Positions 1 through 64,000 of a DNA stretch of 64,000 nucleotides are shown here, piece by piece. The notes beneath the pieces are model-generated. The model ran no database searches and was not told the DNA's origin. It saw nothing but the letters and a program-made list of their open reading frames with translations. Source of the stretch: an uncultured Paraprevotella sp. (GTDB lineage: Bacteria > Bacteroidota > Bacteroidia > Bacteroidales > Bacteroidaceae); contig CALUKY010000014.1 in NCBI GenBank assembly GCA_944321345.1, forward strand, positions 1 to 64,000. The letters are read 5' to 3'. Positions within the stretch are counted from its first letter, which is position 1; the number at the start of each line of letters is the position of its first letter. Made by a program: the position numbers and the translations under genes.

Positions 1-92
1 CAATATATTAACTATAAAAATGAGAGACCCATTGGTAGAGTTAAATATGCGCTAATTTAATTCCGCCAACGGGTTTAGAACATTATTTGAGT

Positions 93-1193
93 ATGGAAAA
101 TAGAAAGATTCGTGTGGGTATCACACAAGGAGATATAAATGGAGTAGGCTATGAGGTGATCCTGAAGGTGTTTCAGGAGGCTGGAATGCTGGAGTTGTGT
201 ACACCGATTATTTACGGTTCGCCCAAGATCGCGTCTTTTCACCGTAAGGCTCTGGAACTGAATACCAATTTCCTGACCATTGATCAGGCTGAAGAGGCTG
301 TTGACGGAAAGGTGAATCTGGTGACTTGTATTGAAGAGGAGGTGAAAATCGATTTGGGCAAGCCTACCAAAGAGAGCGGACAGGCTGCTTTGGCCGCTTT
401 GGAGCGCTCGATCATAGACTACCGTTCCGGATTGATTGATGTATTGGTGACAGCACCGATCAACAAATATACGATTCAGAGCCAGGAATTTCAGTTCCCC
501 GGCCATACGGAATACATTCAGGCTTGTCTGGGTGACGGACAGGAGGCATTAATGGTTCTGATGAACCGTAGCTTGCGCGTAGCTCTGGTAACAACCCATC
601 TTCCGATCCGTAAGGTGGCTGATGCCATTACACAGGAAGCCATTGTGCAGAAACTGCGTATTTTCAGCAAGGCTCTCAAGCGCGATCTGGGATTTGAATC
701 ACCACGCATCGCCGTGCTCGGACTGAATCCGCATTCCGGTGATCAGGGCCTGTTGGGAGAGGAAGAGCAGACGATCATCAAACCGGCTTTGGAACAGGCG
801 ATGAGTGAAGGCATTTTCTGTTTCGGTCCGTTTGCCGCAGATGGTTTCTTCGGTTCCCGTGCTTATGAGGCTTACGATGGTGTGCTGGCCATGTATCACG
901 ATCAGGGACTGGCACCGTTTAAGGCGCTGGCCATGAACGACGGTATCAATTATACTGCCGGACTGCCTATCGTGCGCACTTCTCCGGACCACGGTACCGC
1001 TTATGACATTGCCGGAAAGGGTTTGGCAGATCCTACTTCGTTGCGTGAGGCTATTTATACCGCAATTGATGTTTATCGTAACCGGGCACGTTATGATGAG
1101 GCTTATGCCCATCCGCTCCGGAAAATGTATTATGAGAAGCGTGATGACAGCGACACGCTGAAACTGAATGCTCCTGAAGAGGAAGAGGCATGA
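93..1193 (+). CDS. pdxA: 4-hydroxythreonine-4-phosphate dehydrogenase PdxA
   Basis: Cytosolic enzyme of pyridoxal 5'-phosphate synthesis that oxidises 4-phospho-hydroxy-threonine to 3-amino-1-hydroxyacetone phosphate. The 366-residue product has the PdxA signatures in order: an N-terminal GITQGD..GVGYE motif, the metal-ligand region FPGHTEY, LNPHSGDQG, and YHDQGLAPFK near the C-terminus. Length fits the family. I chose ATG 93; an in-frame TTG at 87 would add only two residues. The stop overlaps the next start (ATGA), so it is translationally coupled to the following membrane-protein gene. Confidence 0.96.
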   Translation: MENRKIRVGITQGDINGVGYEVILKVFQEAGMLELCTPIIYGSPKIASFHRKALELNTNFLTIDQAEEAVDGKVNLVTCIEEEVKIDLGKPTKESGQAALAALERSIIDYRSGLIDVLVTAPINKYTIQSQEFQFPGHTEYIQACLGDGQEALMVLMNRSLRVALVTTHLPIRKVADAITQEAIVQKLRIFSKALKRDLGFESPRIAVLGLNPHSGDQGLLGEEEQTIIKPALEQAMSEGIFCFGPFAADGFFGSRAYEAYDGVLAMYHDQGLAPFKALAMNDGINYTAGLPIVRTSPDHGTAYDIAGKGLADPTSLREAIYTAIDVYRNRARYDEAYAHPLRKMYYEKRDDSDTLKLNAPEEEEA

Positions 1194-2194
1194 AAAACAG
1201 ACTGAGAAATCTTTTCTTCCTGATAGGAGTGGTGGCGGTGGCCATCATGCTCTGGAAGTTTGAGATGCCTTATGATCAGGTCTTGCAGAATGTGCGGCGC
1301 GCCGGAATCTGGTTTCCGGCCGTACTGCTTCTTTGGGGCGTGATTTACTTTATGAATACCTGCGCCTGGCAGGTGATTCTGAATGCGGGAGGGCAGACCG
1401 GACGGGTACCGTTCTGGAAAGTTTATAAATACACGGTAACAGGATTCTCGCTTAATTACGTCACTCCTGTGGGACTGTTGGGTGGTGAGCCTTACCGGAT
1501 TATGGAAGTCAGTGCTTATGTGGGCAAGGAACGGGCCACTTCGAGCGTGATCCTGCACGCCATGATGCACATTTTTTCGCATTTCTGTTTCTGGGCTTTT
1601 TCCATTTTGCTTTATCTGGTGCTTTATGGAGCTCTGATGGGATGGGGAATGGCCGTGTTGCTGTTGTTTATCGCCGCTTTCTGTGCACTGGGTATCTATT
1701 TCTTCATGAAGGGATACCGCAACGGTCTTGCGTTGAATGTTCTGAACTTTTTTGCCCGTCTTCCTTTCTGCAAGAAAAAATTCGGCGGATTCATCGAGCG
1801 TAATCGTGCGGCCATTGAACGGGTGGATGAGCAGATTGCCGCTTTGCATGCCCAGAGCCGGCGGGTGTTCTATCTGTCTTTGTCGCTCGAATTCTTTGCC
1901 CGTATTGTAGGGTGTCTGGAGATTATGTTTATTCTGTTTATTATGACCAGCGACGTTTCTTTCTGGGATTGCATCCTCATTCAGGCATTCACCTCTCTGT
2001 TTGCCAATCTGTTTTTCTTCATGCCCATGCAGATGGGAGCACGTGAAGGCGGATTTGCACTGGCAACCGGAGGGTTGGCCATGACAAAGGCGTTTGGAGT
2101 ATATACCAGTCTGATTGTCCGTTTGCGTGAGATCTTCTGGATTGTTATAGGAATTGCTCTGATGAAGGTTGGAAACCATGTGGCTTCAAAATAA
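1190..2194 (+). CDS. Flippase-like membrane protein (lysylphosphatidylglycerol synthase TM / UPF0104 family)
   Basis: A 334-residue integral membrane protein of the family of the flippase half of MprF (pfam03706-like). It starts with a hydrophobic helix (FFLIGVVAVAIMLW) and has about seven or eight membrane segments. The NYVTPVGLLGGEPYRI stretch and the late GAREGG segment are typical. It lacks the lysyl-transferase domain, so it is not a complete MprF; members are proposed to move lipids or polyprenyl carriers across the inner membrane, but the substrate is unknown. It overlaps pdxA by four bases; the pairing says nothing specific about function. Confidence 0.85.
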   Translation: MKNRLRNLFFLIGVVAVAIMLWKFEMPYDQVLQNVRRAGIWFPAVLLLWGVIYFMNTCAWQVILNAGGQTGRVPFWKVYKYTVTGFSLNYVTPVGLLGGEPYRIMEVSAYVGKERATSSVILHAMMHIFSHFCFWAFSILLYLVLYGALMGWGMAVLLLFIAAFCALGIYFFMKGYRNGLALNVLNFFARLPFCKKKFGGFIERNRAAIERVDEQIAALHAQSRRVFYLSLSLEFFARIVGCLEIMFILFIMTSDVSFWDCILIQAFTSLFANLFFFMPMQMGAREGGFALATGGLAMTKAFGVYTSLIVRLREIFWIVIGIALMKVGNHVASK

Positions 2195-2237
2195 CAACAG
2201 CCCGGCATCGTAATTTGCGATGCCGGGCTGTTGTTAT
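2191..2237. terminator. Bidirectional terminator overlapping both convergent stop codons
   Basis: A perfect 20-bp inverted repeat (arms 2191-2210 and 2218-2237, 7-base loop TAATTTG). It covers the stop codon of the upstream plus gene (2192-2194) and abuts the last base of the stop of the minus acyltransferase (2237-2239). It should end transcripts in both directions. Confidence 0.85.
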
Positions 2238-3394
2238 TATCCCAGGAGAATACGCGCTTTTTGTCCGATAACGCGATATACCAGAGCGACAAATATCCAG
2301 GATATCGCAAAGGCCAATATGGCGGCAATCGGAATCTGTATGCATATCGGGATCTGTAATGTACGTGTGAGCAGTACCATCGGTCCGGTCAGGAAATAGT
2401 GTACCATATAAATACCGAAGCCGCATTGGGTCAGATTGGCCAGCAGATTGCATACGGCAACATTCTTTATACGGACCCGCTTGAGGAGCATGAACACAGC
2501 TATGGTCATCAGGGCTACATTCGGAGAGCAGTAATAGAAAAACAGTTCCAGTTCTTCGGGAGTGAAAGAGGCACGGGTTGTAATCTCCCGGAAGCCTAGA
2601 TAGGTAACGATAAATCCGGCAGCAAAGAACAGAATACCCAAAAGTACCGATTTGCTGATGCTCCATGTTACGTGATGACGCAGATAATGTCCCAGCAACA
2701 GATATCCGTTGAAACCGGCAAAGTAGAACAGCATATGGAATTCATTCCAGGAGCAGGCACCCCAAATATAGGGATTGACAAAGGTGCGCAGATACGGTAC
2801 AAACAAAGTAACGCCCCATAGCTGCAGGAAGAAACGTTTTTTCTTCACGCTGGCCTTTTCCACCCAGGCTGAGAAAATGGGCAGATAAAGATACAGCCCG
2901 ATGAGCAGATATACATACCACATGTGTACTGCTACGGTAGAGAAGTTCAGAGGAATCTGTGCGATATAAGTCAATGACACCTCGAAGGATTGCTTCATGA
3001 CCTCTTCACCTGAATAAGGGAAGAAATCCAGAATGGTTTGCGGACCATAGCCGATGACTCCCATAAACCAGGGGAAAAGGGCATAGATGACTGACCAGAT
3101 CAGGAAAGGCCAGAGCACACGAGAGATTCTTTTCTTGTAGAATGCTCCGCTTTTTTCATGGATGGGAAGCAGTAATGCACCGGTGATCATCACAAAGAGC
3201 GGAACACAGGGACGGAGTAAAGAGCCGTAGATGGCTCCCCAGTTCTTGATTTCGGCAACCATGCTTTGGTCATTGCCGGTGTAGAAATTGAACGGGTCGG
3301 TAGCATGGCAACATACTACAGTAAACATGGCCACCAGACGCACACAGTCCAGCTAGACAACATGTTTCTTGTCGTTTGCATTTGTTGGATTCAT
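2237..3394 (-). pseudogene. Acyltransferase family 3 gene interrupted by an in-frame amber codon
   Basis: Encodes an inner-membrane O-acyltransferase of the OafA/acyltransferase-3 type (about ten membrane helices; the VVCCH motif holds the usual catalytic histidine). The natural start is ATG at 3394; 13 codons later, at 3355-3353, the frame hits TAG, followed by LDCVRLVAMFTVVCCH. In homologues as I recall them this spot is part of a VWLD-like motif, so TGG to TAG is the likely change. The rest of the frame (to 2237) is intact. Translation could restart at GTG 3343 or ATG 3328, giving up to 368 residues that lack only the N-terminal cytoplasmic tail, so some function may remain. No neighbouring glycan genes indicate the substrate. 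Confidence 0.75.
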
Positions 3395-3523
3395 GATTTT
3401 TTTGTTTTGTAGATTCTGTTTCAAAGGTAACCATAATCCTTCAATGTCTCAAATCATGTTTCGTTTAACCCGTTTTTCTCCTCTATTTTTTAAAGTAATA
3501 AAAAAACTGTTGGGATAAAAAAG

Positions 3524-3565
3524 AAGTACACCTTCAAAGTTATATCAAACCTTGAAGGTGCACTT
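3524..3565 (-). terminator. Intrinsic terminator of fprA
   Basis: Inverted repeat with 16-base arms (3524-3539 / 3550-3565, two G-T pairs) followed on the minus strand by a T run (3523-3514). It lies just past the fprA stop codon. Confidence 0.8.
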
Positions 3566-3580
3566 CATATTAATTTAAAG

Positions 3581-4744
3581 TCAGGCCAAGATTGCATCTG
3601 CCATGCTTTCTAATACCGGTATGTCAGTTTGTTTCATCTTGCTCTTGATGGTTACCATCGGAGATACGATTTCCATATTTTTCATACCTTCCAGCATGCC
3701 CAGCATGACCTTTCCGGCAGTAGGAGCCCATGAACCGTTTTCGATAACCGCTACCTTACGCTTCTGGAATCCCTTGATTTGCAGGTGATGCAGGAAGTCG
3801 TACATCGGCGGGAACAGACCTGCATCGTAAGAAGGAGCTGCCACTACCAGTTTGCTCAGCTTGAACGCATTCTCTACAGCTGTGGCCATATCGTCGCGTG
3901 ACAAGTCGGTAATCATAACTTTTGCTGCACCCTTGTCCAACAGAATCTGAGCCATTTTCTCGGCTGCTTCTGCTGTGCCTCCATGAATGGATGCGTATGC
4001 TACCAATACACCGTCCTCTTCCGGCTCGTATTTGCTCCAGGTGTCATACAGTCCGATGAAATATCCCAGATTGTCTTTCAGAACCGGTCCGTGCAGCGGA
4101 CAGATCATCCGGATATCCAGGGTAGCGGCTTTTTTCAGTAATGCCTGAACCTGCATGCCGTATTTTCCGCAGATGTTGAAGTAATAGCGGCGTGCTTCAT
4201 CAGCCCAAGGTTCTTCGTTGCAAAGAGCACCGAATTTTCCGAAGCCGTCCGCTGAAAAGAGCACCTTGTCTTTCTGGTCATAGGTAACCATGACTTCCGG
4301 CCAATGTACCATAGGAGCCATGAAGAATTGCAAAGTGTGTGCGCCTAAAGATAAGGTTTCGCCTTCCTTTACGATGACCAGACGGTCTGTGAAGTCAACT
4401 CCTTCGAAAAACTGAGGCAACATCTGTGCCGCTTTGGCACTGAGTACAATCTGGATTTTCGGATATCGGGTTGCGATATTTCCGATATTGGCGGCATGAT
4501 CCGGTTCCATATGTTGTACAATCAGATAGTCTGGAGTACGGCCCTGAAGAGCCTCTTCCAGATTGCTCATCCATTCATCTGTTTTCCGATTGTCTACCGT
4601 ATCCATAATGGCAATTTTCTCGTCAAGAATGACATATGAATTATAAGAAATGCCGTTAGGTACTACATACTGACTTTCGAACAAGTCAATGTCTGTGTCG
4701 TCTGCTCCGATGTACTTGATATCGGGTGTAATTTCTGTTATCAT
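3581..4744 (-). CDS. fprA: Flavodiiron protein (FprA family A-type flavoprotein)
   Basis: A 387-residue cytosolic flavodiiron protein that reduces O2 or NO to water or N2O with electrons from rubredoxin-type donors, an oxygen-defence enzyme of anaerobes. The N-terminal metallo-beta-lactamase-like domain carries the diiron ligands HMEPDH and later MVHWPE, SADGFGKFG and CPLHGP. The C-terminal flavodoxin domain begins near VLVAYASIHGGTAEAAE (FMN phosphate loop). No rubredoxin or flavin-reductase extension is fused. ATG 4744 (MITEITPDIKYIG) is the start: a longer reading would run back through the predicted promoter at 4774-4805. Confidence 0.93.
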   Translation of the reverse strand: MITEITPDIKYIGADDTDIDLFESQYVVPNGISYNSYVILDEKIAIMDTVDNRKTDEWMSNLEEALQGRTPDYLIVQHMEPDHAANIGNIATRYPKIQIVLSAKAAQMLPQFFEGVDFTDRLVIVKEGETLSLGAHTLQFFMAPMVHWPEVMVTYDQKDKVLFSADGFGKFGALCNEEPWADEARRYYFNICGKYGMQVQALLKKAATLDIRMICPLHGPVLKDNLGYFIGLYDTWSKYEPEEDGVLVAYASIHGGTAEAAEKMAQILLDKGAAKVMITDLSRDDMATAVENAFKLSKLVVAAPSYDAGLFPPMYDFLHHLQIKGFQKRKVAVIENGSWAPTAGKVMLGMLEGMKNMEIVSPMVTIKSKMKQTDIPVLESMADAILA

Positions 4745-4773
4745 ATTTCGTTTTTGTTTTGAATGCCTTTCGA

Positions 4774-4805
4774 CAAAGGTCGTTTTTTTTATTGATTTAT
4801 GCAAA
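4774..4805 (-). promoter_or_regulatory. Predicted promoter of fprA
   Basis: Minus-strand TTTG (4805-4802), 20-base spacer, GACCTTTG (4781-4774), one mismatch to the Bacteroides -7 consensus TAnnTTTG. It lies 29 bases before ATG 4744, so fprA is probably transcribed separately from the upstream J-protein gene. Confidence 0.55.
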
Positions 4806-4814
4806 TTGTGATTC

Positions 4815-4838
4815 AAAAAATACATACTTTCGGGTATG
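4815..4838 (-). terminator. Weak terminator after the J-protein gene
   Basis: Short hairpin CATAC/GTATG (4834-4838 with 4823-4827) followed on the minus strand by a T run (4820-4815), just after the stop at 4841. The stem is only five or six pairs. Confidence 0.4.
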
Positions 4839-4840
4839 CT

Positions 4841-5530
4841 TTATGAGCGGCGCATTTCTTCCAGCAATTCTTTTTGGCGAGGACTTAAATGCTGAGGCAG
4901 GTCTACCTGATAGGTTATGATCAGATTGCCCCGTTCTCCGTTCGGATACAAATCTCCCTTGCCTTTGATGCGCACTTTGCTGCCCGGCTGCGTTCCGGGT
5001 TTTACCTTCAGTCTGATTTTTTCTACGGGAGTGGATACAATGATCTCTCCTCCCAAGATGGCGGTGTACATGTCAATGTGTACCTGACACAATTTATCCT
5101 GCACCATCGGCTCTTCCTGATATCCGTTAAAGCCACCGAAGCCTCCGAAATTCTGGAATCCGCTGCTTTGGGCGCTTTGCCTGCGGTGTGCTCCTCCGAA
5201 CAATTGTTCAAAAAAGTCGGAGAAGCTGCCTCCGCCACCGAACTGGCTGAAGTCGAACCCTTCGAATCCGCCTTCTCCTCCGCCACCGTTCTGGAAACCG
5301 CCCATGCTCTTCCAATGCTCTCCGTATTGATCATACTTGGCCCGTTTTTCGGGATCGCTCAATACGTCGTACGCTTCGTTCAACGCCTGGAATTTAGCCT
5401 TGGCTTTCGGATCGTTCGGATGCAGGTCCGGATGAAACTGTTTGGCTCTTTTCCGATAGGCGCTCTTGATGTCTTTTTGAGGGGTGTCTTTAGGAATACC
5501 CATGATCTTATAATAATCTATAAATGCCAT
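4841..5530 (-). CDS. CbpA/DnaJ-type J-domain co-chaperone, short form
   Basis: Hsp40 partner of DnaK. Residues about 4-70 form the J domain with the HPD signature in [15 protein letters not shown]; residues about 90-140 are Gly/Phe-rich. The last ~85 residues ([11 protein letters not shown]..., [15 protein letters not shown], ...[12 protein letters not shown]) match the second C-terminal peptide-binding domain of DnaJ/CbpA. At 229 residues it is about 75 shorter than usual CbpA; there is no Zn finger and no room for the first C-terminal domain. The ATG at 5530 follows AGGAGGATCATT, a rare near-perfect Shine-Dalgarno for this organism; longer readings upstream give no J-protein sequence. No CbpM-type modulator gene follows. 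Confidence 0.88.
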
Positions 5531-5581
5531 AATGATCCTCCTTTTTTTGCTAAAATATTCAACAAATAAGGTGCCAGTCAG

Positions 5582-5612
5582 TTGGTGACAGTGCGTTTTA
5601 TTGCTATTTTTG
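5582..5612 (+). promoter_or_regulatory. Predicted promoter of the 5'-nucleotidase-like gene
   Basis: TTGG (5582-5585), 19-base spacer, TATTTTTG (5605-5612): a full match to the Bacteroides -33/-7 pattern, 26 bases before ATG 5639. Confidence 0.7.
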
Positions 5613-5638
5613 CAGAAATTATAGCAGATTTTTAAAAG

Positions 5639-7369
5639 ATGGCAGAAAAAGACCGAGAAGAAAAGAAAATAAGGATCATGCATACCACGGATGTGCATGG
5701 TGCTTTGTTTTCGCATGACTTTATAGAGAACGGTCCGTCACGGGGCGCTCTTTCGCGGGTTTATGCCTTTGTCTGTCGGGAGCGGGAGCGCTTCCCGGAT
5801 TCTCTGGTCTTGCTGGATGGAGGGGATGTACTTCAGGGCCAGCCCACAGCCTATTACTATAATTTTGTAGATACACAAAGTCCGCATCTGGTGGCGGAAG
5901 TGATGAATCACATGCGTTATGACGCTCTCTGTATCGGAAACCATGATCTGGAGATGGGGCATGCCGTATATGACCGTTTTGTGGCGCAGTGCCGTTTTCC
6001 GGTTCTGGCTGCAAATCTGCTGGACGATAAAACCGGAACCCCTTATTTCAAACCCTACACCGTGCTGGAACGCAAAGGAGTGCGTATTGTTGTGCTCGGA
6101 CTGATTACAAGCGCCATTCCACATTGGGTGCCGAAAGACCAATGGAGTGGGATGGCGGTACAGGATATGGTAGACGCTGCCGCCCATTGGGTGAATTATA
6201 TCCGGGAGCATGAACGACCGGATATTCTGGTAGGACTGTTTCATTCCGGTTGGGATGGGGGCATTATAACCGATGAGTTTTGTGAGAACGTATCTAGCCG
6301 GATTGCTCATGAGGTGGATGGCCTGGATGTGATTTGTTATGGGCACGATCACCAGAAGCATGTTGAAATGGTAACCAACAAGGCCGGACATAAGGTTTGC
6401 TGTGTGGGATTATGGAGTCTGGCCACCAGTGTCAGTGTGATCGACATAACGTTATCTTACGAGGAAGGCCGCCTGATAAGGAAGAAAATTCACGGACATA
6501 TTCAGAACGTCATGTATGAAACCGATCCGGCTGTGTATGAATTTGAACGGAAATACGCTGATGCGTCTGCGCTGATCGCGGCCTATGTGAATCAGCGCAT
6601 CGGGCATTTTGAGCAGACCGTGCACAGCCAGGACGCCTATTTCGGCTCTTCTGCCTTTATGGACCTTATTCATGACATGCAGCTGAAAATCAGTGGTGCG
6701 GATGTGTCGTTTGCGGCTCCGCTTACTTTTGATACGGTCATACACCAAGGAGATATTTATATACGTGACATGTTTCACCTGTATAAATATGAAAACATGA
6801 TTTGTGTATTGGCGCTGAAAGGCAGTGAAATCAAAAGAATACTTGAGATGAGTTATGCTTTGTGGACCGACCGCATGCAACGTGCAGAAGATCATATCAT
6901 GAAGATGGCTCCTTTGCTGGATCATGGACGGCGATTGGGCTTTGTCAATCTGGCATTTAATTTTGATTCGGCGGCCGGAATCCGGTATACGGTAGATGTA
7001 ACCTGTGCCGAAGGAGAACGGGTTGAGATCGAATCCATGGCCGACGGACGCCCGTTTGATCCGGATGCAGTCTATCGGGTGGTAACCAATTCCTATCGTG
7101 CCTATGGTGGGGGAGAACTGTTTACCCGTGGAGCCGGGCTGGATCATGATGAACTGCAGCGACGTATTCTGCATATCTCCGAGAAAGATATCCGCTATCA
7201 TTTTATAGAATATATACGGGAACGCAAGCATGTCCGTGCCGAAGCTATGGGACACTGGCGCTTTGTGCCTGAAGAGTGGACCGATGAGGCCTGTCGTCGT
7301 GACCGTATCATCTTATTTGGAAATAACGAACTTAAGGATCATGAAACGTACCGTGGAAATGACTGCTGA
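5639..7369 (+). CDS. Bifunctional metallophosphatase/5'-nucleotidase-like protein
   Basis: A 576-residue two-domain phosphoesterase of the UshA/5'-nucleotidase family. The N-terminal calcineurin-like domain shows all metal motifs: TTDVHG (D18, H20), GGDVLQG (D63), GNHD (N101-D103), [10 protein letters not shown] and YGHDHQK. The C-terminal nucleotide-binding domain follows (about 330-540), including [12 protein letters not shown]. Unusually it has no signal peptide: the product starts [14 protein letters not shown], so it is predicted to be cytosolic, whereas classical members are periplasmic or surface-bound. Substrate is unproven (nucleoside monophosphates, UDP-sugars or cyclic nucleotides are all seen in the family). 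It overlaps mnmD by 29 bases. Confidence 0.88.
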
Positions 7370-8000
7370 TGGCAGTTGTACGCTTTTTGTGCCCGAAATG
7401 GATGAACATTACCATTCGGTAAACGGCGCTTTGCAGGAATCGCGCCATGTTTTTTTTCAGGCGGGGTGGGAATATCTGAACCGGGATAACTATCGTATTT
7501 TAGAATTCGGATTCGGTACCGGCCTGAATGCTTTGTTGGCTTTGTCGCGTGCTGTTCATGACGGAACGCAAGTGGCTTATTACACGATAGAAAAGTTTCC
7601 GCTCACAGAAGACCTGTGGCAGCAGTTGCATTATGAGCATCTGGATATCGAAGGAGCCGGACGCTGGTTCTCTTCATTGCATCAAAGCATTTGGGATAAA
7701 GATGTGCTTCTGGCACCCAATTTCTTGTTGCACAAAATTAAAGGTGACTTTAACGAGGTGCCTTTTCCGGGACAGATAGATTTGGTGTTTTTCGATGCCT
7801 TTGCTCCCGACAAGCAACCTGAAGTATGGAGCCAGACACTGTTTGACCGTATTTTTCAGGTTATGGCTCCCGGCGGAGTGCTGGTAACCTATTGTGCCAA
7901 GGGAGTGGTGCGCCGCATGTTGCAGCAGGCCGGGTTTCGTGTAGAGCGTATCCCGGGGCCTCCCGGAAAGCGTGAGATGCTTCGTGCCATCGCTCCTTGA
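7341..8000 (+). CDS. mnmD: tRNA 5-methylaminomethyl-2-thiouridine methyltransferase MnmD
   Basis: SAM-dependent methyltransferase that completes mnm5s2U at wobble position 34 of tRNAs; here the stand-alone methyltransferase half of MnmC (pfam05430 type). Motifs: the SAM loop EFGFGTGLNALLAL, the YTIEKFPL strand end, DLVFFDAFAPDKQPEVW, and the C-terminal IPGPPGKREMLRA. The 219-residue length fits the single-domain Bacteroidetes form, without the FAD oxidase domain. I placed the start at ATG 7341 because homology ([17 protein letters not shown]) begins there; the longer frame to 7230 lies within the upstream gene. The 29-base overlap suggests coupled translation. Confidence 0.9.
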   Translation: MKRTVEMTADGSCTLFVPEMDEHYHSVNGALQESRHVFFQAGWEYLNRDNYRILEFGFGTGLNALLALSRAVHDGTQVAYYTIEKFPLTEDLWQQLHYEHLDIEGAGRWFSSLHQSIWDKDVLLAPNFLLHKIKGDFNEVPFPGQIDLVFFDAFAPDKQPEVWSQTLFDRIFQVMAPGGVLVTYCAKGVVRRMLQQAGFRVERIPGPPGKREMLRAIAP

Positions 8001-8012
8001 GTTTCCTGATAC

Positions 8013-8074
8013 AAAAAAACGCATGGCTTTTATCCGCGGTAATGTCCGTCCGGATGGAAGCCATGCGTTTTTTT
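8013..8074. terminator. Bidirectional terminator between mnmD and fbp
   Basis: Arms AAAAAAACGCATGGCTT (8013-8029) and AAGCCATGCGTTTTTTT (8058-8074), with a nested ATCCG/CGGAT pair in the loop. A/T runs flank both sides; the T run overlaps the fbp stop. Confidence 0.85.
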
Positions 8075-10076
8075 ATTTACCTGCGCGCTCCTGAATGTAT
8101 CCTTGCTGATAAGCATACAGCAACGCTTCCAGTTCTTCGATCTGACCTTGCAGTTCCTCGCCCTTGTCTGTATCGCGTACCATCATGCGCTGACTGCTCA
8201 TCTCGACAATCTGGGTGGTGCTGACAATATCGGTTCCGTTCTTGATGGCTTCTTCTGCCGAAGTGAACGGTTCGTGTTGTACGAGTTGGAATCCGCGGCT
8301 GTGATATACTAAGGTATATCCGGCAATACCGGTTGTATTATGGTAAGCCTTGGCAAAGCCACCGTCAATGACCATCAGTTTTCCGTTGGCCTTGATCGGG
8401 TTTTCGCCTTTGGCGGCACGTACCGGTACGTGTCCGTTGATAATGTGACGGTGAGGGCCGGTGACTTCAAAAGCGTCCAGTATCCGGTCGCACACTTCTT
8501 CATTGTCTCTGAGTTTATAGTAGTAACCTTTTTCCTCCGTATGCATAGCCTTGTCTTTCAGGAAGTAACGCTCGAAAGTGGCCATTTTTGACTTGTCGAA
8601 CAGTGGAGAATCCGGTCCGCACCAGATATACCAATAATAATCTATGGCAAACTCCTTGTCCTTTACCGTTTTACTGTTGCTCAACGCGGCACGCATCATT
8701 TGCCCCAGTTTTTCGAGCAGGGCGCGTCCCTGATATTTCTTACCCTGAATTTCTACGTCCTTGAGTGTACCGTCGGCGTTAAGCGGAATTGAGGCGTGGA
8801 AGAGCAGGTTGGAGTTGAAGATGCCATACAGGCAGCCATGCGAGAGCAGACACTGGATGTGATGCTTCAGGCGGTCGCAGATTCGGAACGAACGGTGCAG
8901 TTTTTCCACCAGTTCGGCTTCTTCATGTGTCAGTTTGTAGGGATCCTTCGGGTCAACGGTCGGGAAGGAATATTCTGTCATTTCGTATGTTTTGCCTTCA
9001 TAGACAAATACTTTGTTTTCCTGATCGATAAATTCCAGTTGTTTACGGTCCTGCATATTCCATTCCGGGTGCTTGTCAATCAGAGCGGCTTCCAGTTTGA
9101 ACTGGATTACAGAAATGGCCTTGTGCATCTGGGCGATGAGGCGCAGAGTCTTTCCGTTGTAATCCGTTTCCTCTTCGTTGATTTTCGGAATGAATTCCTT
9201 GCACGGGTCGTCTGCGTAGGTTTCCATGGCAAAAGTGGCCAGTGGCACCAGATTGATACCGTATCCGTCTTCCAACGTGTTCAGGTTGGCATAACGGAGT
9301 GATATGCGCAGCACGTTGGCAATACAGCAGTCGTTACCTGCGGCGGCTCCCATCCACAATGCGTCGTGATTTCCCCACTGGATGTCGAAGTGGTGATAGT
9401 TGCACAGCTTGTCCATGATGATGTGAGCGCCCGGTCCGCGGTCGTAGATGTCGCCCAGAACGTGCAGCTGGTCAATACTCAGACGCTGGATCAGATTGCA
9501 GATCTGAATAATGAAATCGTCAGCTCTTCCGGTAGAGATGATGGTTTCGATAATCCGGTTGAAATACCCTTGTTTGTTGTTTTCCAGAGGAGATTCGTGA
9601 AGCAATTCCTCGATGATGTAGGAAAATTCTTTAGGTAATGCTTTCCTTACTTTGGAACGCGTGTATTTGGAAGAAACCGTCTGACAGATTTTTACCAGCT
9701 GATGCAGGGTGATGTTGTAGAAATCGTTCAGATCCTCTTCCATGGCTTTGATATATTCCAGCTTCTTTTCCGGATAATAGATCAGTGAACACAGATTACG
9801 GATTTCGCTTTCACGCATGGTGTTGCCATACAATTCGGCAACCTTGCGCCGTATATTGCCCGAAGCATTTTTCAGAATATGCAGAAAGGCCTCGTATTCG
9901 CCGTGGATATCAGCCACAAAGTGCTCGGTGCCTTTCGGCAGGTTCATGATGGCTTCCAGATTGATAATTTCAGTACTGGCCGCCGCAATATTGGGGAAAC
10001 TTTGTGAGAGAAGTTCCAGTACGCGCTGATTGCTGTCGCCATACAGGTTGGCTATTTTTGATCTTTTACTGTTCAT
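8073..10076 (-). CDS. fbp: Fructose-1,6-bisphosphatase class III
   Basis: Gluconeogenic enzyme hydrolysing fructose 1,6-bisphosphate. The 667-residue length and the calcineurin-like metal motifs are those of the class III (Firmicutes/Bacteroidetes) family: VADIHGE, LGDIYDRGPGAH, WGNHDALWMGA, INGHVPVRAAKGENP and DGGFAKAYH. It bears no relation to the E. coli class I enzyme. A TACATTTG -7 box lies at 10113-10106 on the minus strand, 30 bases before the ATG. Monocistronic between hairpins. Confidence 0.95.
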   Translation of the reverse strand: MNSKRSKIANLYGDSNQRVLELLSQSFPNIAAASTEIINLEAIMNLPKGTEHFVADIHGEYEAFLHILKNASGNIRRKVAELYGNTMRESEIRNLCSLIYYPEKKLEYIKAMEEDLNDFYNITLHQLVKICQTVSSKYTRSKVRKALPKEFSYIIEELLHESPLENNKQGYFNRIIETIISTGRADDFIIQICNLIQRLSIDQLHVLGDIYDRGPGAHIIMDKLCNYHHFDIQWGNHDALWMGAAAGNDCCIANVLRISLRYANLNTLEDGYGINLVPLATFAMETYADDPCKEFIPKINEEETDYNGKTLRLIAQMHKAISVIQFKLEAALIDKHPEWNMQDRKQLEFIDQENKVFVYEGKTYEMTEYSFPTVDPKDPYKLTHEEAELVEKLHRSFRICDRLKHHIQCLLSHGCLYGIFNSNLLFHASIPLNADGTLKDVEIQGKKYQGRALLEKLGQMMRAALSNSKTVKDKEFAIDYYWYIWCGPDSPLFDKSKMATFERYFLKDKAMHTEEKGYYYKLRDNEEVCDRILDAFEVTGPHRHIINGHVPVRAAKGENPIKANGKLMVIDGGFAKAYHNTTGIAGYTLVYHSRGFQLVQHEPFTSAEEAIKNGTDIVSTTQIVEMSSQRMMVRDTDKGEELQGQIEELEALLYAYQQGYIQERAGK

Positions 10077-10279
10077 AATATCTGTCTCAGATTAATGGTT
10101 TTCAGCAAATGTATAAAATATAATTGTAATAATGGGGGCTTTTGGGAAAGATTTTAGTCTTGTAATCTGAAAAAAAAGTTCCGGAACAGCCTGGTCGGGT
10201 GTTGGTAAATTCTGGTATCTTTTCTGGTCAAAAACGGATAAAACCTGTTGAACCGTATTATTATCTCATGATAATATGT

Positions 10280-10287
10280 TATCTTTG
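10280..10287 (+). promoter_or_regulatory. -7 box before the Omp85-like gene
   Basis: TATCTTTG at 10280-10287, a full -7 consensus, 21 bases before ATG 10309. I found no good -33 element at 19-21 bp. The rest of the 232-bp interval from 10077 holds no gene I can support. Confidence 0.5.
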
Positions 10288-10308
10288 CGAGGTTAAAAAC
10301 AGAAACAG

Positions 10309-11508
10309 ATGATATTAAATAGACCAGGACTGTTCTTGTCGGTATTTTTATTTGTGTTTGGTGTGTCTGTCGTTCCTGCGTTTGCCCGAAATGTGGCAGA
10401 TGGAGAGTTTACCGGTACGGAAACGGATTCTGTGGAAACCGTATCGGGCAAGGATGAAAAGAAAAATCCGTTTAAATGGATCGGCAACTATCTCAAAAAT
10501 GCGAATAAGGAAAAAAACAAGCCATTTGATTTCAGTCTACTGTTAGGTCCCAGTTATACGGCTACCACTTCCTTAGGGCTCGGGGTTGCGGCATCAGGAC
10601 TTTATTCGCTCGACCGTAGTGATTCGACTTTACAAAAATCTAATGTGTCTCTTTATGGCAATGCTTCTATTGCCGGCATGTTGTCTATAGGGGTGCGTGG
10701 TAATAATTTCTTCCGAAAAGACCGTTTCCGGATTAACTATCAGACTTATATCTTCACTTTTCCCAGTTATATTTGGGGAATTGGCTATGATGACGGTTGT
10801 AACGGAGCGAATAAAAGCGAATATAGTCGTGTGAAATTCCAGTTCAAGCCCGATTTCCAGTTTAAAATATTCAAGCATACCTATTTGGGGGCGGTGGTAG
10901 ATGTCAGTTGGGTAAATGCTTATGGCTTTGAGCGTCCGGAGTTGATTCATGGACAGGATCAGCATGTGCAGAATTATGGTTTGGGTTTAAACCTGATTTA
11001 TGATAGCCGTGATTTTGTCTTGAACGCTTATCGCGGAAATTATTTTCGTTTGGAACAGATGTTCTATCCATCCTGGATGGGAAATACCTATTCGTTTACT
11101 TATACGGACCTGACCTATTCCGCCTATCGGAAAGTCTGGAAGGGAGGCGTAATGGCCATGGAGCTTCATGGGCTTCTTAATTACGGAAATGTGCCCTGGA
11201 CCATGCTGGCTCAGGTGGGCACCATGAACCGTATGCGCGGTTATTATGAGGGGCGTTACCGTGACCGTAATATTCTGGAAGGTCAGGTGGAACTGCGCCA
11301 GCATATCAAGGGCCGTAACGGAGTGGTGGCCTGGATCGGTTTTGCCAATGTTTTTCATAACTTTGATAACATCTGGCTTCGCGAAACGTTGCCGAATTAT
11401 GGAGTAGGTTATCGTTGGGAATTCAAGAAAAGGGTTAATGTACGCCTGGATCTGGGATTTACGAAAGACAGTCCGAATGTGTCGTTTAATATCAACGAAG
11501 CTTTTTAG
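10309..11508 (+). CDS. POTRA-less Omp85/BamA-type outer-membrane barrel
   Basis: A 399-residue protein with a signal peptide (cleavage probably after VVPAFA). A polar linker and a charged segment precede a 16-strand-type barrel of alternating aromatic strands. The MRGYYEGRYRDRN motif at about residue 310 is the (V/I/M)RG(Y/F) lid-loop signature of the Omp85 superfamily, followed by the expected VELRQHI strand; the protein ends in a Phe (NINEAF). There is no POTRA domain: only ~75 residues lie between signal and barrel. Function is unknown; related proteins are called BamA/TamA family in Bacteroides. The exported protein and nspC follow on the same strand 24 and 41 bases apart. Confidence 0.7.
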   Translation: MILNRPGLFLSVFLFVFGVSVVPAFARNVADGEFTGTETDSVETVSGKDEKKNPFKWIGNYLKNANKEKNKPFDFSLLLGPSYTATTSLGLGVAASGLYSLDRSDSTLQKSNVSLYGNASIAGMLSIGVRGNNFFRKDRFRINYQTYIFTFPSYIWGIGYDDGCNGANKSEYSRVKFQFKPDFQFKIFKHTYLGAVVDVSWVNAYGFERPELIHGQDQHVQNYGLGLNLIYDSRDFVLNAYRGNYFRLEQMFYPSWMGNTYSFTYTDLTYSAYRKVWKGGVMAMELHGLLNYGNVPWTMLAQVGTMNRMRGYYEGRYRDRNILEGQVELRQHIKGRNGVVAWIGFANVFHNFDNIWLRETLPNYGVGYRWEFKKRVNVRLDLGFTKDSPNVSFNINEAF

Positions 11509-11532
11509 CGGAAAATTTTTAAAAACAATAAT

Positions 11533-12486
11533 ATGAAAGGAAAGAAAGTATTGTTGACAGGAGCCATGGCTTTGCTTCCTGCCTTGTCCTTTGGTCAGGG
11601 GGAACTGATCAAGTATGGTAACTTTGACCAATGGATCGTGCGTAACATTAAGGAAAGTGCCATTATCGGCGGAAAGACCAAAACTCTTTATGAGGTGGGA
11701 CCGAATGCCGTGTGGAACAACAGTAAGGCTTATACCAATCAGGGAGGCTCACCCTGGGCTACTTCCAATGTGATGGCCAAAGTGGCAGGCATTACCAAAA
11801 CCAATACATCGGTGTATCGCGAGAAACGTGGAAACGGTTATTGTGCCTGTCTGAAAACTCATATCGAGAAGTGTGTGGTTCTGGGTATTGTAAATATCAA
11901 GGTACTGGCAGCCGGTTCTTTATGGTTGGGCAGTGCTTTGGAACCTGTGACCAGTACTTCGAATCCTATGAGTAAATTGTCGGCCGGAATACCGTTGGCA
12001 CGCCGTCCCAAAGCTGTTTGCTTTGATTATAAAGTGCAGCTTTCCGGTCAGCCGAACCGTATCCGTGAAACCGGTTTCAGCCGTGTGACCAAGGTGGCAG
12101 GAATGGATATGCCCGATGTGATCTGCATTCTGCAGAAAAGATGGGAGGACGCCGACGGTAATATTTACGCCAAACGTGTAGGAACCATGGTGCACCGTTT
12201 TTCTAAAAACACCGGTTGGGTAAACAACGCGCAGTTCCCGATTCAGTACGGTGATATTTCCAAGAAAAGCGGTTTCCAAAGTTATATGGGACTGATTGAC
12301 GGCGACGATACCAAATATTGTATCAACAGCAAGGGCAAGAATGTGCCGATCCGTGAGGTGGGCTGGGCTGATGCCGATGAAACTCCCACGCACATCATTC
12401 TGCAGTTTGATTCCAGTTACGGTGGCGCTTATGTAGGTTCTGTCGGTACGACCTTGTGGATTGATAATGTCAGATTGGTATACTAA
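11533..12486 (+). CDS. Exported PCMD-like carbohydrate-associated protein
   Basis: A 317-residue protein with a signal peptide (MKGKKVLLTGAMALLPALSFG, cut before QGEL). It opens with the NGDFE-like stretch KYGNFDQWI and ends in a beta-rich region ...GAYVGSVGTTLWIDNVRLVY, the usual last strand of PCMD (putative carbohydrate metabolism domain) proteins of Bacteroidetes. No lipobox cysteine follows the signal, so it is predicted to be periplasmic or secreted rather than a lipoprotein. No catalytic motif is evident. Family assignment rests on the ends only and is moderate. Confidence 0.6.
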   Translation: MKGKKVLLTGAMALLPALSFGQGELIKYGNFDQWIVRNIKESAIIGGKTKTLYEVGPNAVWNNSKAYTNQGGSPWATSNVMAKVAGITKTNTSVYREKRGNGYCACLKTHIEKCVVLGIVNIKVLAAGSLWLGSALEPVTSTSNPMSKLSAGIPLARRPKAVCFDYKVQLSGQPNRIRETGFSRVTKVAGMDMPDVICILQKRWEDADGNIYAKRVGTMVHRFSKNTGWVNNAQFPIQYGDISKKSGFQSYMGLIDGDDTKYCINSKGKNVPIREVGWADADETPTHIILQFDSSYGGAYVGSVGTTLWIDNVRLVY

Positions 12487-12527
12487 TCCTATTTTATAAT
12501 AAAAATAAGAAAGCAAGAAACGAGAAA

Positions 12528-13718
12528 ATGAAAATAGATTCCCGGACTTTTGAAGGTGTAAAGACTCCCTGTTATGTGATGGAGGAACGCTTGTTGCGTC
12601 GAAATCTGAGTCTGATTCGCGATGTGGCACAGCGTAGCGGTGCAGAAATTATTCTGGCTTTTAAATCCTTTGCGCTTTGGAAATCGTTTCCGATTTTCCG
12701 TGAGTATATTACCCATACTACAGCCAGTTCGCTCTATGAAGCACGGTTGGCTGCAGAGGAATTCGGCAGCAAGGCGCATACCTATTCGCCGGCTTATACG
12801 GAAGAAGATTTTGACCAGCTGATGGAATGCAGCAGTCATATCACATTTAATTCCCTGACTCAGTATGCCCGCTTCTGGCCTTTGGTAAAGGCCTATAATC
12901 ATCAGCATCCGGCCGAGGCCATTTCCTGCGGGATACGTGTGAATTCGGAATATTCGGAAATAGAGGTCGAACTATATGATCCTTGCGCTCCCGGTTCACG
13001 TTTCGGTGTGCTGGCCGGCGCTTTGTCTGATGAGTTGCCCGAAGGTATTGAAGGATTCCATTGTCATTGCCATTGCGAAAGCGATTCTACGGCTTTGGAA
13101 CATACGTTGGAGCATCTGGAAGCTAAATTCGGTAAATGGTTTCCTCAGTTGAAGTGGCTGAATTTGGGCGGAGGTCATCTGATGACCCGTAAGGGATACG
13201 ATACGGAGCATCTTATTTCCTTGTTGCAAGGTTTACGGGAGCGATATCCCAACTTGCGCATTATTCTGGAGCCTGGATCAGCATTTGCCTGGCAGACCGG
13301 TCCGTTGGTGTCGCGTGTGGTAGACATTGTTGAAAACAAAGGTATCCGTACGGCGATTCTGAATGTAAGTTTTACTTGTCACATGCCTGATTGTCTGGAA
13401 ATGCCTTATCAGCCTGCTGTACGAGGTGCAGAAACGATGCCTGAGGATTATATCAAGACTGCTGCTCCCGAAGAGCATGTATACCGGTTGGGAGGAAACA
13501 GTTGTCTGAGTGGCGATTTTATGTCATGCTGGAAGTTTGACCACGAACTGAAAACAGGAGAGATCCTGATATTTGAAGATATGATCCATTACACCACGGT
13601 CAAGACCAATATGTTTAACGGAATTCACCATCCGTCTATAGCTTTGCTGCATGAGGATGGTAGTCTGGAGTATTATCGGGAATACACTTACGAAGACTAT
13701 CGTGATCGTATGTGTTGA
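12528..13718 (+). CDS. nspC: Carboxynorspermidine/carboxyspermidine decarboxylase
   Basis: PLP enzyme of the alanine-racemase-fold decarboxylases that makes norspermidine or spermidine by the carboxy- route. The 396-residue product has the PLP lysine in LAFKSFALWKSF (K46), the HCHCHCESDS strand, the glycine-rich LNLGGGHLM, EPGSAFAWQTG and SCLSGDF (active-site cysteine/aspartate region). Family length is about 380. The partner dehydrogenase gene is not in this window. A terminator follows directly. Confidence 0.93.
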   Translation: MKIDSRTFEGVKTPCYVMEERLLRRNLSLIRDVAQRSGAEIILAFKSFALWKSFPIFREYITHTTASSLYEARLAAEEFGSKAHTYSPAYTEEDFDQLMECSSHITFNSLTQYARFWPLVKAYNHQHPAEAISCGIRVNSEYSEIEVELYDPCAPGSRFGVLAGALSDELPEGIEGFHCHCHCESDSTALEHTLEHLEAKFGKWFPQLKWLNLGGGHLMTRKGYDTEHLISLLQGLRERYPNLRIILEPGSAFAWQTGPLVSRVVDIVENKGIRTAILNVSFTCHMPDCLEMPYQPAVRGAETMPEDYIKTAAPEEHVYRLGGNSCLSGDFMSCWKFDHELKTGEILIFEDMIHYTTVKTNMFNGIHHPSIALLHEDGSLEYYREYTYEDYRDRMC

Positions 13719-13723
13719 AGAAT

Positions 13724-13787
13724 AAAGCAGATTTCTTTTGTTTTAAACCGTTTTGGAACGGATAAGGCAGAGAAATCTGCTTTTTTT
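13724..13787 (+). terminator. Terminator of nspC
   Basis: Arms AAAGCAGATTTCT (13724-13736) and AGAAATCTGCTTT (13771-13783) followed by a T run to 13787. The 34-base loop contains a small CCGTTTTGGAACGG hairpin. Confidence 0.75.
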
Positions 13788-13808
13788 GAAAGAAAAACTG
13801 TAGATTTG

Positions 13809-13839
13809 TTTGCAGGTTTCAAAAAAAGTCGTACCTTTG
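13809..13839 (+). promoter_or_regulatory. Promoter of the tRNA cluster
   Basis: TTTG (13809-13812), 19-base spacer, TACCTTTG (13832-13839): a full consensus Bacteroides promoter 30 bases before the first tRNA. Confidence 0.8.
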
Positions 13840-13869
13840 CATCGCATTCGGGAAGGATGACATGATAAC

Positions 13870-13942
<73 letters not shown>

Positions 13943-13958
13943 CTTCTTCTGAAAGAAT

Positions 13959-14039
13959 GCCCAGGTGGCGGAATGGTAGACGCGCTCGTTTCAGGTGCGA
14001 GTGTTGAGAGACGTGCAGGTTCGAGTCCTGTTCTGGGCA
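13959..14039 (+). tRNA. tRNA-Leu (CAG), copy 1
   Basis: 81 nt class II tRNA: acceptor GCCCAGG/TCTGGGC, anticodon stem CTCGT/GCGAG with loop TTCAGGT (anticodon CAG), long variable arm, T loop GTTCGAGTC. The 3' sequence after discriminator A reads CA, so CCA is not encoded. Confidence 0.96.
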
Positions 14040-14056
14040 CATTTCAGATTGATCTC

Positions 14057-14140
14057 GGAGAGATGGCGGAATTGGTAGACGCGCTACTTTGAGGGGGTAG
14101 TGACAATTGTGTCGTGGGAGTTCGAGTCTCCTTCTCTTCA
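14057..14140 (+). tRNA. tRNA-Leu (GAG)
   Basis: 84 nt class II tRNA: acceptor GGAGAGA/TCTCTTC (one G-T pair), anticodon loop TTGAGGG (GAG), long variable arm, T loop GTTCGAGTC, discriminator A. Single copy, lying between the two Gly-Leu units. Confidence 0.95.
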
Positions 14141-14151
14141 CAAAAATAAAT

Positions 14152-14224
<73 letters not shown>

Positions 14225-14241
14225 CTTTTTCCGAAAGGAAT

Positions 14242-14322
14242 GCCCAGGTGGCGGAATGGTAGACGCGCTCGTTTCAGGTGCGAGTGTTGAGAGACGTGCA
14301 GGTTCGAGTCCTGTTCTGGGCA
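14242..14322 (+). tRNA. tRNA-Leu (CAG), copy 2
   Basis: Exact copy of 13959-14039 up to the discriminator A, but followed here by CCA (14323-14325), so this copy encodes its 3' end. Confidence 0.96.
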
Positions 14323-14329
14323 CCAGGTT

Positions 14330-14395
14330 AAAAAGGAGGTATCTTTGATACTTCCTTTTTTGTTTTCCTCCGGTATGTACGCCGGAGGAATTTTC
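14330..14395. terminator. Tandem terminators after the tRNA cluster
   Basis: First hairpin AAAAAGGAGGTAT/ATACTTCCTTTTT (14330-14342, 14348-14360) with T runs on both strands, serving the tRNAs and the convergent transporter gene. A second hairpin, TCCTCCGG/CCGGAGGA (14366-14373, 14382-14389) followed by TTTT, acts on the plus strand only. Confidence 0.8.
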
Positions 14396-15346
14396 TTATT
14401 TGTTTTGCTGGTTCTGTTTCTTTTGGATTTGCCAGGTATTGAACAGGTTGTGCCAGATGCTGTAACAGCCTCCGGCGATGGCTGTGGCCGGATTCATGAA
14501 GCTGCTTCCCAGCCAAATGGCAAATACCGTATTCTTTTGTCCGAAGGCTTGTCCGGCACTGATACTTGCTCCAAACCGTTTTCCAATGGCTTTCCCGATC
14601 CAGAACTGGAAAGCACAGCAGAACAGGGAAACTAAGGCTATGCCCGTCAAGATACCGAGGCTTACAGACGTGTGCGCTACACTCTGTGCTGTGATGCCCA
14701 TGGCTATGGATAAGGCTATGCCCCATAAATAAAAGGCCAGATTGCGCACCTGATTAATCTGTTCTGTGGTTTTTCGGAAAAATGTCCGGAAAATCCAGGC
14801 TGCCACCATAGGTGCGATAAGCATTGGGAAGGTGCGGACCATGATAATGGTGGCCAGACTCCCAAAAGAATAATGCTGCGAATCACTGAGTATCGGGAGC
14901 AATACCGGTATGGTGCAGGCCGTGGCTATATTGATCAGGATAGTGTAAGATATGGTACCTGAAACATTTCCTCCTAATTTTTCCGTAACGACAGCTGCAG
15001 CTGTAGCTGTGGGGCAGATAAAACACAGGATACCGGCTTCGATCCAGATCTGCATGTCTGGATTTGCCCACGGAGTGATTAGGGCCAGTCCGATGCTGAT
15101 GCCGACCTGAAGCAGAGCGATCAGGAACTGCCATGGTGTGAGGCGCAGATTTTTCAGATCGATCTTGCAGAAAGTAAGAAATAGCATGGAAAAGATCAGA
15201 CAGGGCTGTACAATTTCCAGAGTGCGGTTAATGAAAGGACTGATACGGTCGATATGTGGAATATGCGACCCGATGATGTACAACAACACTCCCGTAACAA
15301 TGGCTGTCGGCAGTGTCCATTTCTTTAGAAAAGCCAGAATCTTCAT
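14396..15346 (-). CDS. Bile acid:sodium symporter (BASS) family transporter
   Basis: A 316-residue inner-membrane protein with about nine or ten helices, of the SBF/BASS family (ASBT, ArsB-like Acr3 relatives). Typical are the crossed-helix stretches CPTATAAAVVTEKLGGN (about residue 108) and AGQAFGQKNTVFAIWLGSSF, followed by the conserved NPATAIAGGCYSIWHNLFN end. Substrate cannot be read from sequence: bile acids, pantoate and other organic anions are known for the family. I start at ATG 15346 (MKILAFLKKW); the frame runs to 15415 but a TACCTTTG -7 box at 15376-15369 (minus) lies between, ruling out the longer form. Confidence 0.87.
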   Translation of the reverse strand: MKILAFLKKWTLPTAIVTGVLLYIIGSHIPHIDRISPFINRTLEIVQPCLIFSMLFLTFCKIDLKNLRLTPWQFLIALLQVGISIGLALITPWANPDMQIWIEAGILCFICPTATAAAVVTEKLGGNVSGTISYTILINIATACTIPVLLPILSDSQHYSFGSLATIIMVRTFPMLIAPMVAAWIFRTFFRKTTEQINQVRNLAFYLWGIALSIAMGITAQSVAHTSVSLGILTGIALVSLFCCAFQFWIGKAIGKRFGASISAGQAFGQKNTVFAIWLGSSFMNPATAIAGGCYSIWHNLFNTWQIQKKQNQQNK

Positions 15347-15417
15347 TTTTATATTTCTAAAACGGATGCAAAGGTAGTCTTTTTTCAGATGATATCTGTT
15401 ATAATTTGTTTTCATTG

Positions 15418-15449
15418 TTTGTGGATTCCAGTCCTTTTTTTTAATTTTG
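15418..15449 (+). promoter_or_regulatory. Predicted promoter of the 15528 gene
   Basis: TTTG (15418-15421), 20-base spacer, TAATTTTG (15442-15449). Transcription should start near 15456, at the palindrome described separately. Confidence 0.65.
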
Positions 15450-15455
15450 TGGCGG

Positions 15456-15474
15456 ATTACCTATACTAGGTAAT
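15456..15474. promoter_or_regulatory. Palindrome at the predicted transcription start
   Basis: ATTACCTA-TAC-TAGGTAAT, a perfect 8-bp inverted repeat with a 3-base centre, 6 bases after the -7 box. Suited to a dimeric repressor or to a 5'-end hairpin in the mRNA. A partial third copy (ATAGGTAG) follows at 15475-15482. Confidence 0.5.
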
Positions 15475-15527
15475 ATAGGTAGTCTGTGCTTTTTTCAGGT
15501 ATTAATTTGTTTATTTATATTGAGCAG

Positions 15528-16079
15528 ATGAACTTATATATCCGCTATTTTGATGAAGAATGTGTTGTGGGCAGTGTACAGGAAGCCTTTGATTTCCTGT
15601 CATCCATTCCGGGTATTGTTGTGGATGATTATTTTATGAATGATCTGAAGCAGTATATGGAAAGCCCGATGCCTTATCCGAAAAGATATAAAGTGCGTCC
15701 GAGAGTTTATTTTATTGTGATTAAAACCATGGCGCAGACTCTGGCTGAGTTTAAGGAGAATGGCGCTCGTCAGGCTTTGACTGTAGATAATCCTAAAGAT
15801 GCGGTAATAAATCGTCTGACGGAAGAGCAGATTGGCTGGTACGAAGGAGAAATCTTGTTTAAACGGGTGATTGCCATTCCCGGAACCAATAAATTCCAAT
15901 ATAAGGATACGATTTTCAAGGCAAGAGTAAAAGCTCATTCTCCGATGGAATGTTACATGCGGATTATTGATCATTTGAGGGCACGTAGAGATGTTGATCC
16001 CCGCAGCCAGTTCCCTTCGTCTAAAGGACGTAATTTCCGTTATCAGTTTTTGGGTATGATGGCCCAAAACGCAGAATGA
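15528..16079 (+). CDS. Conserved-looking protein of unknown function, 183 aa
   Basis: I do not recognise this family. The product is soluble, has no signal peptide or membrane helix, and alternates predicted strands and helices (MNLYIRYFDEECVVGSVQEA, then YPKRYKVRPRVYFIVIKT). The C-terminus is basic. Codon use and composition resemble the neighbours. The ATG at 15528 fits the promoter at 15418-15449, leaving a leader of about 70 bases with a palindrome. The next unknown gene starts 67 bases downstream on the same strand and may share the transcript. Confidence 0.75.
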   Translation: MNLYIRYFDEECVVGSVQEAFDFLSSIPGIVVDDYFMNDLKQYMESPMPYPKRYKVRPRVYFIVIKTMAQTLAEFKENGARQALTVDNPKDAVINRLTEEQIGWYEGEILFKRVIAIPGTNKFQYKDTIFKARVKAHSPMECYMRIIDHLRARRDVDPRSQFPSSKGRNFRYQFLGMMAQNAE

Positions 16080-16146
16080 TCCTTGCTGTTACGGTGTGGC
16101 AGCTGTTTTCGATACTAATTTATTAAGAACTTAATGATTGAATTAT

Positions 16147-16887
16147 ATGCATAATAAAAATTACTCCATGGAATCTGTGTTAGACTTGAATTCCAGTAAT
16201 ATTTGGGGATTGGACGCTATAGAATTGGCGGAATTATGGAATAATGAGAAAAAGGATGAGGACACAATAACCTCGGAAGATAAAATTCTGAATGTACTGC
16301 GTCTTGCTTTTGAGGTGACCCAGTTTGATTCTGAGAATGAGCGTGAACTGGCTAAATATAAGACAGGGTCTTATGTAATCCTGTCGCATCTGGATGAGAA
16401 TAAAAAAGGAGCCATCGCTATTCGTAAAAAAGAGATCAAGCGCATTACGGATCTTTCTTATGAAAATGTCAAGTATATTTCTGCAAAAACCTTATTGGAG
16501 TTGATAGAAAGAAATTTTGGTGGAGGATGGGATTCTATTTCCTTGGCAATAAAGGATATTATAGAATCGGCATTTGATATCAGTACAACGACATTGCCGG
16601 CTTCCCGTCTGCATATTAAAGGAGGAACCCTGGAGCGTAAGGTTGCTGATGGCTATGAGTACCTGGAGGTACCAAAGGGAACTTGGGTAGAGGCTATCTT
16701 TGCCAAGAAAAAAGATTTGCAGGAGAAATTGCGTTTTATTCAGGAGCCCGAATATGATGAGGATGGAAATCGTCGATTGGATAATGACGACAATGATGAT
16801 GACAATAATGACGAAGAAAGTTTCTACGAAAGCTATACTCCTGAGGCTGACGTAAAGGATGTAGACGAGATGTCTGACGAACTATAA
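16147..16887 (+). CDS. Unknown protein with a very acidic C-terminal tail
   Basis: Not recognised. A 246-residue cytosolic protein whose middle (LILNV-like helices, then KTGSYVILSHLDENKKGAIAIRKKEI) looks globular; the last ~50 residues are dominated by Asp/Glu/Asn (LDNDDNDDDNNDEES). No signal or membrane segment. The acidic tail resembles DNA-mimic or chaperone-type tails in composition only, not by homology. I use ATG 16147; TTG 16138 and ATG 16168 are alternatives. A strong terminator follows. Confidence 0.7.
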   Translation: MHNKNYSMESVLDLNSSNIWGLDAIELAELWNNEKKDEDTITSEDKILNVLRLAFEVTQFDSENERELAKYKTGSYVILSHLDENKKGAIAIRKKEIKRITDLSYENVKYISAKTLLELIERNFGGGWDSISLAIKDIIESAFDISTTTLPASRLHIKGGTLERKVADGYEYLEVPKGTWVEAIFAKKKDLQEKLRFIQEPEYDEDGNRRLDNDDNDDDNNDEESFYESYTPEADVKDVDEMSDEL

Positions 16888-16913
16888 GTTTCTTAAAGAA
16901 ATAAATAAAAAAG

Positions 16914-16958
16914 AACGAGTATTTTGCCGTATTTGTCCGGGCAAAATACTCGTTTTGT
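16914..16958 (+). terminator. Terminator after the acidic-tail gene
   Basis: Perfect 15-bp arms AACGAGTATTTTGCC (16914-16928) and GGCAAAATACTCGTT (16940-16954) followed by TTG. Confidence 0.75.
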
Positions 16959-16997
16959 AAAACAATCCTTTCCTTGAAAAATGAATAGTTTTTGCTG

Positions 16998-19550
16998 ATG
17001 TCTATAGATCGATTGCTTTTTTTATTCTTTCTTTTTTCTGTCTGTTGGCAGAAGGCATGGTCTATACCGCAAGATTCCCGGAGTGATTCTACCGAGGTGT
17101 TATTGTCTTTGGACAGTCTTACCATTCAGGAGTTGGTCGTATCAGGAAAGAAAACTCCGATTGTGATGCTGGGAGATACGTTGGTTTTTGACGTGTCTTG
17201 TTTTTTTGTGCCCGAAGGAGCAAAGCTGCGTTTGCTGCTGGAACGGATTCCCGGAATAGAGGTTACTGCCGATGGGCGCATTTTGGCGCAAGGAAAGGAA
17301 GTGGTCAGGATTAAACTGAATGGCCGTAATTTTTTTGAGGAAGGAAAAGAATTGGCATTGAACAGTCTGCCTTCGGATATTCTTTGTGAGATACGTTTGT
17401 ATAAGGAATATTCTGATGAGGAGGCGAATACGGGGGTGTATCGTAGTGAAGGAGAGCCGGTTCTGGATGTATATACTTATGAAGACCGTTCACGCGGATG
17501 GTTGTTGGATCTGGGGGGAGCGGCGGGAAGTAAAAAACGTTATCAGGCCAATGGCTCGATTAGCGGATTTTCTTCTCGGATGCAGGGAATTCTTTCCGCG
17601 TCTGCAGATAATCAGCCACCGATATTTGGGTTGGGGGAATCGTATTTGGATAAACTTTCTGCGGGATTTAATGAAAATGATATTGTCCGTCAGAATTATA
17701 GCGGAATATTGAATGTTTTCAAGGGACCGTGGGAGGTAAATGCCACGGCATTCTGGAATAAGGGAAAAACTGAGGCCTCTTCGGATGAAACTACCGAATA
17801 TTATGGAAAAGAATCGCAGGTTTGTGCGCAAGCCCGTAGTGAGAAAGCGACCGATACGGAAACGGCAAATTTTTCGCTCGACTGGACGTATGCCGGTAAT
17901 GGACTGACCTGGAAAACCAAAACATTCTTAAACCGGTCAGATTATAATCATATGCTATATTCCTTGTCGGAAACGCGCGAACGCTATGAGGAAGTCATGT
18001 ATGGGGAACTTGTGAATTCCGAACGGGCGTTGAATAGTAATCGGTATACGAATAATAGGATACTGAAAAATTTTGGAGGAGGCATAAGTACGGCGTTGAA
18101 TAAATCCTGGGGAGAATTGGGAAGCAATTGGGATTTGTCTGCCGGTTTTCAATATACCCGGAATAAGGAGGATGGGTTTATGCATGCAGATATATATTTT
18201 TCTGATATTGCCGATATGAGCCGGCAGGTATTGGAAACCCATTCTTTCAAAAAGAATATTGGCGGATATGTAAAAGGGGTGCTTACTTGGGTGCCTTGTG
18301 AGTGTACAAAATTTCAACTGGCTTATACGGCAGATGGAAGGTATGATTATATAGACAAGAATGTGTACGACTTGAGTTATGTATTTCTGGACCTGATCAA
18401 TGACGGCCGGTTGCCGGCTGACAGTATGAGCAATAATGCCTATCTGATTACCTGGACGCACGATGTCCGTGCTTTGGTGCAATATGAAACGGGTGGCTGG
18501 CTCTTGACGGGAGGAGTAACCCTGGAACCTCAGAGAATGTTGCTTCATTATTATAAAAGTAATATTGGTGTGGATAGTGCGCAAACCTCATATTCGATTT
18601 TGCCGGAACTGACTATGAGTTATCAGAAAAAGGAAAGCTGGGGGATAAGCCTGAGTTATTTGGGAAGAAGTAAACAACCGGATCTTTCCGGCTTGTTGCC
18701 GATATGGGACTGTACTGATCCGTTACATCGTTTTGTGGGAAATGCTTCTTTGCGTCCTGAAACCAGTCATCTTCTGTCGACAACATTTTATTCGTTTCGG
18801 CAGGAAATGCAGAGGCAGGTTAATGTGGCAGCAAATGTTGTGTTTAATCGCCATGCTATCACACAAAAAACAGATTATGACGCTCAAAAAGGAGTGTATC
18901 GGATAACTCCGGTGAATGTTGATGGAAACTGGAATGCATCATGTTTCTTTGATTTTATGACTTCGTTCAGAAATGTCCGGCGTTGGAGTCTGGAATGGAA
19001 AAGCGCGGTGAATACATCTACGGAACATGCCTTGCAGGAATGGTCTGCCGCAAAGAATAATGAGGCTTCTGTAAAAGTAAATTCCTTGACGACAACTCAT
19101 TATGGGGCGGTTCAATACCGCTATCGTGCGTTCTCGTTCAAGCCCTATGGCTTCTTGACGTTGGCCAACTATCGGAATAATTTGCAGAAAGATCTGAATT
19201 CCAGTCTTTGGGTGTACGGCGGTGGAGGCGAGTTTCGGCTGGATCTTGATTTTGGGATGAGTATGGGGGTTGATTTTTACCGGAATTGCCGTGCCGGATA
19301 TTGGGAGGATACGATGAATGGTAAGGAATGGATCTGTAATATGGAAATTTCCTACTCGTTCCTGAAGAATAAAGCCATGGAAGTCAAGCTGCAAGGATTT
19401 GATGTTTTGCATGAGTTGCATTCTGTGAATCAGATTAATACGGTTGCCTTTAGAAAGGAAACCATAAATCATAAAGGAGTGAACAGTTATTTTCTGTTGA
19501 GTCTGAGATATCATTTTGATCGTTTTCCTAAAGGGGATAATCTGTATTAA
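16998..19550 (+). CDS. TonB-receptor-like outer-membrane barrel protein (OMP_b-brl_3 type)
   Basis: An 850-residue outer-membrane protein with signal peptide MSIDRLLFLFFLFSVCW... (cut near KAWS). Residues about 45-150 are a plug-like domain: LGDTLVFDVSCFFVPEGAKL, LLERIPGIEV, GKEVVRIKLNGRNFFE and SLPSDILCEIRLYKEY. A long barrel of aromatic alternating strands follows and ends ...FLLSLRYHFDRF. Unlike many Bacteroidetes SusC/TonB receptors it has no N-terminal carboxypeptidase-regulatory domain, no clear TonB box and no SusD partner. I start at ATG 16998; a TTG at 16992 would add two residues. Substrate unknown. It is a monocistronic unit. Confidence 0.78.
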   Translation: MSIDRLLFLFFLFSVCWQKAWSIPQDSRSDSTEVLLSLDSLTIQELVVSGKKTPIVMLGDTLVFDVSCFFVPEGAKLRLLLERIPGIEVTADGRILAQGKEVVRIKLNGRNFFEEGKELALNSLPSDILCEIRLYKEYSDEEANTGVYRSEGEPVLDVYTYEDRSRGWLLDLGGAAGSKKRYQANGSISGFSSRMQGILSASADNQPPIFGLGESYLDKLSAGFNENDIVRQNYSGILNVFKGPWEVNATAFWNKGKTEASSDETTEYYGKESQVCAQARSEKATDTETANFSLDWTYAGNGLTWKTKTFLNRSDYNHMLYSLSETRERYEEVMYGELVNSERALNSNRYTNNRILKNFGGGISTALNKSWGELGSNWDLSAGFQYTRNKEDGFMHADIYFSDIADMSRQVLETHSFKKNIGGYVKGVLTWVPCECTKFQLAYTADGRYDYIDKNVYDLSYVFLDLINDGRLPADSMSNNAYLITWTHDVRALVQYETGGWLLTGGVTLEPQRMLLHYYKSNIGVDSAQTSYSILPELTMSYQKKESWGISLSYLGRSKQPDLSGLLPIWDCTDPLHRFVGNASLRPETSHLLSTTFYSFRQEMQRQVNVAANVVFNRHAITQKTDYDAQKGVYRITPVNVDGNWNASCFFDFMTSFRNVRRWSLEWKSAVNTSTEHALQEWSAAKNNEASVKVNSLTTTHYGAVQYRYRAFSFKPYGFLTLANYRNNLQKDLNSSLWVYGGGGEFRLDLDFGMSMGVDFYRNCRAGYWEDTMNGKEWICNMEISYSFLKNKAMEVKLQGFDVLHELHSVNQINTVAFRKETINHKGVNSYFLLSLRYHFDRFPKGDNLY

Positions 19551-19608
19551 TATTCGTTACGAAGGCTTTTTTATTTCGTACAAATAAACTCTTCTCGTTT
19601 TTTTCTGT

Positions 19609-19616
19609 TACCTTTG
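19609..19616 (+). promoter_or_regulatory. -7 box before map
   Basis: TACCTTTG, full -7 consensus, 23 bases before ATG 19640. No convincing -33 element at the usual distance. Confidence 0.5.
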
Positions 19617-19639
19617 TAGAATAAAGAAAATATGTCATT

Positions 19640-20500
19640 ATGGGAAAAAAATCAAGAAGGAAATGGTTCGTTCCCGAAGGAGTGGAGCCAACAGAACTCG
19701 AAAAGAAAGTAATGGCTTTTGAAAAGCAGGGATGTCTGGTTCCCGACAGGAAACTGATCAAAACACAGGAACAGATAGAGGGAATTCGCAGAAGTGGTGT
19801 TATCAATACCGGGGTGCTGGATCTGGTGGCCCAGGAAATACGTCCGGGTATGACTACTTTGGAAATAGACAAACTGGTATATGATTATACGGTAAGTCAT
19901 GGAGCAATTCCGGCTCCCCTGAATTATGAAGGTTTTCCGAAAAGTGTGTGTACATCCATTAACGAGGTGGTATGTCATGGTATTCCAAGCGAATTTGATG
20001 TATTGGAAGAGGGAGATATCGTTAATGTGGATGTGTCTACAATCCTGGACGGTTATTACAGTGATGCTTCACGTATGTTTGTGGTTGGAGGTAAAACAAC
20101 TCCCGAGAAGCAGAAACTGGTGGATGTGGCACGCGAATGCCTGGAGATCGGTATGAAGGCAGCCCGCCCATACGGCTTTGTGGGAGACATAGGTCATGCT
20201 ATTGCCCAGCATGCCCATAAAAACGGATTCTCTGTGGTTCGTGATTTGTGCGGGCATGGCGTCGGTCTGGAATTTCACGAAGAACCCGAAGTGCTGCATT
20301 ACGGAAAAAAGCATACCGGAATGTTGCTCGTGCCCGGTATGGTATTTACCATTGAACCCATGATCAATATGGGAGATTGGCGGGTCTTTGTAGACGAAGA
20401 AGACGGATGGACTGTTGTGACCGAAGATGAGCTGCCGAGCGCACAGTGGGAGCATACCTTTGTGATGACTGAAGACGGATTGGAAATTTTGACTCACTAA
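19640..20500 (+). CDS. map: Type I methionine aminopeptidase with N-terminal extension
   Basis: Removes the N-terminal methionine from new proteins. The 286-residue product has the five metal ligands of the pita-bread fold: D131, D142, H206, E239, E271, and the H113 region CHGIP. A basic ~40-residue extension (MGKKSRRKWFVPEGVEPTEL) precedes the catalytic domain, resembling the linker of extended MetAPs; it has no SEC-C zinc motif. It forms the first gene of map-tsaD-cinA, with only four bases to the next start. Confidence 0.95.
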   Translation: MGKKSRRKWFVPEGVEPTELEKKVMAFEKQGCLVPDRKLIKTQEQIEGIRRSGVINTGVLDLVAQEIRPGMTTLEIDKLVYDYTVSHGAIPAPLNYEGFPKSVCTSINEVVCHGIPSEFDVLEEGDIVNVDVSTILDGYYSDASRMFVVGGKTTPEKQKLVDVARECLEIGMKAARPYGFVGDIGHAIAQHAHKNGFSVVRDLCGHGVGLEFHEEPEVLHYGKKHTGMLLVPGMVFTIEPMINMGDWRVFVDEEDGWTVVTEDELPSAQWEHTFVMTEDGLEILTH

Positions 20501-20504
20501 GTTT

Positions 20505-21539
20505 ATGGAAGAAAATAAGGATATATATATATTAGGTATAGAGTCCAGTTGTGATGATACCTCAGCGGCAGTTTTGAGAAACGGGGTGTTGTTGAGTAAT
20601 GTTACTGCCAGTCAGGCAGTACACGAAGCATATGGGGGAGTGGTGCCGGAGTTGGCATCCCGGGCTCATCAGCAGAATATTGTGCCGGTTGTGGATCAGG
20701 CTCTGAAGCGTGCCGGGATTGTAAAAGAACAACTGTCGGCTGTAGCTTTTACGCGTGGCCCTGGACTGATGGGATCGTTACTGGTGGGAGTGTCCTTTGC
20801 CAAAGGATTTGCCCGTGCTTTGGGTATACCGATGATTGACGTGAATCATCTGCAAGGACATGTTCTGGCTCACTTTATAAAGGAGAATGACGAAGACAAG
20901 GATCAGCCGCAGTTTCCTTTCCTTTGTCTTTTGGTAAGTGGCGGAAACTCGCAGATCATTCTGGTTAAGGCATATAATGATATGGAAGTGTTGGGTCAGA
21001 CAATTGATGATGCAGCCGGAGAAGCTATAGACAAGTGCTCCAAAGTTATGGGGCTCGGATATCCCGGAGGACCGATTATTGACAAATTGGCACGGCAGGG
21101 AAATCCGCAGGCTTATCATTTTGCACGTCCGCAGATTGAAGGATATAATTATAGTTTCAGCGGATTAAAGACTTCTTTTCTTTATTCGTTGAGGGACTGG
21201 TTGAAAGAAGATCCGGATTTTATTGAGCATCATAAAGAAGACCTGGCAGCTTCGCTGGAATTTACGATAGTGGACATTCTGATGAAGAAGCTGAGAAAAG
21301 CGGCCAAGGATACGGGAATTCGTCAGGTTGCTGTGGCAGGAGGTGTTTCTGCCAATAATGGTTTGCGCAATGCTTTTCAGGAACATGCCCGTAAATATGG
21401 CTGGAAAATATTTATACCAAAATTTGGATATACAACGGATAATGCTGCCATGATAGGTATTACAGGATATTTCAAATATCTGGATAAGGATTTCTGTGAT
21501 ATTGATCTTCCGGCTTATTCGCGCGTTACTTTAAAATAA
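20505..21539 (+). CDS. tsaD: tRNA N6-adenosine threonylcarbamoyltransferase TsaD
   Basis: Catalytic subunit for t6A37 formation in ANN-decoding tRNAs, acting with TsaB/TsaC/TsaE. 344 residues with the ASKHA fold: GIESSCDDTS at the N-terminus, the metal motif NHLQGHVLAH (H115, H119), LVSGGNSQII, the DDAAGEAIDK loop, and VAVAGGVSANNGL. Full length and intact. Confidence 0.97.
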   Translation: MEENKDIYILGIESSCDDTSAAVLRNGVLLSNVTASQAVHEAYGGVVPELASRAHQQNIVPVVDQALKRAGIVKEQLSAVAFTRGPGLMGSLLVGVSFAKGFARALGIPMIDVNHLQGHVLAHFIKENDEDKDQPQFPFLCLLVSGGNSQIILVKAYNDMEVLGQTIDDAAGEAIDKCSKVMGLGYPGGPIIDKLARQGNPQAYHFARPQIEGYNYSFSGLKTSFLYSLRDWLKEDPDFIEHHKEDLAASLEFTIVDILMKKLRKAAKDTGIRQVAVAGGVSANNGLRNAFQEHARKYGWKIFIPKFGYTTDNAAMIGITGYFKYLDKDFCDIDLPAYSRVTLK

Positions 21540-21548
21540 TGAACGGAT

Positions 21549-22052
21549 ATGAACGTAGAATCTAAAATCTTAAGTAGGGAAATAAGTCCGATACTGTGGA
21601 AGGCAGGGGTGACTGTTTCTACTGCGGAAAGCTGTACTGCCGGACAGATTTCGGCTGCATTGACCTGTGTACCGGGAAGTTCGGCTTATTTTCAGGGAGG
21701 CGTGGTGTGCTATTCCAATGACGTGAAAGTAAAAATGCTTGGAGTGCCTCAGGATATGATCAATGATTTTGGAGCAGTAAGTGAGCCGGTTGTGCGCGCT
21801 ATGCTTGAAGGAGCTCTGAAGGCATTTGAAACTACTTACGCTGTGGCGGTTACAGGTTATGCCGGACCAGGTTCCGGACCGGAGGCTCCTGTAGGAACCA
21901 TATGGATTGCCGTAGGTAGTGAAAAGGATGTGAATGTGATCAAACTGGAAGGTGATGACGGACGTGATGTGAATCTGGCACGAGCAACCCATGTAGCCTT
22001 GCAAATGCTTCTGGATTTACTGAAAAAGGATTTTCCAGGAGAGTCTGAGTGA
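21549..22052 (+). CDS. CinA C-terminal domain protein (NMN amidohydrolase PncC type)
   Basis: A 167-residue stand-alone CinA-C domain; related PncC deamidates nicotinamide mononucleotide in NAD salvage. Motifs: TAESCTAGQISAALT near residue 25, SSAYFQGGVVCYSNDVK, and VTGYAGPGSGPEAPVGTIWIA. The N-terminal MoeA-like domain of full CinA is missing, as in PncC. It follows tsaD by nine bases and is probably in the same operon. Confidence 0.9.
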   Translation: MNVESKILSREISPILWKAGVTVSTAESCTAGQISAALTCVPGSSAYFQGGVVCYSNDVKVKMLGVPQDMINDFGAVSEPVVRAMLEGALKAFETTYAVAVTGYAGPGSGPEAPVGTIWIAVGSEKDVNVIKLEGDDGRDVNLARATHVALQMLLDLLKKDFPGESE

Positions 22053-22069
22053 TTTTTTTTTCAAAATAC

Positions 22070-22100
22070 TTGTATATTTGGAAATTAACCATTAATTTTG
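22070..22100 (+). promoter_or_regulatory. Predicted promoter of rpmB-rpmG-DUF4295
   Basis: TTGT (22070-22073), 19-base spacer, TAATTTTG (22093-22100). A second -7-like box TATATTTG is at 22073-22080. The leader is about 45 bases. Confidence 0.6.
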
Positions 22101-22152
22101 CAACCTGTTTGAAGGAAGCTATTAAGAAAGTTAACAAAAAAGGAAGCTAGAA

Positions 22153-22413
22153 ATGTCGAAGATTTGTCAAATTACCGGAAAGAAAGCCATGATTGGCAAC
22201 AATGTTTCTCACTCAAAGCGTCACACTAAGAGAAGCTTTGATGTAAACTTGTTTACTAAGAAGTTCTACTATGTAGAGCAGGATTGCTGGATCAGCTTGA
22301 ATATCAGCGCTGCCGGCCTGCGTTACATCAATAAAGTAGGTCTTGATGCTGCGTTGAACAATGCGGTTTCAAAGGGATATTGTGATTGGAAAAGCATTAA
22401 AGTAATCGCTTAA
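22153..22413 (+). CDS. rpmB: 50S ribosomal protein L28
   Basis: Basic 86-residue protein with the L28 start [20 protein letters not shown] and the SKRHTKRSF core. It has no paired CxxC motifs, so it is the zinc-free form. It begins the rpmB-rpmG-DUF4295 operon. Confidence 0.97.
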
Positions 22414-22432
22414 TTTAAGGAGGTAGAAACTT

Positions 22433-22621
22433 ATGGCAAAGAAGGCTAAAGGTAATAGAGTGCAGGTAATTTTAGAGTGCACTGAAATGAAGGAGAGTGG
22501 TCTTCCTGGAACATCTCGTTATGTTACCATGAAGAATAGAAAGAATACTCCAGAAAGATTGGAATTGAAAAAGTACAATCCAATCCTGAAGAGAATGACT
22601 GTACATAAAGAAATTAAATAA
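22433..22621 (+). CDS. rpmG: 50S ribosomal protein L33
   Basis: 62-residue basic protein with the L33 pattern [12 protein letters not shown] ... [21 protein letters not shown] and a C-terminal LKRMTVHKE. It has a single cysteine and no zinc ribbon. AGGAGGT at 22420-22426 upstream is an unusual full Shine-Dalgarno for this phylum. Confidence 0.97.
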
Positions 22622-22633
22622 TAATTAGTAACT

Positions 22634-22792
22634 ATGGCAAAGAAAACCGTTGCAACCCTCCAGACTGGTAAAACAGATGGACGTTCTTATACAAAGGTAA
22701 TCAAGATGGTAAAGAGCCCGAAGACCGGTGCTTACATCTTTGATGAGCAGATGGTTCCTAACGAGCAAGTCAAGGACTTCTTCAAGAACTAA
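22634..22792 (+). CDS. DUF4295 small basic protein
   Basis: A 52-residue basic protein (MAKKTVATLQTGKTDGRSYT ... DFFKN) of the Bacteroidetes-specific DUF4295 family. The family always sits after rpmG, which suggests a ribosome-associated role, but this is inferred from context only. It starts 12 bases after the rpmG stop and ends at a strong terminator. Confidence 0.92.
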   Translation: MAKKTVATLQTGKTDGRSYTKVIKMVKSPKTGAYIFDEQMVPNEQVKDFFKN

Positions 22793-22805
22793 ATAACAGC
22801 AATTC

Positions 22806-22836
22806 GCCCCTTCTAGATCGCTAGAAGGGGCTTTTT
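22806..22836 (+). terminator. Terminator of the ribosomal protein operon
   Basis: GCCCCTTCTAG (22806-22816), ATCG loop, CTAGAAGGGGC (22821-22831), then TTTTT. Confidence 0.92.
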
Positions 22837-22866
22837 GTTTAGAAAACGGAGATTTTCAAGCCTTTT

Positions 22867-22898
22867 TTTGAAGGTTTGAAAATCTTATATTATCTTTG
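22867..22898 (+). promoter_or_regulatory. Predicted promoter of ftsY
   Basis: TTTG (22867-22870), 20-base spacer, TATCTTTG (22891-22898), 23 bases before ATG 22922. Confidence 0.72.
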
Positions 22899-22921
22899 TA
22901 GTAATACTAAAATTTATTATT

Positions 22922-23881
22922 ATGGGATTATTCAGCTTTTTTTCTAGAGAAAAGAAAGAATCGCTTGACAAAGGACTCGAGAAAACCAAAGAAAGTTTTT
23001 TCGGTAAAATTACACGCGCTGTAGCCGGAAAATCTAAAGTAGATGATGAGGTGCTTGATAATTTGGAGGAGGTGCTGGTGACTTCGGATGTGGGTGTAGA
23101 TACAACTCTGAATATCATCAAACGTATCGAAGAACGTGTGGCAAGAGACAAATATGTTACGACAAGCGAACTGAACGGTATCCTGAGAGATGAGATCGCT
23201 TCATTGCTGACAGAAAATAACACCAGTGATATTGATGGTTTTGAACTGCCTGCGACAAAAACTCCGTATGTTATTATGGTTGTAGGAGTAAATGGTGTCG
23301 GAAAAACAACGACTATCGGAAAATTGGCTTATCAATTTAAGAAAGAGGGAAAGAAAGTTTATCTGGGGGCCGCTGATACATTCCGTGCCGCTGCCGTGGA
23401 GCAACTGGTAATTTGGAGTGAAAGAGTAGGAGTGCCTATTGTAAAGCAGCAGATGGGAAGTGATCCGGCATCGGTTGCTTTTGATACGCTGAGTTCTGCC
23501 GTAGCCAATCAGGCTGATGTCGTGCTGATTGATACAGCGGGTCGTTTGCATAATAAAAAGGGGCTTATGGATGAGCTTACCAAAATCAAACGGGTTATGC
23601 AGAAAGTGGTACCCGACGCTCCGCATGATGTGATGCTGGTGCTGGATGGCAGTACCGGACAAAATGCATTTGAGCAGGCCAAACAGTTTACTGCGGCTAC
23701 TGAAGTGACTTCAATGGCTATTACCAAATTGGACGGTACGGCCAAGGGCGGAGTCGTTATCGGTATTTCGGATCAGTTTAAGATTCCGGTCCGTTATATC
23801 GGCTTGGGCGAGGGAATGGAAGATTTGCAGCCTTTCAACCGAAAAGAGTTTGTGAATTCACTCTTCGGAGAAAACAAATAG
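22922..23881 (+). CDS. ftsY: Signal recognition particle receptor FtsY
   Basis: SRP receptor GTPase that docks translating ribosomes at the membrane translocon. 319 residues: a short N-terminal MGLFSFFSREKKES membrane-binding stretch replaces the long acidic A domain of E. coli; the N domain follows, then the G domain with GVNGVGKTTT, DTAGR, and TKLDGTAKGG, and the C-terminal GLGEGMEDLQPF closing loop. First gene of ftsY-rimO. Confidence 0.97.
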   Translation: MGLFSFFSREKKESLDKGLEKTKESFFGKITRAVAGKSKVDDEVLDNLEEVLVTSDVGVDTTLNIIKRIEERVARDKYVTTSELNGILRDEIASLLTENNTSDIDGFELPATKTPYVIMVVGVNGVGKTTTIGKLAYQFKKEGKKVYLGAADTFRAAAVEQLVIWSERVGVPIVKQQMGSDPASVAFDTLSSAVANQADVVLIDTAGRLHNKKGLMDELTKIKRVMQKVVPDAPHDVMLVLDGSTGQNAFEQAKQFTAATEVTSMAITKLDGTAKGGVVIGISDQFKIPVRYIGLGEGMEDLQPFNRKEFVNSLFGENK

Positions 23882-23892
23882 TTGTTGATTGA

Positions 23893-25200
23893 ATGAGTAC
23901 ACTGAAAAAAAATACGATTGATATCATTACACTGGGATGTTCGAAAAACCTGGTGGACTCGGAACAGCTGATTACCCAATTGCGTGCCAACGGCTATGAA
24001 GTGACACATGACGCAGAGAAACTCGAAGGGGATATTGTGGTCATCAATACATGTGGCTTTATCGGTGATGCCAAGGAAGAGAGCATCAATATGATTCTAG
24101 AGTGCTGTCAGGCCAAGGAAGAAGGTCAGTTGAGTAAAGTTTTTGTGATGGGATGCCTTTCTGAAAGATATTTGAAGGAGTTGGGCGAAGAGATTCCACA
24201 GGTAGACAAGTTCTACGGAAAGTTTAACTGGAAAGAACTCGTTTCTGATTTGGGAAAGACTTACCGTGAGGAATTGAAACTGGAGCGACAGATTACCACA
24301 CCGTCACATTATGCTTATTTGAAAATTTCTGAAGGTTGTAACCGCCATTGTTCATATTGTGCCATTCCGATTATCACCGGAAAGCATCAGTCACGCCCGA
24401 TGGAAGAAATTGTGGAAGAAGTTCGTGGGTTGGTTGCGAAAGGCGTGAAAGAATTTCAGGTCATTGCTCAGGAACTGACTTATTACGGCGTGGATCTGTA
24501 TCAGAAACAGATGTTGCCCGAACTGGTAGAACGTATCTCTGATATTCCGGGTGTAGAGTGGATCCGGTTGCATTATGCGTATCCGGCTCATTTTCCGGAA
24601 GATTTGTTACGGGTGATGCGTGAACGTGATAATGTGTGTAAGTATCTGGATATTGCCTTGCAGCATATCAGCGATCCGGTTCTTGAGAAAATGCGCCGTC
24701 ATGTGACATCAGAGCAGACCTATCGGTTGATTGAAAAGATGCGTTCTGAAGTGCCGGGAATACATTTGCGTACGACCTTGATGGTGGGGCATCCCGGTGA
24801 AGGCGAAAAAGAGTTTGCCGAACTGCTTGATTTTGTGAAGTGGGCCCGATTTGACCGTATGGGCGCTTTTGCTTATTCGGAAGAGGAAGGCACTTATTCG
24901 GCAGAGCATTATGAAGATGATATTCCTCAAGAGGTGAAAGAACATCGTTTGGATTTGTTGATGGCCTTGCAGCAGGATATTTCTGAAGATTTGTCTCAAC
25001 AGAAAGTAGGGCAGACTCTTAAGGTGATTATAGACCGTATTGAAGGAGATTATTATATAGGACGAACCGAGTTTGACTCTCCGGAAGTTGATCCGGAGGT
25101 CTTGATTTCTGTATCGGAAGGTGAATTGGAAATCGGAAACTTTTACCAAGTGAGAATTACAGCTTCTGATGCTTTTGATTTGTATGCAACGGTTCTTTAA
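23893..25200 (+). CDS. rimO: Ribosomal protein S12 methylthiotransferase RimO
   Basis: Radical-SAM methylthiotransferase that modifies the conserved aspartate of ribosomal protein S12. 435 residues: N-terminal UPF0004 domain with cysteines in LGCSKN, NTCGF and MGCLSER for the auxiliary cluster, radical SAM motif CNRHCSYCAIP, and a C-terminal TRAM domain (about 370-435). Eleven bases after ftsY. Confidence 0.96.
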   Translation: MSTLKKNTIDIITLGCSKNLVDSEQLITQLRANGYEVTHDAEKLEGDIVVINTCGFIGDAKEESINMILECCQAKEEGQLSKVFVMGCLSERYLKELGEEIPQVDKFYGKFNWKELVSDLGKTYREELKLERQITTPSHYAYLKISEGCNRHCSYCAIPIITGKHQSRPMEEIVEEVRGLVAKGVKEFQVIAQELTYYGVDLYQKQMLPELVERISDIPGVEWIRLHYAYPAHFPEDLLRVMRERDNVCKYLDIALQHISDPVLEKMRRHVTSEQTYRLIEKMRSEVPGIHLRTTLMVGHPGEGEKEFAELLDFVKWARFDRMGAFAYSEEEGTYSAEHYEDDIPQEVKEHRLDLLMALQQDISEDLSQQKVGQTLKVIIDRIEGDYYIGRTEFDSPEVDPEVLISVSEGELEIGNFYQVRITASDAFDLYATVL

Positions 25201-25211
25201 AAAAGAATATT

Positions 25212-25493
25212 TTGAATAATAAAGATTTTGTATCCGAATTATCTCGCAGGCTGGGGTATAGTCAAAAGGACAGCTCCGCTCTGTTGGGGGCACTGGTTGC
25301 CGAGATTTCCGCGCAACTGGAAGAGGACCGTATCGTTTCTCTTCCTGAATTTGGAAACTTTGAGGTGCGGAAAAAGTTGGAACGTGTGGTAATTAATCCA
25401 GCTACACAGCAACGTATGTTGGTTCCTCCGCGTTTGGTTGTTGCTTTTAAGCCAAGCGCACAGCTGAAAGATAAGTTTAACGAAGAAGCTTAA
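25212..25493 (+). CDS. HU/IHF family DNA-binding protein with TTG start
   Basis: A 93-residue HU-fold protein: N-terminal helices NNKDFVSELSRRLGYSQ, the FGNFEVRKK strand, a VVINPATQQRMLVPPRLVVAF arm with an intercalation-type proline, and a helical end. There is no in-frame ATG before residue ~70, so the start is TTG at 25212, 11 bases after the rimO stop. Its stop is four bases before the HU-LysM gene, which suggests that the two are made together. Confidence 0.82.
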   Translation: MNNKDFVSELSRRLGYSQKDSSALLGALVAEISAQLEEDRIVSLPEFGNFEVRKKLERVVINPATQQRMLVPPRLVVAFKPSAQLKDKFNEEA

Positions 25494-25497
25494 GGTT

Positions 25498-26934
25498 ATG
25501 AGTGGTCGGGCTTTATTGCAGGATTTAATTGTTGGGGTGGCTAAAAGGGCAAATATTTCGGAGCAAGAGGCCGAAACGTTTGTCCGTATGGTTTTTACTG
25601 TGATCTCAGACTCTTTGGCGGATGAGAAGATCATTAAAATAAGAAATCTGGGTACCTTTAAACTTGTGGAGATTGACGAGCGGGAGTCGGTAGATCCGAA
25701 TACCGGAGTCTTAACACGGGTGAAAGGGTACAGAAAGATTGTGTTTACTCCGGATAATGCTCTGAAAGACTTGATCAACAAGCCGTTTGCACAGTTCGAA
25801 ACGGTGATTCTGAATGATAATACGGATTTGGCTGAAATGGAGCGTGGTGCTGAATCTTCTTCGTTGATTGATGAAGAAGATGATGATGTGGCGCTTGATA
25901 TAGAGGAAAATCCAGAAGAACTTCTTGAGGATAACGGTTTGGCTGATGAAGCCATGTCGGAAGAAATTCCGGAAGAAGCATCAGACGTCACCTTGTCAGA
26001 TAAAAACGAAGAAACGGTATTGAAGGAGACTGTGCAGGATGATTCCATGAAGCTGGAGGAGAAGACAGATACAGAAAAGGTCGAAGAGGGTATCATCGAA
26101 GAGCCCGTGGGCGATGACATGTCAGTGGCACATGTTTTGTCTGATGAGGAAAAGATACAGCCGGATAGTGACATGGATATGGGGCAGACAAATCCAGAAG
26201 TTGATTCTGTTTCTTCTAGCATTGAATATCAGCATGCCGATTATCAGAAAATACAGGAGCAGAAGGTTGAGGAACTGAACGTAACAACACAGACTGTGGA
26301 GCATCAGACCATAGAACATCAGAGTATCGTGCATCAGGGTAGAGAAGAAAGTGGACGCCCAAACAGAAGTATGCGTATTTCTTTGGGAGGTATGATCGCT
26401 TTGTTTGTCTTTATTCTGGTGTTAATGACCGGTAGTTATCTGGTTGGGTATTACCGCTTGTTGTGTCCTTGCGTATTTTTGACTAAAGAGGAAAATTATT
26501 CAGAAATGCAGGTTTTGTCAGATAAAACTGATTCTCGGTCTGCCGTATGTCCGGTGCCAAAGGCCAAGCAGCATCCTGCGACGGATACTATTGGAAAGAC
26601 TCCAGAGAATCAGGCAACCAAGCAAATTGCGGCTCAGACTTCAAAACCGGTACAAACGGTTAAGCAGTCAGAAGCGAAAAGCAAGGAAGATTCATTGGCG
26701 CAATTGCGTAAAAAAGCAACACAATATCCACAGGTAAAGAACGGGGCTTATTTGATTGTAGGGGTTAAGTCTGTTCATACTCTGAAAAGCGGAGAGAGCC
26801 TTTTGCGCTTGGCGCAGAAAAATTATGGATCACGTGATTTTGTACAATATATTGTGGAGTTGAATCAGATCAAGAATCCAGATCTGGTACAGATAGGCAA
26901 GGAAATCAAACTGCCGGAACTGATCAAAAAGTAA
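25498..26934 (+). CDS. Membrane-spanning fusion of an HU DNA-binding domain and a LysM domain
   Basis: A 478-residue protein of unusual plan. Residues 1-95 are an HU-like DNA-binding domain (GVAKRANISEQEAETFVRM, IRNLGTFKLVEI, GYRKIVFTP). Residues 115-290 are a long acidic linker that ends with a VEHQTIEHQSIVHQ repeat. RPNRSMR then precedes one membrane helix (about 297-318, GMIALFVFILVLMTGSYLV). A flexible Lys/Gln/Thr-rich segment follows, then a LysM domain (about 424-474: HTLKSGESLLRLAQKNYGSR ... IGKEIKLPEL). The positive-inside rule puts HU in the cytoplasm and LysM in the periplasm. The simplest reading is a chromosome-to-peptidoglycan tether; DNA and wall binding are inferred from domains only. 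Confidence 0.85.
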   Translation: MSGRALLQDLIVGVAKRANISEQEAETFVRMVFTVISDSLADEKIIKIRNLGTFKLVEIDERESVDPNTGVLTRVKGYRKIVFTPDNALKDLINKPFAQFETVILNDNTDLAEMERGAESSSLIDEEDDDVALDIEENPEELLEDNGLADEAMSEEIPEEASDVTLSDKNEETVLKETVQDDSMKLEEKTDTEKVEEGIIEEPVGDDMSVAHVLSDEEKIQPDSDMDMGQTNPEVDSVSSSIEYQHADYQKIQEQKVEELNVTTQTVEHQTIEHQSIVHQGREESGRPNRSMRISLGGMIALFVFILVLMTGSYLVGYYRLLCPCVFLTKEENYSEMQVLSDKTDSRSAVCPVPKAKQHPATDTIGKTPENQATKQIAAQTSKPVQTVKQSEAKSKEDSLAQLRKKATQYPQVKNGAYLIVGVKSVHTLKSGESLLRLAQKNYGSRDFVQYIVELNQIKNPDLVQIGKEIKLPELIKK

Positions 26935-26960
26935 CGATAAATTATAATTGTAAACCGTGT

Positions 26961-26998
26961 AAAAAGTTTCTTAAATCCAGATTTGAGAAACTTTTTTT
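26961..26998 (+). terminator. Terminator of the ftsY-rimO-HU operon
   Basis: 16-base arms AAAAAGTTTCTTAAAT (26961-26976) and ATTTGAGAAACTTTTT (26981-26996), one G-T pair, CCAG loop, T run to 26998. Confidence 0.82.
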
Positions 26999-27010
26999 AA
27001 TAGAATAATA

Positions 27011-27041
27011 TTGGGCGTACGTGCTAAATGTACTAATTTTG
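27011..27041 (+). promoter_or_regulatory. Predicted promoter of the moxR-bat operon
   Basis: TTGG (27011-27014), 19-base spacer, TAATTTTG (27034-27041), 39 bases before ATG 27081. Confidence 0.68.
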
Positions 27042-27080
27042 AACTCAAATAAGTAACGTAATAAATAAAAATAGAAACAA

Positions 27081-28076
27081 ATGGCAGAAGCATTAGATAT
27101 TCGTGAATTGAACGAACGTATTGAGCGTCAGAGTGCATTTGTAACAAACCTGATGACCGGTTTGGATCAGGTTATTGTTGGTCAGAAACACTTGGCTGAA
27201 TCTTTGTTGATTGGCTTGTTGAGTGATGGACATGTGTTGTTGGAAGGTGTTCCGGGTTTGGCAAAAACATTGGCTGTTAAAACTTTGTCATCTTTGATTG
27301 ATGCTCAGTTTAGCCGTATACAGTTTACTCCGGACTTGTTGCCTGCTGACGTGGTCGGTACGATGGTTTACAGTCAGAAAGACGAGGCTTTTGAGGTGAA
27401 GAAGGGTCCTATCTTCGCGAATTTCATTTTGGCGGATGAGATTAACCGTGCTCCGGCAAAGGTACAGAGTGCTTTGCTCGAAGCAATGCAGGAAAGACAA
27501 GTTACTATCAGCAAGAATACTTATAAACTTCCGGAACCGTTTCTGGTATTGGCTACTCAGAATCCTATTGAGCAGGAAGGAACCTATCCGTTACCGGAAG
27601 CTCAGGTAGACCGTTTTATGCTGAAAGTGATTATCGACTATCCGAAACTGGAAGAAGAGAAAAAGATTATTCGGATGAATATTGCCGGAGAGAAGAAGAC
27701 CGTGAAGCCGATTCTGACAACTCAGGATATTATCAATGCCCGCGAAGTCGTAAAACAGGTTTATCTGGATGAGAAGATCGAGCAGTATATCGTAGATATT
27801 GTATTTGCTACCCGTTATCCGGAGAAATATGGCTTGAAAGATCTGGAAAACTATATTGAGTTTGGAGGATCACCCCGTGCTTCTATTAATCTGGCTCTAG
27901 CCGCACGTGCTTATGCTTTCATCAAGAGAAGAGGTTATGTGATACCGGAAGATGTACGCGCCGTTGCTTATGATGTGTTGCGCCATCGTATCGGATTGTC
28001 ATATGAGGCTGAGGCTAATAATATACATAGTGAGGATATCATCAGCAAGATATTGAATCGGGTAGAAGTACCTTAA
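27081..28076 (+). CDS. moxR: MoxR family AAA+ ATPase
   Basis: Chaperone-like ATPase thought to activate or mature the von Willebrand proteins of the same operon. 331 residues with Walker A GVPGLAKT, Walker B LADEINRAP, sensor ATQNPIEQEGTYPLPEAQVDRF, and the C-terminal AAA lid GSPRASINLALAARA. First gene of the Bat (Bacteroides aerotolerance) operon. Confidence 0.95.
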   Translation: MAEALDIRELNERIERQSAFVTNLMTGLDQVIVGQKHLAESLLIGLLSDGHVLLEGVPGLAKTLAVKTLSSLIDAQFSRIQFTPDLLPADVVGTMVYSQKDEAFEVKKGPIFANFILADEINRAPAKVQSALLEAMQERQVTISKNTYKLPEPFLVLATQNPIEQEGTYPLPEAQVDRFMLKVIIDYPKLEEEKKIIRMNIAGEKKTVKPILTTQDIINAREVVKQVYLDEKIEQYIVDIVFATRYPEKYGLKDLENYIEFGGSPRASINLALAARAYAFIKRRGYVIPEDVRAVAYDVLRHRIGLSYEAEANNIHSEDIISKILNRVEVP

Positions 28077-28093
28077 TGAGTAAATAATAGGAA

Positions 28094-28963
28094 ATGGAGA
28101 CGAACGAGATCTTAAAACGGGTTCGCAAAATAGAAATCAAAACACGCGGATTGTCGAATAACATCTTTGCTGGTGAGTATCATTCGGCTTTTAAGGGTCG
28201 TGGTATGGCCTTTGCCGAGGTACGCGAGTATCAGTATGGGGATGATATCCGTGATATTGACTGGAATGTGACAGCTCGCTTTAACAGACCCTTTGTCAAG
28301 GTGTTTGAGGAAGAGCGTGAACTGACGGTTATGCTGATGGTCGACGTCTCATCTAGCTTGAATTTTGGTACTTCTGTTCAGCAGAAGAAGGATATGGTTG
28401 CCGAGATCGCCGCAACTTTGGCTTTCTCAGCGATATTAAACAACGATAAGATTGGAGTGATTTTCTTTTCTGACCGTATCGAGAAGTTTATTCCGCCGAA
28501 GAAAGGGCGGAAACATATCCTGTACATTATTCGAGAACTGATTGATTTCAAGCCGCAGAGTAACCGTACAGATATAGGGCAGGCTGTGGCTTATCTGACT
28601 CGTGTGCTGAAGCGTCGTTGTACGGCATTTATATTAAGCGATTTTATCGACGCAAAAGATTACAGTGTACCATTGACCGTTGCCAATCAGAAACATGATA
28701 TTGCGGCAATACAGGTATACGACCGACGTATGACTGATCTTCCGGATGTAGGGTTGATGAAAGTCGTTGATGCGGAAACTGGATTTGAACAATATATAGA
28801 TACTTCCAGTAGAAAACTGCGTGCCATGCACCGAGAGTGGTGGGCATCACGCCAGAAGGCCATGCAGTATCTGTTTTCGAAGAGCAATGTAGACTTTGTG
28901 TCTGTATGTACGGATGAGGATTATGTGATTGCTTTGAAAGCATTGTTTGCCAAAAGAAATTAG
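28094..28963 (+). CDS. DUF58 domain protein of the Bat operon
   Basis: A 289-residue soluble protein with the DUF58 signature FAEVREYQYGDDIRDIDWNV and a degenerate vWA domain with a MIDAS-like DVSSSL (about residue 82). No membrane helices, unlike some DUF58 proteins. It probably works with MoxR. Next start is one base after its stop. Confidence 0.92.
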   Translation: METNEILKRVRKIEIKTRGLSNNIFAGEYHSAFKGRGMAFAEVREYQYGDDIRDIDWNVTARFNRPFVKVFEEERELTVMLMVDVSSSLNFGTSVQQKKDMVAEIAATLAFSAILNNDKIGVIFFSDRIEKFIPPKKGRKHILYIIRELIDFKPQSNRTDIGQAVAYLTRVLKRRCTAFILSDFIDAKDYSVPLTVANQKHDIAAIQVYDRRMTDLPDVGLMKVVDAETGFEQYIDTSSRKLRAMHREWWASRQKAMQYLFSKSNVDFVSVCTDEDYVIALKALFAKRN

Positions 28964-28964
28964 G

Positions 28965-30068
28965 ATGAAGAAAATGATTCGTAAGATAAGAATGGCTGCA
29001 TGGCTTTTTATAGTCTGTGTGGCGGGTTTTTGGAATGACTTGTGTGCGCAGGCTACAGTGGACATACGGATTGACTCCTTGGAATTGCTGGTCGGACAAC
29101 AGACACAGTTGACTTTGGATGTAAGTGCGGACGCGAAGTCCAAGATATCTTTTCCTGAGATTAAAAAAGGAATGGAACTGACTCCCGGGGTTGAGGTCGT
29201 AGAGGTCGCGAAGGCGGATACCCAATATCTGAACGAAGGAGTACGTATGACGGTATCCCAAAAGTATGTGATTACTTCTTTTGATTCCTCTCTCTATTAC
29301 CTTCCTCCCATGGAAGTACAGGTAGATGGAAAGGTGTATAAATCCAAAAATCTGGCATTGAATGTGCTGGCCATACCTGTTGATACGGTGAATATCAATA
29401 ATTATGACGGTCCGCGCGATGTGATGAATCTGCCATTTTCCTGGAAGGAAGATTGGGAACCTATTTTCTGGTATACGATTTTGTTGGTTGTTTTGGTGTT
29501 GCTGACCTTGTATCTGTTTATGAGATATAAGGACAACAAGCCTATTATCCGTATCGTAAAGGTAACGCCTAAATTACCTCCGCACAAGGTAGCCATGCAG
29601 CAGATTGATCAGATCAAAGCTGAAAGAGAATGGGAAAAGGAGGATTCGAAGGAATATTATACTCGTCTGACAGCTACTTTGCGAACCTATATTCAGGAGC
29701 GTTATGGTTTCAATGCGATGGAAATGACTTCTTCAGAGATTATTGACCGTTTGCTGCTGGTGCAGGATCAATCAGCTTTGAATGAGCTGATCGCCCTTTT
29801 TAGAACAGCCGATCTGGTAAAATTCGCCAAATATAATACGCAGGTGAATGAGAACGATATGAACCTGGTCAATGCGATCGAATTTATCAATCATACGAAA
29901 TTGGAACAGGATCCGAATCAAAAACCGGAGCCTCAAATCATATCTTCAGAGGAGCGTCGGAGCATGCGTCGTGTCTGGACATTACGTATTGCAATAGCTT
30001 GCGCTTCACTTTTGTCCGTAGGACTTTTGGTTTGGATTGGATATATGATCTTTAAAGTAATGTACTAA
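28965..30068 (+). CDS. Bat-operon exported membrane protein (unnamed)
   Basis: A 367-residue protein with a signal peptide (cut near NDLCAQ), an Ig-like periplasmic domain (LELLVGQQTQLTLDVSAD), a central membrane helix (about 165-185, WYTILLVVLVLLTLYLFM), a cytoplasmic helical domain (TRLTATLRTYIQERYGFN ... EMTSSEIIDRLL), and a final membrane helix. Layout resembles a shortened BatD. It regularly sits between DUF58 and batA in Bacteroidetes; its role is unknown. The ATG at 28965 is one base past the upstream stop. Confidence 0.8.
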   Translation: MKKMIRKIRMAAWLFIVCVAGFWNDLCAQATVDIRIDSLELLVGQQTQLTLDVSADAKSKISFPEIKKGMELTPGVEVVEVAKADTQYLNEGVRMTVSQKYVITSFDSSLYYLPPMEVQVDGKVYKSKNLALNVLAIPVDTVNINNYDGPRDVMNLPFSWKEDWEPIFWYTILLVVLVLLTLYLFMRYKDNKPIIRIVKVTPKLPPHKVAMQQIDQIKAEREWEKEDSKEYYTRLTATLRTYIQERYGFNAMEMTSSEIIDRLLLVQDQSALNELIALFRTADLVKFAKYNTQVNENDMNLVNAIEFINHTKLEQDPNQKPEPQIISSEERRSMRRVWTLRIAIACASLLSVGLLVWIGYMIFKVMY

Positions 30069-30079
30069 AGGGAGAAACA

Positions 30080-31078
30080 ATGACATTTGCTAATATAGAA
30101 TATCTGTTCTTGTTGTTTTTACTCATACCTTATATTGTGTGGTATGTGTTAAGATACAAGAAGAATGAGCCGACTCTTAGGATTCCAAGTACTCAGGCCT
30201 ATATGTATGTGCCCAAGAGTTATAAGGTGTATCTCATTCATTTGCCTTTTTTGTTACGTTTGTTTTCGTTGATTATGATCATTCTGGTGCTGGCGCGTCC
30301 TCAAACCAGTAATGATTGGAAAAAAACAAATGTAGAAGGTATTGATATCATGCTGGTAATGGACGTTTCATCCAGTATGTTGGCTGAAGATTTAAAACCT
30401 AATCGTCTGGAGGCTGCCAAGCAGGTGGCTTCTGAATTTATTGCAGGGCGTCCGAACGACAATATCGGTTTGACTCTTTTTGCGGCAGAGGCTTATACCC
30501 AATGTCCGATGACAACAGACCATGCCGTACTGATGAATCTGTTTCAAAGCATAAAAAGCGATATTACTTTGAGTGGTATGCTGGAGGACGGAACGGCTGT
30601 CGGTATGGGTATTGCCAATGCGGTATCCCGTCTGAAGGACAGTAAGGCCAAAAGCAAGGTAATCATATTGCTGACAGACGGAACCAATAACCGGGGAGAT
30701 ATTTCTCCGCTGACTGCTGCTGAGATTGCGCAGAGCTTTGGTATTCGTGTGTATACCATTGGAGTAGGAACCAATGGTATGGCACCGTATCCGATGCCCG
30801 TAGCCGGAGGTATCGAGTATTTGCAGGTGCCTGTTGAAATCGATGCCAAGACCTTACAGGCGATTGCGGATAAGACAGAGGGTAGTTTCTATCGAGCTAC
30901 CAATAATAAGAAACTTCATGAAGTATATCAGGAGATCGACCAGTTGGAAAAGACAAAGTTGAATGTCAAGAAATTCAGTAAAAAGTATGAGGCTTATCAT
31001 ATTTTTGCCTTGTTGGCAGCTGTAAGTCTGTTGCTTGAGATTCTGTTGCGTACAACTGTATTGAAAAAGATCCCATAA
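30080..31078 (+). CDS. batA: BatA, membrane-anchored von Willebrand factor A protein
   Basis: 332 residues: two N-terminal membrane helices, a vWA domain with the MIDAS motif DVSSSMLAED and LTDGTNNRG, and a C-terminal membrane helix (AYHIFALLAAVSLLLEILL). The vWA domain is predicted to face the periplasm. Part of the oxygen-tolerance system named in Bacteroides fragilis; molecular role not settled. Confidence 0.93.
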   Translation: MTFANIEYLFLLFLLIPYIVWYVLRYKKNEPTLRIPSTQAYMYVPKSYKVYLIHLPFLLRLFSLIMIILVLARPQTSNDWKKTNVEGIDIMLVMDVSSSMLAEDLKPNRLEAAKQVASEFIAGRPNDNIGLTLFAAEAYTQCPMTTDHAVLMNLFQSIKSDITLSGMLEDGTAVGMGIANAVSRLKDSKAKSKVIILLTDGTNNRGDISPLTAAEIAQSFGIRVYTIGVGTNGMAPYPMPVAGGIEYLQVPVEIDAKTLQAIADKTEGSFYRATNNKKLHEVYQEIDQLEKTKLNVKKFSKKYEAYHIFALLAAVSLLLEILLRTTVLKKIP

Positions 31079-31091
31079 AAAGAGATGAGTT

Positions 31092-32120
31092 ATGTTTCGA
31101 TTTGAAGAACCGCTTTATTTGTATGCATTGTTTTTGGTGCCTTTATTGGCTGCTTTGCATCTGTATACCAATTATATTCGCAGAAAGAGATTGCGTAAGT
31201 TTGGTGATCCGAAACTGTTGGCTGATTTGATGCCCGATGTATCCAAATATCGTCCGGATGTTAAGTTCTGGTTGTTGCTTACCGCTTTTTCCCTGATGGT
31301 CTTTGTGTTAGCTCGTCCTCAGTTCGGTACTAAGGTTGAAACTGAAAAGCGTAAAGGTATTGAGGCGATTATTGCCATGGATATTTCTAACTCAATGTTG
31401 GCTCAGGATGTAAAACCCAGCCGATTGGATAAATCCAAAATGCTGGTCAGCAATATGGTGAATCATATGCAGGATGATAAGGTCGGTCTGATTGTCTATG
31501 CCGGCGAGGCTTTCACTCAGTTGCCGATTACCAGTGACTATGTTTCTGCACAAATGTTCCTTGAAAGTATTTCTCCGGAGATGATTCACACACAAGGTAC
31601 CGATATCAAGCGGGCCATTGAACTGGCTATGAAGAGTTTTACTCCGGATCAAGGGGTAGGAAAGGCTATATTTCTGATTACCGATGGTGAAGACAATGAA
31701 GGAGGAGCTGTTGAGGCTGCTGAAGCTGCTGCGGAAAAGGGGATGAATGTCTATGTTCTGGGAGTCGGTTCGCCTAATGGTGCTCCGATACCAACAGCTG
31801 ACGGTGGATATATTACAGACAATACGGGTGAAACGGTTATTTCTCATTTAAATGAGGATATGTGCCGAGAGATTGCCAAAGCCGGAAAGGGTAGTTATAT
31901 TTATGTAGATAACAGTTCATCTGCTCAGGAAGCATTGTCACAACAGTTGGAAAAACTGGAAAAGGCTGATCTGGAATCAAAAATATATTCTGAATATGAC
32001 GAGCAGTTCCAGGCTGTTGCAATTCTGGCATTGCTTTGTCTGATTCTGGAGATCTGTATTCTGGGCAGAAGAAACCCGTTACTGAAAGGTATAAGATTAT
32101 TTGGAAACAAAGAAAAATGA
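31092..32120 (+). CDS. batB: BatB, membrane-anchored von Willebrand factor A protein
   Basis: 342-residue paralogue of BatA with the same plan: N-terminal helices, MIDAS motif DISNSMLAQD, ITDGEDNEGG, and a C-terminal helix (AVAILALLCLILEICIL). Stop overlaps the batC start (ATGA). Confidence 0.93.
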   Translation: MFRFEEPLYLYALFLVPLLAALHLYTNYIRRKRLRKFGDPKLLADLMPDVSKYRPDVKFWLLLTAFSLMVFVLARPQFGTKVETEKRKGIEAIIAMDISNSMLAQDVKPSRLDKSKMLVSNMVNHMQDDKVGLIVYAGEAFTQLPITSDYVSAQMFLESISPEMIHTQGTDIKRAIELAMKSFTPDQGVGKAIFLITDGEDNEGGAVEAAEAAAEKGMNVYVLGVGSPNGAPIPTADGGYITDNTGETVISHLNEDMCREIAKAGKGSYIYVDNSSSAQEALSQQLEKLEKADLESKIYSEYDEQFQAVAILALLCLILEICILGRRNPLLKGIRLFGNKEK

Positions 32121-32854
32121 TTATGTGGAGTTTACGTCATAGAATTGTTTTGGTCTTGTTTGCGTTGATGCAGATATCTTATGTGTCTGCGCAGTCTTAT
32201 CGGGACTATATGCGAAGCGGAAACCGTTTGTTTCGTGACAGCTTGTACACCAAGTCTGAGGTGGACTACCGTAAGGTTGTTGAATTGGCACCCCGTTTTG
32301 CCCAGGGATATTTTAATTTGGGCAATGCACTTTTGTGGCAGCAAAAGCCGAAAGATGCCATGCAGGAATATGAAAAAGCGCTTAAGGTAGAGACGAACAA
32401 GTCTCGTTTGGCTACCATCTATCACAATATGGGGGTTATTCTTCAGAGTCAGAAACAATATGGTCCTGCCATAGAGTGTTACAAGAATGCTTTGCGAAAC
32501 CGTCCGGAGGATGATGGTACACGTTATAACCTTGTTTTATGTCAGTATCTTCTGAAGAAGAATCCGCAAGACCAGCAGGATCAGAACAGTAATCAGGAAA
32601 ATAAGGACGGAAGCGGACAAAACAAGGAAGAAGACCAAAAGAGTGACAAGAAAGATAAGCAGCAACAGCAGAACAAGCAAGACGAAAAGGAACAGAATAA
32701 AGGAAAGCAGGATCAGCAGAATCAAAATAAGATGTCTAAAGAGAATGCGGAACAGCTGTTGAATGCTGCCATGCAGGAAGAGAAAGCCACTCAGGATAAG
32801 ATTAAGAAAGCTATGTCACAGCCTCAGAAAAGGCGGCTTGAGAAACAGTGGTAA
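32117..32854 (+). CDS. batC: BatC, exported TPR protein with a low-complexity tail
   Basis: 245 residues: signal peptide (cut near YVSAQ), three TPR motifs (about 30-140, e.g. FAQGYFNLGNALLWQQKP), then ~80 residues of Gln/Lys/Asn/Asp repeats (32570-32740), and a short C-terminal helix with CNAAMQEEK-like sequence. Probably periplasmic partner of BatA/BatB. I chose ATG 32117 (MIMWSLRHRI), overlapping batB; the frame to 32036 lies inside batB. Confidence 0.87.
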   Translation: MIMWSLRHRIVLVLFALMQISYVSAQSYRDYMRSGNRLFRDSLYTKSEVDYRKVVELAPRFAQGYFNLGNALLWQQKPKDAMQEYEKALKVETNKSRLATIYHNMGVILQSQKQYGPAIECYKNALRNRPEDDGTRYNLVLCQYLLKKNPQDQQDQNSNQENKDGSGQNKEEDQKSDKKDKQQQQNKQDEKEQNKGKQDQQNQNKMSKENAEQLLNAAMQEEKATQDKIKKAMSQPQKRRLEKQW

Positions 32855-32886
32855 AAAACTATAATCCGTCAAAACAGAAAAAAATA

Positions 32887-34704
32887 ATGATTAGAAAACA
32901 ATTTTTATTTTTTATATTTCTACTTTGTGTCGTCGGGCTGAATGCACAGGTTCGTTTTACCACATCGGCTCCTGAAGCAGTTGTAGAGGGCGAGCAGTTC
33001 CGTTTGTCTTTTAAAGTGAATACACAGGATGTTTCTGATTTCAAGGCTCCTGTTTTCAATGGTTTTGATGTGCTGATGGGGCCGAGCCGTTCGGTGGAGT
33101 CAAGTTTCAGTATGGTTAATGGTAAGACTACACAGAGAAGCTCTATTACCTATACCTATATACTGAGCGCTACGAAGCCCGGAACTTATACTATTCCCGG
33201 TGCCAGCATCCGTTCTGATGGGCAGGTATATAAGTCAAACAGTGTGCGTTTGCGTGTCTTGAAAGCCGATGCTTCAGCTGCACAGTCCTCACAGTCGGGA
33301 GGTGCTACCAGAATGCATACCCAACAGTCTGGTTCACAGATTACCGGTAAGGATCTGTTTATTACCGTGACAGCCAATAAGAAGAGAGTTTTTGAGCAAG
33401 AGGCTATTTTGCTGACCTATAAAGTCTATTCTTTGGTTAATCTGACTCAGTTGGCCGGAAATATGCCCGATTTGGATGGTTTCCATACTCAGGAGATTCC
33501 TTTGCCACAGCAGAAGAGTATGACTATGGAGCATTTCAACGGACGCAATTACGGTACTGTTGTGTGGCGTCAGTATTTGCTTTTCCCACAGCGTTCCGGA
33601 AAGCTCAAAGTGCCCGCTGTTGAGTTTGAAGGACTTGTAGTGCAGCAGAATACCGCTATCGATCCGATTGATGCTTTCTTCAATGGAGCGGATTTGACTA
33701 CTGAAGTGAAGAAGAAGATTGTAGCTCCGGGTATGGAGATACAGGTTGATCCATTGCCAGACCGTCCAGCTAATTTCTCGGGTGCGGTAGGTCAGTTCAC
33801 TATTGAAAGTGCCTTGATTCCGGAACAGGATCTTAAGTCAAACGATGCGTTGACTTTGAAACTGACTGTAAGCGGAACCGGTAATATGAAGCTTCTGACT
33901 GCTCCTAAAGTCAATTTCCCGAAGGACTTTGAGGCATACGATCCGAAAGTGACCGATAATACAAGTCTGGAGCGTAATGGTGTTACTGGAAACAAGGTGT
34001 TTGAGTATATAGCAGTGCCTCGTTACAAGGGCGATTACGAAATCCCGACTGTGGAGTTCTGTTATTTTGATCCACAATCAAAGAGCTATAAGACGATAAA
34101 AACGCAACCTTATAAAATTAAGGTAGCCCAAGGCAACAGTCGTCCGGCTTCGGATGCGGCAGCCCAGAAGGAACTTGAACTGTTGAACTCGGATATCCGT
34201 TATATCAAGTCAGGAGATGCGGACCTGCAACCTGTTGAAGACCTGTTCTTCGGTTCGGCTTCATATTGGACTAGTCTGGCAGTGTTGCTCATCCTTCTCG
34301 TGGCAATCAGTATTTATCTTCGGGTACAGGGTAAGAATCGTCAGAATGTGGCTCGAATGAAAGGAAAACGCGCAAATTCTGTGGCTACCAAACGTTTGAA
34401 AGCGGCACGTAAGTTGTTGGAGAAACAGCAGGCCGATTCTTTCTATGAAGAAGTTCTCAAGGCTCTTTGGGGATATGTAAGCGACAAGCTTACCATTCCG
34501 GTAGCTGAATTGAACAAAGAGAATATTCAGCAACGTCTTACGGAACACAATGTGGAAGATACACTGGCCATGCGTTTCAATGATGTATTAAATGCCTGTG
34601 AATTTGCACGTTTTGCTCCTGGTGATCCGCAAGCTACCATGGATAAGATTTACCAGGATGCTGTGGCTGTTATTTCAGAGTTGGAGAATGTAATCAAGAA
34701 ATAA
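32887..34704 (+). CDS. batD: BatD, exported oxygen-tolerance protein
   Basis: 605 residues: signal peptide MIRKQFLFFIFLLCVVGLNA, BatD-type Ig-like domains (VRFTTSAPEAVVEGEQFRLS; repeated GKLKVPAVEFEGLVV stretches), one membrane helix near 460-480 (TSLAVLLILLVAISIYL), and a cytoplasmic basic helical domain. I start at ATG 32887; the frame to GTG 32848 lacks export character and overlaps batC. Confidence 0.92.
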   Translation: MIRKQFLFFIFLLCVVGLNAQVRFTTSAPEAVVEGEQFRLSFKVNTQDVSDFKAPVFNGFDVLMGPSRSVESSFSMVNGKTTQRSSITYTYILSATKPGTYTIPGASIRSDGQVYKSNSVRLRVLKADASAAQSSQSGGATRMHTQQSGSQITGKDLFITVTANKKRVFEQEAILLTYKVYSLVNLTQLAGNMPDLDGFHTQEIPLPQQKSMTMEHFNGRNYGTVVWRQYLLFPQRSGKLKVPAVEFEGLVVQQNTAIDPIDAFFNGADLTTEVKKKIVAPGMEIQVDPLPDRPANFSGAVGQFTIESALIPEQDLKSNDALTLKLTVSGTGNMKLLTAPKVNFPKDFEAYDPKVTDNTSLERNGVTGNKVFEYIAVPRYKGDYEIPTVEFCYFDPQSKSYKTIKTQPYKIKVAQGNSRPASDAAAQKELELLNSDIRYIKSGDADLQPVEDLFFGSASYWTSLAVLLILLVAISIYLRVQGKNRQNVARMKGKRANSVATKRLKAARKLLEKQQADSFYEEVLKALWGYVSDKLTIPVAELNKENIQQRLTEHNVEDTLAMRFNDVLNACEFARFAPGDPQATMDKIYQDAVAVISELENVIKK

Positions 34705-34706
34705 GA

Positions 34707-35462
34707 ATGAAGAGTTATATGAAAAAACTGCTTTTTATAATGATCTGTCTGTTTGCTTTTGTCTCTGTATCTGCACAGACAAAGGCCGAAGCTGACAGTG
34801 CCTATGCGCAGGAACATTATGATCAGGCAATCACTCTTTACAATAAATTGCTTGAGTCTGGAGTTTCCGCTTCAGTGTATTACAATTTGGGAAATGCCTA
34901 TTACCGTTCCGGAGATATGGCTCATGCCATTTTGTCTTATGAACGGGCGTATCTGATGGAGCCTGGTGATAAGGATATTCGTTTTAATTTACAGTTGGCA
35001 CGCACTAAAACGATAGATAAGATAACTCCTGAAAGTGAAATGTTTTTTGTGACCTGGTTTCGTCAGTTGGTAGACTTGCGTAGTGCGGATCAGTGGGGTA
35101 GAGCTGTTATTGTTTGTTTTGCCTTGTTCGTTGTTTCTGTATTACTCTATTTCTTTTTGGAGCGTTTGCTGTGGCGTAAAATTGGATTTGGCGTAGCAGT
35201 ATGTTCGCTGGTATTGGCTGTATTCTTCCATATTTTTGCCTATCAGCAACAGCAGAAACTGCTTCAACGCACACATGCTATTGTCATGGCTTCATCACTG
35301 ACCGTAAAGAGTACTCCCAGTGCTTCGGGAACAGACTTGTTCGTACTCCATGAAGGAACCAAAGTACAGATTACAGACGATACGATGAAGGACTGGAAGG
35401 AAATCAGACTGGCTGACGGAAAGGTTGGTTGGGTGCCCGTAAAAACAATTGAACGGATTTAA
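34707..35462 (+). CDS. batE: BatE, TPR and SH3-like membrane protein
   Basis: 251 residues: signal peptide (cut near SVSAQ), two TPR motifs (HYDQAITLYNKLLES, VYYNLGNAYYRSGD), two membrane helices (about 130-180), and a C-terminal bacterial SH3 domain (VKSTPSASGTDLFVLHEG ... GKVGWVPVKTIERI). Start is two bases after batD; alternative ATG 34719. Confidence 0.92.
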   Translation: MKSYMKKLLFIMICLFAFVSVSAQTKAEADSAYAQEHYDQAITLYNKLLESGVSASVYYNLGNAYYRSGDMAHAILSYERAYLMEPGDKDIRFNLQLARTKTIDKITPESEMFFVTWFRQLVDLRSADQWGRAVIVCFALFVVSVLLYFFLERLLWRKIGFGVAVCSLVLAVFFHIFAYQQQQKLLQRTHAIVMASSLTVKSTPSASGTDLFVLHEGTKVQITDDTMKDWKEIRLADGKVGWVPVKTIERI

Positions 35463-35464
35463 CT

Positions 35465-36160
35465 ATGGATTTACAACAACTCATACAATATGACCAGGAG
35501 CTGCTATTGAAACTCAATGGCAGCGATTCCTTGTTTTGGGATGGTTTTATGATGACAGTAACCAGAACCGGTACTTGGATTCCATTGGCCCTTGTGTTGT
35601 TTTATGTGCTGATCAAGAACAATAACATGCGCAATGTTCTTTTCATTGTGCTGATGATTGCTTTGTCCATTGTTCTGGCAGACCAGTTTGCATCGACTTT
35701 CTGCAAGCCATATTTCAAGCGTTTCCGACCGACACACGATCCGATACTGATGTATCAGGTTGATGTTGTGAATAATTATCGGGGAGGATTGTATGGGTTC
35801 ATTTCCAGTCATGCAGCCAATACCTTTTCCGTATTTGTTTACGTGGCTTTACTGATCCGTAATCGGGCTTTAACGGTCACTCTGTTTCTGTGGGCTATTC
35901 TTTGCTCTTATTCCCGCATTTATCTGGGAGTGCATTATCCGGGAGATATTTTGGCTGGAGCTTTATCCGGCAGTGCGATAGGAGCCTTGTTGTGGTATTG
36001 CACCCAATTGTTTCAACGGAAAAACGGAGATGTCCGTTCGTATATATCTTCGCAGTACACTTCAACCGGTTACTTGCAGAGTGATGTTCATTTACTTTTG
36101 ATTGTGTTTTATCTTACGCTCTGCTATGCCACTATTCAGGGAGCAGTTATGTTTTCTTGA
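35465..36160 (+). CDS. PAP2-family membrane phosphatase
   Basis: 231-residue inner-membrane phosphatase. Catalytic motifs: KPYFKRFRP (KX6RP), GFISSHAANT (variant of PSGH), and SRIYLGVHYPGD (SRX5HX3D), spaced among about six helices. Members dephosphorylate undecaprenyl-PP, lipid A or phosphatidylglycerol-P; which applies here is not visible. It starts two bases after batE and ends at the shared terminator, so it is the last gene of the Bat operon. Confidence 0.88.
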   Translation: MDLQQLIQYDQELLLKLNGSDSLFWDGFMMTVTRTGTWIPLALVLFYVLIKNNNMRNVLFIVLMIALSIVLADQFASTFCKPYFKRFRPTHDPILMYQVDVVNNYRGGLYGFISSHAANTFSVFVYVALLIRNRALTVTLFLWAILCSYSRIYLGVHYPGDILAGALSGSAIGALLWYCTQLFQRKNGDVRSYISSQYTSTGYLQSDVHLLLIVFYLTLCYATIQGAVMFS

Positions 36161-36194
36161 TTTCAGATGAGATTTTTCTTCTTTCAGAAATAGA

Positions 36195-36222
36195 AAAAAG
36201 CCAGCCTCAAGGCTGGCTTTTT
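36195..36222. terminator. Bidirectional terminator, Bat operon / GH25
   Basis: AAAAAGCCAGCC (36195-36206), TCAA loop, GGCTGGCTTTTT (36211-36222). Confidence 0.9.
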
Positions 36223-36244
36223 CGGTTTTATATCATATTTTTTG

Positions 36245-37054
36245 CTATCGTATTAAAATATCGGTCATGGAATATCCGTCCATAAACTTACTTCTGTCTA
36301 CTGGTCCTTTGATGCCCGAAATGCGTCCTTCGGAAGTAAACTGCCACATGACGAATTGAATGTTATCGGCCAGAACTGGTTCTTCATCATGATAGCGGGC
36401 TATCATATATTTGTATTCTGTGAATTTACCTCTCAGATGCTTGTTGTAAAAATGGCTTGAGGTATAGATAATCGGTTTTACTTTATAATGATTTTCCACA
36501 TCTATCAGGAATTTTCTGAGTCTGTTGCAGAATTCATCCAAAGAGCCACGTCCTCTGTTTTCCACATCAATAATCGGGATAAGATCCTGTGTTGACAAAT
36601 CAACGGTTGAAATCAGATTCTTGAACTGGTCCTCAATGGGTGCAGTAGGACTGAAAAAATGATAACATCCAACCTTGATGCCCACTCTTCGTGCTTCGCT
36701 CAGATTGTAGGCATAGGTCTTATCAACCAAGCCGGCACCTTCTGTTGCTTTCAGATAAGCATATTTTGCATTCGGATCCTTGGCAACAGCATCCCAGTCT
36801 ATCTGGTTCTGATAGCGTGATACATCTATTCCATATTTGTGATTTCCCCATTTCAAGTCGTGCCTTCTGACTTCTTCAATGGGCGCAACCAAATCTTCCC
36901 CTTTTGTTTTAGGGGCCAATAGATCAGGTTCCGGAAGGCGTGTCATATAGGTTTCCTCGTGTCTTTTGTCCTTGTCTTTTTTATGGTAGCCATATGCTGA
37001 TTGTATTGGGAGCAGCATTGAAGCGCATAGAAGGCAAAAGAAATATTTTTTCAT
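36245..37054 (-). CDS. Exported glycoside hydrolase family 25 lysozyme
   Basis: 269-residue N,O-diacetylmuramidase-type hydrolase with a signal peptide (MKKYFFCLLCASMLLPIQSA). The catalytic domain starts at YGIDVSRYQNQIDWD (D77); the active-site pair is in IPIIDVENRG (D163, E165), with CYHFF and IARYHDEEPV on neighbouring strands. It ends at ~265 with no binding module. Probably remodels or digests peptidoglycan. Monocistronic. Confidence 0.93.
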   Translation of the reverse strand: MKKYFFCLLCASMLLPIQSAYGYHKKDKDKRHEETYMTRLPEPDLLAPKTKGEDLVAPIEEVRRHDLKWGNHKYGIDVSRYQNQIDWDAVAKDPNAKYAYLKATEGAGLVDKTYAYNLSEARRVGIKVGCYHFFSPTAPIEDQFKNLISTVDLSTQDLIPIIDVENRGRGSLDEFCNRLRKFLIDVENHYKVKPIIYTSSHFYNKHLRGKFTEYKYMIARYHDEEPVLADNIQFVMWQFTSEGRISGIKGPVDRSKFMDGYSMTDILIR

Positions 37055-37091
37055 AAACGGGTTTTTATTTTGTTGTCGAAATAGGAATACA

Positions 37092-37122
37092 CAAAAATAA
37101 GGAATAAACTTTTTCTATCAAA
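37092..37122 (-). promoter_or_regulatory. Predicted promoter of the GH25 gene
   Basis: Minus-strand TTTG (37122-37119), 19-base spacer, TATTTTTG (37099-37092), a full consensus, 38 bases before ATG 37054. Confidence 0.75.
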
Positions 37123-37319
37123 ATCCACAGCGTTACTTCTTTAAATGCAGATTTATTTCTTAACTATCTTTCGCAAAGTATGTTTCCTGTTTTGTCGTGT
37201 CATGCTCTTTAAATCATTTCTTTTCAGGTATCTGATAAAAAACTGTTTGACTACTGTTGGTTTTATTGGAATATGTTTTTAATGCCAGTTTGTTTTCCAT
37301 AGTTCGAAAAGTGTAAAAC

Positions 37320-37350
37320 TTGTGTATTTCCGTTTTTTTTCTTATCTTGC
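37320..37350 (+). promoter_or_regulatory. Predicted promoter of the antiporter gene
   Basis: TTGT (37320-37323), 19-base spacer, TATCTTGC (37343-37350), two mismatches to the -7 consensus, 28 bases before ATG 37379. Confidence 0.5.
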
Positions 37351-37378
37351 ATAGAATATTAACTTTAACTGAAAAAAT

Positions 37379-38848
37379 ATGACTTTTACATCAGAAAACA
37401 TTCTTTTGATTGGCTCGGTGCTGGTTTTTGTCAGCATATTATTTACTCGAAGCAGTTTCCGTTTCGGCATTCCCGTATTGCTGTTGTTTTTAGGAGTAGG
37501 TATGCTTTTTGGCAGCGACGGGTTAGGAGTTCAGTTTAATAGCGCGTCTGATGCCCAGTTTATCGGTATGATAGCGCTTTGTCTGATTCTTTTTTCGGGA
37601 GGAATGGGAACCCGTTTTCAGGAAATAAAGCCGGTTTTGTTCTCCGGCATCTCGCTTTCTACCGTAGGCGTATTGCTGACGACCTTGTTTACGGGGCTGT
37701 TTATTTATTATATTTCCGGATATACCCGAGCTGATATTCATTTGTCTCTTTGGGTTTCCTTCCTTTTGGCGGCTACCATGTCGTCTACAGACTCCGCCTC
37801 GGTATTTAACCTATTGCGCTCCAAGAATATGAATCTTAAGGAGAACCTCCGGCCGCTGTTGGAGCTGGAGAGTGGAAGCAATGATCCGATGGCCTATATG
37901 CTTACGATTGTGCTCATTCAGGTTATTACCCTGTCCGGAGCCTCGGCCATGGATATACTGAAAGATTTCTTTTTGCAGTTCTTCTTAGGAGCTTTGGCCG
38001 GATATTCCATAGGTCGTTTCGGTGTGTGGTTGCTTAATAAGATCAGTCTGGTTAATTCGGCGTTATATTCCATTCTGATCTTGAGTATGATTTTCTTTCT
38101 GTTCACCGTTACTGATCTGATTCACGGAAATGCTTATCTGGCTGTATATGTTGCCGGAATCGTGCTAGGAAATGCCAAGATACCTTACCGAAAGGAAGTC
38201 AGCAATTTTCTGGATGGGCTTACCTGGTTCGGTCAGATTGTGTTGTTCCTCACTTTAGGATTGTTGGTTAATCCTCATGAATTATGGCAGGTGGCCGATG
38301 TGGCTTTGCTCATCGCCTTGTTTATGATGCTGTTAGGCCGTCCGCTCAGTGTGTTTATCAGTCTGTTGCCGTTCCGGAACTTCTCGTTCAAGTCGCGACT
38401 GTTCATTTCGTGGGTAGGTTTGCGTGGAGCTGTACCGATTATTTTTGCTACGTATCCGGTTATAGCCGAGGTGGAAGGTGCCGGACAGATTTTCAATATT
38501 GTGTTTTTCATCACGCTGCTTTCGCTGTTGTTACAGGGCACTACACTTTCTCCTTTGGCCGACCGTCTGGGCTTGTCGGAACCTATGGAGCAGCTGCATG
38601 ATTATTATGGAATCGAGATACCCGAGGAAACCAGAACTTATCTCACTGATGTGCAGCTGACAGCCGAGATGATAGCTCGAGGAAACCGTCTGGCCGATTT
38701 GAATCTGCCTAAAGGGCATTTAGTGATGCTGGTCAAGCGAAACGAAGAATATATTGTACCAAACGGTCATATGCAGTTGCACGAGAATGACCATCTGCTG
38801 GTTATTTCCGAACGAAAAGAGTCGGAAGAACGGAATGTACAAGAATAG
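37379..38848 (+). CDS. K+/H+ (or Na+/H+) antiporter, CPA1 family with C-terminal TrkA-C domain
   Basis: 489-residue cation antiporter of the NhaP2/CvrA type: about 13 membrane helices (to residue ~400), the conserved SSTDSASVFNLLRS and ESGSNDPMAYML transport motifs, and a cytosolic RCK-C domain at the end (about 415-485: LPKGHLVMLVKRNEEYIVPN ... DHLLVISERKE). Probably handles cytoplasmic K+ and pH; the ion is inferred from the family. Single-gene unit. Confidence 0.9.
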   Translation: MTFTSENILLIGSVLVFVSILFTRSSFRFGIPVLLLFLGVGMLFGSDGLGVQFNSASDAQFIGMIALCLILFSGGMGTRFQEIKPVLFSGISLSTVGVLLTTLFTGLFIYYISGYTRADIHLSLWVSFLLAATMSSTDSASVFNLLRSKNMNLKENLRPLLELESGSNDPMAYMLTIVLIQVITLSGASAMDILKDFFLQFFLGALAGYSIGRFGVWLLNKISLVNSALYSILILSMIFFLFTVTDLIHGNAYLAVYVAGIVLGNAKIPYRKEVSNFLDGLTWFGQIVLFLTLGLLVNPHELWQVADVALLIALFMMLLGRPLSVFISLLPFRNFSFKSRLFISWVGLRGAVPIIFATYPVIAEVEGAGQIFNIVFFITLLSLLLQGTTLSPLADRLGLSEPMEQLHDYYGIEIPEETRTYLTDVQLTAEMIARGNRLADLNLPKGHLVMLVKRNEEYIVPNGHMQLHENDHLLVISERKESEERNVQE

Positions 38849-38875
38849 AAAAAGGGGCTCTGAAAGCCCCTTTTT
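38849..38875. terminator. Bidirectional terminator, antiporter / rng
   Basis: AAAAAGGGGCT (38849-38859), 5-base loop, AGCCCCTTTTT (38865-38875), next to both stop codons. Confidence 0.9.
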
Positions 38876-40450
38876 CTATTTGCTGTCTACTTCTTCTTTC
38901 ATATCGATTTCCTGTCCGTTTCCGTCATAGAATTCATATTGCAGGAAAGCAAGTTTCTGACTCGGGATGATTTTTACTCCGAATCCGTATTTCATCTGCC
39001 ATTTCCGCTTCAGCGACAGAAAACCTTGGTTAATGTAGGCTGCTACGTAAGGATGTACGTGCAGTGCGAACTGCTTCATTCCGATTTTGTTTACCAGTGT
39101 GTTGATTTTTCCTTCAAGAATGTCGGTAAACAAATAGCTGGATTTAATGGTTCCCTTTCCAAAACATGTAGGGCAGGTTTCCTCTACGTTTACGTCCATT
39201 ACCGGGCGTACACGCTGACGGGTGATCTGCATCAGGCCGAATTTACTCAATGGAAGAATATTGTGGCGCGCACGGTCTTTTTTCATGTTCTCGCACATGC
39301 GTTCATAAAGTTTTTGCCGGTCTTCCGCCAGATTCATGTCAATGAAGTCCACCACGATAATTCCTCCCATATCTCTTAATCTCAGTTGGCGTGCCAATTC
39401 ATCTGCTGCACCCAGATTCACGTCCAGAGCGTTTGCTTCCTGTCCGTCCTTTGATTTGGCACGGTTTCCGCTGTTTACATCAACTACATGGAGCGCTTCT
39501 GTATGTTCAATGATCAAATAAGCTCCATGTTTGTAGGAAACGGTTTTTCCAAATGAGGATTTAATTTGTTTGGTGATGTCGAAGTTGTCAAAGATCGGTA
39601 ACTTTCCGGTATATTTCTTTACGATTTTCGCACTTTCCGGTGCGATGAGGGTTACGTAATCCTTTACTTCGTTGAATACACTTTCGTCATTGATGTAGAT
39701 ATTTTCGTAAGATGGGTTGAACAGGTCGCGCAACATGGCTACGGTGCGGCTGGTTTCTTCGTAAACCAGTTCCGGCAGTTTGGTTGCCTTTTGCACTTTG
39801 GTCATAGTGTCTTCCCATCGTTTCAGTAATATCTTTAATTCGGTGTCGAGTTCAGCCACTCTTTTTCCTTCGGCCACTGTTCTTACAATTACTCCGAAAT
39901 TTTTAGGCTTGATACTCTGCAGTAATTGCTTGAGTCGTGCTCTTTCCTCGGAAGACTTGATTTTTGAGGAAACGGAAACTTTATCGCTAAAAGGAATAAG
40001 AACCAGATATCTTCCTGGGAAAGACAACTCGCAGGTGAGTCGGGGACCTTTCGTGGAGATCGGTTCTTTAACGACCTGTACCAATACTTCCTGTCCCGGC
40101 TGAAGGATATTCTGCACACTTCCTTCCTTGTCCAGTTCCGGCTGCATGGTTGCTTTGGCCATGGGATAAAGCTTTTTGCGGTCGCTGACTACTTGTTTCA
40201 GATATTTTTGGTAGGAATTAAATTGAGGCCCTAAATCCAGATAGTGAAGAAAAGCGTCGCGTTCGTAGCCCACATTGACAAAACATGCATTGAGTCCCGG
40301 CATCATCTTCTTGACTTTTGCCAAATAGACATTGCCAACGGCGAATGACACGGACAAGCCTTCTTTTTGAAACTCCACAAGTCTTTTGTCCTCAAGAAGA
40401 GCAATGGAGATTTCTTTGGGTTGGACGTCTACTACTACTTCGCTGGTCAT
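38876..40450 (-). CDS. rng: Ribonuclease G/E family protein
   Basis: 524-residue endoribonuclease involved in rRNA maturation and mRNA decay. An N-terminal S1-like part (VGNVYLAKVKKMMPGLNACFVNVG), catalytic Asp residues in HVVDVNSGN and IIVVDFIDMN, and the zinc-link CPTCFGKG are all present. Length fits RNase G without the scaffold tail of RNase E. Its leader carries a large hairpin 42 bases before the ATG. Probably co-transcribed with the small basic gene and HU upstream. Confidence 0.95.
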   Translation of the reverse strand: MTSEVVVDVQPKEISIALLEDKRLVEFQKEGLSVSFAVGNVYLAKVKKMMPGLNACFVNVGYERDAFLHYLDLGPQFNSYQKYLKQVVSDRKKLYPMAKATMQPELDKEGSVQNILQPGQEVLVQVVKEPISTKGPRLTCELSFPGRYLVLIPFSDKVSVSSKIKSSEERARLKQLLQSIKPKNFGVIVRTVAEGKRVAELDTELKILLKRWEDTMTKVQKATKLPELVYEETSRTVAMLRDLFNPSYENIYINDESVFNEVKDYVTLIAPESAKIVKKYTGKLPIFDNFDITKQIKSSFGKTVSYKHGAYLIIEHTEALHVVDVNSGNRAKSKDGQEANALDVNLGAADELARQLRLRDMGGIIVVDFIDMNLAEDRQKLYERMCENMKKDRARHNILPLSKFGLMQITRQRVRPVMDVNVEETCPTCFGKGTIKSSYLFTDILEGKINTLVNKIGMKQFALHVHPYVAAYINQGFLSLKRKWQMKYGFGVKIIPSQKLAFLQYEFYDGNGQEIDMKEEVDSK

Positions 40451-40491
40451 TTCTTTTTCTATTCGTATTGGTTTATGATCTCATATATTAT

Positions 40492-40546
40492 ACAAAGAAC
40501 AAACTTGCCCGGCTTTTTGAAAAAGCGCAGCAAGTTTGTTCTTTGT
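40492..40546 (-). other. Long stem-loop in the rng leader
   Basis: 17-bp perfect arms ACAAAGAACAAACTTGC (40492-40508) and GCAAGTTTGTTCTTTGT (40530-40546), with a nested GCTTT/AAAGC hairpin in the loop. No T run follows on the minus strand, so it is not a standard terminator. It sits between the 29-codon gene and rng. Confidence 0.75.
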
Positions 40547-40573
40547 GTTTGTCTACTGACAAGCTACAACAGA

Positions 40574-40663
40574 CTATTTGCTCTTATGTCTGTTCTTTCT
40601 CAGTCTTTTTTTACGCTTGTGAGTAGCCATTTTGTGTCTTTTTTTCTTTTTTCCGCTTGGCAT
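40574..40663 (-). CDS. 29-residue basic protein, AURKAIP1/COX24 (mS38-like) family
   Basis: Very basic 29-residue protein: MPSGKKKKRHKMATHKRKKR then LRKNRHKSK. This matches the small Bacteroidetes proteins with the AURKAIP1/COX24 domain, related to mitochondrial ribosomal mS38, so a ribosome-associated role is likely. ATG at 40663; stop TAG at 40576-40574. It lies 49 bases after the HU gene, same strand. Confidence 0.8.
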   Translation of the reverse strand: MPSGKKKKRHKMATHKRKKRLRKNRHKSK

Positions 40664-40712
40664 AGCTTTTAATTTTTATAAGTTAATACTATATGTTAAT
40701 ATTTCTCGGATT

Positions 40713-40991
40713 TTATTTCTTTACAGCATCCACGAAAACCTTTGCAGGCTTGAAAGCCGGGATGTTGTGCTCCTCAATAATGATTGTGGTGTTTTTGGAG
40801 ATGTTTCTTGCAGTTTTCTGCGCACGTTTCTTCAGAATAAAACTTCCGAATCCGCGGAGATATACATTCTCCTCATTAGTTGTCAAAGATTCCTTTACGG
40901 TGTCCATAAATGCTTCTACCGTGGTTAAAACCGTCGATTTGTCAATTCCGGTTTTTCTCGAAATCTCATTTACTATATCTGCTTTTGTCAT
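40713..40991 (-). CDS. HU/IHF family DNA-binding protein
   Basis: 92-residue nucleoid protein: MTKADIVNEISRKTGIDK helices, VYLRGFGSFILKKRAQKTAR strand and arm, and IPAFKPAKVFVDAVKK end. A TATATTTG -7 box (minus strand 41052-41045) lies 53 bases upstream. Likely first gene of a unit with the mS38-like gene and rng. Confidence 0.95.
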   Translation of the reverse strand: MTKADIVNEISRKTGIDKSTVLTTVEAFMDTVKESLTTNEENVYLRGFGSFILKKRAQKTARNISKNTTIIIEEHNIPAFKPAKVFVDAVKK

Positions 40992-41127
40992 TTTGTGTAA
41001 AAAATTATTATTTGTAATTCTCTAATTCCTAATTTTTTGGAGTGCAAATATATAGCTTTTTGGCGAGGAAATGAAATATATTCAAGGATTTTTCTTTAAA
41101 AAAGCTGATTATTACTGATTTGGATTG

Positions 41128-41135
41128 TATTTTTG
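41128..41135 (+). promoter_or_regulatory. -7 box of mutY
   Basis: TATTTTTG, 24 bases before ATG 41160; the -33 element is poor. It excludes an upstream TTG start at 41133 that falls inside it. Confidence 0.5.
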
Positions 41136-41159
41136 TACTCTCAAAATGAAAAAGATTAC

Positions 41160-42206
41160 ATGAAGTCGATTGATTTTTCAAAAACATTGCTTGCCTGGTA
41201 TCAGAAAAACGGTAGGATTTTGCCATGGCGTGAGGATTCCGATCCCTATAAGATCTGGATCTCGGAAATTATCCTGCAGCAAACCCGCGTGGCTCAGGGC
41301 TTGTCGTACTATTTGCGCTTTATGGAACGCTTTCCGGATGTGTGGATACTGGCCGCTGCCGAAGAGGCCGAAGTGATGAAGTTTTGGGAAGGGTTGGGGT
41401 ATTACTCCCGAGCACGGAATCTGCATCAGGCGGCGCGTCAGATTGCGGCACGCGGTGCTTTTCCGGATTCGTATGAGGAAATCCGCGAACTGAAGGGGAT
41501 AGGCGACTATACGGCGGCCGCCATCGCTTCGTTTGCTTTCGGACTGCCTCATGCCGTGGTCGACGGTAATGTATATCGGGTGCTGTCCCGTTATCTGGGA
41601 CTGGATGAACCGATTGACACAACGGCCGGAAAGAAACTGTTTGCGCAGAAAGCCCGGGAACTTTTTGATGCCACCCATGCTGCCGACTATAACCAAGCCA
41701 TTATGGATTTCGGGGCTTTGCAATGTGTACCCAAGAGCCCGGATTGCAGAGTTTGTCCGTTTTCATGCGCCTGTGTGGCTCATCAGGAAGGTCGGGTAGA
41801 GGAACTGCCGGTCAAACAGGGAAAGCAGACAGTTCGCTCGCGTTACTTTACCTTTATTTATATAGAAGCCGACGGCCGGACAGCCTTTTGGCGGCGTTCT
41901 CCCGGCGACATTTGGGCCGGGCTTTGCCAGCCGCTGTTGTTGGAATGGGATAGGGAGTTACCCGACGAAGAAGTCTTGCGCACCCGTCTGTCCGCTCAGT
42001 TGGGCTGTTCTGTGGCGACGCTGAGATTGCTGGAAGGTCCTGTCCGTCAGCGCCTCAGCCATCAGTTGCTTCATGCGTCGTTCTATGTATTGTCTTTGCC
42101 GGAAAGTCCTGCTCCGGAGTGTTTGCCTGACGGAGTTTTCTGGGTAGACCGTGAACAGACAGGGGAGTTGGCCTTTCCGAAAATGCTGGCAAACAGATAC
42201 CTTTAG
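41160..42206 (+). CDS. mutY: A/G-specific adenine glycosylase MutY
   Basis: Removes adenine mispaired with 8-oxoguanine. 348 residues: catalytic Glu in WISEIILQQTRV, helix-hairpin-helix ELKGIGDYTAAAIASFAFG, catalytic Asp in VVDGNVYRVLSRY, 4Fe-4S motif C-X6-C-X2-C-X5-C (CVPKSPDCRVCPFSCAC), and a C-terminal NUDIX-like 8-oxoG domain. First gene of the mutY-ssb-gldE group typical of Bacteroidetes. Confidence 0.95.
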   Translation: MKSIDFSKTLLAWYQKNGRILPWREDSDPYKIWISEIILQQTRVAQGLSYYLRFMERFPDVWILAAAEEAEVMKFWEGLGYYSRARNLHQAARQIAARGAFPDSYEEIRELKGIGDYTAAAIASFAFGLPHAVVDGNVYRVLSRYLGLDEPIDTTAGKKLFAQKARELFDATHAADYNQAIMDFGALQCVPKSPDCRVCPFSCACVAHQEGRVEELPVKQGKQTVRSRYFTFIYIEADGRTAFWRRSPGDIWAGLCQPLLLEWDRELPDEEVLRTRLSAQLGCSVATLRLLEGPVRQRLSHQLLHASFYVLSLPESPAPECLPDGVFWVDREQTGELAFPKMLANRYL

Positions 42207-42315
42207 CCTTGTATTCTGAATGTAATATCACAATCTGTACGGACGGAAAATTCATTTGCGGTATGCGTCTGTATTCATGCCTTGGAAGGTGGTTTCAAAA
42301 AAAACTTTATCAATT

Positions 42316-42348
42316 TTTGGGTGGTGTCGTGAAATGGTGTTATCTTTG
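42316..42348 (+). promoter_or_regulatory. Predicted promoter of ssb-gldE
   Basis: TTTG (42316-42319), 21-base spacer, TATCTTTG (42341-42348), 33 bases before ATG 42382. Confidence 0.7.
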
Positions 42349-42381
42349 AAGCGGATTATACGATATTAAAGGAGATTTTCT

Positions 42382-42822
42382 ATGTCATTGAATAAGGTTA
42401 TGTTGATCGGGAATGTTGGAAAAGACCCCGATGTGCGTTATTTGGACAATGGAGTTGCTGTGGCCTCTTTTCCATTGGCTACAACCGAGCGCGGATACCG
42501 TCTGCAGAACGGAACCGAAGTGCCCGACCGTACGGAATGGCATAACATTGTGCTGTGGCGCGGACTGGCTGAGGTTGCGGAAAAGTATGTCCACAAAGGA
42601 GATAAACTTTATATTGAAGGAAAGATCAAAAGCCGTTCGTATGATGACCAGAACGGTGTGAAACGCTATATTACGGAAATCTTTGCAGACAACATGGAGA
42701 TGCTTACTCCCCGTGCTGCCTCTGCTCCGTCACAGCCGGCCGCTCCTGCCGCTTCTGAGGCTGCACGCAATTTGTCGCCCGTGGCCGGGGCAGATGCTGT
42801 GAACGATGATTTGCCGTTTTGA
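42382..42822 (+). CDS. ssb: Single-stranded DNA-binding protein
   Basis: 146 residues: an OB fold (NKVMLIGNVGKDPDVRYLDN, EWHNIVLWRGLAEVAEKYV, GKIKSRSYDDQNGVKRYI), an Ala/Pro-rich linker (about 110-135), and the acidic C-terminal tip DDLPF that binds replication and repair partners. gldE starts 23 bases after it. Confidence 0.96.
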   Translation: MSLNKVMLIGNVGKDPDVRYLDNGVAVASFPLATTERGYRLQNGTEVPDRTEWHNIVLWRGLAEVAEKYVHKGDKLYIEGKIKSRSYDDQNGVKRYITEIFADNMEMLTPRAASAPSQPAAPAASEAARNLSPVAGADAVNDDLPF

Positions 42823-42845
42823 TTGTATAACTAAATTTTTTTATT

Positions 42846-44195
42846 TTGGACACGGAAACGTTTTTAGAACCTTTACAGAATCTTTTTCAGGGTGTAACCA
42901 TTGTTGCGCCGAGTTTTGGAGCCTGGGTGGCTTTGGCCTGTGCCATGTTGTTGCTGCTTTGCTCCGGTTTTGCTTCAGCTTCGGAGATTGCCTTCTTTTC
43001 TTTGTCGCCGACCGATATCAATGAAATAGAAGAGGAAAAACATGAATCCGACCGAAAAATCATGGCTTTGAAAGCCGACTCCGAGCGATTGCTGGCTACG
43101 ATTCTTATTGCCAACAATTTTGTGAATGTGGGTGTCATTATGCTGTTGAACTTCTTTTTTGCCCAGGTTGTGGATTTTGGGGCAAATGACCTGCTGGAGT
43201 TCCTGTTTATGACCGTTTTACTTACTTTTCTTTTGCTTCTTTTCGGCGAGATTATGCCTAAAATCTACTCAGCGCAGCATACGTTGAGTTTCTGCCGTCT
43301 GGTGGCTCCGTCATTTCATTTGATTGAACGTCTGTTCTGGCCTTTCTCGTCTGCCCTGATGCGTTCCAAGAAAATCGCGACAAAAGTGGTGCAGAAAGAG
43401 AGCCATGCGCTTTCTGTCGATGAGTTGGAGCAGGCTCTGGAACTGACAGACAAGAAGGAGATTGCCGAAGAACAGAACATGCTGAAGGGTATCATCCGTT
43501 TTGGCGATGAAATGGCCCGCGAAGTGATGACTCCGCGAATCGATATGGTGGATCTGGATGTGAAAACTCCTTTTCCGGATGTCATCAAATGTATTTTGGA
43601 ACATAATTATTCCAGAATTCCGGTCTATTCCGGTTCGAAAGACAATATCAAGGGAGTGCTTTATATCAAGGACTTGTTGCCACATCTCAACAAGCCGGCC
43701 AATTTCCGCTGGCAGTCACTGATCCGTCCGCCTTATTTTGTGCCTGAAACCAAGATGATCGATGACCTGTTGCGTGATTTCCAGACTAACAAGGTGCATA
43801 TCGCCATTGTGGTGGATGAATTTGGCGGTACTTCCGGATTGGTTACTATGGAGGATATCATAGAGGAAATTGTGGGCGACATTAACGACGAATACGATGA
43901 AGACGAGCAGATGTATACCAAGCTGTCTTCACAAGCCTATATTTTCGAAGCCAAGATTCTGCTTACGGACTTCCTGCGCATCATGAACTTTGCCGATGAT
44001 TTCTTTGAGGAAGTTGAAGGCGATGCCGATACGCTGGCCGGTCTGTTGCTTGAAATCAAGGGTGAGTTCCCTCAGATTCACGAAACCATTGAATATAAGA
44101 ACGTGAAGTTCGAAGTGATGGAAATGGACGAGCGCCGCATTCTGAAGATCAAGGTGGTGACCGACGAGCCGATAACTTATCCCGAAGACAATTAA
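42846..44195 (+). CDS. gldE: GldE-type DUF21/CBS/CorC membrane protein
   Basis: 449 residues: DUF21 membrane domain with four helices (1-185), two CBS domains (EVMTPRIDMVDLDV ... ILEHNYSRIPVYSG; then VVDEFGGTSGLVTMEDIIEE), and a CorC/HlyC transporter-associated domain. Position after mutY-ssb matches gldE of gliding Bacteroidetes, but gldD is absent, so a gliding role is not implied; related CorC proteins act in Mg/Co efflux. Start is TTG 42846; no ATG in frame before residue ~30. Confidence 0.85.
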   Translation: MDTETFLEPLQNLFQGVTIVAPSFGAWVALACAMLLLLCSGFASASEIAFFSLSPTDINEIEEEKHESDRKIMALKADSERLLATILIANNFVNVGVIMLLNFFFAQVVDFGANDLLEFLFMTVLLTFLLLLFGEIMPKIYSAQHTLSFCRLVAPSFHLIERLFWPFSSALMRSKKIATKVVQKESHALSVDELEQALELTDKKEIAEEQNMLKGIIRFGDEMAREVMTPRIDMVDLDVKTPFPDVIKCILEHNYSRIPVYSGSKDNIKGVLYIKDLLPHLNKPANFRWQSLIRPPYFVPETKMIDDLLRDFQTNKVHIAIVVDEFGGTSGLVTMEDIIEEIVGDINDEYDEDEQMYTKLSSQAYIFEAKILLTDFLRIMNFADDFFEEVEGDADTLAGLLLEIKGEFPQIHETIEYKNVKFEVMEMDERRILKIKVVTDEPITYPEDN

Positions 44196-44198
44196 GTC

Positions 44199-44843
44199 AT
44201 GCCGGTTATTCGAGATATAAACGACCGGGACTTCCGTTGCTGTGTGTGGCAGGTTGCGGAAACAATGGAACAACTGTTGGGTATGTTGCCCGATGAAGGT
44301 CGTAAGCTCAATGAAGAAGCGCAGCTGCGCTTTTCATCCCCCAAACGCCGTTTGGAATTTATTGCCGTGCGGGCATTGTTGCATCAGATGCTTCCTGGAG
44401 CCGTGATTGCCTATCATGACCATGGAAAACCTTTTCTGGAGCATTCTGACCGACGGATTTCCATTTCGCATACCGACGGTTATGTCGCTGTGATGCTGTC
44501 CGGACAGGGCGAAGTCGGAGTGGATATCGAACAGTATGGCGAGCGTGTTTGTCGGGTTGCTTCCCGTTTTGTGAATGAGCGGGAGCCGGTGTCCGGAGTA
44601 TGGGAACAGCTTTTATTGTGGTCGGCCAAGGAAACGGTCTATAAGATGATGAATTGCCGGGAGGTGGATTTCCGGGAGCATCTCCTTTCGTCCGACTGGC
44701 AGCCCAAACCGGTAACCGGACCGGAATGTCAGGGTTTTATGCGGATGCAGACATTCCATCCGGCGCATCGGAAAGCCTATCAGGTCTATTTTGAAACAAC
44801 AGAACGCTTTGTGCTGACTTATTCTTTTGTGATGGATTATTAG
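44199..44843 (+). CDS. 4'-phosphopantetheinyl transferase superfamily protein
   Basis: Transfers the phosphopantetheine arm of CoA to carrier proteins. 214 residues of the Sfp type: ISISHTDGYVAVMLSG, the metal-binding VGVDIEQYGER, and WSAKETVYKMM. It starts three bases after gldE and probably shares its transcript. Which carrier (fatty-acid ACP or another) cannot be told; the window has no acpS or other carrier gene. Confidence 0.88.
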   Translation: MPVIRDINDRDFRCCVWQVAETMEQLLGMLPDEGRKLNEEAQLRFSSPKRRLEFIAVRALLHQMLPGAVIAYHDHGKPFLEHSDRRISISHTDGYVAVMLSGQGEVGVDIEQYGERVCRVASRFVNEREPVSGVWEQLLLWSAKETVYKMMNCREVDFREHLLSSDWQPKPVTGPECQGFMRMQTFHPAHRKAYQVYFETTERFVLTYSFVMDY

Positions 44844-44860
44844 CCTCGTGTTATGATAAT

Positions 44861-44904
44861 AAAAATGGTCTCGACGATTTTGAAAAATCATCGAGACCAT
44901 TTTT
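44861..44904. terminator. Bidirectional terminator, PPTase / AspT-type gene
   Basis: AAAAATGGTCTCGA (44861-44874) and TCGAGACCATTTTT (44891-44904), extended inward by CGATTTT/AAAATCA with one mismatch. Confidence 0.87.
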
Positions 44905-44940
44905 GTTCTTCCTTAGGACGTTCTCTTTTCAGGAACTTAT

Positions 44941-46605
44941 TTATATGAATATCATCAGAATGATCTGGGCCAGAATGACTCGGATAAACATGGCCAACGG
45001 GTAAACAGTAGCATAGCTTACTGAAGCCTGATTGCTTCCCTGATAGGTGTCGTTTACATAGCTTAATGCCATCGGGTTGGCCATACTTCCGCAGAGCATA
45101 CCGCAGGTGGTGCGGAAATCCATTTTGCTGAAACGCAGAGCAATCCAACCAACAAGGATCACCGGAATAAGCGTAATGGCAAAACCAATCCCAATCCATG
45201 CTGCTCCTTCCGGACGCATGACGGTTTCAAAGAAATGGGCGCCGGCATCGATACCCAGACAAGCCAGATAGAGCGATAGACCGATAGCTCGCAACATCAG
45301 ATTGGCACTGCGGGTGGTATAGATGCGCATGTGCAGACGCGGACCAAAGCACCCCACAAGAATACCCACAACAATAGGACCTCCTGCCAATCCTAATTTT
45401 ACCGGAGTGTCAATACCCGGAATGGCAATAGGGATGGAACCCAAAATCAGTCCCATAACGATGCCCACGAAAATAGCGGCCAGATTAGGTTCTTTCAGAG
45501 ATGTGACGGTATTTCCCAATATTTTTTCCACCTGCTTGATGGCAGCCGCATCGCCCACTACTGTGAGACGGTCGCCCAATTGAAGCACCAGGTCGGGAGT
45601 TGCTAACAACTTCACGCCACTGCGCAGCACACGGCTCACATTGATGTCGTAAGCGTTGCGCAGGCGGAGAGACCCCAGACGACGGCCGTTGATTTCCGGA
45701 CGGGTCACGACAATATAGCTGGAAACTAATTCACGGTCAATACTGTTCCAATCGATGTCTTCCTTGTTCCAGTCCCGGTTCTCCTGTTCGCCGAAGAGCA
45801 TGGTCAGAATAGGCATGTCCTTTTCGATGGTGACTACCAGAATACGGTCGTTTTCCATCAGAATGGTTTCGCGTGATGGAATGGAAACTTTACCCTTGCG
45901 CCACAGACGTGAGATGACGAATTTGGTATGACTGTCGTTGGCCAGAGTTTCGATCCTTTTGCCATAGATACCCGGATTGTGTACCTGAAAGGCTGCAATG
46001 TAAGTCTGGTTCGGATCGTCTTCCTGTTTGATGTCCATATCCTGTGGTCGGGCAATCAGTTTCTTGATGACAATCACAGCCAGAATGACTCCGACAACAC
46101 CGAGCGGATAAGTCACCGCACAGCTGAGCGCGGCACTGCTGGCTTCCTGTCCCAATTGCTTTAAGGTCTGTTGGGCGGCACCCAGTGCCGGCGTGTTGGT
46201 GGTGGCACCGCAAAGCACACCGATCATGTCCTTGAGCGGAATCTGTGATGCATAGCTGATAATGATAGCCATGGCCGTACCTAACAGGATGACAATCAGT
46301 CCTAAAAGATTCAATTGGATACCTTCTTTACGGAAAGCGCTAAAGAATCCCGGACCCACCTGAAGGCCTAAAGAATAGACAAAGAGCACCAGACCGAAGC
46401 TCTCTGCATAGTTCAACATGTCCGGATTAAGAGAGATACCCAAATGTCCGGCAACGATACCCATAAAAAAGACAAAGGTAACTCCTAACGAGATACCTCC
46501 TATGCGGATCTTGCCCAGCGAAATGCCGATGGCGGTTGTCAGCGATAAAATGATGATGGCCTGAAGGGCCGAATGTTCAAAGAATATACTGTTTATCCAC
46601 TCCAT
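44941..46605 (-). CDS. AspT/YidE family putative antiporter with two RCK-C domains
   Basis: 554-residue inner-membrane protein of the aspartate:alanine exchanger family. Five membrane helices precede and five follow a cytosolic block (about 190-370) with two TrkA-C domains (RRKGKVSIPSRETILMENDR, VLRSGVKLLATPDLVLQLGD). The repeats ALGAAQQTLKQLG and GPIVVGILVGCFGPRLH and the last MANPMALSYVNDTY are typical. Substrate unknown. The -7 box TAACTTTG (minus 46617-46610) lies only four bases before the ATG, so the mRNA may be leaderless. Confidence 0.88.
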   Translation of the reverse strand: MEWINSIFFEHSALQAIIILSLTTAIGISLGKIRIGGISLGVTFVFFMGIVAGHLGISLNPDMLNYAESFGLVLFVYSLGLQVGPGFFSAFRKEGIQLNLLGLIVILLGTAMAIIISYASQIPLKDMIGVLCGATTNTPALGAAQQTLKQLGQEASSAALSCAVTYPLGVVGVILAVIVIKKLIARPQDMDIKQEDDPNQTYIAAFQVHNPGIYGKRIETLANDSHTKFVISRLWRKGKVSIPSRETILMENDRILVVTIEKDMPILTMLFGEQENRDWNKEDIDWNSIDRELVSSYIVVTRPEINGRRLGSLRLRNAYDINVSRVLRSGVKLLATPDLVLQLGDRLTVVGDAAAIKQVEKILGNTVTSLKEPNLAAIFVGIVMGLILGSIPIAIPGIDTPVKLGLAGGPIVVGILVGCFGPRLHMRIYTTRSANLMLRAIGLSLYLACLGIDAGAHFFETVMRPEGAAWIGIGFAITLIPVILVGWIALRFSKMDFRTTCGMLCGSMANPMALSYVNDTYQGSNQASVSYATVYPLAMFIRVILAQIILMIFI

Positions 46606-46721
46606 GCTGCAAAGTTATATCTTTTCTTTGTCAGCAGAAATTCGGCATGCTCTTTTTTTATATTTATTCAAAAAAATGCATATTCTCCATCGTGCGTGTC
46701 CTTCTTCCTTATCCGGAGAAC

Positions 46722-46780
46722 AAAAAAATAGAACGGAGTCCGATACTGAATTTTTGGAGCTTCAGTCTGTTCTCCGTTCT
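46722..46780 (-). terminator. Terminator of the trp operon
   Basis: Arms CTCCGTTCT (46772-46780) and AGAACGGAG (46730-46738), with an inner imperfect stem CTGAA/TTCAG, followed on the minus strand by ATTTTTTT (46729-46722). Confidence 0.75.
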
Positions 46781-46814
46781 TTCAGAAGGTATCTGTTCTT
46801 TGATGATGGTTCGT

Positions 46815-47588
46815 TTATTGTTGCAAGTCTTTCATCAGTTGCTCCAAGGCGTCTCCAGAGTTTCCGTATTCCTCCAACAGACTGATGAATTTGCTGCCGA
46901 TGATGGTTCCGGCAGCATTGGCGCGTGCCGTTTCCAGTGTCTGGCGGTTACTGATGCCGAATCCGATGAGGCGTGGATTATTCAGATTCATGTGATTTAT
47001 CCGGTTGAAGTATTCCTGCAGAGGATTTCCAAAAGCTTTCTGTGCGCCGGTAATGGCAGCGGAGGACACCATATAGATGAAGCCTTCTGTATGCTGGTCT
47101 ATGAGTCGTATGCGTTCTTCTTCCGTTGTGGGAGTGATGAGCATGATCATTTTCAGGTCATAGCGGTCGGCTACAGGTTTATATTCTTCCAGATAATTGC
47201 GGAAGGGCAGGTCGGGAATAATCATGCCGTCGATGCCGCATTCCGAGCATGCCTGGCAGAAAGCTTCGAAACCGAAGCGCATGATGGGGTTCAGATAACC
47301 CATGATGACCAAAGGAATATGTACGGACTGGCGGATATCGCGCAGTTGCTCGAAGAGCAGGCGCAGCGACATGCCATTGTTTAATGCCTGACGTGTGGCT
47401 TTCTGAATAACAGGCCCGTCGGCCAAAGGATCGCTGAAAGGGATTCCGATCTCAATCAGATCCACTCCTTTTTTTTCTAATGTTTGGATGATTTCAACTG
47501 TGCTGTCCAATTGAGGGTGTCCGGCACAGAAATAAAGAGAAAAGATATTCTGCTTTTTCTCTTGGAATAATTTGTTAATGCGGTTCAT
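46815..47588 (-). CDS. trpA: Tryptophan synthase alpha chain
   Basis: Splits indole-3-glycerol phosphate to indole and passes it to TrpB. 257 residues, TIM barrel, with the catalytic Glu in DLIEIGIPFSDPLADGPVIQ and Asp in GMIIPDLPFRNY. Last gene of the operon, 16 bases after trpF. Confidence 0.96.
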   Translation of the reverse strand: MNRINKLFQEKKQNIFSLYFCAGHPQLDSTVEIIQTLEKKGVDLIEIGIPFSDPLADGPVIQKATRQALNNGMSLRLLFEQLRDIRQSVHIPLVIMGYLNPIMRFGFEAFCQACSECGIDGMIIPDLPFRNYLEEYKPVADRYDLKMIMLITPTTEEERIRLIDQHTEGFIYMVSSAAITGAQKAFGNPLQEYFNRINHMNLNNPRLIGFGISNRQTLETARANAAGTIIGSKFISLLEEYGNSGDALEQLMKDLQQ

Positions 47589-47604
47589 TTTGTGTCTGAT
47601 GTTT

Positions 47605-48246
47605 TTATGAGTTTAATAGTGTCAGAAAGTTTCTCAGTAGGGTTGCGTCTTTCACTCCCGGTGATATTTCAAAACGTGAGTTCAGATCAATGCCGGCACA
47701 GAGCGGGTGATGGAATTCATGCAGCCTTTTGATGTCGTCGGGACCGATGCCGCCACTTAGCAAGAAGGGGAGGGTACCGGAATAGCGCTGCAGGATCTGC
47801 CAGTCGAACTGTTTACCGCTACCTCCGGGAAGAGGTGTCTTCGTGTCGAAGAGCAGAAAGCGGCACTGAGTTTCGTATTGCCGGACTGATTCTATATCTT
47901 CGGGCATCGCAATGCTGAAAGCCTTGATGAGCTGCACGGAAGCGAGTCCGCTTTGATTCAGAGCCAAGTGCAGATGGTGACAAAATTCCGGGGATTCCTG
48001 TCCGTGGAGCTGCACATAAGAAAGACCATAGGCGCGTACCGTGGACAGAATATATTCCGGAGTTGCATTGACAAATACGCCGGTGCGGGCACATGCCGGC
48101 AGATAGTCCGGCTTTTGGGATACGTAACGAGCGGACGGCTCCCAAAAGACAAATCCCATCATGTCAATGCCCAATGCTTCTATTTGCCGGATATTGTCGC
48201 TTTGGCTCATGCCACATATTTTGATGCAGGAGAACGGCTTTTTCAT
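47605..48246 (-). CDS. trpF: Phosphoribosylanthranilate isomerase
   Basis: 213-residue TIM barrel. Catalytic Cys in KICGMSQSDN, Asp in the LLFDTKTPLPGGSG loop, and LLSGGIGPDDI. Overlaps trpC by four bases. Confidence 0.95.
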   Translation of the reverse strand: MKKPFSCIKICGMSQSDNIRQIEALGIDMMGFVFWEPSARYVSQKPDYLPACARTGVFVNATPEYILSTVRAYGLSYVQLHGQESPEFCHHLHLALNQSGLASVQLIKAFSIAMPEDIESVRQYETQCRFLLFDTKTPLPGGSGKQFDWQILQRYSGTLPFLLSGGIGPDDIKRLHEFHHPLCAGIDLNSRFEISPGVKDATLLRNFLTLLNS

Positions 48247-49046
48247 ACGTGCATCTGTTGAAGAAAATGTTTCAGGCTTTCGCCTGGATTTACGGTGCGC
48301 ATGAACAGTTCACCGATCAGGAATCCCTGAAAACCCTTTTGGCGCAGTTCGCATGCTGTGGCTGCGTCCGAAATGCCGCTTTCCGAGATACGGACGATTT
48401 CACGGGGCAGTTGTTCCGCCAAAAGAAACGAATGTTCGGTATCAGTGTGGAAGGTACCCAGATTGCGGTTGTTGATACCCACCACATCAACAGCATCGTT
48501 CAGATATTCCAGTTCCCGCTCGTGGTGAAGTTCGAGTAGCACTTCCAGTTGCAGTTCCTTTGCCTTGCAGGCCAGAGCGATACAGGTGCTACGTTCCAGT
48601 GCTGATGCGATGAGCAGAATGGCGTCCGCTCCCCAAAGACGGGCTTCATAGAGTTGGTATTCATCGCAGATAAAGTCCTTTCTCAAGATAGGAAGGCTTA
48701 CTTTTGAACGTGCCGTGCGCAGGTCCTCGCTGCTGCCACCAAAATATTTTGCGTCAGTCAGTACGGATAAGGCGCTGGCGCCTCCTTGTTCGTATGCCGG
48801 AGCGATGATTGCCGGATCCGCATTTGGGGAGATCCATCCTTTTGATGGAGACTTCCGCTTGAATTCACTGATGATGCCGCTGTCCGAGTTGCGTAAAGCC
48901 TGGCTCAGAGAATGAGTGGGGCGGAGCTGGTGTTGGCGATTGCGCTCCTTTAATTGGTCTGCCAGTACCGACAACGGAACCTCTCGTTTGCTGGCTTCTA
49001 CTTCATGGCGTTTGTGGGCCATGATTTCTTCCAATATATCTTTCAT
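48243..49046 (-). CDS. trpC: Indole-3-glycerol phosphate synthase
   Basis: 267-residue TIM barrel with SEFKRKSPSKGWI (substrate Lys), LRKDFICDEYQLYEAR, VGINNRNLGTF and ISESGISD. Not fused to trpF, unlike in E. coli. Confidence 0.96.
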   Translation of the reverse strand: MKDILEEIMAHKRHEVEASKREVPLSVLADQLKERNRQHQLRPTHSLSQALRNSDSGIISEFKRKSPSKGWISPNADPAIIAPAYEQGGASALSVLTDAKYFGGSSEDLRTARSKVSLPILRKDFICDEYQLYEARLWGADAILLIASALERSTCIALACKAKELQLEVLLELHHERELEYLNDAVDVVGINNRNLGTFHTDTEHSFLLAEQLPREIVRISESGISDAATACELRQKGFQGFLIGELFMRTVNPGESLKHFLQQMHV

Positions 49047-49087
49047 CGTGTTTGTGGTGTTTTTTTGAGAATGGTTTCTTGTTGTCT

Positions 49088-50083
49088 TTAACTGTTCTGT
49101 TCGATATAGCGTAGCAGAGTCTGATAAGCTTTCCCGCTTTCCAGAGCTTCGCGTGCCCGGGCCATACAGTCACCCATTTCCAGATCCGGTTCCATAACCT
49201 TGATGGCAAAGGCTGCGTTTACCAGAACAACGGTTTTACGGCTTTCATTGCTTTCGTTTTTGAGGATGCTCACGAAAATCTCGCGTGCCTCTTCTACCGA
49301 CTCGCCGCCGTATATCTCTTCCGGGCGGATGACGGGCAATCCTAAATCCTTTGGAGTAAAAATCTGTTCCATGCCCGGAGTCTTGATCTTGAAGGTGCCC
49401 GTAAGCGATATTTCATCGTAACCGTCCATACTGTTTACGATACCGTAGTTGATACCCAATTGTTGGTTTACGTTGCTGTACAGACGCATCTGATTCAAAG
49501 TGGCCACGCCGAGCAGTTGGTTCTTGGGATTGGAAGGATTGACCAGAGGCCCCAGTAGATTGAAACAAGTGGGGATTTGCATGGCCTTTCTTACCGGAGC
49601 TACAAACTTCATTCCTTTTGCAAAGAGCGGAGCATGCAGGTAGGTAAATCCGCAGGTAGCCAGATTGTGGCGCAGCTGGTCTTCGTTGTCGGTAAACCGC
49701 ACGCCCAATGCTTCAAGTACATTGCTGGCGCCGGAAGTGGAGGTGGAAGCGTAATTGCCGTGTTTGGCAACCCGGTATCCGGCTGCAGCCACCACAAATC
49801 CTGAACAGGTGGATATGTTGAAGGTATTCTTGTTGTCGCCACCGGTACCGACGATATCAATGGTGTTGAAGTCCGAGAAATCAAGTGTCTTGCCGGTTTC
49901 TTTCAGTCCGTCGCGCAGTCCCAGTAGTTCGTCTACCTGAATGCCTCGCATCAGGAGTGAAGTCAGAAAGGCGGTGATCTGTACGTCGGTGTATTTTTCT
50001 TGGGTAATGTCGAGCATGATTTGCCGGGTTTCCTCTCGGCTCAGGGTTTCATTCTCGACCAGTCGTGTCAGAATCTGTTTCAT
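49088..50083 (-). CDS. trpD: Anthranilate phosphoribosyltransferase
   Basis: 331 residues with the PRPP loop GTGGDNKNTFNIST, the KHGNYASTSTSGASNVLEALG anthranilate site and NLLGPLVNPSNP. Overlaps trpG by 35 bases. Confidence 0.96.
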   Translation of the reverse strand: MKQILTRLVENETLSREETRQIMLDITQEKYTDVQITAFLTSLLMRGIQVDELLGLRDGLKETGKTLDFSDFNTIDIVGTGGDNKNTFNISTCSGFVVAAAGYRVAKHGNYASTSTSGASNVLEALGVRFTDNEDQLRHNLATCGFTYLHAPLFAKGMKFVAPVRKAMQIPTCFNLLGPLVNPSNPKNQLLGVATLNQMRLYSNVNQQLGINYGIVNSMDGYDEISLTGTFKIKTPGMEQIFTPKDLGLPVIRPEEIYGGESVEEAREIFVSILKNESNESRKTVVLVNAAFAIKVMEPDLEMGDCMARAREALESGKAYQTLLRYIEQNS

Positions 50084-50654
50084 TTGTGTCGTAATGTGTT
50101 AACCAGTTTTTAATGATGTCTTTACCTTGTGGGGTCAGTACCGATTCCGGATGGAACTGTATGCCGCGGACATCGTATTGTTTGTGTTTCAGTGCCATGA
50201 TTTGTCCTTCATCGCTCCAGGCGGTGATTTCCAGTTCTTCGGGGAAATCTTCACGCGACACTACCCAAGAATGATAACGTCCGATGGGGAAGGTTTCCGG
50301 AAGGCTTTGGAACAGATAGTCGTTGTGTTTCTGGTGGCACGGACTCTGTATGCCGTGGAATACCTGACTCAGATTGGTAAGCCGGGCTCCGAATACCTCG
50401 CCGATGGCCTGATGCCCCAGGCAGACTCCGAGGATAGGTTTCTTTCCGGCATAAGTGCGGATGGTGTCGAGCAGCAGGCCTGCCTCTTCGGGAATGCCCG
50501 GTCCGGGGCTGAGGATAATCTTGTCGAAGGCTTGCAGATCCTCCATGCGGAACTGATCATTGCGCCATACGGTTACTTCTGCTCCCAGTTCCTTGACCAT
50601 GTGACTCAGGTTGAAGGTAAACGAGTCGTAATTGTCGATGATAACTACTTTCAT
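50049..50654 (-). CDS. trpG: Anthranilate synthase glutamine amidotransferase subunit
   Basis: 201-residue class I amidotransferase supplying ammonia to TrpE. Nucleophile in GVCLGHQAIG; His/Glu of the triad in GIQFHPESVLTP. It may also serve p-aminobenzoate synthesis, as no other copy is in the window. Confidence 0.95.
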   Translation of the reverse strand: MKVVIIDNYDSFTFNLSHMVKELGAEVTVWRNDQFRMEDLQAFDKIILSPGPGIPEEAGLLLDTIRTYAGKKPILGVCLGHQAIGEVFGARLTNLSQVFHGIQSPCHQKHNDYLFQSLPETFPIGRYHSWVVSREDFPEELEITAWSDEGQIMALKHKQYDVRGIQFHPESVLTPQGKDIIKNWLTHYDTNETDSDTTGRE

Positions 50655-50680
50655 ATCCGGTTCTTTTATGGAATCTTATA

Positions 50681-52084
50681 TTAGGAAATCTTTCCGGCCT
50701 GTTCGATGGCCTTGCGCAGCGCACCGAGCTTGTTGTTGATTTCCTGAAGTTCATATTCTTCATTGCTTTGGGCCACGATGCCCCCTCCGGCCTGAAACCA
50801 CAGTTCTTGGTTGCGGCTGACAAACGTACGGATAGTAATGGCCTGGTTCAGGTCGCCGTTCAGTCCGATAAATCCGATGCAACCGCCATAGGCGCCCCGG
50901 TTGTGGGGTTCGTATTGTGAGATCAGTTCCATGGCCTTTACTTTCGGTGCTCCCGACAGTGTGCCTGCCGGAAACGTGTCGATGAAGGTCTTGATGGCAT
51001 TGCTCTGAGGCAACAGCTGTCCGCTGACGCGGCTCACCAGATGAATGACGTGGCTGTAATACTGCATGTCTTTGTAGAATTCCACCTGCACGTGCTCGCA
51101 GTTGCGGCTCAGATCATTGCGCGCCAGATCCACCAACATGACATGCTCGGCATTCTCTTTCGGGTCGTGGCGCAGATATTCGGCGTTCTTCTGATCCGTT
51201 TCCTTGTTGCCGGTGCGTTTGGTTGTGCCCGCTATGGGGTCAATATAGGCCTTTCCGTTTTCAATCTTGCAGTGTGTTTCCGGTGACGAACCGAAAATGC
51301 GGAATCCTCCGAAGTCAAAATAAAACAGATAAGGGCTGGGATTGATGTGGCGCAGAGCGCGGTACAGATTAAAGTCATCTCCTTCAAACTGTTGGATGAA
51401 GCGCCGGCTCAATACAATCTGAAACACGTCACCGCGCATGCAGTGGGCAATACCCTTGCGTATGTTGCTCTTGTGTTCCTCATCCGTCAGTGTACTGGTG
51501 ATGTCGCCAACAGGGCGGAAGGCATATGTGGCAAACTTCCGGTGCAGAATCATTTTCTCCAATTCTTCGAGACTGTCCTCTTCACCTTCAGAAACCAGCT
51601 CCAGCAAAGTCAGAGAATTGTTGAAGTGATCGAACACGATGACCAGCTTGTAGAGTATATAGATCAGGTCCGGCGCGTCGTTCTTTTCGGATACACTGTC
51701 TTTGATGGGGATATGTTCGAAATAACGTATGGCGTTGAAAGAGGTGAAGCCATAGAGTCCGCAATATTGGCTGTGTTCGCCTTCTACAGCAAACCGGTTC
51801 AGAAAACCGTTGAGCACATCTTCGGTTCTGCAAGTGTCGTCAATGTTCTGTTCTGTGTTTGTGCCGTCGGGAAATGAAGCCTTAGCCCGCCCATGGCCAA
51901 TCTCGATGCTGGCCATGGGGTTCAAGGCGATAAATGAACGGCTGTTGTCGTTGCCGTGATAATCAGAACTTTCCATCAGGGCGCTTTGAGGATATAAGTC
52001 GCGCACCTTGAGGTAAGTGCTTACGGGCGTCAGCAGGTCGCCCAGAATGTGTCGTGATTTTACATGATATTTGTATTGTTGCAT
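50681..52084 (-). CDS. trpE: Anthranilate synthase component I
   Basis: 467 residues, chorismate-binding fold: SPETHCKI, PIAGTTKRTG, GTLSGAPKVKAMELI and GGGIVAQSNEEYEL. The N-terminal SALMESSDYHGND contains the LLES-like feedback site for tryptophan, so end-product inhibition is likely. Confidence 0.95.
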   Translation of the reverse strand: MQQYKYHVKSRHILGDLLTPVSTYLKVRDLYPQSALMESSDYHGNDNSRSFIALNPMASIEIGHGRAKASFPDGTNTEQNIDDTCRTEDVLNGFLNRFAVEGEHSQYCGLYGFTSFNAIRYFEHIPIKDSVSEKNDAPDLIYILYKLVIVFDHFNNSLTLLELVSEGEEDSLEELEKMILHRKFATYAFRPVGDITSTLTDEEHKSNIRKGIAHCMRGDVFQIVLSRRFIQQFEGDDFNLYRALRHINPSPYLFYFDFGGFRIFGSSPETHCKIENGKAYIDPIAGTTKRTGNKETDQKNAEYLRHDPKENAEHVMLVDLARNDLSRNCEHVQVEFYKDMQYYSHVIHLVSRVSGQLLPQSNAIKTFIDTFPAGTLSGAPKVKAMELISQYEPHNRGAYGGCIGFIGLNGDLNQAITIRTFVSRNQELWFQAGGGIVAQSNEEYELQEINNKLGALRKAIEQAGKIS

Positions 52085-52096
52085 ATGTCGTGTGTC

Positions 52097-53302
52097 TTAG
52101 TCGTTCGGACAGAATTCGTCTTTGTGTGCCAGATAAGTTTCCAGATCCTTGTCACCGCGTCCGCTTACGGTGAGCACCACAACATCGTCTTTCTTGAAGT
52201 TCATTTTCGGAAGCATGGCCAGAGCGTGAGAAGACTCCAGAGCCGGAATGATACCTTCCAGACGGGTCAGTTCAAAAGCGGCACGCAGCGCCTCGTCGTC
52301 GTTGATGGCCATCACCTGTGCTCTTCTTTCTTTTGCCAGATGAGCGTGCAGAGGGCCGATTCCCGGATAGTCCAGACCGGCAGAGATAGAATAAGGTTCC
52401 TGAATCTGTCCGTTCTCGTCCTGAAGAATCAGAGTACGGAAACCGTGGATGATACCTTCTGTACCGCAAGTGATGGAAGCGGCAGTCTTTCCGGTGGCGA
52501 TACCATATCCGCCGGCCTCGCCCAATACCAGATTTACGCGCTCGTCATCGATATAGTGATATACGGTTCCTGCGGCATTTGAGCCTCCGCCGATGCAGGC
52601 CATCAGATAGTCCGGATAGTCGCGTCCTTCTTTTTCCATGAGCTGTTCCTTGATTTCCTTGCTGATGACGCTCTGCAGACGGGCCACCAGATCAGGGTAG
52701 GGGTGAGGTCCTACGGCAGAACCCAACAGATAGAAGGTGTCCTCCGGATTGGTACACCAGTCGCGCAGAGCCTCGTTTACGGCATCTGTCAGAGTCTGGC
52801 TTCCTGAAGTTACCGAGAATACTTCAGCTCCCAGCATACGCATTTTCTCTACATTGACATGCTGACGCTCAATGTCGATAGCACCCATATACACGCGGCA
52901 AGGCATGTTCGTCAAAGCGCAGGCGGTAGCGGTTGCCACACCGTGCTGTCCGGCACCGGTTTCAGCGATGATTCTCTTCTTGCCCATCTTGCGGGCCAAC
53001 AGAATCTGGCCGATAGCATTGTTGATTTTATGTGCTCCAGTGTGGTTCAGGTCCTCACGTTTCAGATAAATCTTGCAGCCGTATTTCTCGCTCAGACGCT
53101 TGGCCAGATACAATGGAGAAGGGCGGCCTACGTAGTCACGCAGCAGTTCGTGAAACTCTTTCTGGAATTCTTCGCTTTCCAGAATGGTCAGATACTGTTC
53201 TCTCAGAGATTCAATTGCTTTGTGAAGGATTTCAGGAATAAAACTTCCGCCGAACTCACCATAATAACCGTTTTGATCAATGTTGTAAGATTTCATATTC
53301 AT
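52097..53302 (-). CDS. trpB: Tryptophan synthase beta chain
   Basis: PLP enzyme that joins indole and serine. 401 residues; PLP lysine in [13 protein letters not shown] (K92), GAGQHGVA, and the [10 protein letters not shown] phosphate loop. It is the first structural gene, a Bacteroidetes-style order (trpBEGDCFA) in which it is separated from trpA. Start ATG 53302; ATG 53296 is an alternative. Confidence 0.96.
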
Positions 53303-53332
53303 ATTGTTTTTTAGTTGTTGTTTACGGGTATG

Positions 53333-53367
53333 AAAAAAAGGCTTGTCGCAAGTACGACAAGCCTTTT
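53333..53367 (-). terminator. trp attenuator (leader terminator)
   Basis: On the minus strand AAAAGGCTTGTCG (53367-53355), 6-base loop, CGACAAGCCTTTT (53348-53336) and a T run to 53333. It lies between the trp leader peptide and trpB. Confidence 0.85.
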
Positions 53368-53418
53368 CAGTATCTTTTTATTTCAAGTATGAACACCAAG
53401 ATATACAAGACTAGCTCC

Positions 53419-53478
53419 TCACGACCTTTTGAGTTCTGAGTAGCGCCACCACCAATATGTATTCTTGTTCATGTTCAT
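53419..53478 (-). CDS. trpL: trp operon leader peptide
   Basis: A 19-residue ORF, MNMNKNTYWWWRYSELKRS, with three Trp codons in a row (53454-53446), between the trp promoter and the leader terminator. The stop TGA is about 50 bases before the terminator hairpin. Too short for homology, but the content and place fit a ribosome-mediated attenuation peptide: Trp starvation would stall the ribosome at the WWW codons. Confidence 0.85.
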   Translation of the reverse strand: MNMNKNTYWWWRYSELKRS

Positions 53479-53514
53479 GATTTGTTCTTTTAGCTTTTTG
53501 TTTTTGTTCTGTTG

Positions 53515-53545
53515 CAAATATATGTTTTTTATTTGATACGTGCAA
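53515..53545 (-). promoter_or_regulatory. Predicted promoter of the trp operon
   Basis: Minus-strand TTGC (53545-53542), 19-base spacer, TATATTTG (53522-53515). Transcription would begin near 53508, about 30 bases before trpL. Confidence 0.7.
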
Positions 53546-53606
53546 AAGAAAATGCACTTTTTCTTTCTAAATTTTATTTTTTTGATTCTTTGATTGCTTC
53601 TGTCTA

Positions 53607-54146
53607 TTAATCTTGTACAGAAAAGTCATATGCTACGATGTCTCCAGCCTCATTACAAGGTGTCTGTTTCAGATTGACCAGTATATATTCTCCGGGAAAC
53701 AGATCTTCTTTCGGACTTACCTGAAATCCCATATCCGGAAGATTTTCGATTACGAAAGAATCGATGTTGATGCGGGTGTAACCGCATTCATTCAGATTAG
53801 CGTAGGGCAGACGACGATGATCGCGACGTTTGTTCAGGCGAATCAGAGCATAGTCGTTCAGAGTACAGTCTTTAGGGTAAATGACAAAGGTCGGTTTCTG
53901 GTCAGTCAGCTGTTTGGACTGTTTGCCCCAAAAGTAGCGGATCAGTTTTTTTCCCACTGTAATACCTTGAATATCCCAGCCTTTTTTGCCTTCGGTCTGA
54001 CTTGTCACGGCACGCATCGCTGCCTTCTGTTCGTTTACAAGAATAAATACGGTAGGTTCGGGTTCCGGCATTTGTGCATATGCCGCATTGGAAAATCCCA
54101 AAAGAAATATCAGGGAGAAAATTTGTAATAATGTTGTTTTAAGCAT
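53607..54146 (-). CDS. Small exported protein of unknown function
   Basis: Not recognised. A 179-residue protein with a signal peptide (MLKTTLLQIFSLIFLLGFSN, cut near AYAQ) and a mixed beta-rich body (FVIYPKDCTLNDYALIRLNK; GFQVSPKEDLFPGEYILVNL) that is reminiscent of bacterial secreted proteins with an Ig-like fold. No lipobox. I use ATG 54146, overlapping the upstream gene by eight bases; ATG 54161 would add five residues. Confidence 0.65.
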   Translation of the reverse strand: MLKTTLLQIFSLIFLLGFSNAAYAQMPEPEPTVFILVNEQKAAMRAVTSQTEGKKGWDIQGITVGKKLIRYFWGKQSKQLTDQKPTFVIYPKDCTLNDYALIRLNKRRDHRRLPYANLNECGYTRINIDSFVIENLPDMGFQVSPKEDLFPGEYILVNLKQTPCNEAGDIVAYDFSVQD

Positions 54147-54798
54147 AGAAGTTGATCTCATAGTCTGTCGTTTTTGTATATTTTACAAATAATTTTGCTA
54201 TCATCTCGGCACAGGCCTGCACTCCGGTTTTATTGCCGTCGTAACCGTTGATAAGTACAGTGGTGCGCTGTGTGTCCAAATCAAGTTTGGTGCGTTCGTG
54301 ATCACTGGTGGGAGTGCCGAATCCTCCGATCTGGTCACGGTATACCGGCAGACCTTCTATATTAAGAATCCCACGTCCGATACCTTCATACGGTTCATCG
54401 GCACGTCCTACTCCCAAAGTTACATCACCGGTTATTTTGTCTGCATCGAATCCTCCGATGGAGTATCCGGTAGTTATGGAAGCCAGATTGATCAAATCCA
54501 CAGCCGTGTTGATCTGATAGAGCTCCTGATTTTTCAGGATTCTGCGGATAAGGGATTCTGCGGCCGGACGGTAACGGCTGGGATCCTTGCCGAATGCTTT
54601 ATAGGCGGTCCGGGTACTTTGAATGGAGTTTATCTCGCGGATGTAGTCCAGATTGTGTGTGCGGATGCGTGCTTCCTCTTCCTGGATTTCTTTCCAGAGT
54701 TCGGCGTCATATTCTGTATTTGTGATGGTGGCTGTAAGTATTGCACCTATGAAATTCGGGCAAATGCTCCGGATTTCGTTTGAAACTTCAATTTTCAT
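54139..54798 (-). CDS. Stand-alone B3/B4 domain protein (PheRS-beta related)
   Basis: 219 residues that match the B3/B4 domain of phenylalanyl-tRNA synthetase beta (pfam03483 type): STRTAYKAFGKDPSRYRPAA, DLINLASITTGYSIGGFD and GGFGTPTSDHERTKL. In PheRS this domain edits Tyr-tRNA(Phe); free-standing copies are common and of unclear function (an editing or amino-acid-binding role is possible). Cytosolic. Confidence 0.85.
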   Translation of the reverse strand: MKIEVSNEIRSICPNFIGAILTATITNTEYDAELWKEIQEEEARIRTHNLDYIREINSIQSTRTAYKAFGKDPSRYRPAAESLIRRILKNQELYQINTAVDLINLASITTGYSIGGFDADKITGDVTLGVGRADEPYEGIGRGILNIEGLPVYRDQIGGFGTPTSDHERTKLDLDTQRTTVLINGYDGNKTGVQACAEMIAKLFVKYTKTTDYEINFYA

Positions 54799-54822
54799 AA
54801 CTATTAATATATAAACAGGTAG

Positions 54823-55698
54823 TTATTGCCAGTCGTAAACATTAAAGCTGGCTTCCATCTTGTCTTCCACATCGTCCGGCAGCTTGCTGAAGAAATCAAT
54901 GCCGGTAAGTTTTTCCACTTCGTCAACGCTGACAGCATATTCATTCAGCGGATTGTTTTGTTTTTTATGTTTGAATACATATCCGATGGCTTTTGCTTTT
55001 CCGTCATTCTCCTGCCGCATGATTACTTTATAAAAAGCGTCGGGCACTGTAATTTTGTTTTGTCCGATAGTTTTCGGATAAGAACTGTAAATAATAGGAC
55101 CGCATACTATATAGATGGTTTCGTATTTTCGTGCCCATTTGCGGCATTTTTCTTCAAGTTCTTTCCAGTCGCCTCCATTCAGATTATGTAATTGCGGACA
55201 GATGTTGCTGAAATAGAAACACTCGCTCATGGCCTGTTCACTGTATTTGTTATCCGCTGCCGGACACATATGTCCACGGTCATACCCCGAACCGCGATAG
55301 TCATTGACTTCGGCCGTACTTCCTTTTTTTACATCCGGATCCGGTTGGAAGTCATCGCTACGGCTTACTGTCCCTTCTGTTCGGGTTTTGGTTAATTCCC
55401 AGGCCACCCAATTTGGTATTTTGGTGCGTCGGTTAAAGGAAACGGTATATCCGTCGTGCCAGATTACTTCCTCAGGGCGATCAGTCAGGAAGGCCGGAAT
55501 TTCCAGACGCATTTTTCTGGAATTGTTTTTCTTGCCGGTTCCGGCTTTTTCTGTTTTCCCGAAATCCGGTACTTTGGTTTGCGCAATAACCTTTGAGGTT
55601 ATCTGTTCACTACGACCCAGAAAATTCTGGATCTGGTCAAAACTGACTCCACCAATGATAGCGATTCCAGCCAGAAGACCTATTGCTTTCTTGATCAT
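54823..55698 (-). CDS. Membrane-anchored or exported DNA/RNA non-specific endonuclease
   Basis: 291-residue betabetaalpha-Me nuclease (NUC1/EndA type). The N-terminal hydrophobic helix (MIKKAIGLLAGIAIIGG) is a signal peptide or anchor. The active site is in DRGHMCPAAD (general base His) with the metal Asn in FSNICPQLHNLN. The ATG at 55698 is preferred: a TATCTTTG -7 box (minus 55735-55728) lies inside the longer frame to 55740. Likely role: nucleic acid breakdown in the periplasm for nutrition or defence. Confidence 0.92.
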   Translation of the reverse strand: MIKKAIGLLAGIAIIGGVSFDQIQNFLGRSEQITSKVIAQTKVPDFGKTEKAGTGKKNNSRKMRLEIPAFLTDRPEEVIWHDGYTVSFNRRTKIPNWVAWELTKTRTEGTVSRSDDFQPDPDVKKGSTAEVNDYRGSGYDRGHMCPAADNKYSEQAMSECFYFSNICPQLHNLNGGDWKELEEKCRKWARKYETIYIVCGPIIYSSYPKTIGQNKITVPDAFYKVIMRQENDGKAKAIGYVFKHKKQNNPLNEYAVSVDEVEKLTGIDFFSKLPDDVEDKMEASFNVYDWQ

Positions 55699-55890
55699 AG
55701 GTTGTTTGTATTTCTTTGATAATGTTGCAAAGATAAACATTTAAAATGAATGCACGGATATGAAACCGCAGGACAATGATTGATTTTCTTTTGGATCGGA
55801 TTGCTAAATCTTTTGAAAACGGATTCTTACAAAATAAAGTCCGAGTGCAAGAAAAATGGATTGCATACATTCTTGTTAACCGGATTTTCG

Positions 55891-55898
55891 TATATTTG
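55891..55898 (+). promoter_or_regulatory. -7 box before the M6 protease pair
   Basis: TATATTTG, full consensus, 22 bases before ATG 55921; -33 element weak. Confidence 0.5.
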
Positions 55899-55920
55899 CT
55901 CACATTTAATTACTTAAAAT

Positions 55921-57882
55921 ATGAAGAAATTATTTTCTACTTTATTATTGTCTGCATGGGCTTGGCAGTTGTCTGCTGCACCTGCTGAGAAATGTCAGAA
56001 GACAATAACCTTGCTTGACGGCACGACTGTTGAAGTTACTTTCTGGGGTGATGAATATGGTTGTTTTTATATGGATAAACAGGGGCGCATGTTTGAGCCG
56101 GTGGGTAGCGGAGAGGTATTCCGTTTGGCCTCATATGGATTGAATACAGCTGTTCAGCAGGCTGCACGTGTGAGAAAAACTGTTGCGTCAGCACGTATAG
56201 GAGCCAATCTGACTCCTAAAGGAACCTATAAGGTTCCGGTAATTCTGGTACAGTTTAAGGATAAGGCATTCAGTGTAGCCGAAGGTCAGGATGCCGTAAA
56301 TTCCTTCTACGATAAGTATTGTAATGGCACTAAGGACGGAAACAATTATACCGGTGCCGGCAGTTATGGGGCTGTGCGCGATTATTTTGTTGCTCAAAGC
56401 GACAGTACCTTGTTTTGGGATTTTGATATCATTGGTCCGGTAACTTTGGATAAAGAAGCTGCATACTATGGTCAGGATAAAGATGGAGATATTGATGTGA
56501 ATATGGCCGAGTTTTATAAAGAATCTGTGGCTAAGGCTCAGGCTCTTCGTTCGGACTGGTCGGTTTATGACAGCAATTCCGATGGTATGACCGATATGGT
56601 GTTTTTCCTTTATGCAGGTTTGGGACAGGCCAATGGCGGAAGTGCTTCTACAATTTGGCCGAAAGAAACTAATGGAAAAATGACGGTAGGTGATATGACC
56701 TTTGCTGTATCAGCTTGTTGTAACGAGTTGCGACCGATTAAGGAAAATGGAGTTATTGTAGGGGGTAAGGCCGATGGAATTGGTATTATGTGTCATGAAA
56801 TGTCGCATGTGTTGGGCTTGCCCGATTTCTATAATGCGCTTCATAATTCTTTTGGCATGGATTACTGGTCGGTTATGGATTATGGATATTTTGCCAATAA
56901 CGGTTATCATCCAGGCAGTTATAATGGTTATGAACGTGATTTTATGGGATGGCGTCATCTTGTTGAGTTAAACGAACCGCAAACTGTCCGTATGAAATCT
57001 TTGGAAGATGGAGGAGTTGCTTATAAAATCACCAATGACCAGAACCCAAATGAATATTATGTACTGCATAATATGCAGCCCAAAGGTTGGGACTCCATGC
57101 TTTCTAAATTAGGACATGGCATGATTGTAACGCATGTTGATTATGATGCCGATATATGGAATACCAATCAGGTAAATACAGACATCTATCAGCAGCGCAT
57201 GACGATCATTCCTGCAAACAATAAGCTTATCGGTAATTTCAATGCCGAAACATCTGCCGAACTTCTTGATGCCTTGGCCGGACATCCTTATCCGGGAAAG
57301 ACCGGCAATACGGAACTGACTGATGCAAGCACTCCTGCAGCAGAGGTATATCGCGGAGAGTTCATGAAGAAACCCATTAAGCAGATTGAGGAAAAAGACG
57401 GAATAGTTTCGTTTAAGTTTATGCCTCTTGCAGTCCTTTCCACTCCTCCTGTAGATCAGGCCCGTGAAGAGAATATACCTTATGGACTGCAAATTACCTG
57501 GCCGTCAGTTGATCATGCTGAGGCTTATCGGATTGAATATAAAAGGGTAGATGATCTTAATGATGAAAATATACAATGCATAGACTCTGTTAAAACTAAT
57601 CTTGTAGATCTGAAGGGATTGTCTGAAAATGTGGATTACTGTTACCGTGTCATGGCATTGGCTGACAAATATGAGAATTCTGCATATTCAGATTGGAAAA
57701 CAGCAGGTGTAACTGTAAACTCTATTCAGGATATTCCTCAAGAAGATACAGTTGTAGACATTTATCATATACAGGGAACCAAAGTGCTTACTGCTACTCT
57801 GTCTGAAGCACGCAAAACATTGAAGAAAGGATTATATGTGGTGAAGTCGAAAAACTTCAATGGAAAACTATATTTAAAATAA
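55921..57882 (+). CDS. Secreted M6 family metalloprotease (first of a pair)
   Basis: 653 residues: signal peptide (MKKLFSTLLLSAWAWQLSAA), an N-terminal ~90-residue region common to the pair (LLDGTTVEVTFWGDEYGCFY), the M6 (immune inhibitor A-like) catalytic domain with zinc motif CHEMSHVLGLPDFYN, GMDYWSVMDYG, an FN3-type domain (about 500-600), and a ~45-residue C-terminal tail (IYHIQGTKV ... KKGLYVVKSKNFNGKLYLK) that resembles a type A T9SS sorting domain. Fourteen bases before its paralogue. Confidence 0.88.
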   Translation: MKKLFSTLLLSAWAWQLSAAPAEKCQKTITLLDGTTVEVTFWGDEYGCFYMDKQGRMFEPVGSGEVFRLASYGLNTAVQQAARVRKTVASARIGANLTPKGTYKVPVILVQFKDKAFSVAEGQDAVNSFYDKYCNGTKDGNNYTGAGSYGAVRDYFVAQSDSTLFWDFDIIGPVTLDKEAAYYGQDKDGDIDVNMAEFYKESVAKAQALRSDWSVYDSNSDGMTDMVFFLYAGLGQANGGSASTIWPKETNGKMTVGDMTFAVSACCNELRPIKENGVIVGGKADGIGIMCHEMSHVLGLPDFYNALHNSFGMDYWSVMDYGYFANNGYHPGSYNGYERDFMGWRHLVELNEPQTVRMKSLEDGGVAYKITNDQNPNEYYVLHNMQPKGWDSMLSKLGHGMIVTHVDYDADIWNTNQVNTDIYQQRMTIIPANNKLIGNFNAETSAELLDALAGHPYPGKTGNTELTDASTPAAEVYRGEFMKKPIKQIEEKDGIVSFKFMPLAVLSTPPVDQAREENIPYGLQITWPSVDHAEAYRIEYKRVDDLNDENIQCIDSVKTNLVDLKGLSENVDYCYRVMALADKYENSAYSDWKTAGVTVNSIQDIPQEDTVVDIYHIQGTKVLTATLSEARKTLKKGLYVVKSKNFNGKLYLK

Positions 57883-57895
57883 AAGGAATGAATTT

Positions 57896-59677
57896 ATGAA
57901 CAAACGAATAAAAGGAATATTTTTGGGAGGCGTTTTGCTGATCGCTCCCTCACTATATGCAGTACCTGCGCGTAATATAGTGAAAACGATTATCCAGCCT
58001 GACGGAACTACTCTTCAGATAAAACTTTGCGGAGATGAATTCCTGCGTTATTATACCACTTTGGATGGAATACCGGTAAAAGAAGTCGGTTCGGGGTTTT
58101 ATTATGCCGCGTTGTCTTCCGATACTTTGTTTGTTTGTTCTGAATATATGGCTCATGAACCTGGACTGCGTAGCATTGCAGAGCGTCAGATGGCGGATAG
58201 TCTGAAACTGGCGTTTGAAAATCAGGTTTCTGATACGTATGATAAACGTCAGCGGAGTAATGTAATCCGTTTGGCACCACTTCGTACAGTTGTCCGCAGT
58301 TTCGGTAGTCAGATACTGGGCGAACCGATGGAAGGAAAGAAAAAAGGCTTGGTTATCTTGGTTAACTTCAGTGATGTGAAGATGCAAACTCCTGATCCTC
58401 ATAATACCTTCTTCCGTTATATGAACGAGGAAGGATATAAGGAACACGGGCAGTATGGAAGTGTACGCGATTATTTTCTAAGTCAGTCATATGGTAAGTT
58501 TGATTTTTCTTTCGATGTGGTCGGACCGGTTACTCTTCCCAATCCGATGAGTTATTATGGCAGGAATGTGCGTGGATTTGATGCTCGTCCCGGAGAAATG
58601 GTTTTGGATGCCTGTCTTCTGATTAAAGATCAGGTGGATTTTAGCGCTTATGACTGGAATGGTGATGGGGAGGCAGAGCAGATTTTTGTGGTTTATGCTG
58701 GCTATGCTGAAAGCAATGGTGCGTCGAGCAATACCGTTTGGCCTCATCAGTCCTATGTGCAGAATCGTGACGGATCAAATCTGGTTATAGATGGTACAAT
58801 CGTAGGTAAATATGCATGCAGCAGTGAACTGACAGGAACTTCCGGAACCACACTATCCGGTATTGGCACGATGTGTCATGAGTTTTCACATTGTTTTGGT
58901 ATTCCGGATTTTTATGATGTCAACGGTGTTAATTTTGGTATGGATGTGTGGAGCCTGATGGATTACGGGTGTTATAATAATAATGGGAACACTCCTATCG
59001 GATATACGGCCTATGAGCGTATGATGTGTGGCTGGCTGGAACCGATAGTGCTTACGGATACCACTACAGTGAGTGAATTGCCTGCCTTGTCGGATGAACC
59101 GGTGGCCTATGCGCTGGTGAATGATGCGAATACCGATGAATATTATCTGCTTGAGAATCGCCAGCAGAAAGGGTGGGATAGTTATATGTATGGACACGGA
59201 TTGATGGTGGTTCATGTTGATTATGATTCACGGGCTTGGGATTATAACACGGTAAATACCAAGGCTCAGAGACAACGTATGTCTATTATTCCTGCTGACA
59301 ATCAGTTGCAAAGAACTGTGCAAAGTTATGCCGGTGACCTTTTTCCGGGAACAAGTGGAGTAAATCAGATTACTGATACCAGTACACCGGCGGCTTTGTT
59401 GAACACTCCAAATACGAGTGGGTTGGCGTTGATGTCTAAGCCTATTTATAATATTATGGAGAAGGATGGCAAGATCAGCTTTAATTTCCTGGAGCAGAAA
59501 ACAACAGCTGTCCGAAGTCTTCCTTCTGAATCTTCGGAGAAGAAGTTATGGCAGGTATATCGTTCCGATGGTATAAAGATAGGAGTTGTTGAAGATTTAA
59601 AAGTAGTATCTCAATTTCCTTCAGGATTGTATTTGCTTCGTTCCGGTAAAGAGGTGCAAAAGATTCTGGTACGTTAA
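57896..59677 (+). CDS. Secreted M6 family metalloprotease (second of a pair)
   Basis: 593 residues, paralogue of the upstream gene: signal peptide (ending near SLYAVPA), the same N-terminal region (IIQPDGTTLQIKLCGDEF), zinc motif CHEFSHCFGIPDFYD, GMDVWSLMDYG, and a C-terminal tail YRSDGIKIG...FPSGLYLLRSGKEVQKILV with the T9SS-like pattern. It lacks the FN3-type domain. The family is associated with host protein degradation in other bacteria; no substrate is indicated here. Confidence 0.88.
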   Translation: MNKRIKGIFLGGVLLIAPSLYAVPARNIVKTIIQPDGTTLQIKLCGDEFLRYYTTLDGIPVKEVGSGFYYAALSSDTLFVCSEYMAHEPGLRSIAERQMADSLKLAFENQVSDTYDKRQRSNVIRLAPLRTVVRSFGSQILGEPMEGKKKGLVILVNFSDVKMQTPDPHNTFFRYMNEEGYKEHGQYGSVRDYFLSQSYGKFDFSFDVVGPVTLPNPMSYYGRNVRGFDARPGEMVLDACLLIKDQVDFSAYDWNGDGEAEQIFVVYAGYAESNGASSNTVWPHQSYVQNRDGSNLVIDGTIVGKYACSSELTGTSGTTLSGIGTMCHEFSHCFGIPDFYDVNGVNFGMDVWSLMDYGCYNNNGNTPIGYTAYERMMCGWLEPIVLTDTTTVSELPALSDEPVAYALVNDANTDEYYLLENRQQKGWDSYMYGHGLMVVHVDYDSRAWDYNTVNTKAQRQRMSIIPADNQLQRTVQSYAGDLFPGTSGVNQITDTSTPAALLNTPNTSGLALMSKPIYNIMEKDGKISFNFLEQKTTAVRSLPSESSEKKLWQVYRSDGIKIGVVEDLKVVSQFPSGLYLLRSGKEVQKILVR

Positions 59678-59700
59678 GAGATTACATATTAGAGAGATCA

Positions 59701-59742
59701 AAAAATCGTTCCGACCAAATAATAATGGTCGGAACGATTTTT
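59701..59742. terminator. Bidirectional terminator, M6 proteases / gdhA
   Basis: Perfect 17-bp arms AAAAATCGTTCCGACCA (59701-59717) and TGGTCGGAACGATTTTT (59726-59742). Confidence 0.9.
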
Positions 59743-59836
59743 TTAAGGAAGCTTTGTTTGCCTGGTTCAGACAATGCTCTTTGGGTTATTTTTGAAGATG
59801 AAGGTTGGGGCTATTTCTAGATATAAAAGCTATTTC

Positions 59837-61171
59837 TTAGAGTACGCCCTGAGCCATCATAGCTTTGGCTACCTTCATGAAACCAGCTACATTGGCACCC
59901 TTTACGTAGTTTACGTAACCGTCTGGCTGAGTTCCATATTTCACGCAAGCCTCGTGGATGCTCTTCATGATGCCGTGCAGACGAGCGTCTACCTCTTCGC
60001 GAGTCCAACTCAGTTTCAGGGAGTTTTGAGACATTTCCAGACCAGATACAGATACACCACCGGCATTTGAAGCCTTACCTGGAGCATAGAGTAATTTAGC
60101 TTCCTGGAATACATGGATAGCTTCCGGAGTTGAAGGCATGTTTGCACCCTCTGATACTGCGATACAGCCGTTGGCTACCAGCTTCTTTGCATCTTCACCG
60201 TTGATTTCGTTCTGAGTAGCACTAGGCAATGCGATGTCGCACTTAACGCCCCAAGGACGCTCGCCCTCAACATACTGGCAACCGAATTTATCGGCATATT
60301 CCTTGATACGTCCGTGACGTACGTTCTTCAATTCGAAGATAAACTGTAACTTCTCAGTAGTAATACCATCCGGATCGTAGATGTAACCGTTGCTGTCTGA
60401 GCAGGTAACTACCTTGGCACCTAATTCGATAGCTTTTTCAATAGTATACTGAGCTACGTTTCCAGAACCTGAAACGGCACAAACCTTACCCTTCATGTCC
60501 AAGCCCTTAGTTGCCAGCATTTCCTGCAGGAAGTAGATGTTACCGTAACCGGTTGCCTCAGGACGGATCAGTGAACCGCCGAATTCCATAGCCTTTCCGG
60601 TCAAAGTTCCGGTAAATTCCTTTGCCAACTTCTTGTACATACCGAACAGGTAACCAACTTCACGGCCACCAACACCGATATCACCGGCAGGAACATCAGT
60701 ATCCGGACCGATATGACGCCATAATTCAGTCATAAATGCCTGGCAGAATCGCATGATTTCGTTATCTGACTTGCCAGCTGGGTTGAAGTCTGAACCACCT
60801 TTACCACCACCCATAGGAAGGGTTGTCAATGAGTTCTTGAAAGTCTGCTCGAAAGCCAGGAACTTCAAGATTGAAAGATTTACTGACGGGTGGAAGCGCA
60901 AACCTCCTTTGTAAGGACCGATAGCGTTGTTGTGCTGTACACGGTAGCCCATGTTTGTCTGCACATTGCCGTTGTCGTCCATCCAAGTTACACGGAAGCT
61001 ATAGATTCTGTCTGGAATACACAGACGCTCAATCAAATTGTATTTTTCAAATTCCGGGTGTTTGTTGTATTCTTCTTCAATAGTACCCAAAACTTCCTCT
61101 ACCGCTTGATGATACTCTGTTTCTCCAGGGAATCTTTTCTTCAGATCCTCTAACACTTTGCTTGCATTCAT
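59837..61171 (-). CDS. gdhA: NADP-specific glutamate dehydrogenase
   Basis: Ammonia-assimilating enzyme, 444 residues, hexameric type. Substrate lysines in GPYKGGLRF (K88) and PMGGGKGGSDF (K124); NADP-binding CAVSGSGNVAQYTIEKA; VPAGDIGVGGREVGYLFG. Its Rossmann GSGNVA motif without an acidic residue at the strand end fits NADP. Likely the main route of ammonia assimilation in this anaerobe. Confidence 0.96.
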   Translation of the reverse strand: MNASKVLEDLKKRFPGETEYHQAVEEVLGTIEEEYNKHPEFEKYNLIERLCIPDRIYSFRVTWMDDNGNVQTNMGYRVQHNNAIGPYKGGLRFHPSVNLSILKFLAFEQTFKNSLTTLPMGGGKGGSDFNPAGKSDNEIMRFCQAFMTELWRHIGPDTDVPAGDIGVGGREVGYLFGMYKKLAKEFTGTLTGKAMEFGGSLIRPEATGYGNIYFLQEMLATKGLDMKGKVCAVSGSGNVAQYTIEKAIELGAKVVTCSDSNGYIYDPDGITTEKLQFIFELKNVRHGRIKEYADKFGCQYVEGERPWGVKCDIALPSATQNEINGEDAKKLVANGCIAVSEGANMPSTPEAIHVFQEAKLLYAPGKASNAGGVSVSGLEMSQNSLKLSWTREEVDARLHGIMKSIHEACVKYGTQPDGYVNYVKGANVAGFMKVAKAMMAQGVL

Positions 61172-61206
61172 TTGACTTAAGTTTTTTGATGATTAATTTT
61201 CGGATT

Positions 61207-61237
61207 CAAAAGTACGAAAAAGGGAGAAAAACACAAA
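61207..61237 (-). promoter_or_regulatory. Predicted promoter of gdhA
   Basis: Minus-strand TTTG (61237-61234), 19-base spacer, TACTTTTG (61214-61207): full consensus, 36 bases before the ATG. Confidence 0.78.
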
Positions 61238-61546
61238 AAAAAGTTGCTAAAAGTTTTTAGATATTCGTCTTCGATGTGATTTTAATAGAAAAATGGCCTT
61301 TCTGCTTTATAATTGTTTTGTAAAAAGGGTGTGTTTTGCGTCTGATTGTAAGTTTGTCATTTTATTCATTTTTTTTTGTCTTTTCTCTATCTTTGAAAAG
61401 ATAACGGCTTAATCTCTTACTTTTTTATGGGAAAGTGTGATTTTTTGTGTCCGTAAAGACGCTTGTTCTCAATGATGTGTTATCAGAATATTTTGCCTGG
61501 ATTTTTCGAGTTCGTGAATATTTTTGCTTGATGAGGATGAAGACAA

Positions 61547-61583
61547 AAATAAGGAGGAAACCAAATGAAATGGTTTCCTCCTT
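61547..61583 (-). terminator. Terminator of the exported TPR gene
   Basis: AAGGAGGAAACCA (61551-61563) and TGGTTTCCTCCTT (61571-61583), 7-base loop, with a T run (ATTTTTG) after it on the minus strand. Confidence 0.85.
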
Positions 61584-61611
61584 TATTATATAGGAGTGAA
61601 TAATCTTACGA

Positions 61612-63000
61612 TTACTGTCCTGCTTTCCAGAAGTCTTCTTCTTTCTGGCGTTTTGCCTTTTCTGCCTGATATGCCGCATTCGCTTTTTCGTATTCGGCAT
61701 TCTTGCGCTGTACATCGATGATGTTTGCTTTCAGGCGGTTTGCGGTACCGGAGATACTGATATCAGCTTCTGCAGCCTTGGTGCAATAGTTGGCAGCTTC
61801 GGTAAACTTTTTCTGCTTAGCCAATATCTGTGCGCGCAACAGATAAGTTCTTCCTGTTACAGCACTATTGTAGCTTATTGCCTTATCCAGATAGCTGAAT
61901 GCACTATTTACGTCATTTGCTTTTGAGAGTGCGCTGGCAATCTTCAGGGCAATGTTTGCTTTGGTTGTTTCTGTCTTGCACAATTCCAAAGCCTTGTCAT
62001 AGTACTGTACTGATTCTGCGCTCTTTCCGGCTTTGCTCATTTTCTGAGCCATACCGATCGCAGACTCGTAGCTAGGCTCGATATTGTAGGCATACTCTGC
62101 TGCCTTGTAGTAAACGTCCGTATCGTCACAGTCGTTAGTGGCCAACAGAACCAACGCTGATTTCAGATATGCCAGATTGTCCTTGTTTTCTTCAACTTTA
62201 GGTGTGAATATTGCAATAATCTGATCTCTGTCTGCTGCTTTAGACTGGGCGAAGATGGTTTCAATACGACTTAAAGTCGGGTCATACTGGGCAACAATTT
62301 TCTGTGCTGATACCTGATCCTGAGCCTGATTGGCCAATTCTAGCATTTTCTCACATACTTCGCGTGATTCCAGATAATCTTGAAGGAACTGTGCTCTGAA
62401 GCCTTGGTTGTCTGCTACATATTTCTGATAAGAAATGTCGAAAAACTTATCCAATACGAAACCTGGTATTTCCTTGGCACCTTCAGCCTTAATCATGTCT
62501 ATACCTTCGCGGAACATGGCATAAGCTTTGTCTATGCTGAAATCGTCTGCTACTCCCTGTCCGTAATAAGCATAATCGAATGCTTTGCGGGCAACTACGT
62601 CTCCTTTTGTAGCCTGAGCATTTTCGCTGGTAAATGAATTAAGACCATCCAAATTCTTCAAACGGGTGTCATACAAATCCATCAGTTCATTGAAGTATGC
62701 CTTTTTCTGTGCCATGTCGGTGGTGTTGATAATCAGATTTCCTAAAATGGCAGCACCATAGGCATATACACCTACCTGAGCAAAAGGAGCTTTGGTCAAA
62801 ACCTGTTTCCAAGGTTCATAAGCTGCAACCCAATCTTTGGCTTTATAATAGTTGCGATATTGAACGAGATTATTCAATACATCAATACTGTCCTGTCCGT
62901 GACCGATACGGTCATACACAGAAGTTCCTTCGTATTGGGCCAAAGCCGGTGTTGCAACTGCTGCCAAAGCAAGCGAGAAGGCGAATTTTTGTAATCTCAT
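61612..63000 (-). CDS. Exported TPR-repeat protein
   Basis: 462 residues with a classical signal peptide (MRLQKFAFSLALAAVATPALAQ). The rest is helical, with degenerate TPRs (KMSKAGKSAESVQYYDKALEL; GRTYLLRAQILAKQKKFTEAA) and a charged, Lys/Glu-rich C-terminus that is probably a coiled coil. Periplasmic scaffold role likely; partner unknown. A TACCTTTG -7 box lies at 63086-63079 (minus), 78 bases upstream. Confidence 0.78.
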   Translation of the reverse strand: MRLQKFAFSLALAAVATPALAQYEGTSVYDRIGHGQDSIDVLNNLVQYRNYYKAKDWVAAYEPWKQVLTKAPFAQVGVYAYGAAILGNLIINTTDMAQKKAYFNELMDLYDTRLKNLDGLNSFTSENAQATKGDVVARKAFDYAYYGQGVADDFSIDKAYAMFREGIDMIKAEGAKEIPGFVLDKFFDISYQKYVADNQGFRAQFLQDYLESREVCEKMLELANQAQDQVSAQKIVAQYDPTLSRIETIFAQSKAADRDQIIAIFTPKVEENKDNLAYLKSALVLLATNDCDDTDVYYKAAEYAYNIEPSYESAIGMAQKMSKAGKSAESVQYYDKALELCKTETTKANIALKIASALSKANDVNSAFSYLDKAISYNSAVTGRTYLLRAQILAKQKKFTEAANYCTKAAEADISISGTANRLKANIIDVQRKNAEYEKANAAYQAEKAKRQKEEDFWKAGQ

Positions 63001-63194
63001 GCTGGTTATTGTTTAAATTGATTATATTTCTGCTTCAATAAATACCTATTTAAAATTGACTTGTTCCGAAAACTTGGACAAAGGTACAAAAAAATTGACT
63101 TTGTTGTATCATATTTATAAAATAAAAATTGAATAATTACATTAGTTTTATTTTCATGTTGCGATTTAATTAAAGAATATTTTTGGTTTTACGC

Positions 63195-63225
63195 TTGGTT
63201 GACTTCAGATTTTTTTGCACTTTTG
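63195..63225 (+). promoter_or_regulatory. Predicted promoter of ilvA
   Basis: TTGG (63195-63198), 19-base spacer, CACTTTTG (63218-63225), one mismatch in the -7 box; 22 bases before ATG 63248. Confidence 0.6.
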
Positions 63226-63247
63226 TACCACACAAAACGAGAATGAT

Positions 63248-64000
63248 ATGTTGAATCTGGATAACTTTTACAAGGCACGCTATGTGTTAAGCCAGATAAT
63301 CAGGCACACTGACTTAATCCATGCACCAAATATCAATGCTGAATGCGATATTTATTTAAAACCGGAAAATCTTCAGACAACTGGATCTTTTAAGCTTCGG
63401 GGAGCTTACTATAAAATATCTCAATTAAGTGAAGAAGAACAGAAGCGCGGTGTTATTGCATGTTCTGCGGGAAATCATGCGCAGGGAGTTGCTTTGGGAG
63501 CTTCCTCACATGGTATAAAGTCCTTGATTTGCTTGCCGGAAGGAGCTCCGATCAGTAAAGTGGAGGCCACCCGGCGTTATGGAGCGGATATCTGTCTGGT
63601 GCCCGGAGTTTATGACGACGCTTATCAGGAAGCTATTCGGTTGCGCGATGAGCAGGGATATACTTTTATACATCCGTTTGACGATGAGCATGTAATTGCA
63701 GGGCAGGGTACCATTGGTTTGGAACTGTTGGAGCAATTGCCGGATTTGGAGGCAGTTATTGTGCCTATTGGAGGCGGAGGGTTGATCAGCGGAATCGCTT
63801 TTGCCATAAAATCCCTGAATCCAAAGGTTAAAGTCTATGGGGTACAGGCTCAAGGAGCACCGAGTATGCTTTACAGTCTGGAACAGCAGTGTCGTAAGAC
63901 CTTGAACACTGTTTCAACGATAGCAGATGGTATTGCTGTAAAAAAGCCGGGGCATTTTACCTATGAAATATGCAGTAAATATGTGGATGAAATAGTGACT
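63248..64000 (+). CDS. ilvA: Threonine dehydratase (5' part, runs off the window)
   Basis: First 251 residues of a PLP-dependent threonine ammonia-lyase, the entry enzyme to isoleucine synthesis. PLP lysine in TTGSFKLRGAYYK (K49), SAGNHAQGVA, and the phosphate loop PIGGGGLISGI. The open frame continues at 64000 with no stop; whether the ACT domain that sets biosynthetic (feedback) or catabolic type follows cannot be seen. Confidence 0.94.
   Translation, partial: MLNLDNFYKARYVLSQIIRHTDLIHAPNINAECDIYLKPENLQTTGSFKLRGAYYKISQLSEEEQKRGVIACSAGNHAQGVALGASSHGIKSLICLPEGAPISKVEATRRYGADICLVPGVYDDAYQEAIRLRDEQGYTFIHPFDDEHVIAGQGTIGLELLEQLPDLEAVIVPIGGGGLISGIAFAIKSLNPKVKVYGVQAQGAPSMLYSLEQQCRKTLNTVSTIADGIAVKKPGHFTYEICSKYVDEIVT

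Follow-up and report, generated by a model that had tools for sequence, protein, structure and literature searches.

A membrane-anchored HU-LysM protein and its putative HU partner in Bacteroidota

The locus and its two HU proteins

The window, that is, the entire 64-kb stretch of DNA analyzed here, belongs to a 2.9-Mb draft genome that is 91% complete. It carries, in order, ftsY (22922..23881, plus strand), rimO (23893..25200, plus strand), two genes for proteins with HU domains, a MoxR-type AAA gene (27081..28076, plus strand) and a DUF58 gene. The first HU gene, which we call HUa (25212..25493, plus strand), has a TTG start codon and encodes a free HU subunit of 93 amino acids that matches PF00216 with 87.7 bits, against a Pfam cut-off of 22.4. 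Four bases separate its stop codon from the ATG of the next gene (25498..26934, plus strand), exactly as in the original prediction, which was made from the sequence of this locus. This second gene encodes a membrane-anchored HU subunit of 478 amino acids, HUb-TM-LysM, recognized from its open reading frame, Pfam and AlphaFold2. Upstream regions were fetched for 20 loci; rimO occurs in 18 and ftsY in 16 of them, and a MoxR-type gene likewise lies downstream at many loci with enough flanking sequence.

Scans for promoters and terminators gave nothing convincing for the HUa-HUb pair, with counts near the level of shuffled sequence (11 versus 9.3; 5 versus 3.1). By eye, an A+T-rich inverted repeat with a T-run after it is visible 3' of the fusion gene (26960-26998); it is absent from the list of the terminator scan and may mark where the operon ends. 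The window holds a third HU gene (40713-40991, minus strand, 92 amino acids), which has the arm tip NIS instead of NPQ and adjoins a gene (38876-40450) that by reading is RNase G/E-like. A defence system was also considered, and PADLOC gave no match at E 0.001 for the HUa or the HUb gene.

The HU fold of HUb (residues 1-94; 25498..25779) is supported by AlphaFold2 and alignment, and Pfam places PF00216 at residues 8-94 (E 5e-17; 62.3 bits, cut-off 22.4). It is followed by an extension, NKPFAQFETVIL (residues 94-112; 25777..25833), in which N94 and P96 are invariant in 29 aligned rows. Its motif, NKPFxxFE, is conserved after the HU fold of HUb and is not seen in HUa. A disordered acidic linker, presumably cytoplasmic, comes next (residues 113-285; 25834..26352), as judged from composition (33% D/E and 5% K/R over residues 106-273) and AlphaFold2. 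By reading, its last part consists of five-residue repeats, Q-x-[VI]-x-x, just N-terminal of the membrane helix (residues 249-280; 26242..26337). The number of units varies between close relatives, with about 6 in the window protein and more in that of locus L013. The protein has one hydrophobic helix, assigned as its single membrane helix (residues 294-322; 26377..26463), and then a weakly conserved spacer that is presumably periplasmic (residues 323-417; 26464..26748; AlphaFold2 and alignment). The LysM domain (residues 427-473; 26776..26916) is modeled by AlphaFold2 and exceeds its Pfam cut-off (PF01476, 22.2 versus 20.9 bits).

The AlphaFold2 model of the 478-residue protein was built with 29 sequences. 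Ten-residue confidence means are 72-95 over the HU domain (1-97), 92-97 over the LysM domain (418-477) and mostly below 50 in the linker, with a helix at 296-322 between the two confident ends. Foldseek returned 44 matches at E <= 0.001 (best E 1.2e-7), and the matches listed are chains of HU, IHF and relatives, which places the domain in the DNABII (HU/IHF) tertiary fold. Pfam, composition and AlphaFold2 thus agree with the original prediction that an HU domain, an acidic linker, a single membrane helix and a LysM domain are combined in one protein.

Between the window and a genome of the same genus (G008), dN/dS of the HU part of HUb is 0.08, with dS 1.54; in the LysM domain synonymous sites are saturated and amino acid identity is 79%. 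These values indicate a conserved, selected protein, and a chance or broken reading frame at 25498-26934 is ruled out by conservation and dN/dS.

In the window protein, the 20 residues preceding the membrane helix include four K/R and the 20 following it two. K/R are commoner on the N side in 41 of 51 distinct proteins, fewer in 4 and equal in 6; this count leaves out one further protein, L032, whose helix falls under the threshold. Because the HU fold occupies the extreme N-terminus, there is no room for a signal peptide. The predicted topology, N-terminus in and C-terminus out, fits this positive-inside bias.

Distribution and natural single chains

A search with the window protein matched 32 of 61 genomes, of which 28 belong to the same family as the window's genome. 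HUa is directly upstream in 29 of the 30 loci L007-L036, and the remaining locus ends at a contig edge. A profile search of genomes sampled from the order (threshold 1e-12) matched 32 of 149, and 29 of these, including that of the window, were counted as carrying the module. The other three were dropped: G088 and G166 were read as unrelated TM-LysM proteins, and G172 is an HU-only frame of 105 amino acids by its table row. The 29 genomes span 18 family codes, and PF00216 is present in all 29 members at E 0.01. HUa is separate in 26 and fused in 3. Counted among the 26 is L064, whose second gene consists of two overlapping frames, an HU half and a TM-LysM half (L064:794-1824, minus strand); this reflects either a genuine split or an error in the sequence. 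In G025, a 99% complete genome of the same family as that of the window, no HU-TM-LysM fusion was found by profile search at 1e-4; the HUa profile matches two frames there, both of them short HU frames.

Among 197 genomes sampled across the class there were 8 real cases, all in the window's order, after 26 of 34 matching genomes had been set aside as HU-only or LysM-only by their table spans (among these, L073 alone was read). The resulting picture of a module confined to one order was overturned by a phylum-wide sample of 247 genomes, in which the matches include 25 genomes of a single family, f172, that belongs to another class; 5 of 33 phylum-wide matches (G307, G490, G526, G575, G624) were dropped as HU-only or LysM-only frames of at most 106 amino acids. 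Loci were inspected in 7 of the 25 f172 genomes, those with loci among the best, and all seven pair HUa, overlapping or a few bases away, with an HU-acidic linker-TM-LysM protein. No relatives of RimO, MoxR or FtsY were found on these seven short loci. Across the loci of both classes HUa adjoins HUb, often with overlap, or is fused to it. Given its presence in a second class, the module is either of old origin or has moved between members of the phylum; its distribution is patchy.

Several lineages carry both HU subunits in one chain, arranged HU-HU-linker-TM-LysM. In 20 of the 23 loci L099-L121 a profile search (E 0.05) detects both HU halves; in L110, L115 and L119 one half is visible only in the alignment. 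On a RimO tree, no fewer than two changes between the split and single-chain forms are required. The NKPFxxFE extension is recognizable in the single chains too. When modeled with AlphaFold2, one natural single chain folds confidently, and its structural matches include single-chain IHF (scIHF), as a partial match. The best matches of the model include chains of a doublet microtubule and of a gliding machine, which are structures without DNA. The arm of the HUa half has a charge near zero in single chains of family f75 (20 rows) and of +5, +5 and +2 in those of f31; its tip proline is retained in 19 of the 23 single chains, f31 included. In two further loci (L154:520-1968 and L072:703-1788) the second HU half is short-armed and matches PF18175 (HU-CCDC81_bac_2) with 25.7 and 24.7 bits, below the cut-off of 35. 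The tandem HU proteins of CCDC81 type could be derived from a short-armed single chain like these.

The coupling of the two genes, the natural single chains and the model of one of them make a dimer of HUa and HUb probable. We regard the heterodimer, judged from sequence and model, as very likely, and the natural single-chain versions lend good support to the earlier suggestion that the upstream HU is the partner of the fused one.

DNA-contact residues and related proteins

Residues are numbered as in Staphylococcus aureus HU. In a first set of 29 HUa/HUb pairs, HUa is basic at positions 53 (29/29), 55 (29/29), 58 (28/29) and 80 (28/29), has the tip proline P63 in every row and has a mean arm charge of +5.3. 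The window HUa keeps the DNA-contact residues at positions 53, 55, 58, 63, 80 and 86. HUb is basic at position 58 in 28 of 29 rows and at 53, 55 and 80 in none; P63 is present in two rows, one of which is the window copy, and arm charge is -0.5. In the window HUb the arm is neutral, V57 and I59 replace R53 and R55, T84 replaces K80, and P67 is kept (DPNTG). Thus HUa has the canonical residues of a DNA-binding HU (basic arm, tip proline, K80) and HUb does not. Loss of arm and core residues in the fused HU had been named with the original prediction as evidence against it, and this is half borne out: the loss affects the arm and position 80; the core is kept, with G48, F50 and F79 invariant in 29 rows.

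As comparators we used the 30 best-scoring ordinary HU frames of related genomes. In all 30, positions 55, 58 and 80 are basic; P63 is present in 25/30, and the arm charge is +4.6. Positions 53 (6/30 basic) and 86 (0/30) therefore do not discriminate. HUb shares the core fold and G48, F50 and F79 with ordinary HU (PF00216), but of the three positions that are always basic in the comparators it retains only 58.

Similar values came from a second set, of 26 pairs, which shares 4 genomes with the first (51 distinct pairs in both sets): for HUa, P63 in 24/26, K/R55 in 24/26, K/R80 in 20/26 and an arm charge of +5.2; for HUb, 2/26, 0/26, 2/26 and +0.1. L056, L063, L065, L072 and L154 lack the HUb arm, which is short in f75; in L064, L068 and the seven inspected f172 loci it remains NPQTG or nearly so. 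Given the loss of contact residues in HUb, the complex, if on DNA, most likely contacts it mainly through HUa. Most simply, the two halves would both have contacted DNA at first, with HUb turning into an anchor later.

Burroughs et al. are said to have described, in 2017, HU-CCDC81-TM-SPOR proteins of Bacteroidota as a link between chromosome and envelope through HU and a wall-binding domain. Those proteins are the nearest known kind: like the system in the window, they join tandem HU domains to a membrane helix and a wall-binding domain. They differ in that the former combine CCDC81-type HU with SPOR and the latter PF00216-type HU with LysM, and in that here the HU halves are split over two genes in most loci seen. 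The window protein scores 17.3 bits with PF18175 (cut-off 35), and among its matches listed at E 1 there is none to PF18174 or SPOR. The same genome does encode an HU-CCDC81-type tandem-HU protein with a membrane helix and a SPOR-like end (L085:1324-2337, on contig G000:C17, GTG start), which scores 80.4 bits with PF18174, 51.3 with PF18175 and 20.1 with SPOR, the last just under the cut-off of 21. It is a candidate for a second envelope-linked HU of this genome.

IHF, heterodimeric HU and engineered single-chain IHF (PDB 2iie, 2iif) also have two different HU-fold subunits per dimer. Unlike IHF and heterodimeric HU, the system described here has one subunit that is anchored in the membrane and has lost contact residues of the arm. 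Against the NCBIfam models of IHF alpha and beta, the best scores are 64.6 bits for HUa and 42.7 for HUb, below the cut-off of 111. Other membrane LysM proteins of Bacteroidota (L066, L069, L073) share the membrane helix and C-terminal LysM domain but by reading have, in place of HU, either a Cys-rich segment resembling a zinc ribbon or a PP2C-like phosphatase. That the same end is joined to unrelated cytoplasmic parts suggests that the phylum has reused TM-LysM as a wall anchor.

We found no description of an HU-TM-LysM protein in the literature searched by title and opening of the abstract, a search that covered few subscription papers. In a Mycoplasma paper (PMC11864180), the terms DNA-binding, histone, integration host factor and nucleoid do not occur. 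Another report (PMC3969353) gives the hupA-type HU of Porphyromonas gingivalis, PG1258, as suggested to be essential.

Possible roles of the HUa-HUb module

The reading that we favor, with a little better than even confidence, is that of an asymmetric HU heterodimer in which HUa sits on DNA and HUb is anchored through LysM, so that the nucleoid is loosely tethered to the wall. HUa would dimerize with HUb beneath the inner membrane, and the arm of HUa would make the main contact with nucleoid DNA, with HUb as the dimerization half with a neutral arm. The acidic linker would give the anchor flexibility and hold it away from the DNA. One membrane helix would thread HUb to the periplasmic LysM domain, which would hold peptidoglycan. 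The dimer fold, like the topology, is a prediction, and binding to DNA and to peptidoglycan is deduced from the domains. The original prediction had the fused protein itself tie DNA to peptidoglycan if both of its domains work; its architecture and suggested partner hold up, whereas contact with DNA would fall mainly to HUa, in which the contact residues are kept.

The near-zero HUa arm charge in f75 and the structural matches without DNA leave the heterodimer highly probable but put the complete tether at about even. The same observations favor a scaffold in which the HUa-HUb pair binds a protein rather than DNA and the module links a cytoplasmic partner to the wall. The tandem HU domains of CCDC81 bind protein in microtubules, and this explanation, which we consider unlikely but worth serious weight, would also accommodate the neutral or deleted HUb arm, the sub-threshold matches of L154 and L072 to PF18175 and a conserved NKPFxxF extension that has no known partner. 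Against it, HUa keeps its basic position 55 and tip proline nearly throughout both sets of pairs, and the HUb arm remains NPQTG-like in the f172 loci, L064 and L068.

Tight coupling of the two genes and an apparently DNA-incompetent HUb would also be expected if HUb were a membrane sink that captures HUa as an inactive heterodimer and thereby sets the level of free HUa, with no tethering. This is improbable: it leaves the conserved LysM domain unexplained, and the single chains have no free HUa to capture. Slightly less probable still is a homodimer of HUb that alone grips DNA and ties it to peptidoglycan, with HUa optional. R58 (28/29), the HU core and, in the window copy, the tip proline are kept, but positions 53, 55 and 80 are non-basic in all 29 rows, 27 of 29 lack P63, the arm is deleted in several lineages, and at the inspected loci HUa is present or fused wherever upstream DNA is available.

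If the tethering heterodimer is correct, Bacteroidota may possess a dedicated and ancient tether from nucleoid to peptidoglycan, an HU heterodimer with divided labor that was repeatedly rewired into a single chain; we put this broader proposal forward tentatively, at somewhat less than even confidence. The split heterodimer with one anchored half, together with its natural single-chain forms, seems to be new. To our knowledge, nucleoid positioning and its link to wall growth are poorly understood in Bacteroidota, and a protein that carries HU and LysM at opposite ends is a direct, testable candidate for a physical link between chromosome and wall. For work on an HU heterodimer the natural single chains offer a clean route, and the loss of the arm in one half, seen repeatedly, would present HU in the course of evolving from a DNA binder to an anchor.
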